Both the position numbers and the translations under genes were made by a program. A stretch of 64,000 nt of DNA, taken from NCBI GenBank assembly GCA_902614235.1, contig CACMKG010000004.1, forward strand, positions 1-64,000, in the 5' to 3' direction. The notes under the pieces are model-generated. The model saw only the letters and a program-made list of their open reading frames with translations. It had not been told where the DNA came from and ran no database searches. This DNA is from an uncultured SAR86 cluster bacterium (GTDB taxonomy: Bacteria; Pseudomonadota; Gammaproteobacteria; Magnimaribacterales; AG-339-G14). Shown one piece after another: positions 1 through 64,000 of this stretch. The stretch's first letter is position 1; every line of letters begins with the position of its first letter.

Positions 1-1220
1 CAGAACATAATGAAATGATTGACAATGAATATCATGGACAAAATGGGCCACTGAACGTTACCAATATTCCCCATAAAAATAAATTTGTGGACTACTTTGT
101 TGAAGCAGCTTCTAAATTTTATAAAGTCAACGACGATTACAATGGCAAGGATCAAGAAGGAGTTGGCATTTATCAAACGACTCAAAAAAATGGAAAAAGA
201 TGTAGTGCAGCTGCTGCTTACCTGCATCCTGTAAAGGACAGACCAAACTTAGAAATCTTAACCAACACGACAATTGATAGAATAATTTTCGAAGGAAACA
301 AAGCTACGGGTGTTGAATGCTTAGATAAAAGCAATCGTTCTTTTTGTGTTGGTGTAAAAAAGGAAGTATTGGTTTCTTCAGGAGCTTTTGGATCGCCACA
401 AATTTTAATGCGTTCTGGAATTGGTCCGACCGAAGAATTAAAAAATCATGGCATCGATACCTTATTTAATATCCCAGGGGTAGGAAAAAATTTACAAGAT
501 CATATTGATTACGTTAGTGTACATCTCCACCAAAGTACTGATTTGATAGGTCTTTCTCTGCAATCTATTTTTTTTAAGTTTCCACTCGAAATCCTAAAAT
601 ATTTATTCACTAAAACTGGTCAATTTACTTCTACCATCGCCGAGGGTGCTGGATTTATTAAGTCTTCTCCTGAACAAGAAATTCCAGATCTACAACTACA
701 TTTCTGCGTTGCTCCAGTTAAAGATCATGGTAGGCAATTTGTATTTGGTAATGGGCTGAGCTGTCATGTTTGCTTATTGCGACCAAAATCTAGAGGCGAA
801 GTCACCTTAAATTCAAATGATCCCAAAGACCCGCCAAAAATTGATCCCAGGTTTCTGAGTGCCCAAGCAGATGTTGATCTGTTGGTGACTGGTTACAAAA
901 AGATGATGGAAATCATGAATACCGAACCATTAAAGGAACATACCAAAAATAATCTCAGGCCAGTTGATTTAAGTAGCGACGAAAAAATTGAGGAAGCAAT
1001 AAGAGAAGAAGCAGATACCGTCTATCACCCAGTAGGCACTTGCAAAATGGGCACAGATGAAATGAGCGTAGTGAATCACGAACTAAAAGTTCATGCTCTT
1101 GATAATGTCAGAGTTGTAGATGCATCCATCATGCCGACTTTGATTGGTGGTAATACCAACGCACCGACCATAATGATTGGAGAAAAAGCTGCAGACATGA
1201 TCAAAGCGACTTGGTCATAA
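1..1220 (+). CDS. GMC-family FAD oxidoreductase, C-terminal part (5' end outside window)
   Basis: Flavoprotein alcohol/choline-type dehydrogenase of the glucose-methanol-choline family. The frame is open to the window edge, and the codons before the first ATG (15) read EHNE, matching the family's conserved segment before YHG..GPL, so the true start lies upstream. Visible features, counted from that ATG: the second GMC signature SSGAFGSPQILMRSGIGP near residues 121-138, then the active-site pair HPVGTCKMG (His near 338) and the Asn in GNTNAP near 382, which place the catalytic His-Asn dyad at the end. The FAD-binding Rossmann start is missing because of the cut. Substrate cannot be named; choline dehydrogenase-like and alkanol dehydrogenase-like enzymes share this layout. 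The next gene starts 77 bases later on the same strand. Confidence 0.9.
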   Translation, partial: EHNEMIDNEYHGQNGPLNVTNIPHKNKFVDYFVEAASKFYKVNDDYNGKDQEGVGIYQTTQKNGKRCSAAAAYLHPVKDRPNLEILTNTTIDRIIFEGNKATGVECLDKSNRSFCVGVKKEVLVSSGAFGSPQILMRSGIGPTEELKNHGIDTLFNIPGVGKNLQDHIDYVSVHLHQSTDLIGLSLQSIFFKFPLEILKYLFTKTGQFTSTIAEGAGFIKSSPEQEIPDLQLHFCVAPVKDHGRQFVFGNGLSCHVCLLRPKSRGEVTLNSNDPKDPPKIDPRFLSAQADVDLLVTGYKKMMEIMNTEPLKEHTKNNLRPVDLSSDEKIEEAIREEADTVYHPVGTCKMGTDEMSVVNHELKVHALDNVRVVDASIMPTLIGGNTNAPTIMIGEKAADMIKATWS

Positions 1221-1297
1221 AGGATTAAGACGTTTGTATATCTGCTGATTTTTACTTTAAAATCTTAGATAGTAGATATTCATCCAAAGGGGGCAAT

Positions 1298-3361
1298 GTG
1301 AAACATCTTTTTATAATTATTTTAGTTTTAACTTTTATCAGCTGTACTGATACTAGATACGAAATTGTTGATTATTCTGGTGTTGCTCCAGCTGTAACGA
1401 CGACCCCTGATTACAACGAAGACAGGAATGCTTACTTTGGCGATACTCATATTCATACTAAATATTCTTTTGACGCTTATATTTTCGGCACCACTGCAAC
1501 TCCTGACGATGCTTACCGATTTGCCCAAGGAGAAGCTATTCAACACCCACTTGGTTTTGATATGAAAATAAAAGAGCCGCTAGATTTTTATGCTGTGACC
1601 GATCACGCTTTTTTCCTTGGCATGATTAACGCTTGGGCGGATACTTCGACTTATGCTTCAACTCTACCTGGCGTAGAAGCTTTCCATGATTTGAACCGTG
1701 ATGGCAACCGAGGCGTTGATTCCATAGTTGATCGTTTTAATTTGTTTGGCAATCAAGTAAGAAACATTCTTGCTGATGTGCGTCCTTGGTGGGATCCAAC
1801 TTTATGGCGAGCCATCTTAACTCCACACTTACAAATTGGCTCCAAAGTTTTTGATCACGATACACATATTTCTGCATGGGCAGATATAGTGCGTGCTGCA
1901 GAGGAAGCTAATGATCCTGGAAGATTTACTACTTTCACCGCTTATGAATTTACGACTTCGACTGATGTTGGCAATGGAAACCTTCATAGGAATGTAATTT
2001 TTAAAGGCGATCAAATACCAGTGAGGCCTCACTCTAGAATTGATTCGATAAATCCAGAAAATTTATGGAAATGGATGGATGGTTTGAGAGAGATGGGCGT
2101 AGACTCAATTGCTATTCCTCACAACTCCAACGGTTCCAATGGCGCAATGTTTGATATGCGAACTTTTAATGGAAAACCCATTACTCAAGCCTACTCGGAT
2201 ATGAGAATGAGAAATGAGCCAATCGTAGAAATGACTCAGGTAAAAGGAACTTCAGATACTCATCCACTTTTATCTCCAAATGATGAATTTGCAGATTTTG
2301 GAATTTATGAATCTAGAATCGGTTCTTTTCCTAGAACTTATAGTTTTCCAGCTGGTGGATATGTCAGAGATGCTTTTATTAAAGGCATGGTTTTGGAATA
2401 CAGCGCACAAGGAAATCCTTTCAAGTTTGGTTTAATTGGAGCAAGCGATTCTCACACTGGGGCCGGAGCCTATAGCGAAGAAGATTATTGGTCGAAAATT
2501 GGAATTATCGATGGCACTCCTGAAGGTCGAGGTAGTGTTCCCTTGAGCGAATTACAAGTAGATCAATTGCCTCAAGGCGGTGCAGGAGTAAGTGTCACTG
2601 AAACCGATCAAGGCGCCTATGCAAATACAGGCTTTGAAACCTGGGGTGCATCTGGTCTAGCAGGAGTTTGGGCCGAAGAAAACACAAGAGATTCGATATT
2701 TTCCGCAATGCGACGAAAAGAGACTTTCGCCACAACAGGCAATAGAATGAAAGTTAGATTTTTTGGAGGATTTGAAACGAATCAACTAGATTTAAATGAC
2801 GAGAACCTAGTCAAAGCTGCTTATGCAAATAGTTCGACTATGGGTGGTGAGATTCTAGCCGACGGAGACAAAGTTCCAAGTTTCTTGGTTTGGGCACAGA
2901 GAGACAAACATGGAGCACCCCTACAAAGAGTGCAAATTATCAAGGGTTCAATCAATCAATTTGATTCTTCTCCAACCGAAGTCATATACGACGTTGCCTG
3001 CTCCAATGGCCTAGAAGTTAATCCTGAAACAAATAGATGTCCAGACAATGGTGCGCGAGTTGATATCGGAACCTGTGCTTTTTCAAAAGACGTCGGCTCA
3101 GCTGAATTAAAAGCAACTTGGACAGATCCTGATTTCAATCCAAACGACAGAGCTTTTTACTACGTTAGGGTATTAGAGAACCCCACCTGTAGGTGGTCGA
3201 CTTGGGATGCAATCAAAAGAGGTTTGGCCCCGAGGCCTGATATTCATGACACTATTCAAGAGAGAGCCTGGTCTTCGCCAATTTGGTTTGTTCCAACTGG
3301 CTCCAACGAATTAGCGCCAGCACAATCTATGCAATCAGATTTAGCTGAATACGTTGAATAA
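1298..3361 (+). CDS. DUF3604 family lipoprotein (PHP-like metal-dependent domain)
   Basis: A 687-residue envelope protein. The first 16 residues form a lipoprotein signal with the lipobox ending ISC, so the mature protein is probably lipid-anchored. GDTHIHTKYSFDAY (residues 48-61), TDHAFF (about 101) and GASDSHTG (about 382) carry the His/Asp clusters typical of the DUF3604 family, which resembles PHP metal-dependent hydrolases. The family is common in marine gammaproteobacteria, often beside GMC oxidoreductases as here, but its substrate is not known to me. The start is GTG with a G-rich stretch (aagggggcaat) just upstream. The next gene follows after only 8 bases, suggesting one transcript with the PpiC and HupE-like genes. 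Confidence 0.85.
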   Translation: MKHLFIIILVLTFISCTDTRYEIVDYSGVAPAVTTTPDYNEDRNAYFGDTHIHTKYSFDAYIFGTTATPDDAYRFAQGEAIQHPLGFDMKIKEPLDFYAVTDHAFFLGMINAWADTSTYASTLPGVEAFHDLNRDGNRGVDSIVDRFNLFGNQVRNILADVRPWWDPTLWRAILTPHLQIGSKVFDHDTHISAWADIVRAAEEANDPGRFTTFTAYEFTTSTDVGNGNLHRNVIFKGDQIPVRPHSRIDSINPENLWKWMDGLREMGVDSIAIPHNSNGSNGAMFDMRTFNGKPITQAYSDMRMRNEPIVEMTQVKGTSDTHPLLSPNDEFADFGIYESRIGSFPRTYSFPAGGYVRDAFIKGMVLEYSAQGNPFKFGLIGASDSHTGAGAYSEEDYWSKIGIIDGTPEGRGSVPLSELQVDQLPQGGAGVSVTETDQGAYANTGFETWGASGLAGVWAEENTRDSIFSAMRRKETFATTGNRMKVRFFGGFETNQLDLNDENLVKAAYANSSTMGGEILADGDKVPSFLVWAQRDKHGAPLQRVQIIKGSINQFDSSPTEVIYDVACSNGLEVNPETNRCPDNGARVDIGTCAFSKDVGSAELKATWTDPDFNPNDRAFYYVRVLENPTCRWSTWDAIKRGLAPRPDIHDTIQERAWSSPIWFVPTGSNELAPAQSMQSDLAEYVE

Positions 3362-3369
3362 ATAATTAA

Positions 3370-4170
3370 GTGTCAAAAAAACTAATCTTATTTTTAGGAA
3401 TAGGTTTATCAATTTTTTTGATAGATCTTTTTCTAAATCCACCCAATGAAGATAAAACAATTTATATTTCAAACGAAGAAGTTATTGCTTTGATCAATAC
3501 TTGGAGTTTGCAAGTTGGAAGAGAGCCTAATAACGATGAGATTAGATCCATCATTGATAGTCTTATTGAAGAGGAAATTCTTTATAGAGAAGCATTAAGA
3601 CTTGGCTTAGATAGCGAAGACAGAATAATCAAAAGAAGACTTGCCCAAAAAATTACTTTTCTAAAGCAGGAAACAATCTCAACAGAGCCGGCAATTGAAA
3701 AACTTGAACAATTTTATGAAGAAGCAAAAGAATCATATTTGGTCCCCCAAAATTTTAGTTTTACACATCTTTATTTTGCTGAAAATAAAAATGGAAATGA
3801 AAGAGCTGCTCAAGCCATGAAAGACCTTTTAAGTGATAAATCAGTAATAAATGCTGACCCTTTTTTATTGGGCAAAAATTTTTCAAATAGGAGCTTGCTA
3901 GATATTGAAAGAGACTTTGGAGAAGCTTTTTCAAAAGCTTTTTTAACTTTAACGCTCGGCAATTGGCAAGGACCAGTTACATCTACTTACGGCAGTCACC
4001 TAGTAAAAATATTAGATAGCAATGAAGAATACATGCCATCTTTTGAAGAAGTGATTTCTCAAGTCAGAGTAGACTTTTTATTAAAACAAAGAGACCTGCA
4101 AATAAAGAACTTCGTAGATGAGTTAAAAACGGACTACCAAGTAATTATTAGTCCTAGATTTACGCAATGA
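3370..4170 (+). CDS. PpiC/parvulin-type peptidyl-prolyl isomerase, membrane-anchored
   Basis: A 266-residue protein with an N-terminal hydrophobic anchor (about residues 4-22), a helical SurA/PpiD-like chaperone region rich in Glu (about 35-125), and a parvulin-like module (about 130-235) ending in GPVTSTYGSHLVKI, the typical C-terminal strand of the rotamase fold. It probably acts in the periplasm on folding of exported proteins. The start is GTG. The last codons overlap the following HupE-like gene by 4 bases, so the two are translationally coupled. Parvulin-type proteins next to HupE/UreJ-like membrane proteins recur in related genomes. Whether isomerase activity is retained cannot be judged from sequence alone. 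Confidence 0.8.
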   Translation: MSKKLILFLGIGLSIFLIDLFLNPPNEDKTIYISNEEVIALINTWSLQVGREPNNDEIRSIIDSLIEEEILYREALRLGLDSEDRIIKRRLAQKITFLKQETISTEPAIEKLEQFYEEAKESYLVPQNFSFTHLYFAENKNGNERAAQAMKDLLSDKSVINADPFLLGKNFSNRSLLDIERDFGEAFSKAFLTLTLGNWQGPVTSTYGSHLVKILDSNEEYMPSFEEVISQVRVDFLLKQRDLQIKNFVDELKTDYQVIISPRFTQ

Positions 4171-5123
4171 CGCTTATTAAAAACTTCATTTTTTCTTGTC
4201 TAATTTTTTTAAGTATTAATTTATCTAGTCATGAGTTTAGTCCTGCTCACTTGATCATGAATGAGAAAGAAGACTCTAACTATGAGACTACTTGGATGTA
4301 TCCTATTAGATCCATTGGGGAAAGAGCGTCTCTTTTATTTCCAGAAAATTGCACCGCTTTCAGCCAAATCCCTTATAAACAAGGCAAATATTCTATAGAA
4401 AAAATATCTCTCAGCTGTGATTCAACTATTAGAGGAGCAGAAATCAAAGTAGTGGGGCTAAGTGTTTTGAATGACGCTCTAGTGACAATTAACTTTTTAG
4501 ATAAAAAAAGATTTGAAGGGTTGATGAATTTAAAGAATTCGACAATAAAAATTCCTAAAAATGAACAAACTTTTCCAACTGCCTATTTTGTTCTGGGTGT
4601 TGAGCATTTAATAGGCGGTCCAGATCATCTTTTATTTGTGATGGGCTTGTTATTTATAGTCTTCGGCTGGAAGAATTTACTAAAGACCATAACTGCCTTC
4701 ACTTTAGCCCATAGCATCACTTTAGCCCTTTCAGTCTTAGGAATAGTACAGCTTCCATCTGGCAGTATCGAAGCATTAATTGCTTTAACCATTATTTATT
4801 TGGCATTTGAAATTAATTCAGAAGACAAACTGAAGAAAACTCCGTGGCTAATGGCGTTCGGTTTTGGTTTGCTTCATGGATTCGGATTTGCAGGTGCCCT
4901 ATCAGAAATAGGAATAGCAAATGACCAACTTTTGCTATCTCTCCTTTTTTTCAACATAGGCATTGAAATCGGCCAATTAATCATGATCCCAATTTTTCTT
5001 TTTGGAATCTACTTGCTTTCAAAAATAAAATTAGAAAAAGGTTCTTATATCGCTGCTTCTTATTTATTAGGAGGTATAGGTAGTTATTGGTTTATCGAAA
5101 GAGTGATTGGTATTGTGACTTAA
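4167..5123 (+). CDS. HupE/UreJ-like membrane protein
   Basis: A 318-residue protein with an N-terminal signal sequence ending near SSHEFSPAHL, a periplasmic domain of about 110 residues, and a C-terminal half with about six membrane helices. The segment LGVEHLIGGPDHLLFVMGLL (about 143-162) and GLLHGFGFAGAL (about 234-245) carry the conserved His residues of the HupE/UreJ_2 family, members of which are thought to move nickel or other metals. Here no hydrogenase or urease genes are in view, so a metal-uptake role is only a family-level guess. It overlaps the upstream PpiC gene and is followed directly by a strong bidirectional terminator. Confidence 0.8.
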   Translation: MTLIKNFIFSCLIFLSINLSSHEFSPAHLIMNEKEDSNYETTWMYPIRSIGERASLLFPENCTAFSQIPYKQGKYSIEKISLSCDSTIRGAEIKVVGLSVLNDALVTINFLDKKRFEGLMNLKNSTIKIPKNEQTFPTAYFVLGVEHLIGGPDHLLFVMGLLFIVFGWKNLLKTITAFTLAHSITLALSVLGIVQLPSGSIEALIALTIIYLAFEINSEDKLKKTPWLMAFGFGLLHGFGFAGALSEIGIANDQLLLSLLFFNIGIEIGQLIMIPIFLFGIYLLSKIKLEKGSYIAASYLLGGIGSYWFIERVIGIVT

Positions 5124-5153
5124 AAAAAAGGCTGCATTAAGCAGCCTTTTTTA
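5124..5153. terminator. Bidirectional rho-independent terminator
   Basis: The stem ggctgc / gcagcc with an attaa loop is flanked by an A-run on the left and a T-run on the right. It can therefore stop transcripts from both convergent units: the HupE-like gene (+) and the lipoprotein gene (-), whose stop codons lie on either side. Confidence 0.9.
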
Positions 5154-5160
5154 ATTTTTT

Positions 5161-5964
5161 TTAACTAGATGGAATTTGTCCAGTATTATAAGAAATTACA
5201 TCTTGACATGAAGCTACTTCATCAAAAGCTGCTTGGATATTTGGCGCTTTTGCTAAAAAGTTAGCATTTCCTTCTGCTCTTTTTTCGACTGTCTGATGAA
5301 AATCTCCCCATATGAAATCAAATTCTTCTGTTTCATAATCAGGTGCTAGCACCATAAATCCATATGGAGCGTCAATATTTTCGTCTGAATCTAACCAAGC
5401 ATCAAAACTATCAATTGATGAAATTAGTTCATCTGCACCTTGTCCTTCATTGTATGAACAGGCCATATAATTTGAATTAAAGTTAGTTCTATCAAACTCG
5501 CCCAACGAGTCAACATCTCTTCTCATGTAAGCATCAAAAGAAAAAGTATCCTCTTTATTTCCGCAAACTAAAATGTTGCTTGTTTCCTCACTCCACTCTG
5601 CTGTTTTTTCATACCCGGCCCAAGTAGCCCAACCTTCTTCAGCATCTTCTTTTGAATTCCAAACAAGTTGCCAATAGCCATCTTCTTCAGCATCCTCGGG
5701 TTTACTCTCGTAGCCGAGGCCATATGCAGCAACAATTGTTGAATCAACCTCTACCAAAAGACTCTGCCAGCCGGGAAGCATGTCCTGAGCGAAGGCTTCT
5801 GGAGAATAGTCAGGTCCTAATTCACAAGGGATATATTCCACATAAAACTTTTGGGGGTAATTTTCTGAACCTAGTTCAGAATATGTTGGAGTTGACTCGC
5901 TGCTGCAAGCAACAATAACTCCTAGTAAAGCAACGAGTGTTGCTATTTTTATATTTTTTTTCAT
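5161..5964 (-). CDS. Hypothetical lipoprotein with two tandem related modules
   Basis: The ORF track starts at 6027, but the ATG at 5964 is preferred. It has a good ribosome site (aaggagag) 8 bases upstream and begins a clean lipoprotein signal MKKNIKIATLVALLGVIVAC. The mature protein is acidic and rich in Trp, Tyr and Asp. It appears to hold two copies of a roughly 100-residue module. Copy one runs from YIPCELGPDYSP through YWQLVWNSKED to NILVCGN. Copy two runs from MACSYNEGQG through FDFIWGDFHQT to VASCQDV. Each copy has Cys near both ends, a Trp-containing strand in the middle and a helix with Ala/Gly. I do not recognise the family and assign no function; the location is probably the outer or inner membrane facing the periplasm. 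Confidence 0.7.
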   Translation of the reverse strand: MKKNIKIATLVALLGVIVACSSESTPTYSELGSENYPQKFYVEYIPCELGPDYSPEAFAQDMLPGWQSLLVEVDSTIVAAYGLGYESKPEDAEEDGYWQLVWNSKEDAEEGWATWAGYEKTAEWSEETSNILVCGNKEDTFSFDAYMRRDVDSLGEFDRTNFNSNYMACSYNEGQGADELISSIDSFDAWLDSDENIDAPYGFMVLAPDYETEEFDFIWGDFHQTVEKRAEGNANFLAKAPNIQAAFDEVASCQDVISYNTGQIPSS

Positions 5965-6023
5965 TTTTCTCTCCTTTGAAAAATTTATAAGGACATTAAC
6001 ATTAGTAGATTTCTGATCTTTCT

Positions 6024-6887
6024 TCAAATCTTAATAGTTTCTTTTATTTTCTCTTTGAGTTTTTCTAAATGTGGATTGTCTTTATTTGAAAATATTTCAT
6101 TCAATTTTTCTTCATGATCTCTAAAATCAAGGATCCCTTTTTTATAACTATTTCTAGCTTTTAAATTTTTCCAATAAGCCTTAATTTTAGGAAGCTCCGG
6201 CATTTCCAGTACTGAATCAAGCCTCAAATCTTGCAATCTATAAAAGCAACACATTAGATTGATATCGGCATGGCTAAAATCACCGAATAAAAATCCATTT
6301 TCTGGTAAGTTGTTTTCGAGCTCTAATATTCCTTGCACAAAACCCTTGTATGCAAGAGGGCCAACTCTATCTTTAAGCGACGAGAAATACATAGTTACGA
6401 AAGCAATTTTTCTTTCCCTGCGAGGATGTCTAAGAATAATATTCCATATGGCTCTATAACTCAGTTTTTTTATTAAAGTCTCTATCAAACTCATAGAGAA
6501 AAGTGGAATGGTGGTTCCTAAAGTTTTTCCCATTGGGACGCCTTCTGTGATGGTGGTATCGTAAACCCAACTTCTTAATTCTTCCCGATTTGCCTCGTCT
6601 TTTGGCCAGAGATTTATATTATTTTCTCCTTCTAGATCGTCTAATCTTTCAATAATATAGGCACTGTCTCTGACTATTTCATCGTTGATTTTCAATACAG
6701 GAACCACCCCCGTTGGATTGATATTTTTAAGGTAATCTTTGGTAATGTTCTCTGCTTCTTCATAGTGATCACATAATTTAATTGGAACATGATCAAATTC
6801 GAGCCCCTTTTCAAATAGTGCAACTCTTACCATTTGGCTACAAAGTGACCAATTGGCATGATAAAGAGTAAGTTTTGGTTTCGTCAT
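6024..6887 (-). CDS. Glutathione S-transferase family protein
   Basis: A 287-residue protein. The N-terminal thioredoxin-fold domain begins KLTLYHANWSLCSQMVRVAL (residues 4-23), with Ser/Cys at the usual GST active-site position, and continues to the conserved NPTGVVPVL (cis-Pro, about 57-65) and a glutathione-contacting D-S pair (RDSAYI). The all-helical C-terminal domain (about 90-280) is longer than usual. It is probably cytosolic and glutathione-dependent; the window also encodes gshA. The substrate is unknown. It lies upstream of the lipoprotein gene in the same direction with about 60 bases between them. Confidence 0.8.
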   Translation of the reverse strand: MTKPKLTLYHANWSLCSQMVRVALFEKGLEFDHVPIKLCDHYEEAENITKDYLKNINPTGVVPVLKINDEIVRDSAYIIERLDDLEGENNINLWPKDEANREELRSWVYDTTITEGVPMGKTLGTTIPLFSMSLIETLIKKLSYRAIWNIILRHPRRERKIAFVTMYFSSLKDRVGPLAYKGFVQGILELENNLPENGFLFGDFSHADINLMCCFYRLQDLRLDSVLEMPELPKIKAYWKNLKARNSYKKGILDFRDHEEKLNEIFSNKDNPHLEKLKEKIKETIKI

Positions 6888-6953
6888 AATTCAACAGGTT
6901 GCATAATGTCTTCTTATAATATAGCTTAGATTAAGGATATCAATTTTAGGTAA

Positions 6954-7334
6954 ATGCTGGATAAAGTTTTTTTGTTTTTATTTGGGCTCGAATGGCTTGG
7001 CTTCGGGATTCTGGGTTTATTTTTTCCTGAGATAATCACTGGTCTCCTTGGGGTCTATGAATATTCAGCAGTTTATTTAAATGAAACAAGAGCTCTATAT
7101 GCTTTTTTTACTCTCATTGGCCTAATGTCTTTTATAAGTATTTATCGAATAAATTTAAGAAAAAAAGTTTATCTAACTTATGCAATTTTCTTAGGAAGTT
7201 TCGTTGTTGGCAGAATTATAAGTTTTCTTTTAGACGATAGTTTAAATACAACTACTTTTTATATTTTCTTAAATGAAATAATCGTTTTTGCAATTTGTTT
7301 TTGGCGCTATTCAAAAAGAGACTTTATTTTCTAG
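6954..7334 (+). CDS. Small four-helix membrane protein (possibly DUF4345-like)
   Basis: A 126-residue hydrophobic protein with about four membrane segments (approximately residues 3-23, 43-62, 71-90 and 99-117) and a basic C-terminus (RYSKRDF). The segment LNETRALYAFFTLIGLM, with a charged E-x-R-A motif before the second helix, resembles DUF4345-type membrane proteins, but I cannot confirm the match. It lies alone between two minus-strand genes and its end overlaps the end of the convergent hydrolase gene by 4 bases. Function unknown. Confidence 0.6.
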   Translation: MLDKVFLFLFGLEWLGFGILGLFFPEIITGLLGVYEYSAVYLNETRALYAFFTLIGLMSFISIYRINLRKKVYLTYAIFLGSFVVGRIISFLLDDSLNTTTFYIFLNEIIVFAICFWRYSKRDFIF

Positions 7335-8272
7335 AGTAAATTTTCTTTCAAAAACTCTAGCGCGTCTTTTTTGCAAGCTCTTCTTAGATTCCTAGTCCCA
7401 CCAGTCCATGCCCCATACTTTGCAACTTCCTCAAATAATTTTAGTCTGTCCTCTGGACTATTCAGCGATAGAACTTTTCCATCATCTGTTTCATAAGTCA
7501 TGTCACCGTTATTATCAATTTTTGCAAATCTTGAAACTTTTGGGGCTATTGAATCAGGCCAAAAAGTTTTGGGATACATTGAATCAAAACCATGCAAGCC
7601 TCCTTGGTAGAGAATATCTTTACAATTAGCTCCTGATTCATTTATCCCTATAGTCAATTCTTGAGCAAGCTCAAAAGGAGTGTAATCATCTTGGTCACCC
7701 AAAAGATTTAAAATCGGTGCTTTTGTCCATCTCATCTCTTCGGGCCAATATGAAGCTAAAGGATAATAATTTAAATGTAATGCAAACCTCTCTCCTTTTG
7801 GAGCTAACTTTTCTGCCAATGGCAGCCATCCAGCGTAAAGAGACGAGCCTGCACCCAAACTCCAACCACAAATACCTATCTTATTTTTGTCTATATCAGG
7901 GTGTTTAGAAAGAAACTTTAAAGGTTCAAATGCATCAGCCAAAATCATTGCTGTAGTGACGGCCATTTGTTCCTCTGATGTTGAAGTCACGCCTCTTGAT
8001 TCAAAACTATTTACCTGAAAAACAGCTATACCAGATTCCAAAATATCCTTGATCATTTCATATTGTGCAGCGCCCCATCCACCACTGTGATGAACACAAA
8101 CCATGCAAGAAAATGGTTTTTTCCCTTCCTCAGGAAATAATAGCCATCCCTCTAGATCTTGCTCTGGCAAGTTATCTAATTCGTTTAGGATGTGAAAAAA
8201 TTCAAAAGGATTGGTTGATTTGTACTTTATAAAACCAAAATCTCCCTCTTTGAAGCTTAAATCTTCGTTCAT
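7331..8272 (-). CDS. Alpha/beta hydrolase, dienelactone hydrolase-like
   Basis: A 313-residue enzyme of the alpha/beta-hydrolase fold. Visible elements in order: an oxyanion-hole strand MVCVHHSGGWG (about 57-67), the nucleophile elbow GICGWSLGAGS (Ser about 138), the acid region LNLLGDQDDYTP (about 187-198) and the base GGLHGFDSM (His about 226). These match dienelactone hydrolase-type carboxylesterases. The substrate is unknown. It is probably cytoplasmic, as no signal sequence is seen. It is transcribed away from pckA, with a 131-base divergent AT-rich gap that must hold both promoters. Confidence 0.8.
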   Translation of the reverse strand: MNEDLSFKEGDFGFIKYKSTNPFEFFHILNELDNLPEQDLEGWLLFPEEGKKPFSCMVCVHHSGGWGAAQYEMIKDILESGIAVFQVNSFESRGVTSTSEEQMAVTTAMILADAFEPLKFLSKHPDIDKNKIGICGWSLGAGSSLYAGWLPLAEKLAPKGERFALHLNYYPLASYWPEEMRWTKAPILNLLGDQDDYTPFELAQELTIGINESGANCKDILYQGGLHGFDSMYPKTFWPDSIAPKVSRFAKIDNNGDMTYETDDGKVLSLNSPEDRLKLFEEVAKYGAWTGGTRNLRRACKKDALEFLKENLL

Positions 8273-8403
8273 AATTGCCTTTAAATTGTTGTCAGGAATT
8301 TATTATATTTTAGATATGATATATCAATAAAATTTGGCATAATAGTTTTCCTTTTACTGAATCCAGTATCATTTAAGGTAAGGAATTTTTAGAGAGAAGA
8401 ATT

Positions 8404-9927
8404 TTGAATCATAATTTACCAATACCTAGCTTATTAGACATCGCGATAAAAAAAGGCGAAGGCATTCAGGTAAAAAATGGTGCTTTTGTTGTCACTACGG
8501 GTAAAAGAACTGGTAGAAGTCCAGCAGATCGATTTTTAGTTGACGATGCTTTGACACATGGTGTTGTCGATTGGGGCGAAAACAACCAACCAATAGAAGC
8601 TGAAAAATTCTTAAACCTTTGGGATGAATCCGAAGAGTACCTTAAGGGTAAAGATAAATATACAGCCGATCTCCATGTTGGTGCCAGCATGGAACATTAC
8701 CAGCCGGTAACTATTGAAAATGAATACGCCTGGCAAAATATGTTTTGTCAAAGCTTGTTTATTCAAACGGAATCTTTCAACCCTAAATCAAAAGATGTTT
8801 GGCAGCTTAGATCTGTTCCAAGCTTCAAATGCGATCCTAGTCGCCATGGAACAAATTCCGATGGAACAGTAATGATCAATTTTTCAACAAAACAGATCTT
8901 AATCCTTGGAATTGGTTATGCAGGAGAAATGAAAAAATCGATGTTTGGGATTATGAATTTTATTCTTCCTGAAGAAGATGTCTTATCGATGCACTGTGCA
9001 GCAAATGCTGGAAAAGATGGCGATGTGTCATTATTTTTTGGACTTTCAGGTACTGGAAAAACAACTCTTTCAGCAGATCCTGACAGATGGCTAATTGGCG
9101 ACGACGAACATGGTTGGGGAGACGGAATTGTTTTTAACATTGAAGGTGGATGCTATGCCAAAACTGTAGACCTATCTCAAAAAAATGAGCCAGTCATTTG
9201 GAACGCAATAAAAAATGGCACAATTTTGGAAAATGTAATTTTTGATCCTAACAGTTTAGAAGTAGATTACACCGATCAATCTTTAACTGAAAATACCAGG
9301 GCTTGTTATCCTCTCAGTCACGTTGATCAACATTTAGAAAAAAATTATGGAGGCGAGCCGCAAAATATTATCTTTTTAACATGTGATCTATCCGGAGTGA
9401 TGCCACCAGTTTCAATATTGTCTAAAGAGCAGGCTGCCTATCATTTTTTAAGTGGTTACACTGCAAAAGTAGGCTCTACTGAATTAGGATCGACTGAAGA
9501 AATATCTTCAACTTTTTCAAACTGTTTTGGTGCACCATTTTTCCCTAGAAGAGCTCAAGTTTATGCAGATCTATTAATGAAAAGAATTGAAGGCTTTGGT
9601 AGCAAAGTTTATATAGTAAATTCTGGTTGGACTGGTGGCTCTTATGGGGTTGGAGAAAGATTCAACATTCCAACTACTCGAAATATTATTAAAGCAATTC
9701 AGTCAGGGTCTATTGAAGAAAGTCCAAAATCTAAACTCGACATTATGAACGTAGAAATTCCTACGGAGCTAGAAGGTGTAGAAACTAAAATTTTGAATCC
9801 ATCTGAAACTTGGTCTGATCAGGGCCTCTATAAAAAAGCAGCTGAAGATTTGGCGATTAAGTTTAATGACAACATCTCTAAATTTGAAGTAACAGACGAA
9901 ATCCTTGCTTCTGGCCCTTCTACCTAA
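8404..9927 (+). CDS. pckA: Phosphoenolpyruvate carboxykinase (ATP)
   Basis: Converts oxaloacetate plus ATP to phosphoenolpyruvate and CO2, the first step of gluconeogenesis, in the cytosol. The substrate-binding region TTGKRTGRSPADRF (about 30-43), the P-loop-like kinase-1a motif GLSGTGKTTLSADP (about 211-224), the metal-binding IGDDEHGWGDG and GGCYAKTVDLS are all intact. The 507 residues are slightly short of the usual 520-540. The start is TTG with a purine-rich agagagaaga just upstream; an in-frame stop (taa at 8374) rules out a longer ATG start. The enzyme suggests growth on organic acids or amino acids. Confidence 0.95.
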   Translation: MNHNLPIPSLLDIAIKKGEGIQVKNGAFVVTTGKRTGRSPADRFLVDDALTHGVVDWGENNQPIEAEKFLNLWDESEEYLKGKDKYTADLHVGASMEHYQPVTIENEYAWQNMFCQSLFIQTESFNPKSKDVWQLRSVPSFKCDPSRHGTNSDGTVMINFSTKQILILGIGYAGEMKKSMFGIMNFILPEEDVLSMHCAANAGKDGDVSLFFGLSGTGKTTLSADPDRWLIGDDEHGWGDGIVFNIEGGCYAKTVDLSQKNEPVIWNAIKNGTILENVIFDPNSLEVDYTDQSLTENTRACYPLSHVDQHLEKNYGGEPQNIIFLTCDLSGVMPPVSILSKEQAAYHFLSGYTAKVGSTELGSTEEISSTFSNCFGAPFFPRRAQVYADLLMKRIEGFGSKVYIVNSGWTGGSYGVGERFNIPTTRNIIKAIQSGSIEESPKSKLDIMNVEIPTELEGVETKILNPSETWSDQGLYKKAAEDLAIKFNDNISKFEVTDEILASGPST

Positions 9928-9980
9928 TTAAAATATAGAAGTTTATTTTTATTTGAGTCATTAATTATTGAATAAAATTC

Positions 9981-11531
9981 ATGCAAAATGCATTTAAAGA
10001 CTCGCTTAAAAAATTAAATGATCTCAATCTTGTTAATTTTTCAAACTTTTCTCAAAGAGGTATAGAAAAGGAATCCTTAAGAGTTAATGACTCAGAAATA
10101 TCGAACTCGGATCATCCAAAAGCTTTAGGTTCGGCCTTAACTAACCCTTTTATTACAACGGATTTTTCTGAAGCTTTATTGGAATTTATTACAAGAAAAT
10201 CCTCCACTGTTGAAAAAGCTCTAGATGATTTAAAAATTATTCTTACTTACACGCATCAAAATATTGAAGATGTTATTTGGCCAGGAAGTGTGCCGTGCTC
10301 AATTAGAGATGAATCAAAGATTAGAATTGCAAATTATGGAACTAGTAATTCAGGAAAACTAAAAGAGCTTTATAGGATCGGACTAAGTTATAGATATGGA
10401 AGCATGATGCAGTGTGTATCCGGTATCCATTACAATTTTTCATTGAATGAAGATTTTTTTAAAAAGTGGCAAGGCTCTAAAGAGAACTTTCAGTCTTTTC
10501 AAAACGAAAAATATTTAAACTTAATAAGAAATTTCAGAAAAAATGCTTGGCTTCTTCTTTATTTGTTTGGTGCAAGTCCAGTTGTTCCAAATACCTTCCT
10601 AACCGATAGAAAAAATTTCCTCAAACCTCTTAATAACGAAGATTCTTTCTTAGAAAATGCAACCTGTTTAAGGATGAGTGAATTAGGCTACATGTCAGAA
10701 GCTCAGGATGATCTAAATATAGCTTATAACACCTTGGATGAATATATATCTGACCTAAGAAATGCTTTGACGAAAAAGTATGAGCCGTATGAAGAAATTG
10801 GCTTAAAAAAAGACAATCAACACATACAAATTAATGACTCAATAATTCAAATCGAAAACGAATATTACAGCTCTATTAGACCGAAAAGAGTTGTTGATAG
10901 TGGCCAGAGACCTATAAATGTTTTAAAAAATGAGGGTATAGAATATGTAGAAGTGAGATGTTTGGATAATAATCCCTTTTTAAGAGGAAGTATTGATAAA
11001 CATACAGCTTATTTTATTGAAGCTTACCTTATGGTTTCGCTTATTGACGAAAATTACTCTTTTGATGAAAGAAGAATTAAAGAAATTCAAGACAACTGGC
11101 AAAATACAGTTAGAAATGGCAGAGATTCAAAACTGTTGCTAAAGCGCGATGGCAAAACTATTTTTGTAAAAGATGCCGCCAATGAGGTATTTAGCAAAAT
11201 TTACGATTTTGCCTACGCTCTTCCAATTGAGGCTTACGATCTCAAAAATAAAATCTTAAGGTCTTTGGAGGTACAAAAATCAAAACTTCGTGACTCAGAG
11301 TTAACGCCTTCAGGAAAGATATTAAAAGAAATGCAAGAAAAAAATCTTACTTGGAATGAATTTTGTAACGATAGAGCAGAAAAAAATATTAGTTATTATA
11401 AATCCTTAAAAAAAGATACAACAAATATAAAAATATCTTCAGAGATTTCGCTTGAAGATTTTGAAAAATTAGAGTCTTCGAAAGAAGTTGATTTTGACAC
11501 TTTTTTAAAGGATTATTTAAACGCTATATAA
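9981..11531 (+). CDS. gshA: Glutamate-cysteine ligase (gammaproteobacterial type)
   Basis: The first, ATP-dependent step of glutathione synthesis, joining glutamate and cysteine. The 516-residue length and the motifs fit the GshA type 1 family of gammaproteobacteria: RGIEKESLRV near residue 27, TTDFSEALLEFIT near 67, MMQCVSGIHYNFS near 142 and VEVRCLDNNPF near 321. The second enzyme, gshB, is not in this window. The glutathione product would serve the two GST-like proteins encoded elsewhere here. The quinone oxidoreductase follows after 13 bases and may be co-transcribed. Confidence 0.93.
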   Translation: MQNAFKDSLKKLNDLNLVNFSNFSQRGIEKESLRVNDSEISNSDHPKALGSALTNPFITTDFSEALLEFITRKSSTVEKALDDLKIILTYTHQNIEDVIWPGSVPCSIRDESKIRIANYGTSNSGKLKELYRIGLSYRYGSMMQCVSGIHYNFSLNEDFFKKWQGSKENFQSFQNEKYLNLIRNFRKNAWLLLYLFGASPVVPNTFLTDRKNFLKPLNNEDSFLENATCLRMSELGYMSEAQDDLNIAYNTLDEYISDLRNALTKKYEPYEEIGLKKDNQHIQINDSIIQIENEYYSSIRPKRVVDSGQRPINVLKNEGIEYVEVRCLDNNPFLRGSIDKHTAYFIEAYLMVSLIDENYSFDERRIKEIQDNWQNTVRNGRDSKLLLKRDGKTIFVKDAANEVFSKIYDFAYALPIEAYDLKNKILRSLEVQKSKLRDSELTPSGKILKEMQEKNLTWNEFCNDRAEKNISYYKSLKKDTTNIKISSEISLEDFEKLESSKEVDFDTFLKDYLNAI

Positions 11532-11544
11532 AAAGGAGAAGTTG

Positions 11545-12519
11545 ATGAAGGCATATGTTTGTAGAGAATTTGGACCGGTTGAATCTCACAAGGTTGAGGA
11601 AATAGAGGATCCTAGAGCAGAGGCCGGCCAAGTTGTGGTTGATGTAAAAGCAGCAGGAGTAAGCTTTCCTGACGTTTTAATTGTCCAAGGAAAATATCAA
11701 TTTCAACCTCCTTTTCCCTTTTCTCCAGGAGGAGAAATTGCAGGTGTCATTAGTGAAGTTGGCGAAGGGGTTGTCGATTGGAAGGTTGGAGATCGAGTGA
11801 TTGCGATGACTGGAAATGGTGGAATTGCTGAGAAGGTAGTGGCTTTTGAAATGACTTTGATGCCGCTTCCAGAAACAATGGATTTTAAAGACGGCGCAGC
11901 ATTTCCTCTTAACTACGGAACTACTTATCATGCTTTAAAACAAAGAGGTCAATTGCAGCCTGGCGAAACTCTCCTTGTCACGGGCGCAGGAGGAGGAGTT
12001 GGCACGACAGCAATTGAAATTGGAAAGGCGATGGGAGCGAAAGTAATTGCCGCTGCTAGTACCGAAGAAAAATTAGAAATCGCTAAAAACCTTGGCGCTG
12101 ACGAAACAATAAACTATAGCGATGGTGAGTTAAAAGAAAAAGTAAAGGCTTTAACCGATGGCTTAGGAGCAGATGTTATTTACGATCCAATTGGCGGAGA
12201 TATTTTTTTACAATGCATGCGATGTGTAAATTGGAAAGGCAGAGTATTAGTAATTGGCTTTGCAAGTGGGCCTATCCCTGAAGTACCAACAAATTTAGCA
12301 TTATTGAAAGGATGTTCTATCGTGGGTGTTTTTTGGGGAAGATTCACAGGCGCAGAGCCAGAAGAAAATTCAAAGAACTTTGATGAATTATTTGCTCTTC
12401 ACGCTGAAGGCAAGCTCAAACCACAAATCACTAAAAGCTATTCTTTAGATGATGCGGCGGAAGCGATATCGTCCTTAGAAAACAGAAAAGCTACTGGAAA
12501 AGTTGTAATAGAGATGTAA
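11545..12519 (+). CDS. NADPH:quinone oxidoreductase / zinc-less MDR-family reductase
   Basis: Medium-chain dehydrogenase/reductase, quinone-reductase branch. The GroES-like N-terminal domain has VKAAGVSFPDVLIVQGKYQ, and the Rossmann domain has the nucleotide motif GAGGGVGTTAIEIGKAMGAK (about 145-164). The catalytic zinc ligands of classical alcohol dehydrogenases are absent, as expected for this branch. The ATG at 11545 is preferred to the TTG at 11542; both sit behind a good aaaaggag ribosome site. Probable cytosolic NADPH-dependent reductase of quinones or enones; exact substrate unknown. A strong terminator follows immediately. Confidence 0.85.
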   Translation: MKAYVCREFGPVESHKVEEIEDPRAEAGQVVVDVKAAGVSFPDVLIVQGKYQFQPPFPFSPGGEIAGVISEVGEGVVDWKVGDRVIAMTGNGGIAEKVVAFEMTLMPLPETMDFKDGAAFPLNYGTTYHALKQRGQLQPGETLLVTGAGGGVGTTAIEIGKAMGAKVIAAASTEEKLEIAKNLGADETINYSDGELKEKVKALTDGLGADVIYDPIGGDIFLQCMRCVNWKGRVLVIGFASGPIPEVPTNLALLKGCSIVGVFWGRFTGAEPEENSKNFDELFALHAEGKLKPQITKSYSLDDAAEAISSLENRKATGKVVIEM

Positions 12520-12546
12520 AAAAAGGAGGCTTTTGCCTCCTTTTTT
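12518..12546. terminator. Bidirectional rho-independent terminator
   Basis: The stem ggaggc / gcctcc with a tttt loop is flanked by an A-run and a T-run. It separates the quinone reductase gene (+) from the convergent three-paralog membrane-protein cluster (-) and can serve both. Confidence 0.9.
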
Positions 12547-12551
12547 AGTTT

Positions 12552-12968
12552 TTACTCTTTAGGCTCTGGTGCCATCCATGTAGGCACTAAAAGGCTTATT
12601 AGGATAACAAGAAAAAATATTATCGCAATTGGGTCTGCAGGGATAAGAGAGAACTCAGGAAGTTCAGATCCTCCACCAAAAAAATCTACAAGCTGCTGGC
12701 TTGCTGGTGAAATTGTCTCTAATTGAGCTAAATTATATGCAGTTGTTTGCTGTAAATTATTTAACAGGCCTAAGACAAAAAGATTAAAATAAACTACCGT
12801 AAGCGAGAACAAAGAGGATAATACTTTTTGTACAACATTTGCTCCCATATCAGTAATTCTATTTACTCCTCTAAAAGCCATCCACAATAGAAACACGAAA
12901 GCGGCAAAATAAATTGCGTTACTTATTAATGAGCTATTGAATAAAGCTAGTATTTGATATTCTTCCAT
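12552..12968 (-). CDS. Three-helix membrane protein, paralog 1 of a tandem family
   Basis: A 138-residue hydrophobic protein of no family I recognise. Predicted membrane segments lie at about 15-33, 48-70 and 113-130. It shares with the next two upstream genes a first helix ending in FLLWMAFRGVN, a second beginning KVLSSLFSLTVV, and a loop with LETISPASQQLVDFFGGG. It has an excellent ribosome site (aggagg) in front of its ATG, better than most genes here, which hints at strong expression. It is last in the cluster, 9 bases downstream of paralog 2, and ends at the shared terminator. Function unknown; inner membrane location inferred. Confidence 0.75.
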   Translation of the reverse strand: MEEYQILALFNSSLISNAIYFAAFVFLLWMAFRGVNRITDMGANVVQKVLSSLFSLTVVYFNLFVLGLLNNLQQTTAYNLAQLETISPASQQLVDFFGGGSELPEFSLIPADPIAIIFFLVILISLLVPTWMAPEPKE

Positions 12969-12977
12969 TTTTTCCTC

Positions 12978-13379
12978 CTATGCCTTAGTCCAAATTCTTC
13001 CAAACAGCATGACAGTGATAACTGCCCACCAACCTGTGTTGATTGGATTGCTAAAAGGTCCAGCATCAAAACTAACTGAGCCTGTTCCAAAAGTTTCGAC
13101 AAAATTTTGTGCTCCCGCACTGATCACTTCAAGTTCATCAAAACCATAAGCAGTACTCTCTAAGATACTCAAAAAAGCGGCTCCTAAAGTTAAACCATTA
13201 AAGATAATTCCTAAGCTAAATAACGACACTAGAGTTTTATTTAAAACTCCCGAATCTTCTATTCTGATTTGATTAGCAGCTCTAAATGCGACCCAAAGCA
13301 GAAAAAAAGTTCCAGCTTGAAAAAGAGCGTTTTGAGTTAATCCTCCGTTTAACGCAGTCCATAATTGATATTCATTCAT
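12978..13379 (-). CDS. Three-helix membrane protein, paralog 2 of a tandem family
   Basis: A 133-residue membrane protein clearly related to paralog 1: it starts MNEYQLWTALN against MEEYQILALFN, then FLLWVAFRAANQ, LVSLFSLGII and ELEVISAGAQNFVETFGTG line up with the same segments there. Three membrane helices are apparent. The ribosome site is ggagaaa. It sits between a hairpin on its 5' side (after paralog 3) and paralog 1, so paralogs 2 and 1 may be expressed by read-through or at a lower level. Function unknown. Confidence 0.75.
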   Translation of the reverse strand: MNEYQLWTALNGGLTQNALFQAGTFFLLWVAFRAANQIRIEDSGVLNKTLVSLFSLGIIFNGLTLGAAFLSILESTAYGFDELEVISAGAQNFVETFGTGSVSFDAGPFSNPINTGWWAVITVMLFGRIWTKA

Positions 13380-13405
13380 ATTTTTCTCCCATATTGTTGA
13401 ACATA

Positions 13406-13437
13406 AAAGAAAGGAAACTTTAAATTCCCTTTCTTAA
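13406..13437 (-). terminator. Hairpin between paralogs 3 and 2 (terminator or attenuator)
   Basis: On the minus strand, aagaaaggga and tcctttctt form an imperfect stem separated by an A/T-rich loop and followed by a short T-rich stretch. It lies just after the stop codon of paralog 3 and could reduce transcription of the two downstream genes or stabilise the upstream message. Confidence 0.5.
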
Positions 13438-13445
13438 AAAATTTG

Positions 13446-13856
13446 TTATTTTCTTGGTGCCCAAATTAAGGACAAAATCATTAAAGTAACAATCACGCAA
13501 AAGGCTATTCCCAAAGGCGTGGGCATTCCTGTTGCTTCAGTTGTGCCGACATAATCTATGAAAGCTTGAGCGCCGATTGGGTCTCCAGTATTTTCAGGAC
13601 CTATTTCTGTAAGCCTTCTTGCAAAAGTTACCCAAGTGTTGGAAGCAAAGCCAAATGATTGAAATGTTCCAGCCATTACTGTAAGACCAAATGCACTTGA
13701 TACTATTTTTGTAATAAGATTGCTATCAGGATTCTCTCCCGTCATATTGGCTACCCTTAAAGCCAACCAAATTGCAATAATTACCCCTATAAAAGTTAAC
13801 GCGTCTACAATTCTTCCATTCTGAAAGGCCTGTAAAGCTGTATTTGCTAAATCCAT
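13446..13856 (-). CDS. Three-helix membrane protein, paralog 3 (first gene of the tandem family)
   Basis: A 136-residue protein, the most diverged of the three but with the same layout: first helix ending IAIWLALRVAN, second helix KIVSSAFGLTVM, a loop with TEIGPENTGDPIGAQAFIDYVG, and a third helix near the C-terminus ending IWAPRK. The ribosome site gggagag precedes its ATG. It is the promoter-proximal gene; a Fur-type palindrome overlaps its promoter. The SCO1 gene of the cytochrome oxidase locus lies just upstream on the same strand, about 100 bases away. No known family is recognised. An iron- or redox-linked membrane role is an inference from context only. Confidence 0.75.
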   Translation of the reverse strand: MDLANTALQAFQNGRIVDALTFIGVIIAIWLALRVANMTGENPDSNLITKIVSSAFGLTVMAGTFQSFGFASNTWVTFARRLTEIGPENTGDPIGAQAFIDYVGTTEATGMPTPLGIAFCVIVTLMILSLIWAPRK

Positions 13857-13879
13857 ATTTCTCTCCCGTATGTATTTAA

Positions 13880-13911
13880 TTGAGAATAATTCTCAAAAAA
13901 AACTATATCAA
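13880..13911 (-). promoter_or_regulatory. Promoter overlapped by a Fur-type operator
   Basis: On the minus strand TTGATA (13906-13911), a 17-base spacer and TATTCT (13883-13888) make a sigma70-like promoter 27 bases before the ATG of paralog 3. Overlapping the -10 is the perfect palindrome TTGAGAATAATTCTCAA (13880-13896). It contains the 7-1-7 repeat TGAGAAT-N-ATTCTCA, which differs from the Fur consensus TGATAAT-N-ATTATCA only at one symmetrical position per arm. Operator position over the -10 would suit repression by Fe-Fur. Binding is inferred. Confidence 0.65.
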
Positions 13912-13954
13912 AGAAATTTAGGATTAAAAATGTTTTTGTGCGTCAAGAATGCGA

Positions 13955-14602
13955 CTAATTTGAAAATTTTATGACACTTTCCAATGCTTCAGCCATCATC
14001 TCAGGAGAATATGGTGTTTTGAAAAAACCATGATATTTACCGGAAGGATCAATCAAAGCCAAGTTCATACTATGATCCATATCGTAGTCTTTATTTTTTG
14101 AATCAATCACCGGTGTGAATGGCAGAGTTAAATTTAATGAAAGCTGATAAATATCCTTAATATTTCCAGAAACTCCCTTAAATTCCTTATTAAATGCTTT
14201 GGCGTATTCGTTTACCCTTTCAGGGCTGTCTCTATCAGGATCTATAGAAATCATTACAAAGTTTATTTTTTCTATGAGTCCCTCTTTCTGCGAAAGCATT
14301 TGAGCAGTTTTTGCCATCTTTTGCATAGTCATTGGACACATGTCAGGGCAAGAAGCAAAACCTAAAAATACCAAGTCCCACTTGCCTTTAAAGTTAGCCT
14401 CGGTAAAAGGTTTGTCATTTTCATAAAGAGAAAAAGCATTTAAATCTCTTTTGGTATTCAGTTGATAGAATTTCAGTAACTTGTATTGATCGTTGGTAAG
14501 CTCTTTTTCTGCTACCGTGCTGTAAACAAAAAGCCCTATAACCATTGACACGATGGCCAGACAAGAAATAACTGTATAGGTAATGCCTTTATTTTTTGTC
14601 AT
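13955..14602 (-). CDS. SCO1/SenC family copper chaperone for cytochrome c oxidase
   Basis: A 215-residue protein with an N-terminal membrane anchor (about 9-28) and a periplasmic thioredoxin-fold domain. The copper-binding motif CPDMCPMTMQKM (about 84-95) and the distal His in DYDMDHSMNLAL (about 172-183) are present, as in SCO proteins that help load the CuA site of subunit II. It is last in the oxidase assembly cluster, 4 bases downstream of ctaB. A second, SCO-like protein lies further upstream (16472-17050). Confidence 0.9.
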   Translation of the reverse strand: MTKNKGITYTVISCLAIVSMVIGLFVYSTVAEKELTNDQYKLLKFYQLNTKRDLNAFSLYENDKPFTEANFKGKWDLVFLGFASCPDMCPMTMQKMAKTAQMLSQKEGLIEKINFVMISIDPDRDSPERVNEYAKAFNKEFKGVSGNIKDIYQLSLNLTLPFTPVIDSKNKDYDMDHSMNLALIDPSGKYHGFFKTPYSPEMMAEALESVIKFSN

Positions 14603-14606
14603 GGAA

Positions 14607-15494
14607 TTAAATTAGTCTGTCCAAGATCATAGAGACAAATAATATTGTCAAATAGATAATTGAGTATAAGAAAAAAGGAATAGCTCCGCTATTATTTTTG
14701 TCCTGCATTAAGCGAGCAGCCAAAAAGATAAAAATTAAACCCAAAGAACTTGCTGAAATAAAATACAAAATGCCTAGACTGCCAATTGCGAAAGGCAAAA
14801 GCGAGCAGGCCAAAAGAAGAAAGGAATAAAGTAAAATTTGAATTTTGGTATATTCGATACCTTTAACTACCGGCATCATAGGTACATTGGCATTATCATA
14901 ATCGTCAATCCTATCTATGGCTAAAGCCCAAAAGTGTGGAGGCGTCCAAACAAATATAATAGCAACCAATAGCAAAGGTAAAGGCGAAATAGATCCTGTC
15001 AAAGCAACCCACCCTAAAACGGGAGGCATTGCGCCAGCGAGACCTCCAATGACAATGTTTTGCGGTCCAGCGAATTTTAAAACTCTGGTGTATAAAAAAG
15101 CATAGAAAATCCAGGTTGCAACGGTAAGTGCCCAAGCTAGAAAATTATTAAAAGTTAGCAAAAGAAAAGAGCCCATAATAAAAAGAATTGCCGCAAAAGT
15201 AATGGCATTTATGACGGGAATTTTTCCAGCTACTAGTGGCCTTCTATCGGTTCGTTTCATTTTTCCATCAATTTCTAAATCTAATATTTGATTTATAGCA
15301 GCACTAGAGGCAGCGATGAGCCCAATACCAAATATTCCGGTCAATGCCATAAGAAGATTTGTTTCGAAGCCGTCGACTAGAAACATTGCAGTGGCAGCAG
15401 TTAGCACTAACAAATAAATGATCGAGGGTTTTGTGAGTTGTATATAAGCTCCCAAGTTGAAAGATGAATTCTTCTCTTTTACGCTAGCTACCAC
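14607..15494 (-). CDS. ctaB: Protoheme IX farnesyltransferase (heme O synthase)
   Basis: Adds a farnesyl group to heme b to form heme O, in the inner membrane. The 295 residues hold about nine hydrophobic helices. The prenyltransferase motif NQILDLEIDGKMKRTDRRPL (about 68-87) has the Asp-rich diphosphate-Mg site. The second conserved region is VWTPPHFWALAI followed by DDYDNANVPMMPVVKG. The gene overlaps the end of ctaA by 11 bases, so heme O and heme A synthesis are translationally coupled. Confidence 0.95.
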   Translation of the reverse strand: MVASVKEKNSSFNLGAYIQLTKPSIIYLLVLTAATAMFLVDGFETNLLMALTGIFGIGLIAASSAAINQILDLEIDGKMKRTDRRPLVAGKIPVINAITFAAILFIMGSFLLLTFNNFLAWALTVATWIFYAFLYTRVLKFAGPQNIVIGGLAGAMPPVLGWVALTGSISPLPLLLVAIIFVWTPPHFWALAIDRIDDYDNANVPMMPVVKGIEYTKIQILLYSFLLLACSLLPFAIGSLGILYFISASSLGLIFIFLAARLMQDKNNSGAIPFFLYSIIYLTILFVSMILDRLI

Positions 15495-16479
15495 TTACTT
15501 TTAACCTGAAATATGAAATTGAAATTAACAACAATAAAGCTCCGAGATTATGGGCTATTGCAACGTATAAAGGAAGTGAATAAATAATGTTGGAAACACC
15601 TAATATTAATTGAAGAAATAGTAACGAGATTAAAATTTTGGCAAAACCAAATTGTCTTTCTTTAGCCAAAATGAAGGTCAAAAATAAAAAGTAAGCTGTT
15701 ACAAAATAAGCACCAAATCTATGCACAATATGGATTGCTAATCTTGCTTCGTGATCAAGTTGCCCACCTAAATAATCTGGCCCAATGCTTTGTAAAAAAT
15801 TAAATCCCATTTTGAAATCTGCATTAGGGATGATCTCTCCCTGACAAAGAGGAAAATCTGGACATGCTAACGAAGCATAATTAGAGCTGAGCCAAACTCC
15901 TAAAATAATCTGAATTATTAGAACCGGAAAAGCCCAGTTCAGAATGTTCTTGGAAAAGGCTGTCATGGAATATAAATTTTTATTACCCTCGCTTAGTTCT
16001 TTGAGTTTTACGTATATTAAAAATATAAGTGTCGTAGTTGCAAAACCTCCTAACAGGTGAATTGAGACTATTTGCGGCCATAACTTAAGACTGACTGTTA
16101 AATATCCAAATGTTGATTGAAACAAGACTAACAAAGTGAGAGCTCCTGACAACTTTGTAACTAATTCATTTCGGGGTTTTAAAAAGAACGACATAGCAAA
16201 AATTGCAATAATTAGAAGGCCTAAGCTTCCTGCAAAATACCTATGTACAACTTCAGGAATTGCTTTCTCAACTTCAAATTGTCTTTCGGGATATAGGACA
16301 TTGGCTTGGCTAATCTCTGCTTCAGTCGTCGGCATCCAAACAAAACCATAACAGCCTGGCCAATCTGGGCACCCAAGGCCAGCATCTACAAGTCTTGTCC
16401 ATGCTCCTAATGCAACCACAGAAAATGCCAAAAATATCCCAATCAATGAGATAACTTTTAATTTATTCAAATTAACCAA
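15484..16479 (-). CDS. ctaA: Heme A synthase
   Basis: Oxidises heme O to heme A in the inner membrane, needed for aa3-type oxidases. The 331 residues form about eight helices. Typical marks include GAWTRLVDAGLGCPDWPGCYG (about 25-45), a conserved EVVHRYFAGSLGLL with a heme-ligand His, a second half with SNYASLACPDFPLCQG and IHIVHRFGAYF, and AIAHNLGALLLL at the end. The paired Cys in the first periplasmic loop are present. It overlaps the upstream SCO-like gene by 8 bases. Its presence shows that the oxidase here uses heme A. Confidence 0.95.
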   Translation of the reverse strand: MVNLNKLKVISLIGIFLAFSVVALGAWTRLVDAGLGCPDWPGCYGFVWMPTTEAEISQANVLYPERQFEVEKAIPEVVHRYFAGSLGLLIIAIFAMSFFLKPRNELVTKLSGALTLLVLFQSTFGYLTVSLKLWPQIVSIHLLGGFATTTLIFLIYVKLKELSEGNKNLYSMTAFSKNILNWAFPVLIIQIILGVWLSSNYASLACPDFPLCQGEIIPNADFKMGFNFLQSIGPDYLGGQLDHEARLAIHIVHRFGAYFVTAYFLFLTFILAKERQFGFAKILISLLFLQLILGVSNIIYSLPLYVAIAHNLGALLLLISISYFRLKVSGS

Positions 16480-17050
16480 TTTTTGATGCTCCTAATAATT
16501 TTTTTAAATCTGCAAGAAGTTTTTTACCATCCACTTCTCCTGAATAATGCAAAATAACATTGCCGATAGGATCGACAACAAACATATTGGGTTGTGCAAA
16601 CGGATCGATTCCGTTCTTATTAAATGCCTCAGTAATTTTAGATTGATCTTTTACATCAATAAAATTTAAGTCAGGGTAAGTAGAAAAAAAGTTTTCAAGT
16701 TTTGGTTTGATTTCTAATGGAGCAGCAATGTATCTTTTTACGCGAGTTTGTTGCCTAGCCAAAAGGACATTTACTTGTCTTGCAACGTATATTAAGTCTG
16801 CACAGCTTTCGAGACATGTGTCGTTGATAAAATGAACTAACATCCATTTTCTTTCCATGCTGTCGACGTTTAAATTTTGATAATCTAATTCTAAATTAAG
16901 ATTTCCTACATCGATTGGGTCAGTAAGCAAATGTCCATAATTCACTCTTTCTTCAGGCCCATATCCAGAGTAATACCAAACCGTACTAACTGTGATAACA
17001 AGAATAGGTGTTAAAAAAATTAGCAGTGCTGTTATAAAACCCTTATTCAT
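16472..17050 (-). CDS. SCO-like thioredoxin-fold assembly protein of the oxidase locus
   Basis: The ATG at 17050 is preferred to the GTG at 17065; it overlaps the SURF1 stop by 8 bases. The protein has one N-terminal membrane helix (about 5-25) and a periplasmic thioredoxin-like domain with FINDTCLESCADLIYVA, a Cys-x3-Cys motif like SCO proteins, and a cis-Pro-like QPNMFVVDPIGNVILHYSG. The distal copper-binding His of true SCO proteins is not evident. Such genes recur between SURF1 and ctaA in gammaproteobacteria. A thiol-redox or copper-handling job in oxidase assembly is inferred from place and fold. Confidence 0.75.
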   Translation of the reverse strand: MNKGFITALLIFLTPILVITVSTVWYYSGYGPEERVNYGHLLTDPIDVGNLNLELDYQNLNVDSMERKWMLVHFINDTCLESCADLIYVARQVNVLLARQQTRVKRYIAAPLEIKPKLENFFSTYPDLNFIDVKDQSKITEAFNKNGIDPFAQPNMFVVDPIGNVILHYSGEVDGKKLLADLKKLLGASKIG

Positions 17051-17750
17051 TGCCTTTTGTCTCACCTTTTCTTAAAAAAAATACGTACCCTACAATCAAA
17101 ACTATTGCTAATCCAAACCATTGAACAGCGTATCCAAAATGTCTGAAAGAACTTAAATTGATAGGCTGCCAAGTTTTAACAAAGGCTGATTCAGACAATT
17201 CCGATAATTCCAATATGTAAGGTGATAAAGGTTTTCCAAGAAAATTAGATAGCTCTCTTAGATTTACAGTTTGCACTAAGATCGGATTACTTTTTTTATT
17301 CATTTTTTGATTTTCTAGTACAAAATCTTTTGATTCGGGTCTTAAAACTCCTTGTATTTTTAAAATATTTTTTGAACTTTTTATCATTGGTAAGTTAGAT
17401 CTATCCTCTAATTCAACCCATCCTCTAGAAACTAAAACTAAACCACTATTGGTGGTTTCAAATGGTGAAAACACTTTCAATCCAGGTTTGCCATTATGAA
17501 TTCTGTTGTCTAAAAAAAATATATTTTCTAAATATCTTCCTTCTAAAACAACGTTTCGATATAAATCAGATTCTAGAAAAGTATTATATTTGATCTCTTT
17601 CACAGGTTGAGATTGACGTTCTAAAAAAGTATTTTCTAATTCTTTTTTATTATAGCCTCTGTCTATTTGCCAAACTCCAAGAGATAATACTAATAGTAAT
17701 AATAAAAAAAAAGTTAACGAAGCTTTCCAATTACTTATCAAGATATTCAT
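17043..17750 (-). CDS. SURF1 family cytochrome oxidase assembly protein
   Basis: A 235-residue protein with two membrane helices, one at each end (about 11-27 and 207-227), and a soluble periplasmic domain between them, the SURF1/Shy1 layout. Characteristic segments are LGVWQIDRGYNKKELE, LDNRIHNGKPGLKVFSPF, VLVSRGWVE and FRHFGYAVQWFGLAIVL. Members help insert heme A into subunit I. It is divergent from the tiny DUF2909 gene, with only 14 bases between the starts, and begins the assembly half of the locus. Confidence 0.9.
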   Translation of the reverse strand: MNILISNWKASLTFFLLLLLVLSLGVWQIDRGYNKKELENTFLERQSQPVKEIKYNTFLESDLYRNVVLEGRYLENIFFLDNRIHNGKPGLKVFSPFETTNSGLVLVSRGWVELEDRSNLPMIKSSKNILKIQGVLRPESKDFVLENQKMNKKSNPILVQTVNLRELSNFLGKPLSPYILELSELSESAFVKTWQPINLSSFRHFGYAVQWFGLAIVLIVGYVFFLRKGETKGNE

Positions 17751-17764
17751 TCTATAATTTAAAA

Positions 17765-17974
17765 ATGATATTTAAAATAATCATAGTCCTGCTAGCAGCT
17801 GCAATGTTGATAAGTCTTTTTTCTAGTGCTTTTTTTCTTGTTAAAGACAAAGGAAATACAGAGAGGGCCCAGAATACTTTAAGAATTCGTGTGACAATTG
17901 CTGTTTTAATTATGATTACCGTAGCCATTGGCATTTATACCGGTCAACTTGGTGTAAATATTCCTTTTGGCTAG
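17765..17974 (+). CDS. DUF2909 twin-transmembrane small protein
   Basis: A 69-residue protein with two helices (about 3-27 and 44-62) joined by a basic turn (KDKGNTERAQNTLRIRV). Small twin-membrane DUF2909 proteins sit at exactly this place, opposite SURF1 and next to subunit III, in many gammaproteobacterial oxidase loci. It runs against its neighbours; its stop overlaps the end of ctaE by 4 bases. A minor structural or assembly role is presumed from context. Confidence 0.75.
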   Translation: MIFKIIIVLLAAAMLISLFSSAFFLVKDKGNTERAQNTLRIRVTIAVLIMITVAIGIYTGQLGVNIPFG

Positions 17975-18873
17975 AAAATATAAACTACCAGCACTAAAAG
18001 AATCCAAACCACATCCACAAAGTGCCAGTACCAAGATCCAGCTGCTAAGCCAAAATGATCGTGATCACTGAAAGCGCCGCCAAAACCTCTAATGGTCATT
18101 ATTGTAAGTATTATGGCACCAAGACAAACATGGAATCCGTGAAAGCCAGTCAATAAAAAGAAAGTTGTTCCGTATATTCCTGCTCCAAGCGTCAAACCCA
18201 TATGTGTGTAGGCTTCGTAATATTCCAAGCCTTGGAGAAACACGAATACATACCCAAGAGTCAAAGTTGCCACCATCCACAATTTAAAAGCTGTCCTGTT
18301 CCCTTTTCTTAGGCCTGCTTCGGCCAAAGCAATTGTGCCACTAGAAGTTATCAAACAAAGCGTATTCCAGAAGGGTAGCCAAGTATGTAGTTTTGAAACT
18401 GCTGGTATCGACATGCTGTGGTGAGCTCCAGGAAATTGTTCGTTATCCGGAGTAACTAGAAGAGGCCAAGCCGCTTCGAATCCTGGCCATAAAATATTCG
18501 ATATTGCTTTTTCTCCCTCTCCACCTAACCAAGGCACAGCAAAGAGTCGCACGTATCCCAATGCTAAAAAGAAAGCAAAAAAGAACATAACTTCTGAAAA
18601 AATAAACCAGGCCATACCCCAAACAAACGATTGATTTAATTGACCGCTATACATGCCAGAATCATTTTCCTTAATGACACTGCCAAACCAAAAAAACATG
18701 GTCCCCCAAATAACAGCAAAAGAGGTAATTAATAACCAATGCGCATTGGAGTCCTCTTCACCCCAGTTATTCATCGTAAAAGAAGCACCTAAGACAAAAA
18801 GCAAAAGCCCAAAAGCCATAAAAATTGGCATTCTGCTGCTTGCTGGAACGTAATATGAAGAATCAGAACTCAT
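17971..18873 (-). CDS. ctaE: Cytochrome c oxidase subunit III
   Basis: A 300-residue inner-membrane subunit with about seven helices. The conserved FVWGMAWFIFSEVMFFFAFF (about 84-103) contains the Glu of subunit III, GFHGFHVCLGAI and the terminal SWYWHFVDVVWILLVLVVYIF are classic. Subunit III supports proton uptake and stability of the catalytic core. The start codon overlaps the last base of ctaG's stop, fitting a single transcript ctaC-ctaD-ctaG-ctaE. Confidence 0.96.
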   Translation of the reverse strand: MSSDSSYYVPASSRMPIFMAFGLLLFVLGASFTMNNWGEEDSNAHWLLITSFAVIWGTMFFWFGSVIKENDSGMYSGQLNQSFVWGMAWFIFSEVMFFFAFFLALGYVRLFAVPWLGGEGEKAISNILWPGFEAAWPLLVTPDNEQFPGAHHSMSIPAVSKLHTWLPFWNTLCLITSSGTIALAEAGLRKGNRTAFKLWMVATLTLGYVFVFLQGLEYYEAYTHMGLTLGAGIYGTTFFLLTGFHGFHVCLGAIILTIMTIRGFGGAFSDHDHFGLAAGSWYWHFVDVVWILLVLVVYIF

Positions 18874-19409
18874 TAATTTTTTGCTTGGAGATTAGCAAAC
18901 TCCTCGGTCACATCAAATAAAGTATACCCCAAAGCCAACGAAGAAATATCATCGGGCAATTCCGGGTCGATAATGAATTTAACCGGGATAGTTATGGATT
19001 CGCCTGCTGCTAGAAATTGTTGCTCAAAACAAAAGCATTCTGTTTTATGAAAATACCTAGCTCCCCTTCCTGGAGAAACACTTGGGACAGCTTGAGCTAT
19101 CATTGGTTTATCTGTCGTGTTTGTAAACGTGAAGTCCATCAAATAATCTTGCCCTGTTTCCACTTTCATTTGTGGTGAACTTGATTTGAAAGACCATGGC
19201 ATTTGTTTGTTGTTGGAAGTGACAAAAGTAATTTTTACTTCTCTCGATGAAATCTCTTGATCGTACGTTGTAATAGTTGGTCCGGTAACTTTTCCATTCA
19301 ATCCTGTAATATCACAAAAAACATCGTACAAAGGTACTAAAGCAAACCCAAAGCCAAACATTCCAAAAGTAAAAAGGATTAATTTTAGAGTACTTTTTCG
19401 AGCTTCCAT
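18873..19409 (-). CDS. ctaG: Cytochrome c oxidase assembly protein CtaG (Cox11)
   Basis: Inserts copper into the CuB site of subunit I. The 178-residue protein has one N-terminal membrane anchor (about 9-28) and a periplasmic immunoglobulin-like domain. It carries the copper-binding CFCF motif (KTECFCFEQQ, about 125-134) and the conserved region VPLYDVFCDITGLNG directly after the anchor. It lies 6 bases downstream of ctaD. Confidence 0.95.
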   Translation of the reverse strand: MEARKSTLKLILFTFGMFGFGFALVPLYDVFCDITGLNGKVTGPTITTYDQEISSREVKITFVTSNNKQMPWSFKSSSPQMKVETGQDYLMDFTFTNTTDKPMIAQAVPSVSPGRGARYFHKTECFCFEQQFLAAGESITIPVKFIIDPELPDDISSLALGYTLFDVTEEFANLQAKN

Positions 19410-19415
19410 ATCTTA

Positions 19416-21023
19416 TTAAGAGCTAGATTTTAGGCTTTCCATTGATGGAGGTGAACTGAAAGTGTGATAAGGAGCTGGTGAATCTACAGTCCACTCAAAG
19501 CCTCTATCTTTTGCGCCTTCCCATACTTCGGTAGTAGCCGCTTTTCCATTATAGATACACTTGAGTACTATGAATAAGAAAAGAAGCTGAGAAATTCCAA
19601 ATAAGAACGCTCCTACACTGACCATCATGTTCCAGTCAGCAAATTGCATTGCATAGTCAGGTATTCTTCTTGGCATTCCTGCAAGTCCGACAAAATGCAT
19701 TGGGAAAAATGTCAAATTCACCGAAATGAATGACATCCAAAAATGAACTTTCCCAAGAGTTTCGTCGTACATTTTTCCAGTCCATTTTGGAATCCAATAA
19801 TAAGCTGCTGCTAAGAGCGAGAAAAGTGCTCCTGGAACAAGTACATAGTGAAAATGTGCTACGACAAAATAAGTATCGTGATATTGAAAGTCAGCCGGAG
19901 CAATAGCAAGCATAATTCCTGAAAGACCTCCGATTGTAAATAAAGCTACAAAGGCAATGGCGAACAACATTGGCGTTTCAAAAGTTAGTGATCCCTTAAA
20001 CATGGTAGACAACCAATTGAAAACTTTAACCCCCGTCGGAATCGCAATTAACATTGTCGAATACATAAAAAATAATTCACCCGCAATTGGCATGCCCACC
20101 GTGAACATGTGATGAGCCCATACAACAAAAGATAAAAGCGCAATTGATGCAATTGCATAAACCATGGATGAATATCCAAAAATTGGTTTTCTAGAAAAAG
20201 TCTCAATAATGTGAGAGACAATTCCAAAGGCCGGCAAGATCATAATATAAACTTCGGGATGACCAAAAAACCAAAAAATATGCTGGAAAAGGACAGGATC
20301 TCCACCGCCGCCGGCTTTAAAGAAACTTGTACCAGCGTGGATATCCATTAACATCATAGTTACGGCTCCAGCCAACACTGGCATCACGGCAATTAACAAG
20401 TAAGCTGTTATGAACCAAGACCATACAAAAAGAGGCATCTTCATGAGAGTCATCCCCGGTGCTCTCATATTTAAAATAGTAGTAATAATGTTTATGGAAC
20501 CCATAATCGATGAGGCCCCCATAATATGTACGGAGAAAATAAAAAATGTAACTGTGGGCGGTGCATACTCAGTTGATAAGGGTGCATAGAAAGTCCAGCC
20601 AAAATTTGGAGCTCCGCCTTCCATAAAGAAAGTACTCAAAAGTATTCCGAAAGCTACGGGCAAAATCCAAAAACTCAAGTTATTTAGCCTTGGCAAAGCC
20701 ATGTCGGGTGCTCCAATCTGCATAGGTATCATCCAGTTTGCAAACCCAACGAATGCCGGCATGATCACACCGAAGACCATAATCAAACCATGATTAGTTA
20801 CCATCTGATTATAGAATTCTGGAGATACAATTTGACTTCCTGGTTCAAAGAGCTCAGCTCTAATTACCATAGCCATTGCTCCACCAATGAATAGCATTAC
20901 CAAGCTGAACCATAGGTACATTGAACCAATGTCTTTATGGTTTGTAGTGTAAAGCCACCTTGAAAAACCTTTCGCCGGTCCGTGGTGGTGATCGTCGTGA
21001 TGTGAATCTATAACTGCACTCAT
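19416..21023 (-). CDS. ctaD: Cytochrome c oxidase subunit I
   Basis: The catalytic subunit that carries heme a and the heme a3-CuB centre, reducing O2 to water while pumping protons. The 535 residues form twelve helices. Heme and copper ligands are visible in NHGLIMVFGVIMPAFVGFAN, WFFGHPEVYIMILPAFG (His-Glu-Tyr region of CuB and the cross-linked Tyr), VWAHHMFTVGMP and VAHFHYVLVPGALF. The Glu in GHPEVY marks an A1-type proton path. A His-rich N-terminus (HHDDHHHG) precedes the first helix. Confidence 0.97.
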   Translation of the reverse strand: MSAVIDSHHDDHHHGPAKGFSRWLYTTNHKDIGSMYLWFSLVMLFIGGAMAMVIRAELFEPGSQIVSPEFYNQMVTNHGLIMVFGVIMPAFVGFANWMIPMQIGAPDMALPRLNNLSFWILPVAFGILLSTFFMEGGAPNFGWTFYAPLSTEYAPPTVTFFIFSVHIMGASSIMGSINIITTILNMRAPGMTLMKMPLFVWSWFITAYLLIAVMPVLAGAVTMMLMDIHAGTSFFKAGGGGDPVLFQHIFWFFGHPEVYIMILPAFGIVSHIIETFSRKPIFGYSSMVYAIASIALLSFVVWAHHMFTVGMPIAGELFFMYSTMLIAIPTGVKVFNWLSTMFKGSLTFETPMLFAIAFVALFTIGGLSGIMLAIAPADFQYHDTYFVVAHFHYVLVPGALFSLLAAAYYWIPKWTGKMYDETLGKVHFWMSFISVNLTFFPMHFVGLAGMPRRIPDYAMQFADWNMMVSVGAFLFGISQLLFLFIVLKCIYNGKAATTEVWEGAKDRGFEWTVDSPAPYHTFSSPPSMESLKSSS

Positions 21024-21038
21024 AATTTATTCCTTAAT

Positions 21039-22175
21039 TTAAAGTTTATTATTTTTATAATCTAAAATCTCTTTCGGGATGACTATTTTGCCATCGCCAG
21101 TTTCTGCATTACCCCAAGCCTGTCTTGTGTAAGTTATGACAGCTGCTATTTCAACTTCTGTCAGTTGCTCTGCATATGATGCCATTGCCGCGCCCTGCAC
21201 TCCTTCCATGAGAATTTCTATGTGTCTAGCTTTGTTTCTCATGACTATTTCACTTCCAACAAGCGAAGGAAAAACAGGTGGTATTCCTCTGCCGCCAACT
21301 TGATGACAAGCAACACAATTCTTTTGATAAGTAGCCTCTCCAATTTCCATGAGCTCGCTGGTGCTCCAAAGTTTCTCTGTTAAAAGAGCTTGTTGGATTT
21401 TTGCTTGTTTCTTATCGTTAATGAAAGTTGAATATTCTTCTGGTGACACTGCTTTGACCACAATTGGCATGTAACCATGATATTGACCACATAACTCAGT
21501 ACATTGTCCTCTGAAAACTCCAGGCTCATTAACATAAGTCCATCCCGTATTAACAAATCCTGGGATAGCATCTTGTTTTATCGCAAAATCAGGAACCCAC
21601 CAGGAGTGAATAACATCATTTGCAGTAATTAAAAATCTAACTCTTGTATTGGTTGGTATTACCAAAGGTTCATCAACTTCCAAAAGATAGTTTTCGTCTT
21701 TTGGAGCCAAATTATTTCTTTTGTCTAAGGAAGTTGAAAGATTGCTGAAAAAACCAACCTCGTCTTCAATGTATTCGTATTGCCATTTCCACTGATGACC
21801 CGTGATTAATATGTTTATATCGCCTTCTTGATCATCGTAAGCTTTGATCATTACCGAGGTCGCTGGTACCGCGAGCACAATTAATATCAACGCAAATAAT
21901 ACTGTCCAAGTGATTTCTAAAGCAGTGCTATCGTCGAAATCAGCTGGTTTTACGCCTTCTTTTTTTCTGTATTTAAAAAGGATGAAAGCCATTGCTAATA
22001 AAACAGCAATACCAATAGCAAGGCAAACGTAAAAGACTGTCATGTGAAGGCCAAATATTTCCTGACTCAGTTGAGTAGCTCCAGGGCTCATATTCAAGTC
22101 ATCCCAGGCTCCAAATGAAAAATTTGCAGTCAGCGCTGCCACAAGGCTTAATGAATATTTAATAGCTCTAAACAT
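21039..22175 (-). CDS. ctaC: Cytochrome c oxidase subunit II with fused cytochrome c domain
   Basis: Receives electrons from cytochrome c through the binuclear CuA site. The layout is a signal sequence (about 1-20), two membrane helices (about 40-70 and 85-105), and a CuA domain with the ligand cluster GQCTELCGQYHGYMP and upstream HSWWVPDF. A C-terminal class I cytochrome c domain has the heme motif CVACH and an axial Met probably in GAAMASYA. The fused cytochrome is normal for this oxidase type in gammaproteobacteria. ATG at 22175 is preferred over the TTG two codons earlier. Confidence 0.95.
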   Translation of the reverse strand: MFRAIKYSLSLVAALTANFSFGAWDDLNMSPGATQLSQEIFGLHMTVFYVCLAIGIAVLLAMAFILFKYRKKEGVKPADFDDSTALEITWTVLFALILIVLAVPATSVMIKAYDDQEGDINILITGHQWKWQYEYIEDEVGFFSNLSTSLDKRNNLAPKDENYLLEVDEPLVIPTNTRVRFLITANDVIHSWWVPDFAIKQDAIPGFVNTGWTYVNEPGVFRGQCTELCGQYHGYMPIVVKAVSPEEYSTFINDKKQAKIQQALLTEKLWSTSELMEIGEATYQKNCVACHQVGGRGIPPVFPSLVGSEIVMRNKARHIEILMEGVQGAAMASYAEQLTEVEIAAVITYTRQAWGNAETGDGKIVIPKEILDYKNNKL

Positions 22176-22219
22176 AAACAATTATTGTGATTTGAGCGTA
22201 ATTTTAGCTTATTAGGCTG

Positions 22220-23068
22220 TTACTCTCCATGCTTTGCGATGAGCTCTGAAGTGTCGGGTTTAAAGCCAGTCCAAAGAAAAAAAGATTCAGCGGCTTGTTC
22301 CACTAGCATGCCCCAGCCATCTATTACTGTGGGCACTTTAGCTCTATCAGCTAAATCCATAAAAGGCGTAAAAGCCTGAGAGTAGTATAAGTCAAGGGCT
22401 AGAGAGGTGTTTCTAAAAACAGATTCGTCTAAATTTAAATTTAGACTCGGATTTGTCGATACAGAAGTAGCATTGATTACTACGTCAAACTCAAAATCTT
22501 TCATCGCTTCTAAGCTTAAACTAGACGCTATAAGATTAGAACTTTTGCTTGTCTGTGACGCTTTAGAGCTGAATTCTTTAGCAATTCTCTCTGCTTTTTC
22601 TACTGTCCTGTTGGCAATGACAATGGACTTAGGTTGCTCTTTTAAAAGAGATGGCAAAATGCCTCGAGATGCTCCTCCAGCGCCTATTACCAAAATAGAT
22701 TTTTCTTTGATGCTTTGTTTTTTATTTACAGTTAAATCTTTTACCAGTCCGACCCCATCCGTACAATCACCTAAAATTTTGCCTTTGTTATTAAAGAGTA
22801 CATTTATAGCCTTTGTTATTTCTGCTCTATCCGAGATTTCGTCCGCTAAGCTTAGGCAATCTTCTTTAAAAGGAAGGGTGATGCTCAAGCCTTTGCCTCC
22901 ATCAAGAAAAAATGAATGAACCCAATCATCTAAATTGGATTTGCTCAATTCAACTTTGCTAAATTCGATATCTATGCCGGCTTGATAAGCAAAATCTTGA
23001 TGAATCTCAGGTGAACGACTGTGAGATATTGGCGACCCTATTACTGCTAGTTTTATTTTCTTAACCAT
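22220..23068 (-). CDS. aroE: Shikimate 5-dehydrogenase
   Basis: Reduces 3-dehydroshikimate to shikimate with NADPH in the aromatic amino acid pathway. The 282 residues include the substrate motif GSPISHSRSPEIHQDFAYQA (about 11-30), GLSITLPFKEDC (with the catalytic Lys), DGVGL, and the Rossmann motif VIGAGGASRGI (about 126-136). The gene overlaps tsaC by 16 bases; the purE-tsaC-aroE run appears to be one unit leading into the oxidase genes. Confidence 0.95.
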   Translation of the reverse strand: MVKKIKLAVIGSPISHSRSPEIHQDFAYQAGIDIEFSKVELSKSNLDDWVHSFFLDGGKGLSITLPFKEDCLSLADEISDRAEITKAINVLFNNKGKILGDCTDGVGLVKDLTVNKKQSIKEKSILVIGAGGASRGILPSLLKEQPKSIVIANRTVEKAERIAKEFSSKASQTSKSSNLIASSLSLEAMKDFEFDVVINATSVSTNPSLNLNLDESVFRNTSLALDLYYSQAFTPFMDLADRAKVPTVIDGWGMLVEQAAESFFLWTGFKPDTSELIAKHGE

Positions 23069-23589
23069 TCTTTACTTTCTAAATCTTGTATTGGCGTGGG
23101 CCTTTTTAAACTACCTAATTCTCCCTCAATAATAAGAACCTTGTCTTTGAAAAAAGTTCTTATTTCATTTGAATCTTTTGCAGGTTCATTTCCGCTAAGA
23201 TTAGCTGAGGTAGAACATATAGGCATTCCAAGAGTTTCTGTAAGTTTTATAACTGTTTTATGGCTACTTAATCTCAATGCAATTAATCCTGTTGGGCCCA
23301 AAAGCCATTTTGGAGTCCGAGACGAAGATGAAACAAGCCATGTATGAGGACCTGGCCATTTTGAATACATTCTTTTCTTTAGTTTTTCATCTAGATGTTC
23401 AGTAAATGGCGTCAATTGCTCCATAGATCCGCCTAGAATTATAATTCCTTTATTTTTAGGCCTTTTTTTAAGAAGAATTAGCTTTTTTACTGCTTTTTCT
23501 GAAAAAGGATTGCACCCAATGCCCCAAACTCCTTCCGTTGGATAAGCAAAAATCTGGTCTTTGAAGAATAAATTCTTTAAATCAGGCAT
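23053..23589 (-). CDS. tsaC: Threonylcarbamoyl-AMP synthase (Sua5/YrdC family)
   Basis: Makes the threonylcarbamoyl-AMP used for the t6A modification of ANN-decoding tRNAs. The 178 residues match the short TsaC form without the extra Sua5 domain. The motifs FAYPTEGVWGIGCNPF (about 14-29), KKRPKNKGIIILGG, PGPHTWLV and the end region MPICSTSANLSGNEPAKD are all in place. It shares one base with purE upstream and overlaps aroE downstream, so all three are tightly coupled. Confidence 0.93.
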   Translation of the reverse strand: MPDLKNLFFKDQIFAYPTEGVWGIGCNPFSEKAVKKLILLKKRPKNKGIIILGGSMEQLTPFTEHLDEKLKKRMYSKWPGPHTWLVSSSSRTPKWLLGPTGLIALRLSSHKTVIKLTETLGMPICSTSANLSGNEPAKDSNEIRTFFKDKVLIIEGELGSLKRPTPIQDLESKEWLRK

Positions 23590-24077
23590 TAGCTGGCCTG
23601 AAGTTCGTCATTTTCCTTCTTAAGTTGTTGTTTTTGTTGGATTCTTGCCTCTTTAATGGCATTTTCAAGCTTTTCGTTACTAATCGCCAACATTTGAGCA
23701 GCTAAATGCCCTGCATTTATCGCTCCAGCCTTTCCTATAGCTACTGTGGCAACAGGAACTCCTTTTGGCATTTGAACTGTCGACAATAAAGCATCGAAGC
23801 CATTGAGTGGACCGCCATCACCGGGTACACCGATGACTGGAACCGAAGTGTGCGCTGCAATATTTCCAGCCAAGTGAGCCGCCATACCAGCGATTCCAAT
23901 AAAAACTTTAGTGCCCGATGAAAGTTCAGTTTGAATATGTTCTTGAAGTACTTCCGGCATTCTGTGTGCGCTTAAAACATTGATAGAATTTTCCACCCCA
24001 AAACTATCTAAAACTTCTGCTGAGGCTTTAGCCAAATCAAGATCTGTTTTAGATCCTATTACTATTGAAACTTTCAA
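23589..24077 (-). CDS. purE: N5-carboxyaminoimidazole ribonucleotide mutase
   Basis: Rearranges N5-CAIR to CAIR in purine synthesis. The 162-residue class I PurE shows VIGSKTDLDLAKASAEVL (4-22), the active-site SAHRMPEVL, PVIGVPGDGGPLNG and LLSTVQMPKGVPVATVAIGK. Its usual partner purK is not next to it here. It is transcribed divergently from def with about 67 bases between the starts. Confidence 0.95.
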   Translation of the reverse strand: MKVSIVIGSKTDLDLAKASAEVLDSFGVENSINVLSAHRMPEVLQEHIQTELSSGTKVFIGIAGMAAHLAGNIAAHTSVPVIGVPGDGGPLNGFDALLSTVQMPKGVPVATVAIGKAGAINAGHLAAQMLAISNEKLENAIKEARIQQKQQLKKENDELQAS

Positions 24078-24144
24078 AAGTTACTCCATTAAATGTTAAT
24101 TAAAATTTATAACCTATAATAAATGTTTATCGTAATTAAATAAA

Positions 24145-24654
24145 ATGGCATTAAGAAATATATTAGTTTTTCCAGATCCAAGATTGAGGGAAGTTGCAGA
24201 GGAAGTAAAAGTTTTTGATGAAAAGCTAAAAATACTTTCAGAAGATCTTTTGGAGACTATGTATGAGTTCAATGGAATTGGATTAGCGGCAACTCAGATT
24301 GGGGTATCAAAAAGAATTCTAGTTTTAGATATCAGTGAAGAAAAAAACGAACCACAAGTTTTTGTCAATCCAAAAATTAAAATTTTAGAAGGCGAAGAAA
24401 CGGCAGGATATGAAGAAGGCTGTCTTTCCGTACCAAGTTTTTATGAGGAAGTAATTCGTCCAGTGAATGTTGAAATTACTTTCAATGATTTAGAAGGCAA
24501 TGAAAAGAAAATAAAACCAACCGGATTATTGAGTGTAGTTGTTCAACATGAAACAGATCACTTAGATGGAAAACTTATGGTTGATTATATTTCGTCGACG
24601 AAAAGAGGAAGGATAAGGTCTAAGTTATTGAAATTAAAAAAACAAAAAAAATGA
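24145..24654 (+). CDS. def: Peptide deformylase
   Basis: Removes the formyl group from the N-terminal Met of new proteins. The 169 residues carry the three deformylase motifs: GIGLAATQIG (about 45-54), EEGCLSVP with the metal-binding Cys, and QHETDHLDGKL with the HExxH metal site and catalytic Glu. A lysine-rich tail follows. The stop overlaps the start of fmt by 4 bases, the usual def-fmt arrangement. Confidence 0.96.
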   Translation: MALRNILVFPDPRLREVAEEVKVFDEKLKILSEDLLETMYEFNGIGLAATQIGVSKRILVLDISEEKNEPQVFVNPKIKILEGEETAGYEEGCLSVPSFYEEVIRPVNVEITFNDLEGNEKKIKPTGLLSVVVQHETDHLDGKLMVDYISSTKRGRIRSKLLKLKKQKK

Positions 24655-25583
24655 AAATTGTTTATGCTGCAACGCCTGAAATTTCAATTTCTTGTTTAGA
24701 AAAATTGTTAAATTCGTCTCATGAATTAAGTTTGATTTTGACTATGCCTGATAAGCCGTCTGGAAGAGGAAAAAAATTAATCCCTGGGCCAATAAAAAAA
24801 TATTGTATAGAAAATAGTTTGCCTTTTATTCAGCCTGAAAACTTAAATAATTTTGACCTTGAAAATAAACTTAAAGAGATTGCTCCAGACTTACTAATTG
24901 TATTTGCTTATGGAAAAATCATTCCTAAAAAGATATTTGAATTGCCAACTCACGGCTCTATAAATATCCATACTTCTCTTCTTCCGAGTTATCGTGGCGC
25001 TGCTCCTATACAAAGAGCAATAATAAATGGAGAAAAATCCTCAGGGATAACTTTCATGAAATTATCTGAAGGTTTGGACGAAGGGCCAATTTTAGAATAC
25101 TTTGAAATGGCAATAGAAGATGATGATACTGCAGGTACTTTGGCAGATAAAATGGCTGAAGTATCTTCTAATAAAATTATACAAACTGTTGATAATATTG
25201 AATTAAATAATTATAAAATAATAGAACAGGATCATTCAAAAGCTTCTTATGCAGACAAACTATTAAAGAAAGAATCTTGTATAGAATGGAACAACAAAGC
25301 TATGGATATTAAAAATATGATAAATGGTTATAGCCCTAACCCATGTGCATATACAATTTATAAAAAAGAAAGAATTAACGTTTATAGGGCAAAACTTAGT
25401 TCAACTAAAAGTGAAGGTGCCGGAAAAATTATGGAATTTTCAAGAAACAAACTCTTGATTGGTGCTGAGGATTTTTCGGTTGAATTATTGGAACTTTCTA
25501 GACCAGGTAAAAGAAAAATATCCATAGGTGCTTTTTACAATGGCTCTAAGGATTTTTTTAATCCTGGAAAATATATTACTTAA
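24651..25583 (+). CDS. fmt: Methionyl-tRNA formyltransferase
   Basis: Formylates initiator Met-tRNA using 10-formyltetrahydrofolate. The 310 residues contain the folate-domain signature INIHTSLLPSYRGAAPIQRA (about 104-123), with the catalytic Asn-His-Asp set, and a C-terminal OB-like domain starting near residue 205. The expected next gene rsmB, usual between fmt and trkA in gammaproteobacteria, is absent. Confidence 0.95.
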   Translation: MKIVYAATPEISISCLEKLLNSSHELSLILTMPDKPSGRGKKLIPGPIKKYCIENSLPFIQPENLNNFDLENKLKEIAPDLLIVFAYGKIIPKKIFELPTHGSINIHTSLLPSYRGAAPIQRAIINGEKSSGITFMKLSEGLDEGPILEYFEMAIEDDDTAGTLADKMAEVSSNKIIQTVDNIELNNYKIIEQDHSKASYADKLLKKESCIEWNNKAMDIKNMINGYSPNPCAYTIYKKERINVYRAKLSSTKSEGAGKIMEFSRNKLLIGAEDFSVELLELSRPGKRKISIGAFYNGSKDFFNPGKYIT

Positions 25584-25631
25584 AGTTCACAAATATTTAA
25601 GTAAGAGTATAATTTTTACAGGTAAAAAAAC

Positions 25632-26987
25632 TTGAATATTGTAATCCTTGGTGCAGGGCAAGTCGGATCAGAATTATCAGAAATTCTGGCAGAAGAGCAC
25701 AATGTAACCCTCATCGATATCAACGAAGAAAAACTACATAAAATTTCTGATCACAACGATCTAAGAACAATTTGTGGAAACTGTTGCTATCCGAGAACTT
25801 TAGAATCAGCCGATATAGAGTCAGCGGATCTTGCTGTTGCAATGACCCAATGGGACGAAGTCAATATGGTTGCCTGTCAAATGATAAAACATATAAATAA
25901 AAAAACTAAAACTATGGCAAGAATTCGAGCTACTCAATATTTAGCTGGAAAGGGAAGAGAAATTTTTGAAGCAGGAGATTATTCCATTGATGTGATAATT
26001 AGTCCTGAAAATTTAATTACCAATTACATAACAAAATTAATAGAGCTTCCTGGTGCAATGCAAGTTTTGGATTTTGGAAATTCTATGGCTTCAATGGTGC
26101 AAGTTAAAGCAACAAAAGGAGCTCCGATAACTGGTCATAAAATTTCAGAATTAAAAGATCATATTCCTAGTGCCGACACTAGAGTTGCAGCTATTTATAG
26201 AAGCAATGAATTAATTATTCCTACTGGCGACGATTTCATTGAAGAAAAAGATGAAGTATTTTTTATTACGGCAAGATCTAATTTAAGAAAAGTTATGTCA
26301 GAGATTAGAGAAGAAGGCGCCCGATATAAAAATATAATGATAGCTGGTGGTGGAAGAATTGGCAGAAGAATTGCCAAAGCCTTAGAGAAAAATTTCAGGG
26401 TCAAAATTGTAGAAACAGACAAAGAGAGATGCGTTTATTTATCAGAAAAACTTTCGAACAGTTTAGTTTTGCATGGTGATACTTCTGACTCAGAATTATT
26501 AGATGAAGAAGGAATAGATCAAATAGACGTTTTTTGCGCAGTAACAAATAATGATGAAGCAAACGTTATGTCTTCATTGTTAGCAAAAAGGCAAGGTGCA
26601 AAAAATGTATTAACTTTGGTAAATAAGAGCAACTATATTGAACTCATCAAAGATGAAGATTTAGAAGTTTCTATCGCCCCTACACTCATTACAATTGGAG
26701 TTGTATTACAAAATGTTGTTAGCTCCAGACTCGCCAATGCATATTCTTTTAAGGGTGGAAAAGCTGAAGCTCTAGAAGTAATAGTAGATTTAGAGAAGAA
26801 CAAAGGGCTTATAGGCAAGGGGATAGATGAAATTAAGGTGCCTGAAGGCTGCATGATAGGCGCTCTTTTGAGAGACAAAGAGGTGAAAATAGCCCATCAC
26901 GACGTTAAAATAGCTGAAAACGACCATTTAGTGATATTTTTAGCTGACAAAAGCAATTTTCAAAAGTTAGAAAGCTCTTTGGCTTAA
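25632..26987 (+). CDS. trkA: Trk potassium system NAD-binding subunit TrkA
   Basis: Cytosolic gating ring subunit of the Trk K+ uptake system. The 451 residues comprise two RCK halves, each with a nucleotide motif: ILGAGQVGSELSEIL (4-18) and IAGGGRIGRRIAKAL (about 237-251), followed by TrkA_C domains. The start is TTG with no competing ATG nearby. The channel subunit trkH follows after 24 bases. Confidence 0.95.
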   Translation: MNIVILGAGQVGSELSEILAEEHNVTLIDINEEKLHKISDHNDLRTICGNCCYPRTLESADIESADLAVAMTQWDEVNMVACQMIKHINKKTKTMARIRATQYLAGKGREIFEAGDYSIDVIISPENLITNYITKLIELPGAMQVLDFGNSMASMVQVKATKGAPITGHKISELKDHIPSADTRVAAIYRSNELIIPTGDDFIEEKDEVFFITARSNLRKVMSEIREEGARYKNIMIAGGGRIGRRIAKALEKNFRVKIVETDKERCVYLSEKLSNSLVLHGDTSDSELLDEEGIDQIDVFCAVTNNDEANVMSSLLAKRQGAKNVLTLVNKSNYIELIKDEDLEVSIAPTLITIGVVLQNVVSSRLANAYSFKGGKAEALEVIVDLEKNKGLIGKGIDEIKVPEGCMIGALLRDKEVKIAHHDVKIAENDHLVIFLADKSNFQKLESSLA

Positions 26988-27011
26988 TTTATTGAATTTT
27001 AACAGAAAATA

Positions 27012-28463
27012 ATGAAATATAGACTAATTTCACAGATTTTAGGCATAGGTCTAATTATTTTTTCTCTTTTTCAGCTCTTACCAATTGTAATTGCCTTAAT
27101 TTACCAAGAAGAATCTACTGTCTCTTTTGCAAATTCATTCTTAATTACTTTTATATCGGGATTATTTCTGGTAGCTGTTAACTTTAATAAAGAATACGAA
27201 GATTTAAAGATCAGAGATGGGTTTTTATTAACTGTTTTGCTTTGGTTTACTTACTCTATATTTGCAAGTTTGCCGTTTTTTTTTGAAAATAGCAGCAATA
27301 TAACAATAGTGAATGCTTACTTTGAAGCTGTATCAGGCCTCACAACTACTGGGGCGTCTATTTTCACTGATTTAGATAGTCAACTTAAATCCATATTGTT
27401 TTACAGAGCCATGCTGCAATGGCTTGGAGGCTTAGGAATAATAGTATTGGCCCTTGCTCTCTTTCCATTGCTTGGTATAGGCGGAATGCAGCTTTATAGA
27501 GGTGAAACGCAGGGATCTGTTTCTGGTACCAAATTAAGGCCAAAAATGGCAGAGACAGGCAAATCTTTGTGGCAAGTATACTTGATGCTCACTTTTACCT
27601 GTTTTTTTTGCTATTTATTTTCTGGAATGGGTCTGTTTGACGCAATTACTCACTCTTTTACAACAGTTGCAATAGGTGGATTCTCTAATTATGACGAGAG
27701 CTTTGCCTATTTCGATAATAATTTTCTATATTTATTTGGCTCAATTTTCATGTTTTTATCTGCCTTAAGCTTTTCCCTTCATTTTGTAGCATTAAGAAAA
27801 AGAGAGCTTAAAGGTTATTTTCTTGATCCTGAACTTAAATTTTTTTCAAACATAGCTCTTTTATCTTTTTTATTCGTATTTATCTCGATGATTGTTTTTA
27901 CTGAAAATAATGATTTGTCTTTACTTATGAAATCACTTTTTCAAACAGTATCTTTTTTAACTACAACTGGATTTACATCGGGTGATCATAGCTCTATGCC
28001 GTCTTATCTCCCCTATTTTTTAATAGGCCTTGCTGGAATGGGTGCTTGTGCTGGATCTACAGGAGGAGGAATAAAAGCAATAAGAATTTTAATCTTTTTT
28101 AAGCAAGGCATTAAAGAACTAAAAAAACTTGTCCACCCTAATTCAGTCCTCCCTCTTAAAGTAGGAAATAAGATAATTAACCAAGAAATAAAAGATTCCG
28201 TTTGGGGATTTATAGCAGTCTATATAATAACTTTAATAATTGGGACAATTCTCTTATTAGGCTCCGGGTTAAATTTTGAAACAGCATTCTCAGCTGTTTT
28301 TTCATGTATTAATAATTTGGGTCCGGCACTTGGCGATGCGACTTTCAATTACGATTCTTTAAACGAAATTAGTAAACTATTTTTGTCATTTGCAATGATC
28401 TTAGGTAGGCTAGAGATTTATACGCTGTTAGTGTTATTTACGAGCTTCTTTTGGAGGGCATAG
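27012..28463 (+). CDS. trkH: Trk potassium transporter membrane subunit TrkH
   Basis: Inner-membrane K+ channel-like subunit partnered with TrkA. The 483 residues hold four pore-like repeats; the selectivity loops are recognisable in SGLTTTGASIF, TTVAIGGFSN, LTTTGFTSGD and INNLGPALGD. The positively charged AGSTGGGIKAIRILIF after the third repeat is family-typical. It is the last gene of the def-fmt-trkA-trkH run before glyS. Confidence 0.95.
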   Translation: MKYRLISQILGIGLIIFSLFQLLPIVIALIYQEESTVSFANSFLITFISGLFLVAVNFNKEYEDLKIRDGFLLTVLLWFTYSIFASLPFFFENSSNITIVNAYFEAVSGLTTTGASIFTDLDSQLKSILFYRAMLQWLGGLGIIVLALALFPLLGIGGMQLYRGETQGSVSGTKLRPKMAETGKSLWQVYLMLTFTCFFCYLFSGMGLFDAITHSFTTVAIGGFSNYDESFAYFDNNFLYLFGSIFMFLSALSFSLHFVALRKRELKGYFLDPELKFFSNIALLSFLFVFISMIVFTENNDLSLLMKSLFQTVSFLTTTGFTSGDHSSMPSYLPYFLIGLAGMGACAGSTGGGIKAIRILIFFKQGIKELKKLVHPNSVLPLKVGNKIINQEIKDSVWGFIAVYIITLIIGTILLLGSGLNFETAFSAVFSCINNLGPALGDATFNYDSLNEISKLFLSFAMILGRLEIYTLLVLFTSFFWRA

Positions 28464-28514
28464 TAAGCACTTACTATAGTTCAAAATCATATTTAAATGA
28501 AATAGGAAATTAAA

Positions 28515-29863
28515 TTGACTGCTAAAACGATGGAAGAACTTGTGGCTCTTTGTAAGAGAAGAGGCTTTATATTTCAATCAAATGAAATCTACGGAGGTCT
28601 TCAAGGTTTGTATGACTTTGGGCCTTTAGGTGTTGAATTAAAAAATAACATTAAGCAATCTTGGTGGGCTTCTATGGTTTATGACAGAGATGACATAGAG
28701 GGCTTAGATGCGTCTATTTTGACCCACCCAGAAGTGCTGAAATATTCTGGTCACGAAGATACTTTTACAGACCCCATGGTTGACTGTAAATCATGTGGAG
28801 AAAGATTTAGAGCTGATCAAGTTCCTGATTATTGTAAAGAAGATGATTTAACTGAACCTAGACAATTTAATTTAATGTTTAAAACCAATGTGGGTCCCAT
28901 TGATGATGGAACCAGCTTTGGATATTTGAGACCTGAAACTGCGCAACAAATCTTTACTAATTTTAAAAACGTTATTGATTCTACCTCTAGAAGTTTGCCA
29001 TTCGGAATTGCACAGATTGGAAAGGCCTTTAGAAACGAGATAACCCCTAGAAACTTTATTTTTAGAGTAAGAGAATTTGAACAGATGGAGCTAGAGTATT
29101 TTGTTGATCCTGGCAACGATGATGAGTGGCATGACAAATGGGTGGAATTAAGGCTTGCTTGGTGGGAGGCTCAAGGAGTTCCTAAAGAAAAAATAAAGCT
29201 TTTGGATGTAGAAGGAAAAGAGCTGGCTCATTATTCAAAAAAGACAGTTGATTTGATGTATGAATTTCCGCACGGCTTGGAAGAATTGGAGGGAATCGCT
29301 AATCGAACTGATTTTGACCTCGGATCACATAGCAAAAATCAAGAGGACTTAGAAATTAAAGCAAAAGTAGCAAAAAATAGCTCTTCTAACGCAAAGCTAG
29401 CCATTCAGGAGCAAGATACCAACAAATGGGTAATTCCATTTGTAATCGAACCTTCTGCAGGAGTAGAAAGGGCGTTTTTGGCTATTTTAAACGAAGCCTA
29501 CAGAGAAGAAGAGCTTAATGATGGTAAAACAAGGGTTTTATTGTCTTTAAAGCCTCATTTGGCGCCAATAAAGGCTGCTGTGATACCGCTCAAGAAAAAT
29601 AACAAAGATTTAGTAGATTTGGCCTATAAACTTAAAAATCAGTTACAAAACATGAAATTGGGTAGAGTTGTGGTCGAAAATACAGGCAATATTGGTAAAA
29701 GTTACAGAAAACATGATGAAATTGGAACTCCTGTCTGTATTACAGTAGATTTTGACAGCTTGGAAAAAAATAAAGTTACTTTGAGAGACCGTGACGATAT
29801 GAGTCAGGAATCTCTAGACATAGAGGAGATTTCTTCTTTTTTTCAGCAAAAGCTTTCTAGTTA

Positions 29864-29864
<1 letters not shown>
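28515..29864 (+). CDS. glyS: Glycyl-tRNA synthetase, single-chain dimeric type
   Basis: Charges tRNA-Gly. The 449 residues are one polypeptide of the alpha2 class IIa type: [20 protein letters not shown] near the start, motif 2 in [20 protein letters not shown] (about 176-195), a motif 3 region around [13 protein letters not shown], and a C-terminal anticodon-binding domain from about 345. Most gammaproteobacteria instead use the unrelated GlyQ/GlyS heterotetramer. The start is TTG. gmhB begins on the last base of its stop. Confidence 0.93.
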
Positions 29865-32820
<2,956 letters not shown>

Positions 32821-32826
32821 TCAATA

Positions 32827-33852
32827 TTATAAATCAATAACGGAATTTAATTTAATATTTTCAGGTTTTTTTATAGAAGAAATAATTTTTTGACCTTTTG
32901 CTTTTGCTAAAGATTTTAAGGCTAAATACAAATTTTCTTCATCAAACTCTGCCGTTGCATCATCGATTAGATAAAAAACTCTCTTATCGGTATGATTAGC
33001 AGTGTACTCTCCAAAGCTTAAAAAAATCAATAAAATCAATAGTTTTTGCTCTCCTCTTGAAAGAACATTCCCTGCTTTGTCTTTTAAAATATTTACATCC
33101 AAGTCAAATCTTTGTGGTCCGAACTTTGTATATCCTCTTTTCATATCCTCTTGAAAGTTTCTTCTTAAAACTTCTATTAATTCGCCCTTCTCCCAGCCTT
33201 TATAAAAATTTAAAGACATTTTATTTATAATTTCTTTCCACTTTTTATCTAGAGTTAAATTGTTAAAAAACTGAGGAATATTTTTAATTACTTTATTTAA
33301 TATTTCTTCTCTATCTTTAGTAATTTTTTCTGCATGTTCCACCAATAATTTTGTCCAGATATTAATTTCTTCTTCATTATTTTTTTTAAGTGCAATATTT
33401 CGAGTAGAGAGAGTTTTTTTAAATTTTTTAAGATTATCTGCATAATCATGTTTCACGTGAAACATGAAATAATCTAAAAACTTTCTTCTTATTTCCTTAT
33501 CAGATTCCAGGAAGGCTAGGCTAAAGTTATTTATTAAAATTGGAAAATTTTTAAATTTATAGTCTTCTGTTTTATATCCGTTGTTAGTTGCTAAGTTCCT
33601 TCTTTTTTTTTCAAAAATTAACAAATCTCCTTCCAGCTTCGCGTTCAGTATAAAATTTTCTTTTTCACGATTTATTAGACTATTTATAGATGAAGTTCGA
33701 AAAGATCTAGATTTCAATAAGACATGTATTGCTTCTAAAACAGAAGTCTTGCCGGAACCATTTCTACCTGTGATGAGGGTTGTTTCCTGAAGATTAAAAG
33801 CTATGTCAGAAAAAGGCCTAAAATTAATTAAGTGAATTCTTGAAAGATACAT
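32827..33852 (-). CDS. recF: DNA replication and repair protein RecF
   Basis: SMC-like ATPase for RecFOR loading of RecA at gaps. Walker A is ITGRNGSGKTSVLEAI (about 27-42), the ABC-type signature is VLSRGEQKLL, and Walker B lies in VFYLIDDATAEFDEE. At 341 residues it is somewhat shorter than E. coli RecF. The codons for MFHVKH (about residues 130-135) are written by a perfect parS palindrome, listed separately. It lies 3 bases downstream of dnaN. Confidence 0.95.
   Translation of the reverse strand: MYLSRIHLINFRPFSDIAFNLQETTLITGRNGSGKTSVLEAIHVLLKSRSFRTSSINSLINREKENFILNAKLEGDLLIFEKKRRNLATNNGYKTEDYKFKNFPILINNFSLAFLESDKEIRRKFLDYFMFHVKHDYADNLKKFKKTLSTRNIALKKNNEEEINIWTKLLVEHAEKITKDREEILNKVIKNIPQFFNNLTLDKKWKEIINKMSLNFYKGWEKGELIEVLRRNFQEDMKRGYTKFGPQRFDLDVNILKDKAGNVLSRGEQKLLILLIFLSFGEYTANHTDKRVFYLIDDATAEFDEENLYLALKSLAKAKGQKIISSIKKPENIKLNSVIDL
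33447..33466. promoter_or_regulatory. parS: parS centromere site (ParB-binding palindrome) inside recF
   Basis: The 16-base sequence TGTTTCACGTGAAACA (33449-33464) is the exact consensus bacterial parS palindrome, extended here to a perfect 20-base palindrome by CATG on both sides. ParA and ParB are encoded about 9-10 kb away, and parS sites are known to cluster near oriC. ParB should load here and spread, helping origin segregation. Confidence 0.9.
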
Positions 33853-33855
33853 TTA

Positions 33856-34956
33856 TCATAATCTCATAGGCATGATTACATGTATCAAGCTTTCATCATC
33901 AATATTTTTGACTAAACAAGAGTTTTCAGAACCAAAAAAAACAAACTCTACTTCATTATTTGGAATGACAGATAAAGATTCTTGTACGTAGGATATGTTA
34001 AAACCAATTTCAAATGAATCTCCAGCGTAGTCAACAGTAACCTCCTCTTCTGCACTCTCTTTGCTAGGGTTATTAGCACAAATTTTTAAATTATCTTGAT
34101 CTAGAATAAATTTTACCCCCCTGTACTTTTCATTTGATAAAACTGCAGCTCTATTTAAAGCCGTTTGAACTGAAGATTTATTAGCTTTAAGTTTCTGCTC
34201 GGTTCCCTGAGGGAAAACTTTTTCATAATCGGGATAAGAGCCTTCAATCAATTTTGAAATAAAAGTAAATTCATCTGAAAAAACTCTTAATTGATTGGAG
34301 TTAAAGGAAATATTTACATTATCTGGATAAAGATTTAGTAATTTTTGGAGCTCTATTGCCGATTTCCTAGGAATTATTATTTTTTCATCAATAAAATCCG
34401 TTTTTATTTTGCAAGAAGCCCAAGCTAATCTGTGTCCATCCGTTGCAACTACATTTATTTGAGCAGGGGAAACTTCTAGTAAAATTCCATTTAAATAATA
34501 TCTAACATCTTGAGATGCCATAGCAAAAGACGTTTTTTCTATTAGATCTGCTAGCTCTTTTCCAGGCAAAGCTACTTCCCTTTCAAATTCACTTATTTCG
34601 GTAACCGGAAAGTCTCCTACGGGAAGAGTCGAAAAGTCTGCTTGGAATTTAAGCGCACTAATCTCTAGTTGACTTTCTAAAAGCTCAAAGGTTAAAACCG
34701 TATCCTCAGGCACAGATCTTACTAAATCAGCAAGTTTCCTAGCTGAAACCGTAGTTTCGCCTTCACTATCTAATTCTATCTTTGGAATTTTAAAAGTAAG
34801 CTCTATCTCCAAATCTGTAGCTATCAAGGTAAGCCCTTTGTTTTCTGCTTTTAAAAGGATATTAGATAGTACTGGAATAGACTGTCTTTTTTCTGCTACT
34901 GAAGCAACAAGACTCAATGCTTCAGATATTTCTTTTTTTTCTACTGTGAATTTCAT
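33856..34956 (-). CDS. dnaN: DNA polymerase III sliding clamp (beta subunit)
   Basis: Forms the dimeric ring that holds polymerase III on DNA. The 366 residues match the three-domain clamp throughout, with typical segments TDLEIELTF, FAMASQDVRYYLNGILLE, VATDGHRLAWA, FISKLIEGSYPDYEKVFP and the C-terminal VIMPMRL. It lies 3 bases downstream of dnaA and 3 bases upstream of recF, consistent with one operon. Confidence 0.97.
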   Translation of the reverse strand: MKFTVEKKEISEALSLVASVAEKRQSIPVLSNILLKAENKGLTLIATDLEIELTFKIPKIELDSEGETTVSARKLADLVRSVPEDTVLTFELLESQLEISALKFQADFSTLPVGDFPVTEISEFEREVALPGKELADLIEKTSFAMASQDVRYYLNGILLEVSPAQINVVATDGHRLAWASCKIKTDFIDEKIIIPRKSAIELQKLLNLYPDNVNISFNSNQLRVFSDEFTFISKLIEGSYPDYEKVFPQGTEQKLKANKSSVQTALNRAAVLSNEKYRGVKFILDQDNLKICANNPSKESAEEEVTVDYAGDSFEIGFNISYVQESLSVIPNNEVEFVFFGSENSCLVKNIDDESLIHVIMPMRL

Positions 34957-34959
34957 TGT

Positions 34960-36291
34960 TTAGGCAGTTAGAGCTCTTACTAATTTTTTATAATCTTCTT
35001 CGATGCCGCTATCTTCCTCTCTAAGTTCTAATATTCTTCTACATGCATGAAGAACTGTGGTATGGTCCCTGCCTCCAAAGGATTCGCCAATTTCTGGCAA
35101 ACTATGATTAGTTAATTCTTTAGCAAGACTCATCGATAATTGTCTTGGTCTAGCCAAGGAGCGATTCCTTTTGCTTGATAACAAGTCTGAAAGCTTTATA
35201 TTATAGTAATCTGAAACAGTTTTTTGTATATTGTCAATGCTTACTTGTCTTGCTTGTATAGCTAGTAAATCTTTTAAAGATTCTTTAATTAAATTCACAT
35301 CTATTGGTCTATTAGTAAATTTAGAATTTGCTCCAACCCTTTTTAAAGATCCTTCTAGTTCTCTAACATTAGATCTAACCTTTTGTGCAATATAAAAAGC
35401 ACTGTCTTGTGGTAAATCTATTCCCATTTCCTCAGATTTACTCAAAAGTATAGCAACTCTCGTCTCAAGCTCAGGCGGCTCTATAACGACAGGGAGCCCC
35501 CAACCAAGTCTTGATTTCAACCTTTCTTCTAAGCCTGAGATTTCCTTTGGATACCTATCACAAGTAAGAATCATTTGTTGACCACCTTCTAACAAAGCAT
35601 TAAAAGTGTGAAATAATTCTTCTTGAGACTGTTCTTTTCCAGCAAAAAATTGAATATCATCTATTAAAAGGGCATCGACAGTTCTATAAAAGTTTTTAAA
35701 TTCGTTAATTGCGCCTAATTGAAGGGATTTAACCATGTCGCCTACAAATCTTTCTGAATGAACGTAAACAATTTTTTTTGAGGGATTTCTTTCTTTTAAT
35801 TTATTTCCTACTGCATGCATTAGATGAGTTTTTCCCAATCCAACACCTCCATAGATAAATAGCGGATTATAGGCTCCGTCTGGCATCTCAGAAATTTGCT
35901 TAGCTGCTGCAAGGGCAACATTATTTGATTTTCCTTGTACAAATGTTTTAAAAGTAAAATTTGGAATTAAAGAATTTTCTTTGTTTGAAAATAAGGAACT
36001 CTCTCTTTTAGTTTTATCCTTTAAATTCAATAGGTTATAAGTGTTTTCTAGTTCGTAAGTTAATGAAAAATCCTTAATTCCTGCTGCCTTAGTTAAATGC
36101 TTTCTAAATTCATGATCCAGATTTTCTCTTATATATTCTTTAATGAAATCGTTTGGTGCTAAAACATAAAAAGATCTAAGGCCATTAATTTTATCTGCTT
36201 CAACCAGATCTAAAGGATTAATCCATGTGGCATATTGTTCTGAAGGCAAACTGTTTTCAAAACTTTTCTTGCACTTATTCCATATTTGCAA
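34960..36291 (-). CDS. dnaA: Chromosomal replication initiator protein DnaA
   Basis: Binds DnaA boxes and melts the origin. The 443 residues contain domain I (about 1-85), a short linker, and the AAA+ core with Walker [16 protein letters not shown] (about 147-161), Walker [14 protein letters not shown] and the sensor region around [10 protein letters not shown]. The DNA-binding domain IV ends with the signature [15 protein letters not shown]. DnaA boxes in the upstream gap suggest autoregulation. Confidence 0.97.
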
Positions 36292-36342
36292 AATCTTTCT
36301 CCTAAAAAGATGCTTCCTAAATACTATTACTTTTATATAAAC

Positions 36343-36390
36343 TTATCCACAGGATATCCATTATATAAAATGTGGATAAGTTGTAGATAA
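36343..36390. promoter_or_regulatory. DnaA-box cluster between dnaA and rpmH
   Basis: Two perfect boxes face each other: TTATCCACA (36343-36351, +) and TGTGGATAA (36371-36379, the same box on the minus strand). They are followed by a one-mismatch box TGTAGATAA (36382-36390). The gap between dnaA and rpmH is AT-rich. In Pseudomonas the origin itself lies here; alternatively this is the autoregulatory dnaA promoter. Confidence 0.75.
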
Positions 36391-36400
36391 CTTATTTTAA

Positions 36401-36428
36401 TTGATTTTTTTTTAAAACTATATATTAT
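36401..36428 (+). promoter_or_regulatory. Probable promoter for rpmH-rnpA
   Basis: TTGATT (36401-36406), a 16-base T/A-rich spacer and TATTAT (36423-36428) sit 24 bases before the rpmH start, a suitable place for a sigma70-type promoter. The spacer is one base short of ideal. Confidence 0.5.
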
Positions 36429-36452
36429 CTGCGGTTCTTTATTATTCAAATC

Positions 36453-36587
36453 ATGAAAAGAACTTATCAGCCCAGTAAAATTAAAAGAAAGAGAACTCAT
36501 GGATACAGAAAGAGAGCTTCTACTTTAGGCGGACAATCAGTTCTAAAAAATAGAAGATCAAAAGGACGCAAATCCCTGACTGTTTAA
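36453..36587 (+). CDS. rpmH: Ribosomal protein L34 (bL34), too short for the ORF track
   Basis: A 44-residue basic protein of the large ribosomal subunit, beginning [20 protein letters not shown] and ending GRKSLTV, the classic bL34 termini. The middle has the usual G-Q-x-V-L-x-x-R-R pattern. It heads the rpmH-rnpA-yidD-yidC-mnmE run; rnpA starts 4 bases after its stop. The gene is unambiguous despite its size. Confidence 0.97.
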
Positions 36588-36591
36588 TCTC

Positions 36592-36924
36592 TTGAAATTG
36601 GCTTCATTAAAAAATAAGTCTGATTTTGATTTAATTTTTGAAAAAAATAACTTAAAAGTTTCTTCTGGAGAGTTTGAGGTTCTTCTTGTCTTTAAAAATA
36701 AAAAAGAAATTAATTATGGTTTCGTATTTCCAAAAAAAAATATTCATCTCGCTGTAAATAGAAATTTTGCGAAACGATCTGCCAAGGAAATGCTTAAGAC
36801 TTTAAATCCGAAAAAAGGTTTTGATATTGTATTTTTAGTAAGAAAAAAAATTATTAATTTTGACAAAGATAAAGTGAAAATAAATTTCGCTGAGCTTAAA
36901 AGAAAGATAGAATTCTGTTTTTAA
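36592..36924 (+). CDS. rnpA: Ribonuclease P protein component
   Basis: The protein cofactor of RNase P, which matures tRNA 5' ends. The 110-residue basic protein contains the weakly conserved RNP region as VNRNFAKRSAKEML (about 60-73), where most members have NRxKR. The start is TTG, 4 bases after rpmH. The sequence is divergent; synteny with rpmH and yidD supports the call. Confidence 0.88.
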   Translation: MKLASLKNKSDFDLIFEKNNLKVSSGEFEVLLVFKNKKEINYGFVFPKKNIHLAVNRNFAKRSAKEMLKTLNPKKGFDIVFLVRKKIINFDKDKVKINFAELKRKIEFCF

Positions 36925-36936
36925 ATATTCATAGTA

Positions 36937-37182
36937 GTGAAAAGAAAAATAAGCAACTTGACGTCAAAATGTTTGATATTGACTATTAGATTTTATCAAA
37001 TATTTATAAGCCCATTAACTGGAAATAATTGCAGATATCATCCAACCTGTAGCACATACTTTATTAAAAGTTTACAAATACATGGTCCAATTAAAGGATT
37101 TGTGTTGGGCGTTAAAAGAATTTTTAAGTGTCATCCCTGGGGAGGCAAAGGATATGATCCTGTGCCGGAAAAGGAAAAATAA
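36937..37182 (+). CDS. yidD: Membrane protein insertion efficiency factor YidD
   Basis: A small (81-residue) membrane-associated protein that helps YidC-dependent insertion. The diagnostic block [20 protein letters not shown] (about 20-39), with two Cys, and [14 protein letters not shown] near the end are intact. The start is GTG. Its last base is shared with the first base of yidC, so the two are coupled. Confidence 0.93.
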
Positions 37183-38831
37183 TGGAAAATTTTCAAAGAT
37201 ATTTTTTAATGTTTTCAATATTGATTTTCTCTTATTTTTTGCTGATAAGATGGGATCCTCCAATACAAAATTCCAATTTAGGATTGGAGGAAAAAAATAG
37301 TGAGCGCTTACTTATTGAAGACTCACAGAATTTTGAAGAAGCTGCTCCTTTTAATGAAAACCTTTCAAATGTTGAGTCTCTTAATAATGTATGTGCTGTA
37401 AGCAACATTAAAACTTTAGAGACACCTTATTGGTCCCTGGATATTGATTTAAAAAAAGGAGAAATTGTAAAATCTACTTTGAAGAACTATCCAATTGAAA
37501 TTGACTCATTGGAAAGAAAAACTTTATTCAACAAATGCGGGCCGGAAAAATATTCACAAGTAAGCGGATTTGAATTTCTTAATAAAGAGCTAAATCCAAA
37601 AAATAATTTTTTCTCGATTAAAGAAACATATACATCTAATGGCCAAAACTTTGTTGTTTTGGAAAAAGCTGAAAAAGACTTGCTCTTCAAAAAAATTATA
37701 AGTTATAAAAATGAAGATTATTTTATTTCTGTTACTGATAAAGTTTTAAATCTTTCAGTATCTGAAATAACTTTTGCGCCCTTCTCTAAAATTGATCGAT
37801 CAAGCGTAGATTTGGATGCAGATGAAAATTCAATTTTTAATCCAGCCAGTTTTGCTTACCTTGGACCTGCTTTTCAAACCTCTAACGTCAATTACAATAA
37901 AATTTCCTTTTCAGATTTAACTGAAGAATCTTTTAGAGAACTATCTACCGAAGGTTGGGTTTCTATGTTGGAACACTATTTTATTAGCGCAATAGTGCCC
38001 GAAGAAGGATCTAATTTTATATTTCAAGCAAGGAAAAGCACAAAATCTGATGTCTTCTCAATTGGTTTGGTGGGCGAAACAAAGTCTATTTCGCCTAACG
38101 AAGAAGCTTCCTTCAATCAAAAGGTCTATTTTGGACCAAAAATTAAGAAGGAACTTCAAAAAGCACACCCTGAGCTTGATTTAGCTGTTGATTATGGCTG
38201 GCTATGGTGGATAGGACAACCAATGTATTCGGCCATGTCTTTTTTCCATGATTTAACTGGGAATTGGGGTTGGTCTATTGTGCTGGTCACAATTCTTATA
38301 AAAATCCTCTTATGGCCTTTATCTATGGTTTCTTATAGAAATATGGGAAAAATGCGAGCAGTTCAGCCCAAAATGCAAGAAATTCAGGAAAGGCACGCTG
38401 ATGATAGGCAGGCATTATCAAAAGCAATGATGGATCTTTATAAGAAAGAAAAGGTTAACCCGGCTCTTGGGTGTTTGCCAATGCTAATGCAAATGCCTTT
38501 CTTTTTGGCTTTTTATTGGGTTCTAATAGAAACAGTAGAGCTTAGGTATGCTCCTTTTTTGTTCTGGATTACTGACTTGTCAGCAAGAGATCCTTTGTTT
38601 ATTTTGCCCATTCTAAATATGGCAGCGATGTGGGGGATGCAGCAACTTCAACCACAACCAGTTGGTGCAGATCCAATCCAAGCTAACGTGTTTAAATATA
38701 TGCCTTTAATATTTGGTGTTTTATTTGCATTGTTCCCTGCTGGACTCGTCCTTTATTGGTTTCTTAATTCTCTAGTTTCCGCTGTTCAGATGGTCATGCA
38801 TGGTCCCAAAAAGGCGAAAGCAAGCGCCTAA
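37182..38831 (+). CDS. yidC: Membrane protein insertase YidC
   Basis: Inserts and folds inner-membrane proteins. The 549 residues show the gammaproteobacterial form: an N-terminal helix (about 5-22), a large periplasmic domain (about 60-330) and a conserved five-helix core from about residue 350, with NWGWSIVLVTILIKILLWPL, YKKEKVNPALGCLPMLMQMP and FPAGLVLYWFLNSL. The hydrophilic groove Arg is expected within the first core helix but cannot be verified here. It is followed after 3 bases by mnmE. Confidence 0.96.
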   Translation: MENFQRYFLMFSILIFSYFLLIRWDPPIQNSNLGLEEKNSERLLIEDSQNFEEAAPFNENLSNVESLNNVCAVSNIKTLETPYWSLDIDLKKGEIVKSTLKNYPIEIDSLERKTLFNKCGPEKYSQVSGFEFLNKELNPKNNFFSIKETYTSNGQNFVVLEKAEKDLLFKKIISYKNEDYFISVTDKVLNLSVSEITFAPFSKIDRSSVDLDADENSIFNPASFAYLGPAFQTSNVNYNKISFSDLTEESFRELSTEGWVSMLEHYFISAIVPEEGSNFIFQARKSTKSDVFSIGLVGETKSISPNEEASFNQKVYFGPKIKKELQKAHPELDLAVDYGWLWWIGQPMYSAMSFFHDLTGNWGWSIVLVTILIKILLWPLSMVSYRNMGKMRAVQPKMQEIQERHADDRQALSKAMMDLYKKEKVNPALGCLPMLMQMPFFLAFYWVLIETVELRYAPFLFWITDLSARDPLFILPILNMAAMWGMQQLQPQPVGADPIQANVFKYMPLIFGVLFALFPAGLVLYWFLNSLVSAVQMVMHGPKKAKASA

Positions 38832-38834
38832 TAA

Positions 38835-40145
38835 TTGATAAATACAGAAGACATAATTGTTGCTTGCTCCTCGCCGCCAGGTTCTGGAGCAATATCCTGT
38901 ATAAGAGTTTCAGGAAAAAATTGTTCAAAATTGTTTAAAAAAATATCCGGCAAAAAGATGGTTCACAAAGAGGCTGCTATATGTGAGATTCAGCTTGAAC
39001 ATGGTTTAAAAGAAAAGTGTGTACTTACTTCGTTTGTTTCGCCAAATTCTTACACGGGAGAAGATGTCATAGAGATTTCTTGCCACGGAAACCCTCTTAT
39101 TGTGGAACTTATAATATCTAAATTAAACAGCCTTGGTTGTAGGAATGCTGAGCCAGGGGAATTTACTATGCGATCATACTTAAATGAAAAAATAAGCTTA
39201 ATAGAAGCAGAAACTATTGCAGATTTAATTTCTGCTGAAACCTACGAAAAATTGAAAACTATCAACAAATCTCTTTCAGGTGAATTTGAAAAAGAAATAA
39301 GCGAGACTATATCTAAATTAAAAAAGATTAGAACAAAAATTGAAGGAGAAATTGATTTTAACGATCAAAGTATAAATATTAATGTCATGTCTCTTAAGTC
39401 GGAATTAAAAGATTTTAATATGTTTTTTAAAGATTTTATCGCCAAGATAGAGGCAGCGGTATTACTCAACGAAGGTGTAAAAGTCGTAATAACTGGGCCG
39501 GAAAATGCAGGAAAATCAACCCTGATGAATGTTTTGGCTGAAGAAAATGTCTCTATCGTCTCTGAAATTCCTGGAACTACACGTGATTTGTTGTCAAAAT
39601 CTATTAAAATACAAGGTTTTATCTTTGACTTTGTTGATACTGCAGGCTTGAGTGATGAACAACATGGGAAAATTGAAAAAATAGGCATTGAAAGGGCTAA
39701 AAAGGTTTTGAATCAAGCAAATATAATTATTGAATTAATAGATCCTGAAAATATAAATTATAAAGCTCAATACCCAAGAGAACCTAAGGTCTTGAAAGTT
39801 ATTAATAAGTTAGACCTTTTTGAAAAATCGGAAGAAAGTAAATTATGTATTTCTGCTAAATACAATAAAAATATAAACGAATTAAAAGATTCTCTTGTAA
39901 GCGTTGCCTTTAAATCTAAAAACAAAACCTTAGAGGGATTTTCTGCAAGAACTAGGCACTTGGAGCTAATCAATAAGTGTTATGCAGAAACTATTGCTGC
40001 GGAAAAACTTTGTTATGAAGATACTGTTGAGCTTTCTGCAGAGCATTTAAAATCAGCTAGTAATTTTTTAGGCGAGATTATGAGTCCTTATTCTTCTGAT
40101 GATTTGTTGGGAGAAATTTTTTCTTCTTTCTGTATTGGTAAATAG
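38835..40145 (+). CDS. mnmE: tRNA modification GTPase MnmE
   Basis: With MnmG it makes the cmnm5U modification at wobble uridine. The N-terminal folate domain has PGSGAISCIRVSG. The helical domain is interrupted by a G domain with GPENAGKSTLMNVL (about 217-230), DTAGLSD (about 267) and NKLDL (about 325). The protein ends in the invariant FCIGK, whose Cys is catalytic. At 436 residues it is slightly short of the usual 450. The start is TTG, 3 bases after yidC. Confidence 0.95.
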   Translation: MINTEDIIVACSSPPGSGAISCIRVSGKNCSKLFKKISGKKMVHKEAAICEIQLEHGLKEKCVLTSFVSPNSYTGEDVIEISCHGNPLIVELIISKLNSLGCRNAEPGEFTMRSYLNEKISLIEAETIADLISAETYEKLKTINKSLSGEFEKEISETISKLKKIRTKIEGEIDFNDQSININVMSLKSELKDFNMFFKDFIAKIEAAVLLNEGVKVVITGPENAGKSTLMNVLAEENVSIVSEIPGTTRDLLSKSIKIQGFIFDFVDTAGLSDEQHGKIEKIGIERAKKVLNQANIIIELIDPENINYKAQYPREPKVLKVINKLDLFEKSEESKLCISAKYNKNINELKDSLVSVAFKSKNKTLEGFSARTRHLELINKCYAETIAAEKLCYEDTVELSAEHLKSASNFLGEIMSPYSSDDLLGEIFSSFCIGK

Positions 40146-40388
40146 CCTGTGTTGAAGATGTTCGTTTTTTGTGAATTATTTTTTTTGTTTTGACAGTTGT
40201 TTTTTTTACTAACAATAAATTACATTTTATACACAAAAGGCATCCCTAATTATTAACAAGGTTTTTAATTCGTGAAATCTAATTTATAGTTGCGTCTTAT
40301 GAGTTATCAACAGATATAAGCATGTATAACAATAACAACAATAATATAAATATATATATAAATATATTATCAATATTAGTAATAAGAG
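40146..40388. other. Candidate replication origin (oriC) between mnmE and mnmG
   Basis: This 243-base gene-free gap is exceptionally AT-rich. It holds one perfect DnaA box TTATACACA (40227-40235) and two near matches, TTATTAACA (40250-40258) and TTATCAACA (40304-40312), followed by a run of almost pure A/T (about 40330-40385) suited to unwinding. oriC adjoins mnmG (gidA) in E. coli, and the neighbours here are replication and partition genes. The dnaA/rpmH gap is the competing site. Confidence 0.6.
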
Positions 40389-42275
40389 ATGAATAAGTTT
40401 GACATCATCGTTATCGGAGGCGGACATGCGGGAACAGAAGCTGCCTTTGCATGCGCTAGATATGGAAAGAGGACTTGTTTAATAACTCAGTCAAAAAAAG
40501 ATATAGGAAAAATGTCTTGCAATCCAGCAATCGGTGGAATAGGAAAGAGCCACTTAGTTAAAGAAATAGATGCTATGGGCGGCCTTATGGCTTCCAGTGC
40601 AGATAAAGCAGGTATTCATTTTAGAGTTCTAAATGCTTCTAAAGGCCCTGCTGTGAGAGCAACAAGAGCTCAGTCAGATAGGAAGTTGTATGCAAGATCA
40701 GTAAAAGAATTAATTGAAAGTGAGCACTTACTTACGATAGTGGAATCTGAGGTTTATGAGCTGCTTATAAAAAATTATAAAGTTAGCGGAGTTGTTTTAA
40801 AAAACGATAAAGAGCTTAGATCAGATAAGGTAATTTTGACTGCCGGAACTTTTCTAAATGGCAAACTCTTTACGGGCGAAGATTCATCAGAGGGAGGCAG
40901 AATAGGAGAAAAACCTTCAAAAAATCTGGCAAGTTTTTTGTCCGAATTAGATTTAAAAACGGGCAGATTAAAAACGGGAACGCCGCCTAGACTAAACATT
41001 AATACCATTGATTGGACCCAAACTGTTGAGCAACGTGGCGATGTTCCGAGACCCACTATGTCTTTCATAAACTCATCTGATATCCATCCAAAACAATTAA
41101 GTTGTTTTTTAACTAGAACTTCACAAGAGACCCACGATCACATAAGAAAGGGAATAGATAAATCCCCTATGTTTTCTGGAAAAATTGAAGGAGTGGGACC
41201 AAGGTACTGTCCTTCTATCGAAGATAAAATTTTTAGATTTTCCGATAAACCTTCTCATCAAATTTTCATCGAACCGGAAGGGCTTGACTCAAACCTAGTC
41301 TATCCTAATGGTATCTCAACCAGTATGCCTGCAGATATACAAGAAAAAATGATTTCTTCAATACCAGGTTTCGAAAAAGCAAAAATAGAACAATTTGGAT
41401 ATGCTGTTGAATATGATTTTTTTGATCCTAGAGAGTTGAAACATACTTTAGAAACAAAAAAAATAGACAACTTATATTTCGCAGGACAAATAAACGGCAC
41501 GACAGGTTACGAAGAAGCTGCAGCACAAGGATTGGTAGCTGCAATAAACGCTTGCTTAGCTCTTGATGACAAAGAGCCTTGGATATCTACTAGAGACGAG
41601 AGTTATATAGGAGTTTTAATAGATGATTTAGTAACTTTAGGGACAAAAGAACCTTATAGGATGTTTACTAGCAGGGCAGAGCATAGACTTTTATTAAGAG
41701 AGGACAATGCTGATCAAAGGCTCACACCCATAGCAAAAAAAATTGGCCTTATAGACGAAACAAGGTGGAAAAAATTTCAATCTAAAATGAATGCTATTAA
41801 TAGCGAAAAAGCCAGACTATCAAGCATAAAAATAAAAAAGAAAGATCTGCCGGGAGCGCTAGAAGCTAACAAAAATAAAAACGACCAAAAAATTACAGCG
41901 CTAGATGCCCTTAAGAGGCCAGACGTGAATTACCAAGAACTCTGCCATTTGCTAAAAATAAAAGAAGCCTCAGAGGAAGTAGCTTTAGATGTGGTCACAG
42001 AAGAAAAGTATTCAGGTTATATTTCTCGTCAGAAAAAAGAAATAGAGAAGATAAAAAGCAACGAAAACGCGTTAATACCAGACCAACTTTCTTATAAAGA
42101 AATAAAAGGGCTATCTAACGAATCAAGACAAAAGTTATTAGATGTAAAACCAAGAACCATCGCACACGCCCAACGAATTCCAGGAATAACACCAGCGACA
42201 ATATCGCTGTTGCTTGTGCACTTAAAAAAAACACAAAACTGGAAGAACACCAATGTCTCTGAAAAGCCTGTTTGA
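40389..42275 (+). CDS. mnmG: tRNA uridine 5-carboxymethylaminomethyl modification enzyme MnmG
   Basis: FAD-dependent partner of MnmE. The 628 residues have the FAD-binding [19 protein letters not shown] (about 8-26), the GidA signatures [12 protein letters not shown] and the second GIDA region around [17 protein letters not shown] (about 367-383), with a helical C-terminal domain. It points away from the candidate origin and overlaps rsmG by 23 bases. Confidence 0.96.
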
Positions 42276-42855
42276 TAAAGCAAACTTAAAGCTTTCAAAA
42301 AATAAACTAGACCAGTTAAGCGAATATGCAAACTTAATCGTAAAATGGAACAAAACCAGAAACCTGGTATCAAGAAACGCTAATTTAGAGACCATAAACG
42401 AACATATCCTTGATTGCGCTTGTTTAATACCGCACCTAAAAGAAAGCAATCTTTTAGATGTGGGCAGCGGTGCGGGCTTACCTGGGCTGGTTGTTTCGAT
42501 TTTAGATGATGAAAAAAACATAAAACTACTAGAACCAAACCAGAAAAAGATATCTTTTTTGACTCACGCACAAGCCAAACTTGATTTAAAAAATACAACC
42601 ATATTTAAAGAAAGAATTGAAAACCTAGAAGAAATAAATGAAGAAACAATAATTACAAGAGCCGTTATGGAACCAAAGAAGCTATTGAATGTGATATCTA
42701 AACAAAAGAATAAAAATTTAAAAATTATAATGATGGTTTCAGAGCCGATGGAAATTTCTTACCCAAATTGGGAATCAAAATTTTTAGTATCCGAAGCTCA
42801 AAGAATTCTTGATAAAAATCGAGGATTTTTGAATATTACTCCTATAAAAAACTGA
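42253..42855 (+). CDS. rsmG: 16S rRNA (guanine-527-N7) methyltransferase
   Basis: Methylates G527 of 16S rRNA with S-adenosylmethionine. The 200 residues include [11 protein letters not shown] (about 33-43), the SAM-binding [17 protein letters not shown] (about 65-81) and a later [13 protein letters not shown]. Length is a little under the usual 205-215. It follows the standard mnmG-rsmG-parA-parB order. Confidence 0.93.
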
Positions 42856-42865
42856 TATAGTAATT

Positions 42866-43648
42866 TTGTTGATTACTTTAGTTGTTGCGAATCAAAAAGG
42901 AGGTGTGGGCAAAACCACAACCGCTTTAAATCTTGCAGCTTCCCTATCCGCAGCTTCAAGAAAAGTTTTATTGATTGACTTAGACTCCCAAGGAAACTCT
43001 ACAACTGGCACGGGCGAAGAAAAGAATGAAGGCCTTTACTCTCTCATTGATGTTATGGTCAATGAAAGTTTTTCACTCGAAAAAGTTATTGAAGAGACAA
43101 AATATAAATTTGATTTAATTCCGGCAAACTCCGACCTGATATCGGCAGAGATAGAGCTGAGCTCGCATCATAGCCCAACTTCTATTCTCAAGAAAAAGTT
43201 AACTGATATGCAGGAATTATATGATTATGTTGTAATCGACTGTCCACCATCACTTGGCATGATGTCGGTAAACGCTTTAAGAGCAGCTTCAAAAGTTTTA
43301 ATTCCGCTTCAGTGCGAGTATTACTCCTTGGAAGGACTTGCATTAATGAACAAGACTATAAAAGAAATTAACGAGGCAACCGGAGAAAACATTGAAATAA
43401 ACGGTATTATAAGAACAATGTATGATTCTAGAATTAGGCTTTCTAGAGAGGTCTCTAAAGAACTTGAAGAACACTTTTCAGAGCAGTTATGTGACACTGT
43501 AATCCCTAGGAACGTTAAATTGGCAGAAGCCCCTAGTTTTGGAATGCCGGCACTTTATTATGAACCAGAGGCAAAGGGTACGCTGGCTTATTTGGCCTTA
43601 GCAGGTGAAATAATAAATAAATTTGAAAGCAATATAAGCGTTTCTTAA
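42866..43648 (+). CDS. parA: Chromosome partitioning ATPase ParA
   Basis: Deviant Walker A ATPase that moves ParB-parS complexes. The 260 residues start with VVANQKGGVGKTTTALNLAA (about 6-25, including the signature Lys), followed by LLIDLDSQGNSTTG and VIDCPPSLGMMS. The start is one of two adjacent TTG codons; no ATG is available near. parB begins on the base after its stop. A perfect parS lies in recF. Confidence 0.94.
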   Translation: MLITLVVANQKGGVGKTTTALNLAASLSAASRKVLLIDLDSQGNSTTGTGEEKNEGLYSLIDVMVNESFSLEKVIEETKYKFDLIPANSDLISAEIELSSHHSPTSILKKKLTDMQELYDYVVIDCPPSLGMMSVNALRAASKVLIPLQCEYYSLEGLALMNKTIKEINEATGENIEINGIIRTMYDSRIRLSREVSKELEEHFSEQLCDTVIPRNVKLAEAPSFGMPALYYEPEAKGTLAYLALAGEIINKFESNISVS

Positions 43649-44506
43649 ATGAACGAAGAAAACAACAAAACACTGAAAAGAGGGCTTGGCGCTCTGCTTG
43701 GAGAAGAAAGCGTTTATAAAAAAAGTGCTAATGCTTCATCGGTGGACATCGACAAAATATCGCTGAGCAGATTTCAAGCTAGAACCGATATATCAGATGA
43801 AAGCCTTGAAGAACTGACAGCCTCGATAAGATCGCAAGGAGTCATTCAACCCCTTATAGTCAGAAAAACATCTGCTGGAAATTTTGAGTTAGTAGCTGGG
43901 GAGAGAAGATTAAAGGCTTCAAAGAAAGCAGGCTTATCAGAAGTTCCCGTTGTTGTTAAAGACCTAACTGATGAAGAAATAATTAAAATGGGCCTTATAG
44001 AAAATTTACAAAGAGAAGATTTAAACCCGCTTGATGAGGCCAAAGGAATTCAAAGGTTACAAAAAGAATTTGACATCACCCAGGAAGACTTGGGCGCTTC
44101 ATTAGGAAAGTCGAGGGCGGCTATTTCCAATTCTTTAAGGCTTTTGCAATTGACATCGCCAGTACAGGCAATGCTTGAATCAGGCAGTTTAAGTATGGGC
44201 CATGCTAGGCCTTTATTAACTTTACCTGAAGCAATTCAAGAAAAATTTGCTTTAAAAATTGTCAAATCTGGCATGTCGGCTAGACAAGCAGAAAATTTAG
44301 CGAAAACATATCTGAAAGAAAAAGGAGGAAAAGTCAAATTAGCTAAAGATCCTAATTTGGTTAATTTAGAAACCGAGCTGGGCGATGTCTTGGGCGCAAA
44401 AGTAGCAATAGCGCACCAAAAAAAAGGCTCGGGAAAAATAACTTTTTTCTATAAAGATTTAGATCAGTTGGACCAAATAATTGGTCCGCTAAGAAAAAAA
44501 GAATAA
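43649..44506 (+). CDS. parB: Chromosome partitioning protein ParB
   Basis: Binds parS and spreads to form the partition complex; family members are CTP switches. The 285 residues have an N-terminal KRGLGALLGEE, the nuclease-like ParB domain with RSQGVIQPLIVRK and the CTP-site motif GERRLKASKKAG (about 88-99), then ENLQREDLNPLDEA, a helix-turn-helix (DLGASLGKSRAAISNSLRLL) and a dimerisation tail. Confidence 0.95.
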   Translation: MNEENNKTLKRGLGALLGEESVYKKSANASSVDIDKISLSRFQARTDISDESLEELTASIRSQGVIQPLIVRKTSAGNFELVAGERRLKASKKAGLSEVPVVVKDLTDEEIIKMGLIENLQREDLNPLDEAKGIQRLQKEFDITQEDLGASLGKSRAAISNSLRLLQLTSPVQAMLESGSLSMGHARPLLTLPEAIQEKFALKIVKSGMSARQAENLAKTYLKEKGGKVKLAKDPNLVNLETELGDVLGAKVAIAHQKKGSGKITFFYKDLDQLDQIIGPLRKKE

Positions 44507-44530
44507 GCTAAAAAAAAATCTATTAAGTTC

Positions 44531-44560
44531 TTGAATAGACAGCACTGACCTAACTATAAT
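44531..44560 (+). promoter_or_regulatory. Promoter of the ATP synthase operon
   Basis: TTGAAT (44531-44536), an 18-base spacer and a perfect TATAAT (44555-44560) lie between parB and atpB. Transcription would start near 44567, giving a very short leader before the atpB ATG at 44579. This argues against the upstream TTG at 44564 as the start. Confidence 0.7.
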
Positions 44561-44578
44561 GCCTTGCCCGAGCGACTT

Positions 44579-45463
44579 ATGGCAGAGAAAAACCTTACAG
44601 AAAATCTAACACCAACGGCTGATTACATTAGCCATCATTTGACGAATTTAACTTATGGTTGGTGCGAAAAATCACAAACTTGGGGATTTGCATATCATCA
44701 GCAAAATATTTTTAAAGAAACTTCATGCAAAGTATCAGAAATGGGTTTTTGGTCTTTTCATCTTGATACAATTTTTATGTCTACCTTTTTGGGCTTAATC
44801 TTTTTTGGCTTTTTCGGTTTGGTATTGGTGGGAGCAAAAAAGGGCGTGCCCGGAAAAGTTCAAAACTTCGCAGAATTTGTTTTTGAGTTCATAAGCGGTG
44901 CGGTAAAAAGTAATTTCCATGGAACTTCAAAAATAATTGGACCGCTCGCTTTTGCTTCATGTGTCTGGATTTTATCTTGGAACTTAATGGACTTGCTCCC
45001 AGTAGAGATGACAAACTTTTTTGGGGCTAATTTGGTTAACTCTGAAGGGGCCAGTTACGTAGGATATTTTAAAGTGTTGCCAACAGCAGATGTAAATGCT
45101 CCGTTAGCATTAGCCTTGGTCGTGATGTTTTTTGTAACTTACTACACAATAGCTAATCATGGCCTTGGAGGTTTTTTGAAAGAATTTATAAACCCTATAG
45201 AACTAGTAGGTTACTTTTCCAAGCACGTGGCTCTTGCTTTGAGGCTTTATGGAAATCTTTTCGCAGGAGAAATGATTTTTATTCTTATTGGAATTATGTT
45301 CGGACAGTTTCTATTGTCATTTGGACAAACGCTGTGGTTTATACCAGGGCTTATGATGAATTTGGTGTGGGCTCTTTTCCACATACTTATAATTGCTTTG
45401 CAGGCATATATCTTTATGATGCTGACCATTGCTTACATTAACTTGGCTTGTGCGAAGCACTAG
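44579..45463 (+). CDS. atpB: ATP synthase F0 subunit a
   Basis: Forms the stationary half of the proton channel. From the ATG at 44579 it has 294 residues, a little longer than E. coli AtpB, the extra length lying near the N-terminus. About five to six helices are visible, with the essential Arg in ALALRLYGNLFAGEM and the late ALFHILIIALQAYIFMML. No atpI gene precedes it, the place being taken by parB and the promoter. Confidence 0.95.
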   Translation: MAEKNLTENLTPTADYISHHLTNLTYGWCEKSQTWGFAYHQQNIFKETSCKVSEMGFWSFHLDTIFMSTFLGLIFFGFFGLVLVGAKKGVPGKVQNFAEFVFEFISGAVKSNFHGTSKIIGPLAFASCVWILSWNLMDLLPVEMTNFFGANLVNSEGASYVGYFKVLPTADVNAPLALALVVMFFVTYYTIANHGLGGFLKEFINPIELVGYFSKHVALALRLYGNLFAGEMIFILIGIMFGQFLLSFGQTLWFIPGLMMNLVWALFHILIIALQAYIFMMLTIAYINLACAKH

Positions 45464-45485
45464 CCCAAAATAAAAGGAGAAAAAA

Positions 45486-45707
45486 ATGGAAGAATTAAGA
45501 TTGGTTGCAGGAGCTTTGCTCACCGGACTTGGTGCGCTTGGAGCCGGAATCGGGATTGGTACTTTAACCTCAAAATATATAGAAGCTTTGGCAAGACAGC
45601 CAGAATTACAAGGGCTTTTATTTGGTCAACTTCTAATTGCAATGGGTCTGATCGATGCATTGCCTGTAATCTCGTTGGCCGTTGGATTATTGTTCTTATT
45701 TACGTAA
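45486..45707 (+). CDS. atpE: ATP synthase F0 subunit c
   Basis: A 73-residue hairpin that builds the rotating c-ring. The two helices flank the polar loop EALARQPELQG, and the second carries the proton-binding Asp in MGLIDALPVI. The Na+-type Gln/Glu-Ser ligand set is not apparent, so a proton-driven enzyme is expected. A strong ribosome site (aaaggaga) precedes the ATG, in line with the high copy number needed. Confidence 0.96.
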   Translation: MEELRLVAGALLTGLGALGAGIGIGTLTSKYIEALARQPELQGLLFGQLLIAMGLIDALPVISLAVGLLFLFT

Positions 45708-45717
45708 AAGATAATAA

Positions 45718-46188
45718 ATGAACGTTAATGCTACTTTTTTTGCTGAGCTAATAGCTTTTTGCATTTTTATATTTATCACTTACAGATATCTTTGGCCAAG
45801 TTTTTCAAACATTCTAGAAGCTAGACAAGAAGAAATTTCTGAGGGTTTAGAGGCTGCTAGTCAGTCACAAAGAAAGCTTGAAGAGGCTAATGAAGAATCG
45901 AGAAAGCTAGTAGAAGATGCAAAGTCCGAAGCCTCTACGCTCATTGCGCAGGCTGGATCTAGAGGAGATCAAATTGTTGATGAAGCTAAAAATCAAGCCG
46001 TTGAAGAACAAAAGAAAATAAAAGATAGCGCTGAAGCTGATATAGAACAAAATATAACAAAAGCCAAAGAAGGCCTTAGAGAAGAAGTTGCTGCTCTGGT
46101 TATCGCTGGTGCTGAACAAATATTAAACAAAGAAGTTGATGAATCTTCAAACAAAGATATCGTCGATGCGTTAATCAAAGAGTTATAA
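45718..46188 (+). CDS. atpF: ATP synthase F0 subunit b
   Basis: Peripheral stalk subunit of 156 residues, the same length as in E. coli. One N-terminal membrane helix (about 5-25) ends in YRYLWPSFSNILEARQEEIS, followed by a long charged coiled coil rich in Glu, Lys and Ala up to the C-terminus. It tethers the a subunit to delta and alpha. Confidence 0.95.
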   Translation: MNVNATFFAELIAFCIFIFITYRYLWPSFSNILEARQEEISEGLEAASQSQRKLEEANEESRKLVEDAKSEASTLIAQAGSRGDQIVDEAKNQAVEEQKKIKDSAEADIEQNITKAKEGLREEVAALVIAGAEQILNKEVDESSNKDIVDALIKEL

Positions 46189-46192
46189 AAGT

Positions 46193-46729
46193 ATGTCGGA
46201 ATTACTCACTCAATCAAGACCTTATGCAGAAGCAATTTTTGAAATTGCAAAAGAAGAAAATGCTCTGGATCTTTGGGTTTCTGATTTAACCCTTGTAGCT
46301 ATCTCTATGCAGGAAGTCGAAGTTAAACGCTTGATTGATTCTCCGGATATTTCTCAAAAAATAAAAGCTGAAACTTTTGCAAAACTCTTTGAAGGAGAAA
46401 TATCGAATAAAGTGCTCAATTTTGTATTAGTTCTGGGGCAGGCTAATAGACTAAAACTTTTGAAAAGCGTACTGGATAATTTTAAAAATTTGGTTGCTTT
46501 AGAGAAAAATGAAAAAAATATAGTCATATCTTCTTCTTATGCCTTGGATTCTGAACAAGTAGAAAAAATTAAAGAAGCAATGCAAAAAAGAACAGGATCA
46601 ATAATTAATGCCTCAACAGATATAGATAAATCTTTGATAGGCGGAATAAAAATTTCATATGACGATCAAGTAATTGATTTGTCATTAAAAAATAAACTTG
46701 AGGCCTTAAAGGCGCAACTTAGAAACTAG
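46193..46729 (+). CDS. atpH: ATP synthase F1 subunit delta
   Basis: Connects the peripheral stalk to the top of the F1 hexamer. The 178 residues begin with the family-typical [20 protein letters not shown], and the C-terminal part contains [20 protein letters not shown], the conserved delta/OSCP signature. It lies 4 bases after atpF and 10 bases before atpA. Confidence 0.95.
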
Positions 46730-46739
46730 CAGGTACGAA

Positions 46740-48284
46740 ATGGATAACTTAAACCCATCAGAAATTAGCAAAATTATTAAAAATAGAATAAATAATTTAG
46801 AGGTGTCCTCAGACGAATCTAACGAAGGAACTATTGTATTCCTGTCCGATGGAATCGCAAGAGTGCATGGCTTAAGCGAAGCCATGTATGGGGAATTGAT
46901 TGAGTTTCAAGGCGGTATTTTTGGTATGGCCCTTAACTTAGAAAGAGATTCAGTCGGTGTCGTCATATTTGGTGATTACAAACAGTTAGCAGAAGGCGAT
47001 ACAGCAAAATGTACCGGGAAGATTTTAGAGGTTCCAGTAGGACCAGAACTTGTGGGTAGAGTAGTTGATGCTCTTGGAAACCCAATTGACGGTAAAGGCC
47101 CAATTGACAGCAAGCTTACTTCGCCGGTAGAAAAAGTGGCACCTGGGGTCATGACTAGAAAACCTGTAGATGAACCAGTTCAAATTGGCCTTAAAGCTGT
47201 TGATAGCATGGTGCCAATTGGCAGAGGCCAGAGAGAGCTTATTATTGGAGACAGACAAACAGGTAAAACAGCAATCGCTTTAGATGCGATCATTAATCAG
47301 AAGGGCACAGGTGTAACCTGTGTATACGTTGCAGTGGGACAAAAACAATCTTCTATTGCAGCAGTAGTTAGAAAACTAGAAGAATTTGGTGCAATGGAGC
47401 ACACCATTGTCGTTGCTGCAGGCGCAGCTGACCCTGCACCAATGCAATTTTTAGCACCATACTCTGGCTGCTCAATGGGAGAATACTTCAGAGATAAAGG
47501 CGAAGACGCTCTAATTATTTATGATGACTTGTCAAAGCAAGCAGTCGCTTATCGTCAAATTTCTCTCTTGCTGAGAAGGCCACCAGGGCGTGAGGCATAT
47601 CCTGGAGATATCTTCTATTTGCATTCAAGACTATTAGAAAGAGCTTGCCGAGTTAATGAGGAATACGTTTCTGAAGAAACTGATGGAAAGGTAAAAGAAC
47701 AAACAGGCTCCTTAACTGCTTTACCAATTATTGAAACACAAGCAGGAGATGTATCTGCTTTTGTGCCAACCAATGTTATTTCAATTACGGATGGACAAAT
47801 ATTTCTAGAAACTTCCTACTTTAACAAAGGACTTTTGCCAGCAATGAATCCTGGAATATCAGTCTCGAGAGTGGGCGGGGCAGCTCAGACGCCGCTTATC
47901 AAAAAACTTGGGGGTGGAGTTAGGATTGCCTTGGCACAATTTAGAGAGTTAGAAGCTTTTGCTCAGTTCGCATCGGATTTAGATGATGCCTCAAGAGAGC
48001 AACTTGAGCTTGGACAAAAAGTAACCGAGCTAATGAAACAAAAACAGTATTCACCAATGTCAGTTTCGGAAATGGGACTTGTTTTATTTGCAGTTGAAAA
48101 AGGATATTTAAAAGATGTGGAGTTAGCAAAAATAGCTGACTTTGAGTCCGCACTTCTCTCCTACATGGCTGCTGAACATAAAGACTTTATGGATGCTCTG
48201 GCCGTTTCAGGAGAATATTCAGATGAAGTGATTAAAACTTTTACCGATGCCATCGATAAATTTAAATCAACGCAAACTTGGTAA
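46740..48284 (+). CDS. atpA: ATP synthase F1 subunit alpha
   Basis: Non-catalytic nucleotide-binding subunit of the F1 hexamer. The 514 residues show the P-loop [15 protein letters not shown] (about 170-184), the regulatory [16 protein letters not shown] near the start and the alpha/beta signature [17 protein letters not shown]. The length matches E. coli AtpA (513). Confidence 0.97.
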
Positions 48285-48287
48285 TCT

Positions 48288-49148
48288 ATGGCTAATACTA
48301 AAGAAATAAGAAAACAAATCTCAAGTATTACCAATACGCAAAAGATAACTAGCGCGATGGAGATGGTGGCGTCTAGCAAGATGAGAAAAACCCAAGACAG
48401 AATGGAAATGGGCAGACCGTATGCCGATAGAATGCTTTCTGTAATTGGTCACTTAGCTAATTCAAATCCAGAATACAAACCAATTTATATGTCGGAAAGA
48501 GAAGTTAAAGGTATTGGAGTTATAGTAATTGGGTCTGATAAAGGTCTTTGTGGCGGTTTGAATATTAATCTCTTTAGAACTTTGCTGCCTTTTTTAAAAG
48601 AACAAACTGATAACGGAACAAAACAAATGTTTTGTCCAATCGGTACCAAAGCAAAAGTTTTTTTTAATTCCTTTGGAGGAGACGTAGTGGCTGCTTCTGA
48701 AAAATTAGGCGATATCCCTTCTCTTGAAGATCTAATTGGTTCCATTAAAGTTTTATTGGATAAATTTGAACAAGGAGAGATAGATAAAGTTTACTTAGCC
48801 AGCAACAGGTTTGAAAACACAATGACCCAGCAGCCAGAAATCAAGCAACTACTACCCTTGTTGCCCGAGGATACGCCAGAACTAAAACATAGGTGGGATT
48901 ACATTTATGAACCAGATGCAAAAGAATTATTAGATGGATTGATGCAGAGATACATCGAGTCGCTGGTATATCAAGCTGTTATTGAAAACATAGCCTGTGA
49001 GCAAGCTGCAAAGATGGTAGCAATGAAAAATGCAACAGAGAACGCAGGAACGATAATTGATGAATTACAACTTATTTACAACAATGCTAGGCAAGCAGCA
49101 ATCACTCAAGAACTTTCTGAGATTGTCGCTGGAGCTGAAGCAATATAG
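48288..49148 (+). CDS. atpG: ATP synthase F1 subunit gamma
   Basis: Central rotor shaft. The 286 residues have long N- and C-terminal helices: the start [20 protein letters not shown] and the signature near the end [20 protein letters not shown], which runs into the Q-A-A-I-T-Q motif. The middle Rossmann-like part contains [11 protein letters not shown]. Confidence 0.96.
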
Positions 49149-49156
49149 ATTTTTGA

Positions 49157-50542
<1,386 letters not shown>

Positions 50543-50545
50543 AGC

Positions 50546-50959
50546 ATGGCTACCATTCAGTGCAGTATTGTAAGTGCCGAAAAGGAAATCTTTTCCGAGA
50601 GCGTTTCCATGGTTGTTGCAACAGGATCAATGGGCGAATTAGGAATCACGCCTGGACACTCGCAACTTTTAACCGGCATTAAGCCTGGACCAGTAAAAAT
50701 AGTTAAAGAGAATGGTGAGGAAGAAGTATTCTTTTTATCCGGCGGTTTTATAGAAGTGCAGCCTGATGTGGTGACTCTTTTATCCGATGTTGCAATTAGA
50801 GCAGAGGACATTGACGAAGAACAAGCTGAAAAAGCTAGAGAAGCTGCTGAGAAAATTAAAGAAAATGCAGACTCCGATTTAGATTTCTCAAGAGCTAGAG
50901 CTGAATTAGCCGAAGCTGCTGCAAGACTTCAAACCTTGCGTAAATTACGCAAGAAGTAG
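50546..50959 (+). CDS. atpC: ATP synthase F1 subunit epsilon
   Basis: A 137-residue rotor subunit with an N-terminal beta sandwich (GSMGELGITPGHSQLLTGI, about 28-46, and FFLSGGFIEVQPDVVTLL) and a C-terminal two-helix regulatory domain rich in Ala/Glu. The stop codon lies just beyond a perfect palindrome, recorded separately. It closes the atpBEFHAGDC operon. Confidence 0.95.
   Translation: MATIQCSIVSAEKEIFSESVSMVVATGSMGELGITPGHSQLLTGIKPGPVKIVKENGEEEVFFLSGGFIEVQPDVVTLLSDVAIRAEDIDEEQAEKAREAAEKIKENADSDLDFSRARAELAEAAARLQTLRKLRKK
50935..50953. terminator. Perfect palindrome at the end of atpC
   Basis: CTTGCGTAA-A-TTACGCAAG is a perfect 9-1-9 inverted repeat overlapping the last codons of atpC. 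With almost no loop and no long T-run after it, it is at best an unusual terminator or RNA 3'-end stabiliser for the atp message, or a protein-binding site. Confidence 0.4.
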
Positions 50960-51001
50960 TTTAATACCTTCCATAAGTAAATTTTATTGGCTCCTTTTAA
51001 A

Positions 51002-52348
51002 ATGAATGTCGACATAATCATATTAGCTGCCGGACAAGGGAAAAGGATGCAGTCTAATTTACCCAAAGTTCTCCAGCCTTTAGGCAGCAAACCGCTTTTG
51101 CAACACGTAATCGATACTTGCTCTCAAATAAATAAGTCAAAACTTCATATAGTAGTCGGAGGTCATAACAAACTCATTCAATCTTCTGTAAAAGCTCCAA
51201 GATCTACTAATTGGGTGCTACAAAGAAAACAACTTGGAACGGGCCATGCAGTCAAACAAACTCTACCGAGTTTAAGACCTAACTCCTGTGTAGTTGTGCT
51301 TTATGGTGATGGGCCTTTGGTAAGAATTAAAACTTTAAAAAAACTTATTTCAAGAACTTCTAGAGATAATTTGTCTCTTTTAACTTTTGAAGCATCTAAT
51401 CCAAAAGGCTTGGGTAGGATCATTAGACAAATCAATTCTAAGGTAGTTGGTATAGTTGAAGAAAAAGATGCATCTGCTAGTGAGAGAAAAATTACCGAGG
51501 TTAACTCAGGAATTATGGCTACTTCATCTAAAAATTTAAAAGGTTGGTTGTCCAAACTTAAAAATAATAATGCCGCGAAAGAATATTATTTAACGGATGT
51601 TGTTTCTTGTTGTCACAATGAAAATAAAAGGATAACAGCAATAAATCTTGGAAATTCTGAAGAATTATTAGGCGCCAACGATGCTCAAGAATTGCAAAAT
51701 TTAGAGCGCATTTATCAAAAAGAAATGGCAAAAAGTTTCATAGAAAAGGGCGTTAAATTTGCTGATGTAAATCGAGTAGATTTTAGAGGCGAAATAGTTA
51801 TAGGTAAAAATGTCTTCATTGATATCAATGTGGTTCTACAAGGAAACGTTTCAATAGGCAACGATTGCTTTATTTCAGCAGGCGCTGTAATTAAAGATAC
51901 AAAATTAAATAAAAAAGTTAAGGTAGAACCTTATTCGGTAATAGAAAATTCTCAAATTGGCGATAATTCATCTATTGGCCCATTTGCTCATGTTGGCCCA
52001 GGGGCAGAATTAGAACAAGGCGTCGAAGTAGGAAATTTTGTTGAAATTAAAAGAAGCAAGATCGGTAAAAAAACAAAAGCCAAGCACTTAGCCTACATAG
52101 GAGATGGCGCATTGGAGGCGGAAATAAATGTTGGCGCTGGAACAATTTTCGTAAATTACGACGGTAAAAATAAGAACAAAACCAAAGTTGGATCAAATGC
52201 CTTTATAGGCTCCAACAGCTCTCTTGTTGCTCCTTTGATAATTGGTAAAAACAGCATGATCGGGGCTGGTTCAGTAATAACAAAAAACGTTTCAGCAAAC
52301 AAATTGGCTTTGGGCAGAAGCAAACAAAGAAATATTAAGAAAAGATAA
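51002..52348 (+). CDS. glmU: Bifunctional UDP-N-acetylglucosamine pyrophosphorylase / glucosamine-1-phosphate acetyltransferase
   Basis: Makes UDP-GlcNAc for peptidoglycan and LPS. The ATG at 51002 (448 residues) is preferred to the TTG at 50987. The N-terminal domain begins IIILAAGQGKRMQSNLPKVL with the nucleotide-binding motif, and VVLYGDGPLV carries the metal-binding Asp. From about residue 250 a left-handed beta-helix of hexapeptide repeats forms the acetyltransferase, including AYIGDGALEAEINVGAGTIF. The stop shares one base with the glmS start. Confidence 0.95.
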   Translation: MNVDIIILAAGQGKRMQSNLPKVLQPLGSKPLLQHVIDTCSQINKSKLHIVVGGHNKLIQSSVKAPRSTNWVLQRKQLGTGHAVKQTLPSLRPNSCVVVLYGDGPLVRIKTLKKLISRTSRDNLSLLTFEASNPKGLGRIIRQINSKVVGIVEEKDASASERKITEVNSGIMATSSKNLKGWLSKLKNNNAAKEYYLTDVVSCCHNENKRITAINLGNSEELLGANDAQELQNLERIYQKEMAKSFIEKGVKFADVNRVDFRGEIVIGKNVFIDINVVLQGNVSIGNDCFISAGAVIKDTKLNKKVKVEPYSVIENSQIGDNSSIGPFAHVGPGAELEQGVEVGNFVEIKRSKIGKKTKAKHLAYIGDGALEAEINVGAGTIFVNYDGKNKNKTKVGSNAFIGSNSSLVAPLIIGKNSMIGAGSVITKNVSANKLALGRSKQRNIKKR

Positions 52349-54174
52349 TGTGCGGAATAATTGCAGCAGCTACTGATAGAAGTGTCGGAAAACTTTTAGT
52401 TCAGGGGCTTCATAAAATGGAGTACCGAGGTTATGACTCAGCAGGCATTGCCTTGCACCAAGAGGGTGGTGTTGCGCATTTAAGAACACTCGGGAAAGTC
52501 AATTTGCTCGAAGAAAGAATGATACAAGAAAAGCCGAGAGGCAAAGTAGGTATTGCGCACACTCGATGGGCAACTCATGGCGAACCTTCTGAATCAAATG
52601 CCCATCCTCATTCGTCAAAAAATAGAGTATTTATTGTGCACAATGGTATCATTGAAAATTATTTAGCTTTAAAAGCTGCTTTATCAAAAAAAGGCTATTC
52701 ATTTGAGTCTCAAACGGATTCAGAATTGATAGCCCACCTTATTGATAGTTTTCTAAATGATGGCAAAAGTATGATTGAAGGCATGCAGGCTCTTAAAACT
52801 AGTCTTGAGGGAGCCTACGCAATTGCAGCAATAGATAAGGAAGACTCAAATAATTTTTATTTAGCCAGAAACAAATCTCCTTTGCTTTTAGGTTTGGGGA
52901 AAGATGAGTATTTTGCTGCTTCAGACCCTTTGGCAATTAGCGAATTAACCAATAAGTTTATTTTTTTAGAAGATGGAGACACAGCAGCAGTTTCAGCATC
53001 AGGCTTAGAAATCTTTGATGAAAATCAAAAAGCTGTTGAAAGAAATGTCACAAAAATTGATATTTCTGCTGAGGCGACCTCAAAAGGGGACTATAAACAC
53101 TTCATGGAAAAAGAAATTTACGAACAACCTCAAGCCATCAGAAATACCTTAGATGGAAGAATCGGTGGCGAAGATGTTTTAGAGAATATTTTCGGAGAAG
53201 GCTCTTCAAAGTTGCTAGCGGAAGTAAAAAGAATACAAATTGTCGCTGCTGGCACTAGCTTGCATGCAGGTAGAGTTGCGGCCAATTGGTTTTCAGCGAT
53301 TTCTCAAGTACCAACGCAAATAGATTTTGCGAGTGAATATACATACAAAAATCCTTATATTGATGAAAATACTTTGCTAGTAACTATTTCTCAATCTGGC
53401 GAGACGGCGGATACATTGACTTCTTTGAGGCATGCAAAAAATCAAAGCTACTTAGGCTCCTTAACCATTTGCAACGTGCCAACTAGCTCCATTGCTAGAG
53501 AATCTGATTTTCTCTTACTCACTAATGCTGGCCCAGAAATAGGTGTTGCTTCAACTAAAGCTTTTACCACGCAGTTAGTCGCACTGATGTTGTTGGCAAT
53601 GTCGATTGCTAAGGCAAAAAATATTAATCCCAAACTAAGAACAAGAATTGTCACGGCCATAAGAACACTACCAGAGATTGTAGAAGAATCTTTAAAACTA
53701 AAAAAAGAAATTCAAGAGATTTCGCCCAAAATTGCAGAAAAAGATAATGCTCTTTTTCTTGGACGCGGTATGTTTTATCCAATCGCTAAAGAAGGGGCAT
53801 TAAAGTTAAAAGAAATTTCTTATATTCACGCTGAAGCTTATCCAGCAGGCGAGTTAAAACACGGACCACTAGCATTGATTGATGAAAATATGCCTGTCGT
53901 GGCGCTTGCTCCTGAAAGTGAATTGGCCGAAAAACTTATTTCAAATTTGGAGGAAGTAAAAGCAAGGAGCGGGACTTTGTACGTTTTTGGAGATGCATCT
54001 AGCCATATGCAAATCGATTCTGGCAAGTTGATGACCATGCCAAAATGTGACTTTTTATTGACGCCTATTCTTTATACTATTCCGTTGCAAATATTGTCTT
54101 ACGAGGTAGCTTTGATCAGAGGCACAGATATCGATCAACCAAGAAACTTAGCCAAGTCCGTCACGGTAGAGTAG
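52348..54174 (+). CDS. glmS: Glucosamine-fructose-6-phosphate aminotransferase
   Basis: Makes glucosamine-6-phosphate from fructose-6-phosphate and glutamine. The N-terminal Ntn glutaminase domain starts MCGIIAA, with Cys2 the nucleophile, and has THGEPSESNAHPH and HNGIIENY. Two SIS isomerase domains (from about 285 and 455) show VAAGTSLHAGRVA and LGRGMFYPIAKEGALKLKEI. The protein ends AKSVTVE, as in E. coli, where this end is the Tn7 target. An accessory island begins directly after the stop. Confidence 0.97.
   Translation: MCGIIAAATDRSVGKLLVQGLHKMEYRGYDSAGIALHQEGGVAHLRTLGKVNLLEERMIQEKPRGKVGIAHTRWATHGEPSESNAHPHSSKNRVFIVHNGIIENYLALKAALSKKGYSFESQTDSELIAHLIDSFLNDGKSMIEGMQALKTSLEGAYAIAAIDKEDSNNFYLARNKSPLLLGLGKDEYFAASDPLAISELTNKFIFLEDGDTAAVSASGLEIFDENQKAVERNVTKIDISAEATSKGDYKHFMEKEIYEQPQAIRNTLDGRIGGEDVLENIFGEGSSKLLAEVKRIQIVAAGTSLHAGRVAANWFSAISQVPTQIDFASEYTYKNPYIDENTLLVTISQSGETADTLTSLRHAKNQSYLGSLTICNVPTSSIARESDFLLLTNAGPEIGVASTKAFTTQLVALMLLAMSIAKAKNINPKLRTRIVTAIRTLPEIVEESLKLKKEIQEISPKIAEKDNALFLGRGMFYPIAKEGALKLKEISYIHAEAYPAGELKHGPLALIDENMPVVALAPESELAEKLISNLEEVKARSGTLYVFGDASSHMQIDSGKLMTMPKCDFLLTPILYTIPLQILSYEVALIRGTDIDQPRNLAKSVTVE
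54156..54174 (+). repeat. glmS 3'-end core repeat, original copy (attL-like)
   Basis: The last bases of glmS, gtccgtcacggtagagtag, encode SVTVE-stop. The 16-base part cgtcacggtagagtag is repeated exactly at 58178-58193, and a three-mismatch version of the 19 bases lies at 57818-57836. Repetition of the target gene's 3' end at the far side is the usual scar of site-specific integration. Confidence 0.75.
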
Positions 54175-54180
54175 GCGAAA

Positions 54181-54194
54181 GTAGTGATTTATCA
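54181..54194. repeat. Left-end inverted repeat of the island
   Basis: gtagtgattta (54181-54191) is the exact reverse complement of taaatcactac at 58155-58165, just inside the last core repeat. The left copy is itself part of a tight dyad, agtgat-tt-atcact (54183-54196). Matching inverted ends 6 and 12 bases from the two cores suggest recombinase-binding arms. The 11-base length leaves some room for chance. Confidence 0.5.
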
Positions 54195-54200
54195 CTGCTA

Positions 54201-54512
54201 CAAAAACATCACTATCTAGTTTTTAAACTTTATTGTCGAAGCAACAATCTGACTTGGGAAAAAGAAATTTCGAAACGACAATTTATTCTCTTAAAAATAA
54301 TTAGAACTCTTAAAAGTGATGGTCTAGGTTATCGAAGAATTGCAAACTGGTTAAATGACTCTGGAATTAGAACTCATACCAATAAAAAATTTACGAATAG
54401 TCACGTGCATGGAATTTTAAAAAGATTTTCTGAACGAGGTGAACGCTATCAGCAAATTCGTCATAAGAAATATAGAAGTAGACTTGGGAAATTTAAATTG
54501 ATAATAAGATAA
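54201..54512 (+). pseudogene. Serine-recombinase domain remnant (no start codon)
   Basis: An open frame in the 372-base gap after glmS has no ATG, GTG or TTG near its beginning and so is missing from the ORF track. Its product contains LLKIIRTLKSDGLGYRRIAN followed by WLNDSGIRTHTNKKFTNSHV and HGILKRF. This is the pattern of the Recombinase domain of large serine recombinases (helix, G-x-x-x-x-x-IA-x-x-LN-x-x-GI, then a V-x-x-IL motif). The catalytic resolvase domain with its Ser is absent. It ends in a basic tail (RHKKYRSR). It is probably a decayed integrase of the island, or a gene using a non-standard start such as CTG at 54249. Nothing else is seen in the gap apart from the listed repeat. 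Confidence 0.55.
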
Positions 54513-54546
54513 AATAATATGAAAAAATTTTAATAAGTAAATTAGC

Positions 54547-54795
54547 ATGGACTTTCCCAAAGTATTTGAATTAATAATGGAAGCGATATTAGAAGGGAAG
54601 TCAGTGGAAATTGAATATCAAAAAAATAAATTTAAGGATTACGAAATTACAAAAAGAAAAATAACTCCTAAAAAATTTATTCTCGTCGAAAGAAGAACAA
54701 ATTATTTTCATAGACTTTGTGTTCAAGCATATTGTCATCTTAGAGAAGAAGAAAGGGTTTTTGCTGTTTATCGTATTAAAAATTTAAAAAGTTAA
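54547..54795 (+). CDS. Small stand-alone WYL-domain-like protein
   Basis: An 82-residue protein resembling a single WYL domain. A helix ends in ILEGKSVEIEYQKNK, the typical A-I-x-x-x-x-x-V-x-I-x-Y opening, followed by KRKITPKKFILVERRTNYFH (standing for the R-x-I-x-P-x-x-L segment), a central strand with VQAYCHLREEERVFAVYRI, and the closing RVFAVYRIKNL, like the family's R-x-F-x-x-x-R-I. No DNA-binding domain is attached. WYL proteins are ligand-sensing regulators often found in defence loci. It abuts the next gene without a gap, so it may control or assist the restriction-modification genes. Confidence 0.6.
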   Translation: MDFPKVFELIMEAILEGKSVEIEYQKNKFKDYEITKRKITPKKFILVERRTNYFHRLCVQAYCHLREEERVFAVYRIKNLKS

Positions 54796-55353
54796 ATGCA
54801 GGAAGGGTATAAAGAAAAAGTAATTAATCATTCAAATAGTTTTGTCAGTATTAAAATTGAAGAACTCTTGATAAAAAAAACAGAAGAATTTGCAAAAGAA
54901 ATTGTAAAAACTAAATTAAAGGAAAGACATCACTTTATAGACAATTCACAAGAGATAAAAAGATGGAAAAATGGATTTCTAGGAGAATATGCTGTAGAGA
55001 AATTTATAGGAAAAAAATTTGTCGATCTCTCTATAGGCGATAGTAAAAAATACCATGTCTCAGATCTTTCTAAGTTAGGTATAGATTGGGGAATAAAAAC
55101 AGTTGAATATGGCAAATTTCCAATTATCTTTAAAAATTCTTTCAAGGACGAGATAATAGTGATTAAAAAAACAGATCAACTCTTTTATATTTGTGGGTTA
55201 GCAACAAAAGAGACTCTTAATAAATTTCAGTCTGAAGATCTTATATTAAGTCCCGGTTTAAGAGCAAAAGGAACTAAAACAGGGTTTTACGGATTCTCTG
55301 ATCTCAAAACACCAACATATATAAAAAAAGTTATTTCTTCCTGCAATGATTAA
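54796..55353 (+). CDS. Putative PD-(D/E)XK-like nuclease next to a C5 methyltransferase
   Basis: A 185-residue protein starting on the base after the WYL gene stop and overlapping the methyltransferase start by 8 bases. An early helix has GFLGEYAVEKFIG (about 56-68), followed by LGIDWGIKTVEYGKFPIIFK (about 94-113). The Glu in the helix and D-x-G-I-K-T followed by a strand resemble the PD-(D/E)XK nuclease core, in which an Asp and a Lys coordinate metal. The fold match is by eye and the motif is not canonical, so endonuclease activity is an inference from motif and neighbours. Confidence 0.5.
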   Translation: MQEGYKEKVINHSNSFVSIKIEELLIKKTEEFAKEIVKTKLKERHHFIDNSQEIKRWKNGFLGEYAVEKFIGKKFVDLSIGDSKKYHVSDLSKLGIDWGIKTVEYGKFPIIFKNSFKDEIIVIKKTDQLFYICGLATKETLNKFQSEDLILSPGLRAKGTKTGFYGFSDLKTPTYIKKVISSCND

Positions 55354-56341
55354 AACAAATAAATATTCTCGATCTTTAAAGAATCTAAAATATATAGACT
55401 TGTTTGCCGGAATAGGAGGTTTCAGAATAGCGTTAGATTCCTTTGGAGCAAAATGCGTATTTTCTTCAGAGTGGGATAAAAATTCTCAACAAGTATATTT
55501 AAAAAATTTTAATGAAATGCCCCATGGCGATATTACCAAGATCAATGAAAAAGAAATTCCCAAACATGATTTATTATGCGGAGGTTTTCCTTGCCAACCT
55601 TTCAGTATCTCAGGAAAAAGAAAAGGTTTTGATGACTCTAGAGGAACCCTTTTTTTTGATATTTCAAGAATAGTTAAATTTCACAAACCCAAAGTCTTAA
55701 TTTTAGAAAATGTTAAAAACATTCTTTCTATTGACAAAGGCAAGACATTAGAAATGATAAGGTCAATTCTTGAAAATGAACTCAACTACCAAGTATCGAT
55801 AGAACTTTTAAAAGGAAACGATTTTGGCGTTCCACAAAAAAGAGAGAGAGTCTTTTTTATATGCATTCATAATTCTTTAGGAATAAAGAATTTTAAGTTA
55901 TCAAAACCTGCTTTTAATCCCAAAACCGTGAATGAAATTCTAGAAGAAGGGAACTTTCAGGAATTAGAAATTAATAGAAATGATATAAAAATAGATTCAA
56001 GCAAAATAAAAAAGGATCTCTTTAATAATTATCCTTCAAAACCTTTGAGAGTTGGGACAATAAATAAAGGTGGGCAAGGCGAGAGAATTTATAGTCCAAA
56101 AGGGTTGGGCATAACTTTGTCGGCACACGGAGGAGGTGCAGGAAAAAAAACTGGGGCATACTTAATTAACAATAAAGTAAGAAGATTAACCAAAAGAGAG
56201 TGTGCAAGAATGATGGGATTTCCAGAAAGTTTTAATATTTCAGAAAATCTAAACCAAGCACACACTCAATTTGGTAATGCAGTAATTGTAAATGTAGTTC
56301 AATTTATTATTAAAGAATTAATAGATCAAAATGTTATTTAA
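55346..56341 (+). CDS. DNA (cytosine-5-)-methyltransferase
   Basis: A complete 331-residue C5 methyltransferase. Motif I is YIDLFAGIGGFRIALDSFG (about 13-31), motif IV GGFPCQPFS with the catalytic Cys, motif VI VLILENVKNI, motif VIII PQKRERVFFI, motif IX RLTKRECARMMGFPESF and motif X FGNAVIVNVV. The target-recognition region between VIII and IX (about 195-260) is short and gives no hint of the site recognised. It is the modification half of a probable type II system and converges, with a 4-base overlap, on the nuclease-like gene at 56338. Confidence 0.92.
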   Translation: MIKTNKYSRSLKNLKYIDLFAGIGGFRIALDSFGAKCVFSSEWDKNSQQVYLKNFNEMPHGDITKINEKEIPKHDLLCGGFPCQPFSISGKRKGFDDSRGTLFFDISRIVKFHKPKVLILENVKNILSIDKGKTLEMIRSILENELNYQVSIELLKGNDFGVPQKRERVFFICIHNSLGIKNFKLSKPAFNPKTVNEILEEGNFQELEINRNDIKIDSSKIKKDLFNNYPSKPLRVGTINKGGQGERIYSPKGLGITLSAHGGGAGKKTGAYLINNKVRRLTKRECARMMGFPESFNISENLNQAHTQFGNAVIVNVVQFIIKELIDQNVI

Positions 56342-57144
56342 GTATTTAAACTTTCAATAAAAAGTTTCGAATCGTCTGTCTTTATCTCTTTCTTTGGTTC
56401 TAATTTAAAAATTACATTCGAATTATTAGTATTTGATAATTTTCTTACCTCAAAGTGCAATTCATTTTTTTTACTTAAGAAATATAATGAATTTTTCAGA
56501 TAAGGACTTTTGGGTGCAGACTCTCCAAAACTAACAAATGTCTTGCCCTTAGACTGCTCAATCTTAAAACTTGAAAATTTCATACCTAAAATATTTTTGA
56601 AGTTTTCTAAATCTTTTGCAGGAAGATTTGAAGACCCGCTTTTCTTCTCCCTATAAACTCCACTGATTTCAAAATGTTTTTCAACATTATCTGCACTAGT
56701 AAACCTTATTGGATATTTCATAAAATCTGAATGATGATTTGAAGAAATCAAAAACTTAACTTTTTTCGAACTCAAATAACTCTTAATAGAATCTATCATT
56801 TCGTTTTTACTGCATCTTAGGGCAACAGATTTCTTTGAAGAATAATATTCAAACTGATCATTCATGTGTTTGATTATTGCTTGCGCTCTTAATTCATTAC
56901 CCTTATTCGCAGATGAAAATATAAAGGAAGAACTATTAAGGTCTTTTAAAACAACAAATTGACCAATCTGACTTTCCTTCAATTTGCACTCTAAAAAAAA
57001 TAGGGAATTATTGTTTTTTAAAATCTCAATGTCTGGGATATTGGAGTTAGACCCACCATGTTTTTTAAATTTTAAAAAAGAAAAATTAGAGTACTCATTT
57101 TTTAAATATTTAAAAGCATTTTCTTCAAAATCTTTCCATGACAT
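56338..57144 (-). CDS. Putative type II restriction endonuclease (PD-(D/E)XK-like)
   Basis: The ATG at 57144 (268 residues, MSWKDFEENAFKYLKNEYS) is preferred over the 5'-most start at 57237, which adds an unlikely hydrophobic leader and overlaps the next gene. The segment GGSNSNIPDIEIL (about 30-42), followed by NSLFFLECKLKESQIGQFVV, gives a clear P-D-x(n)-E-C-K catalytic core. The rest (FRFTSADNVEKHFEISGVYREKK and on) is not recognised. Tail-to-tail placement with the methyltransferase is common in type II systems. It is the stronger of the two nuclease candidates flanking the methyltransferase. Confidence 0.65.
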   Translation of the reverse strand: MSWKDFEENAFKYLKNEYSNFSFLKFKKHGGSNSNIPDIEILKNNNSLFFLECKLKESQIGQFVVLKDLNSSSFIFSSANKGNELRAQAIIKHMNDQFEYYSSKKSVALRCSKNEMIDSIKSYLSSKKVKFLISSNHHSDFMKYPIRFTSADNVEKHFEISGVYREKKSGSSNLPAKDLENFKNILGMKFSSFKIEQSKGKTFVSFGESAPKSPYLKNSLYFLSKKNELHFEVRKLSNTNNSNVIFKLEPKKEIKTDDSKLFIESLNT

Positions 57145-57223
57145 CTTGCTAAGTTGCCATAATTTTAAAAAAAAACAAAATAATGATAAGTTTATTTTAT
57201 TAGTTTTAGAACAGGAGGAAATT

Positions 57224-57388
57224 ATGAAATTTAGCATTTCAACAATCTTAGGAATAATCTTAGGTGCGACAATATTTATTTTTTATGTCTCTAATGTCAG
57301 ACCAGTAGGTTGGTTTGATTCTCTAGTAGGTATAATTTTAGGTGTAATAGTATTTGTAGTGGTTAAAAGGTTTAAAGGTTTTAAGTAA
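57224..57388 (+). CDS. Small two-helix membrane protein
   Basis: The ORF track lists a longer frame (56984-57388), but an aggagg ribosome site 5 bases before the ATG at 57224 marks the real start. The product has 54 residues with two hydrophobic helices (about 6-24 and 33-47) separated by SNVRPVGWFDS and ending in a basic tail (KRFKGFK). It is divergent from the nuclease gene. Function unknown; within the island it may be a passenger or a small membrane effector. Confidence 0.65.
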   Translation: MKFSISTILGIILGATIFIFYVSNVRPVGWFDSLVGIILGVIVFVVVKRFKGFK

Positions 57389-57431
57389 AAATAAATGAAC
57401 ATTTAGTTTAACAATGGATGAAATTTAAATA

Positions 57432-57788
57432 ATGAAGGCATTAAAAAATAATTTTTTTCAAAACACAAAACAATGGTTTGATACTGTAATTAGTAAAATA
57501 TTTAAAAACAGACAAGAAGCAGTATTTACAGATGAAGAAATTAATAAGTGGGATCAAGTAGAGTTTGAAGAAGCATTATGGAAAGAGCAGGAAGAATATT
57601 TGAAAGATTATATAGAGGAAGATGAATTTGACCCTCCGCCAATGAATGACGAAGATTACATTAAATACGAAGAACACGAAGAAGATGCTTACATTTACGA
57701 CGAAGAACATGAAGAATATGATAATGCTCACGAAGGAACTCAAGTAGGTCCGATAGAAGAGTATTTAAGGGATAGAGAGATAGATTAA
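57432..57788 (+). CDS. Highly acidic protein of unknown function
   Basis: A 118-residue protein whose first third is basic and Trp/Phe-bearing (TKQWFDTVISKIFKNRQ). From about residue 33 it becomes an almost continuous acidic stretch rich in Glu, Asp and Tyr (EEHEEDAYIYDEEHEEYDN). I do not recognise it. Acidic proteins in mobile islands can mimic DNA and block restriction enzymes, but low-complexity acidic tails also occur without such a role, so this is only a possibility. It ends about 30 bases before the second core repeat. Confidence 0.6.
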   Translation: MKALKNNFFQNTKQWFDTVISKIFKNRQEAVFTDEEINKWDQVEFEEALWKEQEEYLKDYIEEDEFDPPPMNDEDYIKYEEHEEDAYIYDEEHEEYDNAHEGTQVGPIEEYLRDREID

Positions 57789-57790
57789 AT

Positions 57791-57840
57791 GATATGTTTA
57801 ATCACTGTTTTCAATCAGTCTGTCACGGTGGAATAGATCT
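57791..57840 (+). repeat. Second glmS-terminus repeat with right-end flank (R1)
   Basis: The 50 bases beginning gatatgtttaatcact end in tctgtcacggtggaatag, which still reads SVTVE-stop in frame. They align without gaps to the repeat at 58148-58197 (35 of 50 identical by my count). Coding-like substitutions (gtg for gta, gaa for gag) suggest it was once the end of a glmS gene or a recruited att site. Confidence 0.7.
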
Positions 57841-57871
57841 AAGGAAAGAAATTAAGTAATATATTTAATAA

Positions 57872-58120
57872 ATGAGAATTTTTATTTTAATTTTGTCTTT
57901 GAGTTCCTGTTTGATTTTTTCTCATTCAGGCGGGACAAATCAAGATGGATGTCATACCAATCATTCTAATGGAAGTTATCATTGTCACGACGCAAAACCT
58001 TACTCTTACACACAGTCATATTGTCATATGAAATTTGGAGAAAAACGATGTGGTTACGCAAAAAGCACCTGCGATTCGCTAGTCAGAGAATATGGTGGAT
58101 ATTGTCAAATAGAATTCTAA
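57872..58120 (+). CDS. Small secreted His/Cys-rich protein (YHYH-like)
   Basis: An 82-residue protein with a signal peptide (about 1-17) and then SGGTNQDGCHTNHSNGSYHC, the repeated G-x-H / Y-H-x-H pattern of proteins annotated as YHYH-domain. Six Cys follow in all in the mature part (GCH, YHCH, SYCH, RCGY, TCDS, YCQ), enough for disulfides or metal binding. It is the only gene between two glmS-terminus repeats, like a single-gene cassette. Periplasmic or secreted location is inferred; function unknown. Confidence 0.6.
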   Translation: MRIFILILSLSSCLIFSHSGGTNQDGCHTNHSNGSYHCHDAKPYSYTQSYCHMKFGEKRCGYAKSTCDSLVREYGGYCQIEF

Positions 58121-58147
58121 AGATTAAACAAAAAGATAATAGTAGAC

Positions 58148-58197
58148 GATATGTTAAATCACTACTCTGACTGTAATCGTCACGGTAGAGTAGATCC
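58148..58197 (+). repeat. Third glmS-terminus repeat with right-end flank (R2, attR-like)
   Basis: It begins gatatgttaaatcactac and ends in cgtcacggtagagtag (58178-58193), identical over 16 bases to the real glmS end. The exact match suggests this copy and the genuine end were produced by the most recent event, with the older repeat R1 inside. Confidence 0.75.
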
Positions 58198-58214
58198 TCA
58201 TTTGGAGTTTTTAT

Positions 58215-59021
58215 TTGGAAAAATTGAAAAGAATAATACTCAGCAGAAAAGGATTTGATGCTAGAGCAGGTGGAAGTGCGTCACCTATATTTGGCGATGG
58301 AAGGATCTTTTCTATACCGATTCCTCAAAACCACCCCTCACCTAAAAAGTATAGAGATTTAGACTTTTATGGAGTATCAGGCACAGAATTATTAAAAGAA
58401 GTATCTGCTAAGGTTAAACCTTCAGATTATTGTCATAATGACCCGCTGCTAAATGAAGATATTGGTATTTTCGGTCAAGCAGGTTCTTCGCAAACAGAAT
58501 TAAAAAATAATAGTGTAGGTCCAGGAGACTTATTTTTATTCTTTGGATGGTTTAAGAACTTTTCAATTAAGGGAAGAGATATGCACCATCTTTATGGATG
58601 GTTACAAATAAAAGAAATAATCAAAGGGTCTAAAGCAATAACCACATATCTCAAAGAAGAGAATATTGCTCATCCTCATGGATACGGAGACACTTCTAAA
58701 TTCTTAAATAATACTATCTATATAGGTAGAAAAACTTTAGAGATAGATAACAAAAAAGTTTTTGATAGGGGGCACGGTTTATTTAAAAAGACTCATGATG
58801 ATTTAATTTTGACCGAAGCAAATAAAACACGATCTAGATGGAAACTGCCTTCTAAATATTTTTTAAATACAAAAGGGCTATTCTTAAACAGAATGAAGTG
58901 GGAAAATGAAAAAGAATCTACAATCTTTTACAAAGGGTTTGGTCAAGAATTCATTCTTGACATTGAAAAAAATCCAAGTGTAAAGACGTGGGCAGTAAAC
59001 CTAATAAAAAAACATGGATAA
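58215..59021 (+). CDS. Nmad3-like protein (putative nucleotide-modification-associated domain)
   Basis: A 268-residue protein starting IILSRKGFDARAGGSASPIF with FSIPIPQNHPSP and YRDLDFYGVSG. This opening is typical of proteins annotated as Nmad3, a domain proposed by comparative genomics to take part in modified-base DNA systems. Further marks are GPGDLFLFFGWFKN and HHLYGWLQIKEII in the middle. No catalytic mechanism is known to me. The start is TTG at 58215 behind ggag; a second TTG at 58224 is possible. It begins right after the last core repeat, within or at the edge of the island. Confidence 0.6.
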   Translation: MEKLKRIILSRKGFDARAGGSASPIFGDGRIFSIPIPQNHPSPKKYRDLDFYGVSGTELLKEVSAKVKPSDYCHNDPLLNEDIGIFGQAGSSQTELKNNSVGPGDLFLFFGWFKNFSIKGRDMHHLYGWLQIKEIIKGSKAITTYLKEENIAHPHGYGDTSKFLNNTIYIGRKTLEIDNKKVFDRGHGLFKKTHDDLILTEANKTRSRWKLPSKYFLNTKGLFLNRMKWENEKESTIFYKGFGQEFILDIEKNPSVKTWAVNLIKKHG

Positions 59022-59040
59022 TTTATATGGAAGATAAAAT

Positions 59041-59727
59041 ATGTTTTTAGTAGCGGGCGTGCTCTTAGTTTTGGCATTGATATTTGGACCTTCTTTGTGG
59101 GTGAAGTTCGTTATGAGAAGATATTCATCACAGCAGCCAGAAATGCCTGGCACTGGTGGAGAGCTTGCAAAGCACTTGATTGAGCGATTTTCTTTAGAGG
59201 ATGTGAAGGTCGAAGTAACTGAGCTCGGAGATCACTACGACCCAATTGAAAAAAAAGTTAGGCTCTTACGAGAGCATTACGATTCTAAATCATTGACCGC
59301 AATTGCGATTGCAGCGCATGAGGTTGGACACGCAATTCAGGATCAGCAAGGCGATAAACGTTTGGCTACTAGAACAAAGATGGTTCCCGTAGTTGACAAG
59401 GTAGCCCGTTGGAGTGTTGCCATAATATCTTTATCACCTGTGATTGGTATTATTACGCGACATCCTATGCCATTTTCTTTGTTGCTTTTTCTCGGGCTAT
59501 CCGGTTTCATAGCTCGCATGATGATTCATGCGGTAACTCTGCCGATCGAATTTGATGCAAGTTTTTCTAAAGCCCTCCCTATATTGAGGGAAGGGAATTA
59601 TGTATCGCAGTCAAACGAAAAAGCAGTTAGTCAAATTCTGAGGGCGGCAGCCCTTACCTATGTCTCGGCTGCGCTAGCCGACATCCTAAACCTTAGTCGC
59701 TGGATTGTTATACTGTTAAGGCGATGA
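59041..59727 (+). CDS. YugP-like membrane zinc metallopeptidase (Zn_peptidase_2)
   Basis: A 228-residue membrane protein with one N-terminal helix (about 1-18), the zinc-binding helix AIAAHEVGHAIQDQQG (about 83-98, HExxH type), two or three central helices (about 115-165) and PIEFDASFSKALPIL, where the Glu/Asp pair is the conserved third-ligand region. All are typical of the YugP/COG2738 family. The substrate is unknown. Base use looks richer in G and C than its neighbours, suggesting transfer. It is the last intact gene before the broken transporter remnant. Confidence 0.85.
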   Translation: MFLVAGVLLVLALIFGPSLWVKFVMRRYSSQQPEMPGTGGELAKHLIERFSLEDVKVEVTELGDHYDPIEKKVRLLREHYDSKSLTAIAIAAHEVGHAIQDQQGDKRLATRTKMVPVVDKVARWSVAIISLSPVIGIITRHPMPFSLLLFLGLSGFIARMMIHAVTLPIEFDASFSKALPILREGNYVSQSNEKAVSQILRAAALTYVSAALADILNLSRWIVILLRR

Positions 59728-59750
59728 AATAAATTTAACGGAATAGAGAT

Positions 59751-59888
59751 TTATAAATCTTTATAATTCTGTCCAGAAATCCCTTGGGGGGAATAGTTAT
59801 TTAAAAAATCGTACCACTCGATACTGGTGCCCGATAAAGAAGTAAAGGCAACTTTTCTAATATTTGATTCTGTTTGAATTTCTTTCAT
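59751..59888 (-). pseudogene. Truncated N-terminus of an MHS-type MFS transporter
   Basis: On the minus strand an ATG at 59888 opens 45 codons whose product has RKVAFTSLSGTSIEWYDF. This is the hallmark opening of metabolite:H+ symporters (V/A-A-S-x-x-G-T-x-I-E-W-Y-D-F). After the F the sequence becomes unrelated (LNNYSPQGISGQ) and stops; all membrane helices are missing. The rest would have extended leftward, where the Zn-peptidase gene now ends. It appears to be a resident gene cut at the right edge of the accessory region. Confidence 0.5.
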
Positions 59889-60008
59889 GACATCATAATA
59901 AACTCAAATCCCTTACATTACACTACACTCAAGAGTTGATAGTTTTAAAAAAATACTGGAAAGAAAAAAATAAGTTGAACTAAACTAAAAGAATTTTAAA
60001 ATTAAGAA

Positions 60009-60398
60009 ATGAAATCAATTATTATAATTTTATTTTTAATGTTATCTATCAATACTTTTGCGGAGAAAGTTTATTTTATAAATATAAAAGATGGAGACGT
60101 TTTGAAATCACCGTTTCTTGTTCAATTTGGATTGTCAGGCAAAGGCGTTGCGCCTGCGGGGGTTGATATAGAAAATACCGGTCACCATCATCTTTTAATA
60201 AACGTTGATGAAATAGATTATTCTTTGCCAATCCCATCTTCTAAGCAACATCTTCATTTTGGCTTAGGTCAAACTGAAACAAATCTTGATCTTGCAGAAG
60301 GGGAATATCAGTTGCAGTTAATTTTGGGAAATAAATACCATATACCTCATCAGCCACCTTTAGAATCAAAAAAAATTAAAGTTACAGTGATCCCATAA
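60009..60398 (+). CDS. DUF4399 periplasmic protein
   Basis: A 129-residue protein with a signal peptide (about 1-18, ending TFA). It then has VYFINIKDGDVLKSPFLVQF, GVAPAG, a His cluster TGHHHLLIN (about 57-65), HLHFGLGQTETNLDL and a terminal LILGNKYHIPHQPPL, all matching DUF4399. The many His suggest metal binding, but the function is unknown. It follows the broken transporter after about 120 bases without other genes. Confidence 0.8.
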   Translation: MKSIIIILFLMLSINTFAEKVYFINIKDGDVLKSPFLVQFGLSGKGVAPAGVDIENTGHHHLLINVDEIDYSLPIPSSKQHLHFGLGQTETNLDLAEGEYQLQLILGNKYHIPHQPPLESKKIKVTVIP

Positions 60399-60446
60399 GT
60401 GAAAATAATTTGGTATCCTAAATAATAAAAAAAAGGAGTTATAAAT

Positions 60447-60902
60447 ATGTTAGATGTAAATAGTTTTGACGAATCGAAGATTGATTGGAAGCCGCTGCCT
60501 GGACCTGACGGAGAGCCAGCTGATCATATCTTGATGTCGATATTAAATGTTGATGAAAAAGCTAAAATAGTCGATGTTTTATTTAAGTTTTCAGCCAATG
60601 AAAAGATTCTGATGCACAGACATACATCAAACTATAGTACTTTCACTGTTAAAGGAGAGTTGAAAACTTATCTTCCCAATGGAGAATTAAAAGATGTCAG
60701 ACCTGCGGGAGTATTTAAAGCCGGTGAACCGGGGGAAGCTCACACAGAAGGCGGTGGAGATGAAGATGTAGTGGTTTATTTCAGCTTAAGACCGTATTCG
60801 GCCACAGATCCTATATATGAAATTCTGGACGAAAACTTAGAAGTTCTTCAAGCTATGAATTTTGAAGATTTGAAGGGTCTGAATGAGGAATACTCTTCTT
60901 AA
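60447..60902 (+). CDS. Cupin-domain protein
   Basis: A 151-residue single-domain cupin. The metal-binding motif 1 is MHRHTSNYSTFTVKGEL (about 52-68), with His-x-His and a later position usually Glu/Gln. Motif 2 contains GEAHTEGGGDEDVVVYF. The arrangement resembles cupins annotated as acetylacetone-cleaving or dihydroxyacetophenone dioxygenase-like, but the substrate cannot be told. A clear aaaaggag ribosome site precedes the ATG. Confidence 0.75.
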   Translation: MLDVNSFDESKIDWKPLPGPDGEPADHILMSILNVDEKAKIVDVLFKFSANEKILMHRHTSNYSTFTVKGELKTYLPNGELKDVRPAGVFKAGEPGEAHTEGGGDEDVVVYFSLRPYSATDPIYEILDENLEVLQAMNFEDLKGLNEEYSS

Positions 60903-60975
60903 GTCTCATAGTCAAAAGTTGTGTCCTAATAAGTATTAATTTAAAGTGTCTCTTCCTTGAGGAGAGAAGAAACAC

Positions 60976-61374
60976 ATGAAAAACACTCAGTTAATTTCAG
61001 ATAGGCTCGCTATGACATTATCTATAGCTTGTATAGTGCATTGCCTATTTGTGCCGGCTTTCTTGATTTCATCTGTTGCTATATTTTCTATACAGTTTTC
61101 CAATGAAATTCTTCATTATTCTCTGCTTTTTATGGCCGCACCAATTAGTCTTTACGCTCTTTATCTGGGTAAAAAAAATCACAAAAGTAATTCCTTTTTC
61201 CCGGTTGGGCTTTTTGGGTTGGCGGTTCTTTTTTTCGCCTTGTTTAATGAAGGAGAGTATTTAGGCTTTCCATTAGAAACGGTATTCACACTAATTGGTT
61301 CAGCTTTCTTAATATTTGCCCACTATAAAAATTATCAAACTTGCCAAAATTCTGACTGCGATTGTCATGAATAA
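60976..61374 (+). CDS. MerC-like membrane protein
   Basis: A 132-residue membrane protein with four helices (about 10-33, 43-60, 71-90 and 97-115). The segment LSIACIVHCLFVPAFL places a Cys-x3-Cys pair in the first helix, as in MerC mercury transporters and their broad family, and the C-terminus CQNSDCDCHE adds a Cys/His tail. Environmental relatives are unlikely to be limited to mercury; a metal or redox role is inferred. No mer operon partners are present. Confidence 0.75.
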   Translation: MKNTQLISDRLAMTLSIACIVHCLFVPAFLISSVAIFSIQFSNEILHYSLLFMAAPISLYALYLGKKNHKSNSFFPVGLFGLAVLFFALFNEGEYLGFPLETVFTLIGSAFLIFAHYKNYQTCQNSDCDCHE

Positions 61375-61424
61375 TTTCTTAATTTTAACTTGGAAAAATA
61401 GAAAAAAAAATTTAATATTTTCAT

Positions 61425-62624
61425 ATGTTAAAGGAAGAACAAAACAGACTGCTCAAAGGTTTGATCAGCCATTTAGACGCTAATACAAATGTTGATGCAG
61501 GTGGGATAGTTAAAACACCGGCCGATACCTATACTTGTGAAGAAAGATTTGATTTAGAGTGGAAAACCTTTTTTAAAGATTATCCTCAAATTGTTGGCAT
61601 GTCAGGAGATTTGGCTGAACCTAATAGTTTCGTTACGATCGAAGATTTTGGCTCATCAATAATTGCTGCACGAGATCCCCAAGGAAAGTTTCGGGCGTAT
61701 GCAAATGTCTGTTCTCATCGAGGTGCTGAAATTGAACAAGAAAAAAAAGGTGTAAAGTCTAAATTTTCGTGTCCTTTCCATGGATGGACTTTTAATAACG
61801 AAGGAGATTTAGTTGGTTATCCGAAAAGCGACCAATTTGGAAAAATAGATAAAGACTGTTATGGACTGACTGAATTACCAAGTCTAGAAAAGTACGGTTT
61901 CTTATGGGTGCATCCAAATTCAAGCGGAGAAATTAATTTAGATGAATTATTAGGCGATAAGTTGAACGAAGAATTTGCTGCGTGGGATTTTGATAAGTTA
62001 GTTCTTTCTCATGAAGATGAATATCAAACTGACATGAATTGGAAGTTAGCTATAGATACTTTTGGAGAAACTTACCACTTTTCTGTTTTGCACAAAGACT
62101 CTCTCTTTCAAGCTTTTCATGGTAATTGTCAAATGTTTGATAGTTTTAAAAGGAACGGAAGATTAATTTTGTGCAAAAGGGATATCGATGCAATGAGAGA
62201 AATGCCTGAAGAAGATTGGAAAATCTGTACAGGAACGTTGCCAGTTTATTATTTATTTCCAAATATAATCTTTATGCCAACTCCAGAAGGAGCTTTTTTG
62301 GTTAAAGAGTATCCTTTAGAAGATTCACCTCACAAAAGTGTTTCAAAGATTTCGTTCTATTTTTATCCAGAAGCACTAGCAGCTGCCAAAAAAATGGGAG
62401 TATCTCCAGAAACTGGTCAAAATCCTCTCGAAGAACTCTATACTGCATTTGGTAATGTTATTAGAGACGAGGATTATGTAGCAGCTGCCTCATCTCATAA
62501 GGGGCTAAATTCTGGCAACCTTGAATTTCTTACTTTTGGCAGAAATGAGCCTGCTCTTCATCATTATCACAACACCTATAGAGAAGCATTAGGCCTGCAA
62601 AAACTACCTCTTATAAAATCTTAA
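61425..62624 (+). CDS. Rieske-type aromatic ring-hydroxylating oxygenase, alpha subunit
   Basis: A 399-residue oxygenase subunit. The Rieske 2Fe-2S motif is CSHRGAEIE (about 92-100) plus SCPFHGW (about 111-117), C-x-H-x17-C-x2-H. The mononuclear iron ligands lie in DTFGETYHFSVLHKD (about 212-226) with a distal Asp probably in the last third. It resembles the broad choline/carnitine or aromatic hydroxylase group, so the substrate is open. No reductase gene is adjacent; electrons must come from a partner elsewhere. A GST follows after 4 bases. Confidence 0.88.
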   Translation: MLKEEQNRLLKGLISHLDANTNVDAGGIVKTPADTYTCEERFDLEWKTFFKDYPQIVGMSGDLAEPNSFVTIEDFGSSIIAARDPQGKFRAYANVCSHRGAEIEQEKKGVKSKFSCPFHGWTFNNEGDLVGYPKSDQFGKIDKDCYGLTELPSLEKYGFLWVHPNSSGEINLDELLGDKLNEEFAAWDFDKLVLSHEDEYQTDMNWKLAIDTFGETYHFSVLHKDSLFQAFHGNCQMFDSFKRNGRLILCKRDIDAMREMPEEDWKICTGTLPVYYLFPNIIFMPTPEGAFLVKEYPLEDSPHKSVSKISFYFYPEALAAAKKMGVSPETGQNPLEELYTAFGNVIRDEDYVAAASSHKGLNSGNLEFLTFGRNEPALHHYHNTYREALGLQKLPLIKS

Positions 62625-62628
62625 TAAA

Positions 62629-63363
62629 ATGATAGATCTTTATTATGCTCCAACACCCAATGGTTGGAAAATTTCTATCATGCTTGAAGAATGCGAGATG
62701 GATTACAACGTAATTTACGTCAATTTAGGCAAAGGCGATCAATTTAAACCAGAATTTTTAAAAATTAGTCCAAACAACAGAATGCCGGCGATTGTTGATC
62801 ATAAAAATGTAATCGATGGGCAGCCAATGAGCGTGTTTGAATCTGGTGCAATACTAATGTATCTGGCGGAAAAGGCAGAAAATTTTTTTCCTCAGCAATC
62901 TCCTGATAGAGAAAGGGTTTTAGAATGGTTATTTTGGCAAGTTGGAGGATTAGGCCCAATGGCTGGTCAAGTAAGTCATTTTGTTAACTATGCTCCGAAT
63001 TTCCCTGGTGATCACTCATATTCCGAAACTAGGTACAAAAACGAATACGATCGCTTGTTAGGTGTAATGGATAAAGTTTTGAATGAAAGAGAATTTTTAG
63101 CTGGAGATTATTCAATTGCAGATATAGCGTCTTTTCCATGGGTAACCGCCTATAAAAGGTACGAAGTAGATCTAGACTCCTTTGCAAATGTAAGACGATG
63201 GTTTGACGCTATAAAAGTCAGACCTGCGGTAAGAAGAGGCATGGATGTTGGAAAAGAAGCAAGAAATTTTGGTGAAGGAATTTCCAAAGCAAGTCTTAAA
63301 ACTATGTTCCAACAAGATGCCAAAAGTATTTCTGAAATGGCAAAGGCAAAAGAAAAAAATTAA
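62629..63363 (+). CDS. Glutathione S-transferase, YfcG/nu-class-like
   Basis: A 244-residue GST. The N-terminal domain starts IDLYYAPTPNGWKISIMLEE (2-21), with an Asn/Thr in place of the catalytic Ser/Cys, then NNRMPAIVDH (cis-Pro, about 49-58) and FESGAILMYLAEK, features of the YfcG/Ure2p-like group that act as glutathione-dependent disulfide reductases. The helical C-terminal domain has FLAGDYSIADIASFPWV. It lies immediately downstream of the Rieske oxygenase. Confidence 0.85.
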   Translation: MIDLYYAPTPNGWKISIMLEECEMDYNVIYVNLGKGDQFKPEFLKISPNNRMPAIVDHKNVIDGQPMSVFESGAILMYLAEKAENFFPQQSPDRERVLEWLFWQVGGLGPMAGQVSHFVNYAPNFPGDHSYSETRYKNEYDRLLGVMDKVLNEREFLAGDYSIADIASFPWVTAYKRYEVDLDSFANVRRWFDAIKVRPAVRRGMDVGKEARNFGEGISKASLKTMFQQDAKSISEMAKAKEKN

Positions 63364-63367
63364 ATTT

Positions 63368-63967
63368 CTAGAGTAAGTTTTCTATTAATTGAAGCCTATC
63401 GTTACCAAAATACATATCTTTATCATTGATAAAGAATGTTGGTGAACCGAAGCCACCTCTTTCCATAAGTTCTTGAGTGTTTTTCACAAGTCTATTTTTT
63501 GTATCAGGCAGATTAATAAACTCAATATAATTCTTTGAATCTACGCCTAAGGCATCAACAATTTTTGCTAAACAATCTTCACTTGATATATCAATTCCGT
63601 CAGTCCAATAAGCTTTAAAAATAGATTCAAGATAAGACTCTATTTCAATTTGTTCATCTAAAAAATAAAAGGCGCCTCTCATAGCTCTTACGCTATTAAT
63701 CGGGAAAATTTTTGGCCAATTTATTTCAATATCTCTTAATTTAGTCCAATCATTCATATCTTTTTGAGAGTATTCTAATTTTTCTTTCACTGGGTTTTTT
63801 CTACTTTCGTAAACGCTCGGATTGATCGAATTAAAAATACCACCCACTAAAATGGGCTTCCATATAATGTCAAAATTTTTATTTTTTTTTAAATTTAAAA
63901 TTCCTTTGAATGAAAGATAAGTCCAAGGACTGCTGCAGTCTAAAAAATATTCAATTTTTTTTGTCAT
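63368..63967 (-). CDS. DsbA-fold protein, 2-hydroxychromene-2-carboxylate isomerase-like
   Basis: A 199-residue protein of the thioredoxin/DsbA superfamily starting KIEYFLDCSSPWTYLSFKGI, where Ser replaces the CxxC, as in HCCA isomerases and GST kappa. Also visible are VGGIFNSINP, NSVRAMRGAF and the closing GGFGSPTFFINDKDMYFGND with the cis-Pro loop. Known members use glutathione in breakdown of aromatic compounds, which would suit the neighbouring Rieske and GST genes. The role here is inferred. It converges on the GST gene. Confidence 0.85.
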   Translation of the reverse strand: MTKKIEYFLDCSSPWTYLSFKGILNLKKNKNFDIIWKPILVGGIFNSINPSVYESRKNPVKEKLEYSQKDMNDWTKLRDIEINWPKIFPINSVRAMRGAFYFLDEQIEIESYLESIFKAYWTDGIDISSEDCLAKIVDALGVDSKNYIEFINLPDTKNRLVKNTQELMERGGFGSPTFFINDKDMYFGNDRLQLIENLL

Positions 63968-64000
63968 CTGCTTGATTTACTCCAGAATAATCTTAACTCC

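What the first reader, a model, noticed from the sequence alone, without database searches (positions are those of the whole stretch)
12552..13856. Three tandem paralogous membrane proteins of no recognised family
Three genes of 133-138 codons share the same three-helix plan and aligned motifs (LLW-x-AFR-x-xN in helix 1, K-x-x-x-S-x-F-x-L in helix 2, then an I-x-x-x-AQ-x-F/LVD-x-x-G loop), so they are duplicates that have diverged. Each has a strong Shine-Dalgarno site, rare in this genome. Tandem triplication in a streamlined genome suggests a hetero-oligomeric membrane complex.
Basis: partly seen in the sequence, partly recalled or inferred. Interest (0 to 1): 0.75.

Follow-up and report, generated by a model that had tools for sequence, protein, structure and literature searches.

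The report
Iron-regulated array of small membrane proteins
In SAR86, one of the commonest ocean bacteria, a small cluster of interchangeable three-helix membrane proteins of no known family sits behind what looks like the same iron-sensing DNA switch as its siderophore receptor and iron permease, so it is probably an undescribed part of how these cells cope with iron shortage.

Summary
Three tandem minus-strand genes (138, 133 and 136 codons) encode divergent paralogues: B–C 36%, A–B 24%, and A–C joined only through a profile. They form a confident three-helix fold with no match in Pfam, NCBIfam, PHROGs, PADLOC or PDB, and the family appears confined to the SAR86 order (145 of 203 genomes).

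In the window's family the same site, always between SCO1 and a quinone-oxidoreductase gene, holds 1–4 genes drawn from about eight paralogue types in different combinations. Types are exchanged between genomes yet kept under purifying selection (omega about 0.06). Other SAR86 families carry dispersed singletons or pairs.

The main new result is a perfect 7-1-7 palindrome, TGAGAATAATTCTCA (13881-13895), just upstream of the first gene and over a promoter-like site. It is conserved in 27 of 31 arrays of three genera and recurs at unrelated loci in a second family. The same kind of site precedes TonB siderophore receptors, FTR1, an iron-type ABC binding protein and a ferritin-like gene. In this genome the only other perfect match precedes a TonB receptor next to FTR1. 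The array therefore most likely belongs to the Fur regulon. Its biochemical role in iron handling remains inferred.

The parts
13446..13856 (-). gene A, 136-aa three-helix membrane protein, first gene of the array
   Evidence: ORF; AF2 pLDDT 88.5; type A clade
12978..13379 (-). gene B, 133-aa paralogue
   Evidence: ORF; 24% to A, 36% to C; AF2 pLDDT 92.7
12552..12968 (-). gene C, 138-aa paralogue, last gene of the array
   Evidence: ORF; 36% to B
13881..13895 (.). Fur-box-like 7-1-7 palindrome TGAGAATAATTCTCA, operator of the array
   Evidence: perfect match; only one other perfect TGAKAATNATTMTCA in the 1.09 Mb genome, upstream of a TonB receptor; conserved in related arrays
13883..13911 (-). 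promoter-like site TTGATA-17-TATTCT overlapped by the palindrome
   Evidence: consensus scan; weak evidence alone, but the ATATAG...box segment is conserved
13863..13867 (-). Shine-Dalgarno GGGAG of A
   Evidence: sequence
13386..13390 (-). Shine-Dalgarno GGGAG of B
   Evidence: sequence
12974..12979 (-). Shine-Dalgarno AGGAGG of C, overlapping the stop codon of B
   Evidence: sequence
13407..13435 (-). terminator-like hairpin between A and B; could make A the most transcribed gene
   Evidence: 13-pair stem plus T tail; inference
12519..12546 (.). symmetrical terminator-like hairpin between the array and the convergent quinone-oxidoreductase gene
   Evidence: 12-pair stem, T run
13955..14602 (-). 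SCO1-like gene: constant upstream flank of the array (boundary, not part of it)
   Evidence: same flank in related loci
11542..12519 (+). quinone-oxidoreductase gene: constant downstream flank (boundary, not part of it)
   Evidence: same flank in related loci

Best explanation
The array is a Fur-repressed operon of SAR86-specific inner-membrane proteins made when iron is scarce. Fur-Fe binds the palindrome over the promoter; iron loss opens it together with the TonB siderophore receptor and the FTR1 permease, and strong ribosome-binding sites give high yield. Each protein is a three-helix hairpin with the N-terminus outside and C-terminus inside, an amphipathic segment between helices 2 and 3, and a conserved W/R/K/W cluster at the cytoplasmic membrane face. 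I propose that they assemble, as homo- or mixed oligomers of interchangeable types, into an inner-membrane accessory of iron acquisition (passage or handling of ferri-siderophore or released iron behind the TonB receptor), the types differing in substrate or partner. Shown: genes, homology, monomer fold prediction, operator conservation and sharing with iron genes, type turnover, purifying selection. Inferred: Fur binding, iron induction, topology, oligomers and the transport role.
For: Perfect palindrome at 13881-13895. In 1.09 Mb the looser Fur consensus TGAKAATNATTMTCA has two perfect matches: this one, and one upstream of a TonB receptor (Plug and barrel) next to FTR1, which itself has a one-mismatch box at -25. 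A matrix built only from iron-gene boxes scores 15.5-24.5 in 27 of 31 arrays of genera g1-g3 (null 99.9% = 15.1; best other window gene 6.0), with 3 degenerate boxes (G029, G036; G001). The box stands out in the aligned intergenic region. The same boxes precede TonB receptors, FTR1, an iron-type ABC binding protein and a ferritin-like gene in relatives. Family f2, at other loci, also has the box, in G538 between divergent copies. One FUR-family protein is encoded. SAR86 TonB transporters for Fe-ligand complexes are upregulated in iron-stressed seawater (PMC11069385).
Against: No direct evidence of Fur binding, expression or transport. Genus g4 arrays (0 of 8) and the dispersed f3/f4 copies lack the box, so iron control is not universal and the core activity may be broader. 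The family has no iron-permease REXXE motif and no conserved His, Cys or acidic residue in its helices, so a direct iron-binding channel is unlikely. It is not physically next to iron genes. AF2 was run on monomers only.
Confidence: 0.5

Rival explanations
1. Iron-sparing remodelling of respiration: the proteins are made under iron shortage and modify or stabilise the heme-copper oxidase or another membrane complex whose assembly genes lie next door.
For: In the window's family the array always abuts the SCO1-cyoE-ctaA cytochrome oxidase assembly cluster, and the operator is Fur-like.
Against: In families f2-f4 the genes lie elsewhere, never beside oxidase genes in the loci examined. The array has its own promoter region and terminator. 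No heme or copper ligands are conserved.
Confidence: 0.18
2. Immunity-like array: small membrane proteins protect against pore-forming bacteriocins or similar toxins that enter through siderophore receptors, and are induced together with these receptors; discrete types match discrete toxins.
For: Combinatorial repertoires of discrete types, exchange between genomes at a fixed site, Fur-type control shared with TonB receptors; known E1-type colicin immunity proteins are also small three-helix inner-membrane proteins (own knowledge).
Against: Nearly universal in the order (35 of 40 good genomes), which is unusual for immunity genes. No toxin gene seen beside it. No PADLOC match. Purifying rather than diversifying selection within types.
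Confidence: 0.12
3. General membrane-structural proteins (lipid or scaffold role) whose expression in f1 and f2 was secondarily put under Fur; the iron link is only regulatory.
For: Copies without a Fur box in f3, f4 and g4; the conserved residues are interfacial W/R/K rather than catalytic.
Against: Does not explain independent presence of the box at unrelated loci in f1 and f2, or type exchange.
Confidence: 0.17

Closest known systems
Fur regulon of Gammaproteobacteria (TonB receptor, FTR1, Fe ABC transporter genes)
   Same: same 7-1-7 operator overlapping the promoter; shared with these very genes in SAR86
   Different: the regulated proteins belong to no known iron-uptake family
FTR1 iron permease (PF03239)
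   Same: Fur-type control in the same genome; inner membrane
   Different: FTR1 has a seven-helix fold with REXXE iron-binding motifs; the new family has three helices and no such motif
DUF3325/DUF3649-type small membrane proteins of TonB-receptor operons (recalled from memory)
   Same: short multi-helix inner-membrane proteins under iron control
   Different: neither was listed for any member in the Pfam scans; not adjacent to receptors here
ExbB/TolQ/MotA proton-channel proteins
   Same: three membrane helices, oligomeric partners of iron uptake (ExbB)
   Different: ExbB is much larger with cytoplasmic domains; only low-scoring, non-significant fold hits
E1-type colicin immunity proteins (recalled from memory)
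   Same: about 110-140 aa, three membrane helices, exchangeable specific types
   Different: no toxin partner, near-universal in the clade, purifying selection; homology not tested

Membership tests
Fur regulon | operator matching the 7-1-7 Fur box near the promoter | tested here: met
   perfect TGAGAATAATTCTCA at 13881-13895 overlapping a promoter-like site
Fur regulon | same operator controls known iron genes in the lineage | tested here: met
   TonB receptor and FTR1 in own genome; also an iron-type ABC binding protein and a ferritin-like gene in relatives
Fur regulon | genome encodes a Fur protein | tested here: met
   one PF01475 protein, 144 bits
Fur regulon | iron-dependent binding and derepression | not testable with these tools
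   needs EMSA/ChIP or transcriptomics
FTR1 iron permease | PF03239 match and REXXE motifs | tested here: not met
   one member at E 0.047 only, far below cut-off; no conserved acidic residue in the helices
ExbB/TolQ/MotA | Pfam/NCBIfam match or clear structural match | tested here: inconclusive
   not among the Pfam or NCBIfam matches listed; TolQ and PomA chains appear only among non-significant Foldseek hits
Known anti-phage defence proteins (PADLOC) | HMM match | tested here: not met
   best E 0.015 in single members
Pore-forming colicin immunity | neighbouring cognate toxin gene | tested here: not met
   no other gene inside the f1 g1-g3 arrays
Pore-forming colicin immunity | protection phenotype | not tested
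   requires an experiment
   1-4 genes in varying combinations; singletons elsewhere

The most novel reading that the evidence does not exclude
A new class of inner-membrane iron or ferri-siderophore import device, built by combining interchangeable three-helix subunits from a Fur-controlled cassette array that SAR86 cells swap between genomes to tune which iron sources they can use.
Probability: 0.22. Interest if true: 0.85.

Novelty: new variant of a known kind. Interest (0 to 1): 0.62.

Why it matters
SAR86 is among the most abundant bacteria of the surface ocean, and iron stress of marine heterotrophs has been reported in situ (PMC11069385). How iron crosses the inner membrane in SAR86 after TonB receptors and FTR1 is not described in the sources read here. 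A near-universal, unannotated membrane protein family placed by its operator in the Fur regulon gives a testable missing component and a possible iron-stress marker transcript. The fixed chromosomal site with swappable paralogue types is also a clean example of modular gene exchange in a streamlined genome.

Tried and rejected
Pfam, NCBIfam, PHROGs and PADLOC scans of single proteins and alignments gave only scattered sub-threshold matches. The PDB profile search gave a best E of 0.007 to photosystem I PsaB residues, judged chance. Foldseek against PDB and BFVD gave nothing significant; VIA-align Z of about 9 to generic helical bundles is uninformative. Phage origin: no relatives in IMG/VR for two queries. 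Wider distribution: the only hits outside the order are marginal and partial, judged chance. A first profile drifted into the glutamate-cysteine ligase gene because one contig (G032) has a fused ORF; discarded. The second near-match of the palindrome in this genome (C7:5527) lies inside a coding gene and was rejected. Diversifying selection: not found. The SAR86 isolate paper does not mention the family in the passages searched.

Full report
WHAT IS THERE. The window lies in a 1.09 Mb SAR86 genome (close relatives are titled SAR86). On the minus strand, between an SCO1-like gene (13955-14602, part of the cytochrome oxidase cluster) and a convergent quinone-oxidoreductase gene (11542-12519), lie three genes A (13446-13856), B (12978-13379) and C (12552-12968). 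B and C share 36% identity (E 6e-24), A and B 24% (E 2e-5); A and C connect only through the profile. Relatives make one coherent family of 118 non-redundant sequences in the loci fetched.

STRUCTURE AND CONSERVATION. AlphaFold2 gives B as helices 3-41, 45-81, 88-97 (short, amphipathic by sequence) and 112-130 with mean pLDDT 92.7; A folds the same way at 88.5. No significant match exists in PDB or in viral models. The near-invariant residues are W29, R33, K48 and W130 (B numbering), with N common at 44. R33 and K48 frame the short loop between helices 1 and 2, and lysine or arginine follows W130, so by the positive-inside rule the N-terminus is outside, the loop and C-terminus inside, and the conserved cluster sits at the cytoplasmic face. 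This topology is inferred.

DISTRIBUTION. With a 48-sequence profile, 145 of 203 genomes of the order match at E <= 1e-4 (35 of 40 of good quality). Among 369 genomes drawn across the class, only the four members of the order match convincingly; three others have marginal partial hits. Among 398 genomes across the phylum, only the window genome matches convincingly, plus one marginal partial hit. No relatives were found in IMG/VR with two queries. The family is therefore SAR86-specific as far as tested.

ARRAY DYNAMICS. In the window's family (f1) the array always sits between the same two genes, with nothing else inserted in three of four genera. Among 38 loci with both flanks seen, 3 hold one gene, 16 two, 15 three and 4 four. 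Genes fall into types A, B, C, D, E, F and M1-M3 (assigned by best match to reference members), and genomes hold different combinations in a conserved order with A, where present, first. Some types are far more similar between genomes than the flanks: for G012 and G024, types M3 and E are 98% identical at DNA level (92% at fourfold sites) while the flanks are 76-80% (37-46% at fourfold sites). C of this genome is 86% identical to C of G428 in another genus, against 63% and 77% for the flanks. Most pairs do not show such excess, so exchange is recurrent but not constant. Within types dN/dS has a median of 0.06 over 40 pairs (flanks 0.02-0.03): the types are stable and constrained, not diversifying. 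Families f2-f4 carry one or two, mostly dispersed, copies in other contexts. These facts speak against an obligate A:B:C complex.

REGULATION. Upstream of A is the perfect 15-bp palindrome TGAGAATAATTCTCA at 13881-13895. It is a variant of the 7-1-7 heptamer model of the Fur box, TGATAAT (PMC12838400). It overlaps a promoter-like TTGATA-17-TATTCT. In the whole genome the consensus TGAKAATNATTMTCA has only two perfect matches: this one, and one with neighbouring partial boxes in front of a TonB-dependent receptor. The FTR1 permease gene just before that receptor has a one-mismatch box 25 bp from its start (Pfam identities). In related genomes the same motif precedes TonB receptors, FTR1, an extracellular solute-binding protein resembling ferric-iron ABC systems, and a ferritin-like gene. 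A matrix built only from those iron-gene sites scores 15.5-24.5 for 27 of 31 arrays in genera g1-g3, while the 99.9% quantile of shuffled upstream regions is 15.1 and the next best gene in the window scores 6.0. Three more arrays have a degenerate box (G029 and G036; G001, whose start had been called too far upstream) and one has none. The aligned intergenic region shows the box, with an ATATAG segment just before it, as the conserved island. The motif recurs in family f2, where the genes lie in unrelated surroundings; in G538 one perfect box lies between divergent copies. It is absent in genus g4 and in the f3/f4 copies examined. The genome encodes one Fur-family protein. Together this makes Fur control of the window array very likely (about 0.85), though not shown by experiment.

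EXPRESSION SIGNALS. Shine-Dalgarno sites of at least 4 nt occur in 85% of family genes against 31% of window ORFs. A terminator-like hairpin lies between A and B and another after C, so A may be expressed most.

MECHANISM. The most economical reading is a set of iron-starvation-induced inner-membrane proteins that serve iron acquisition behind the TonB receptor. SAR86 TonB transporters for iron-ligand complexes are reported as upregulated in unamended, iron-stressed incubations (PMC11069385), and SAR86 genomes are rich in siderophore-type receptors (PMC11582366). The interchangeable types would then differ in substrate or partner. No conserved metal ligand is present, so I expect a lipid- or protein-contacting accessory or a passive pore rather than an iron-binding permease. 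Rivals are respiratory remodelling (neighbourhood of oxidase genes, but only in f1), immunity against toxins that enter through siderophore receptors, and a general membrane role with secondary iron control.

LIMITS. Genomes are mostly single-cell or metagenome assemblies; start codons are mechanical; f1-f4 and g1-g4 are the tool's anonymous family and genus labels; no expression data and no complex prediction were available.

Noticed in passing
L056, L059, L061, L062, L063, L065, L067, L069, L071 (f2/f3 loci around the family gene): Dispersed family copies in other SAR86 families repeatedly lie next to genes for secreted ~230-250-aa proteins of several clusters (by eye two-repeat ferredoxin-like or DABB-type); a relative of one is at window 5161-6027.
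   Followed up: partly
L060, L066, L068, L071: In family f3 one copy sits just upstream of the histidine operon (a small TrpR-like gene, hisG, hisD and following genes), in conserved synteny.
   Followed up: no
L128, L130, L132 (upstream of the pckA homologue of window 8404-9927): Genus g4 genomes have a near Fur-box palindrome TGAGAATAATTCTTA about 60 bp before phosphoenolpyruvate carboxykinase, while their arrays lack it.
   Followed up: no
L163:2523-4762: A NosD-like parallel-repeat protein gene and a companion lie divergently upstream of FTR1 and the TonB receptor in this genome; similar pairs stand divergent to the iron ABC binding-protein gene in L137 and L140.
   Followed up: no
L088, L090, L091, L092, L093, L094, L074: In genus g4 extra genes (104-aa, a small lipoprotein, a 439-aa protein) are inserted between SCO1 and the array, in varying sets.
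   Followed up: partly
L110:1951-3351: In G032 a glutamate-cysteine ligase ORF is fused in frame to a fragment of a family gene, probably an assembly chimera or deletion.
   Followed up: partly
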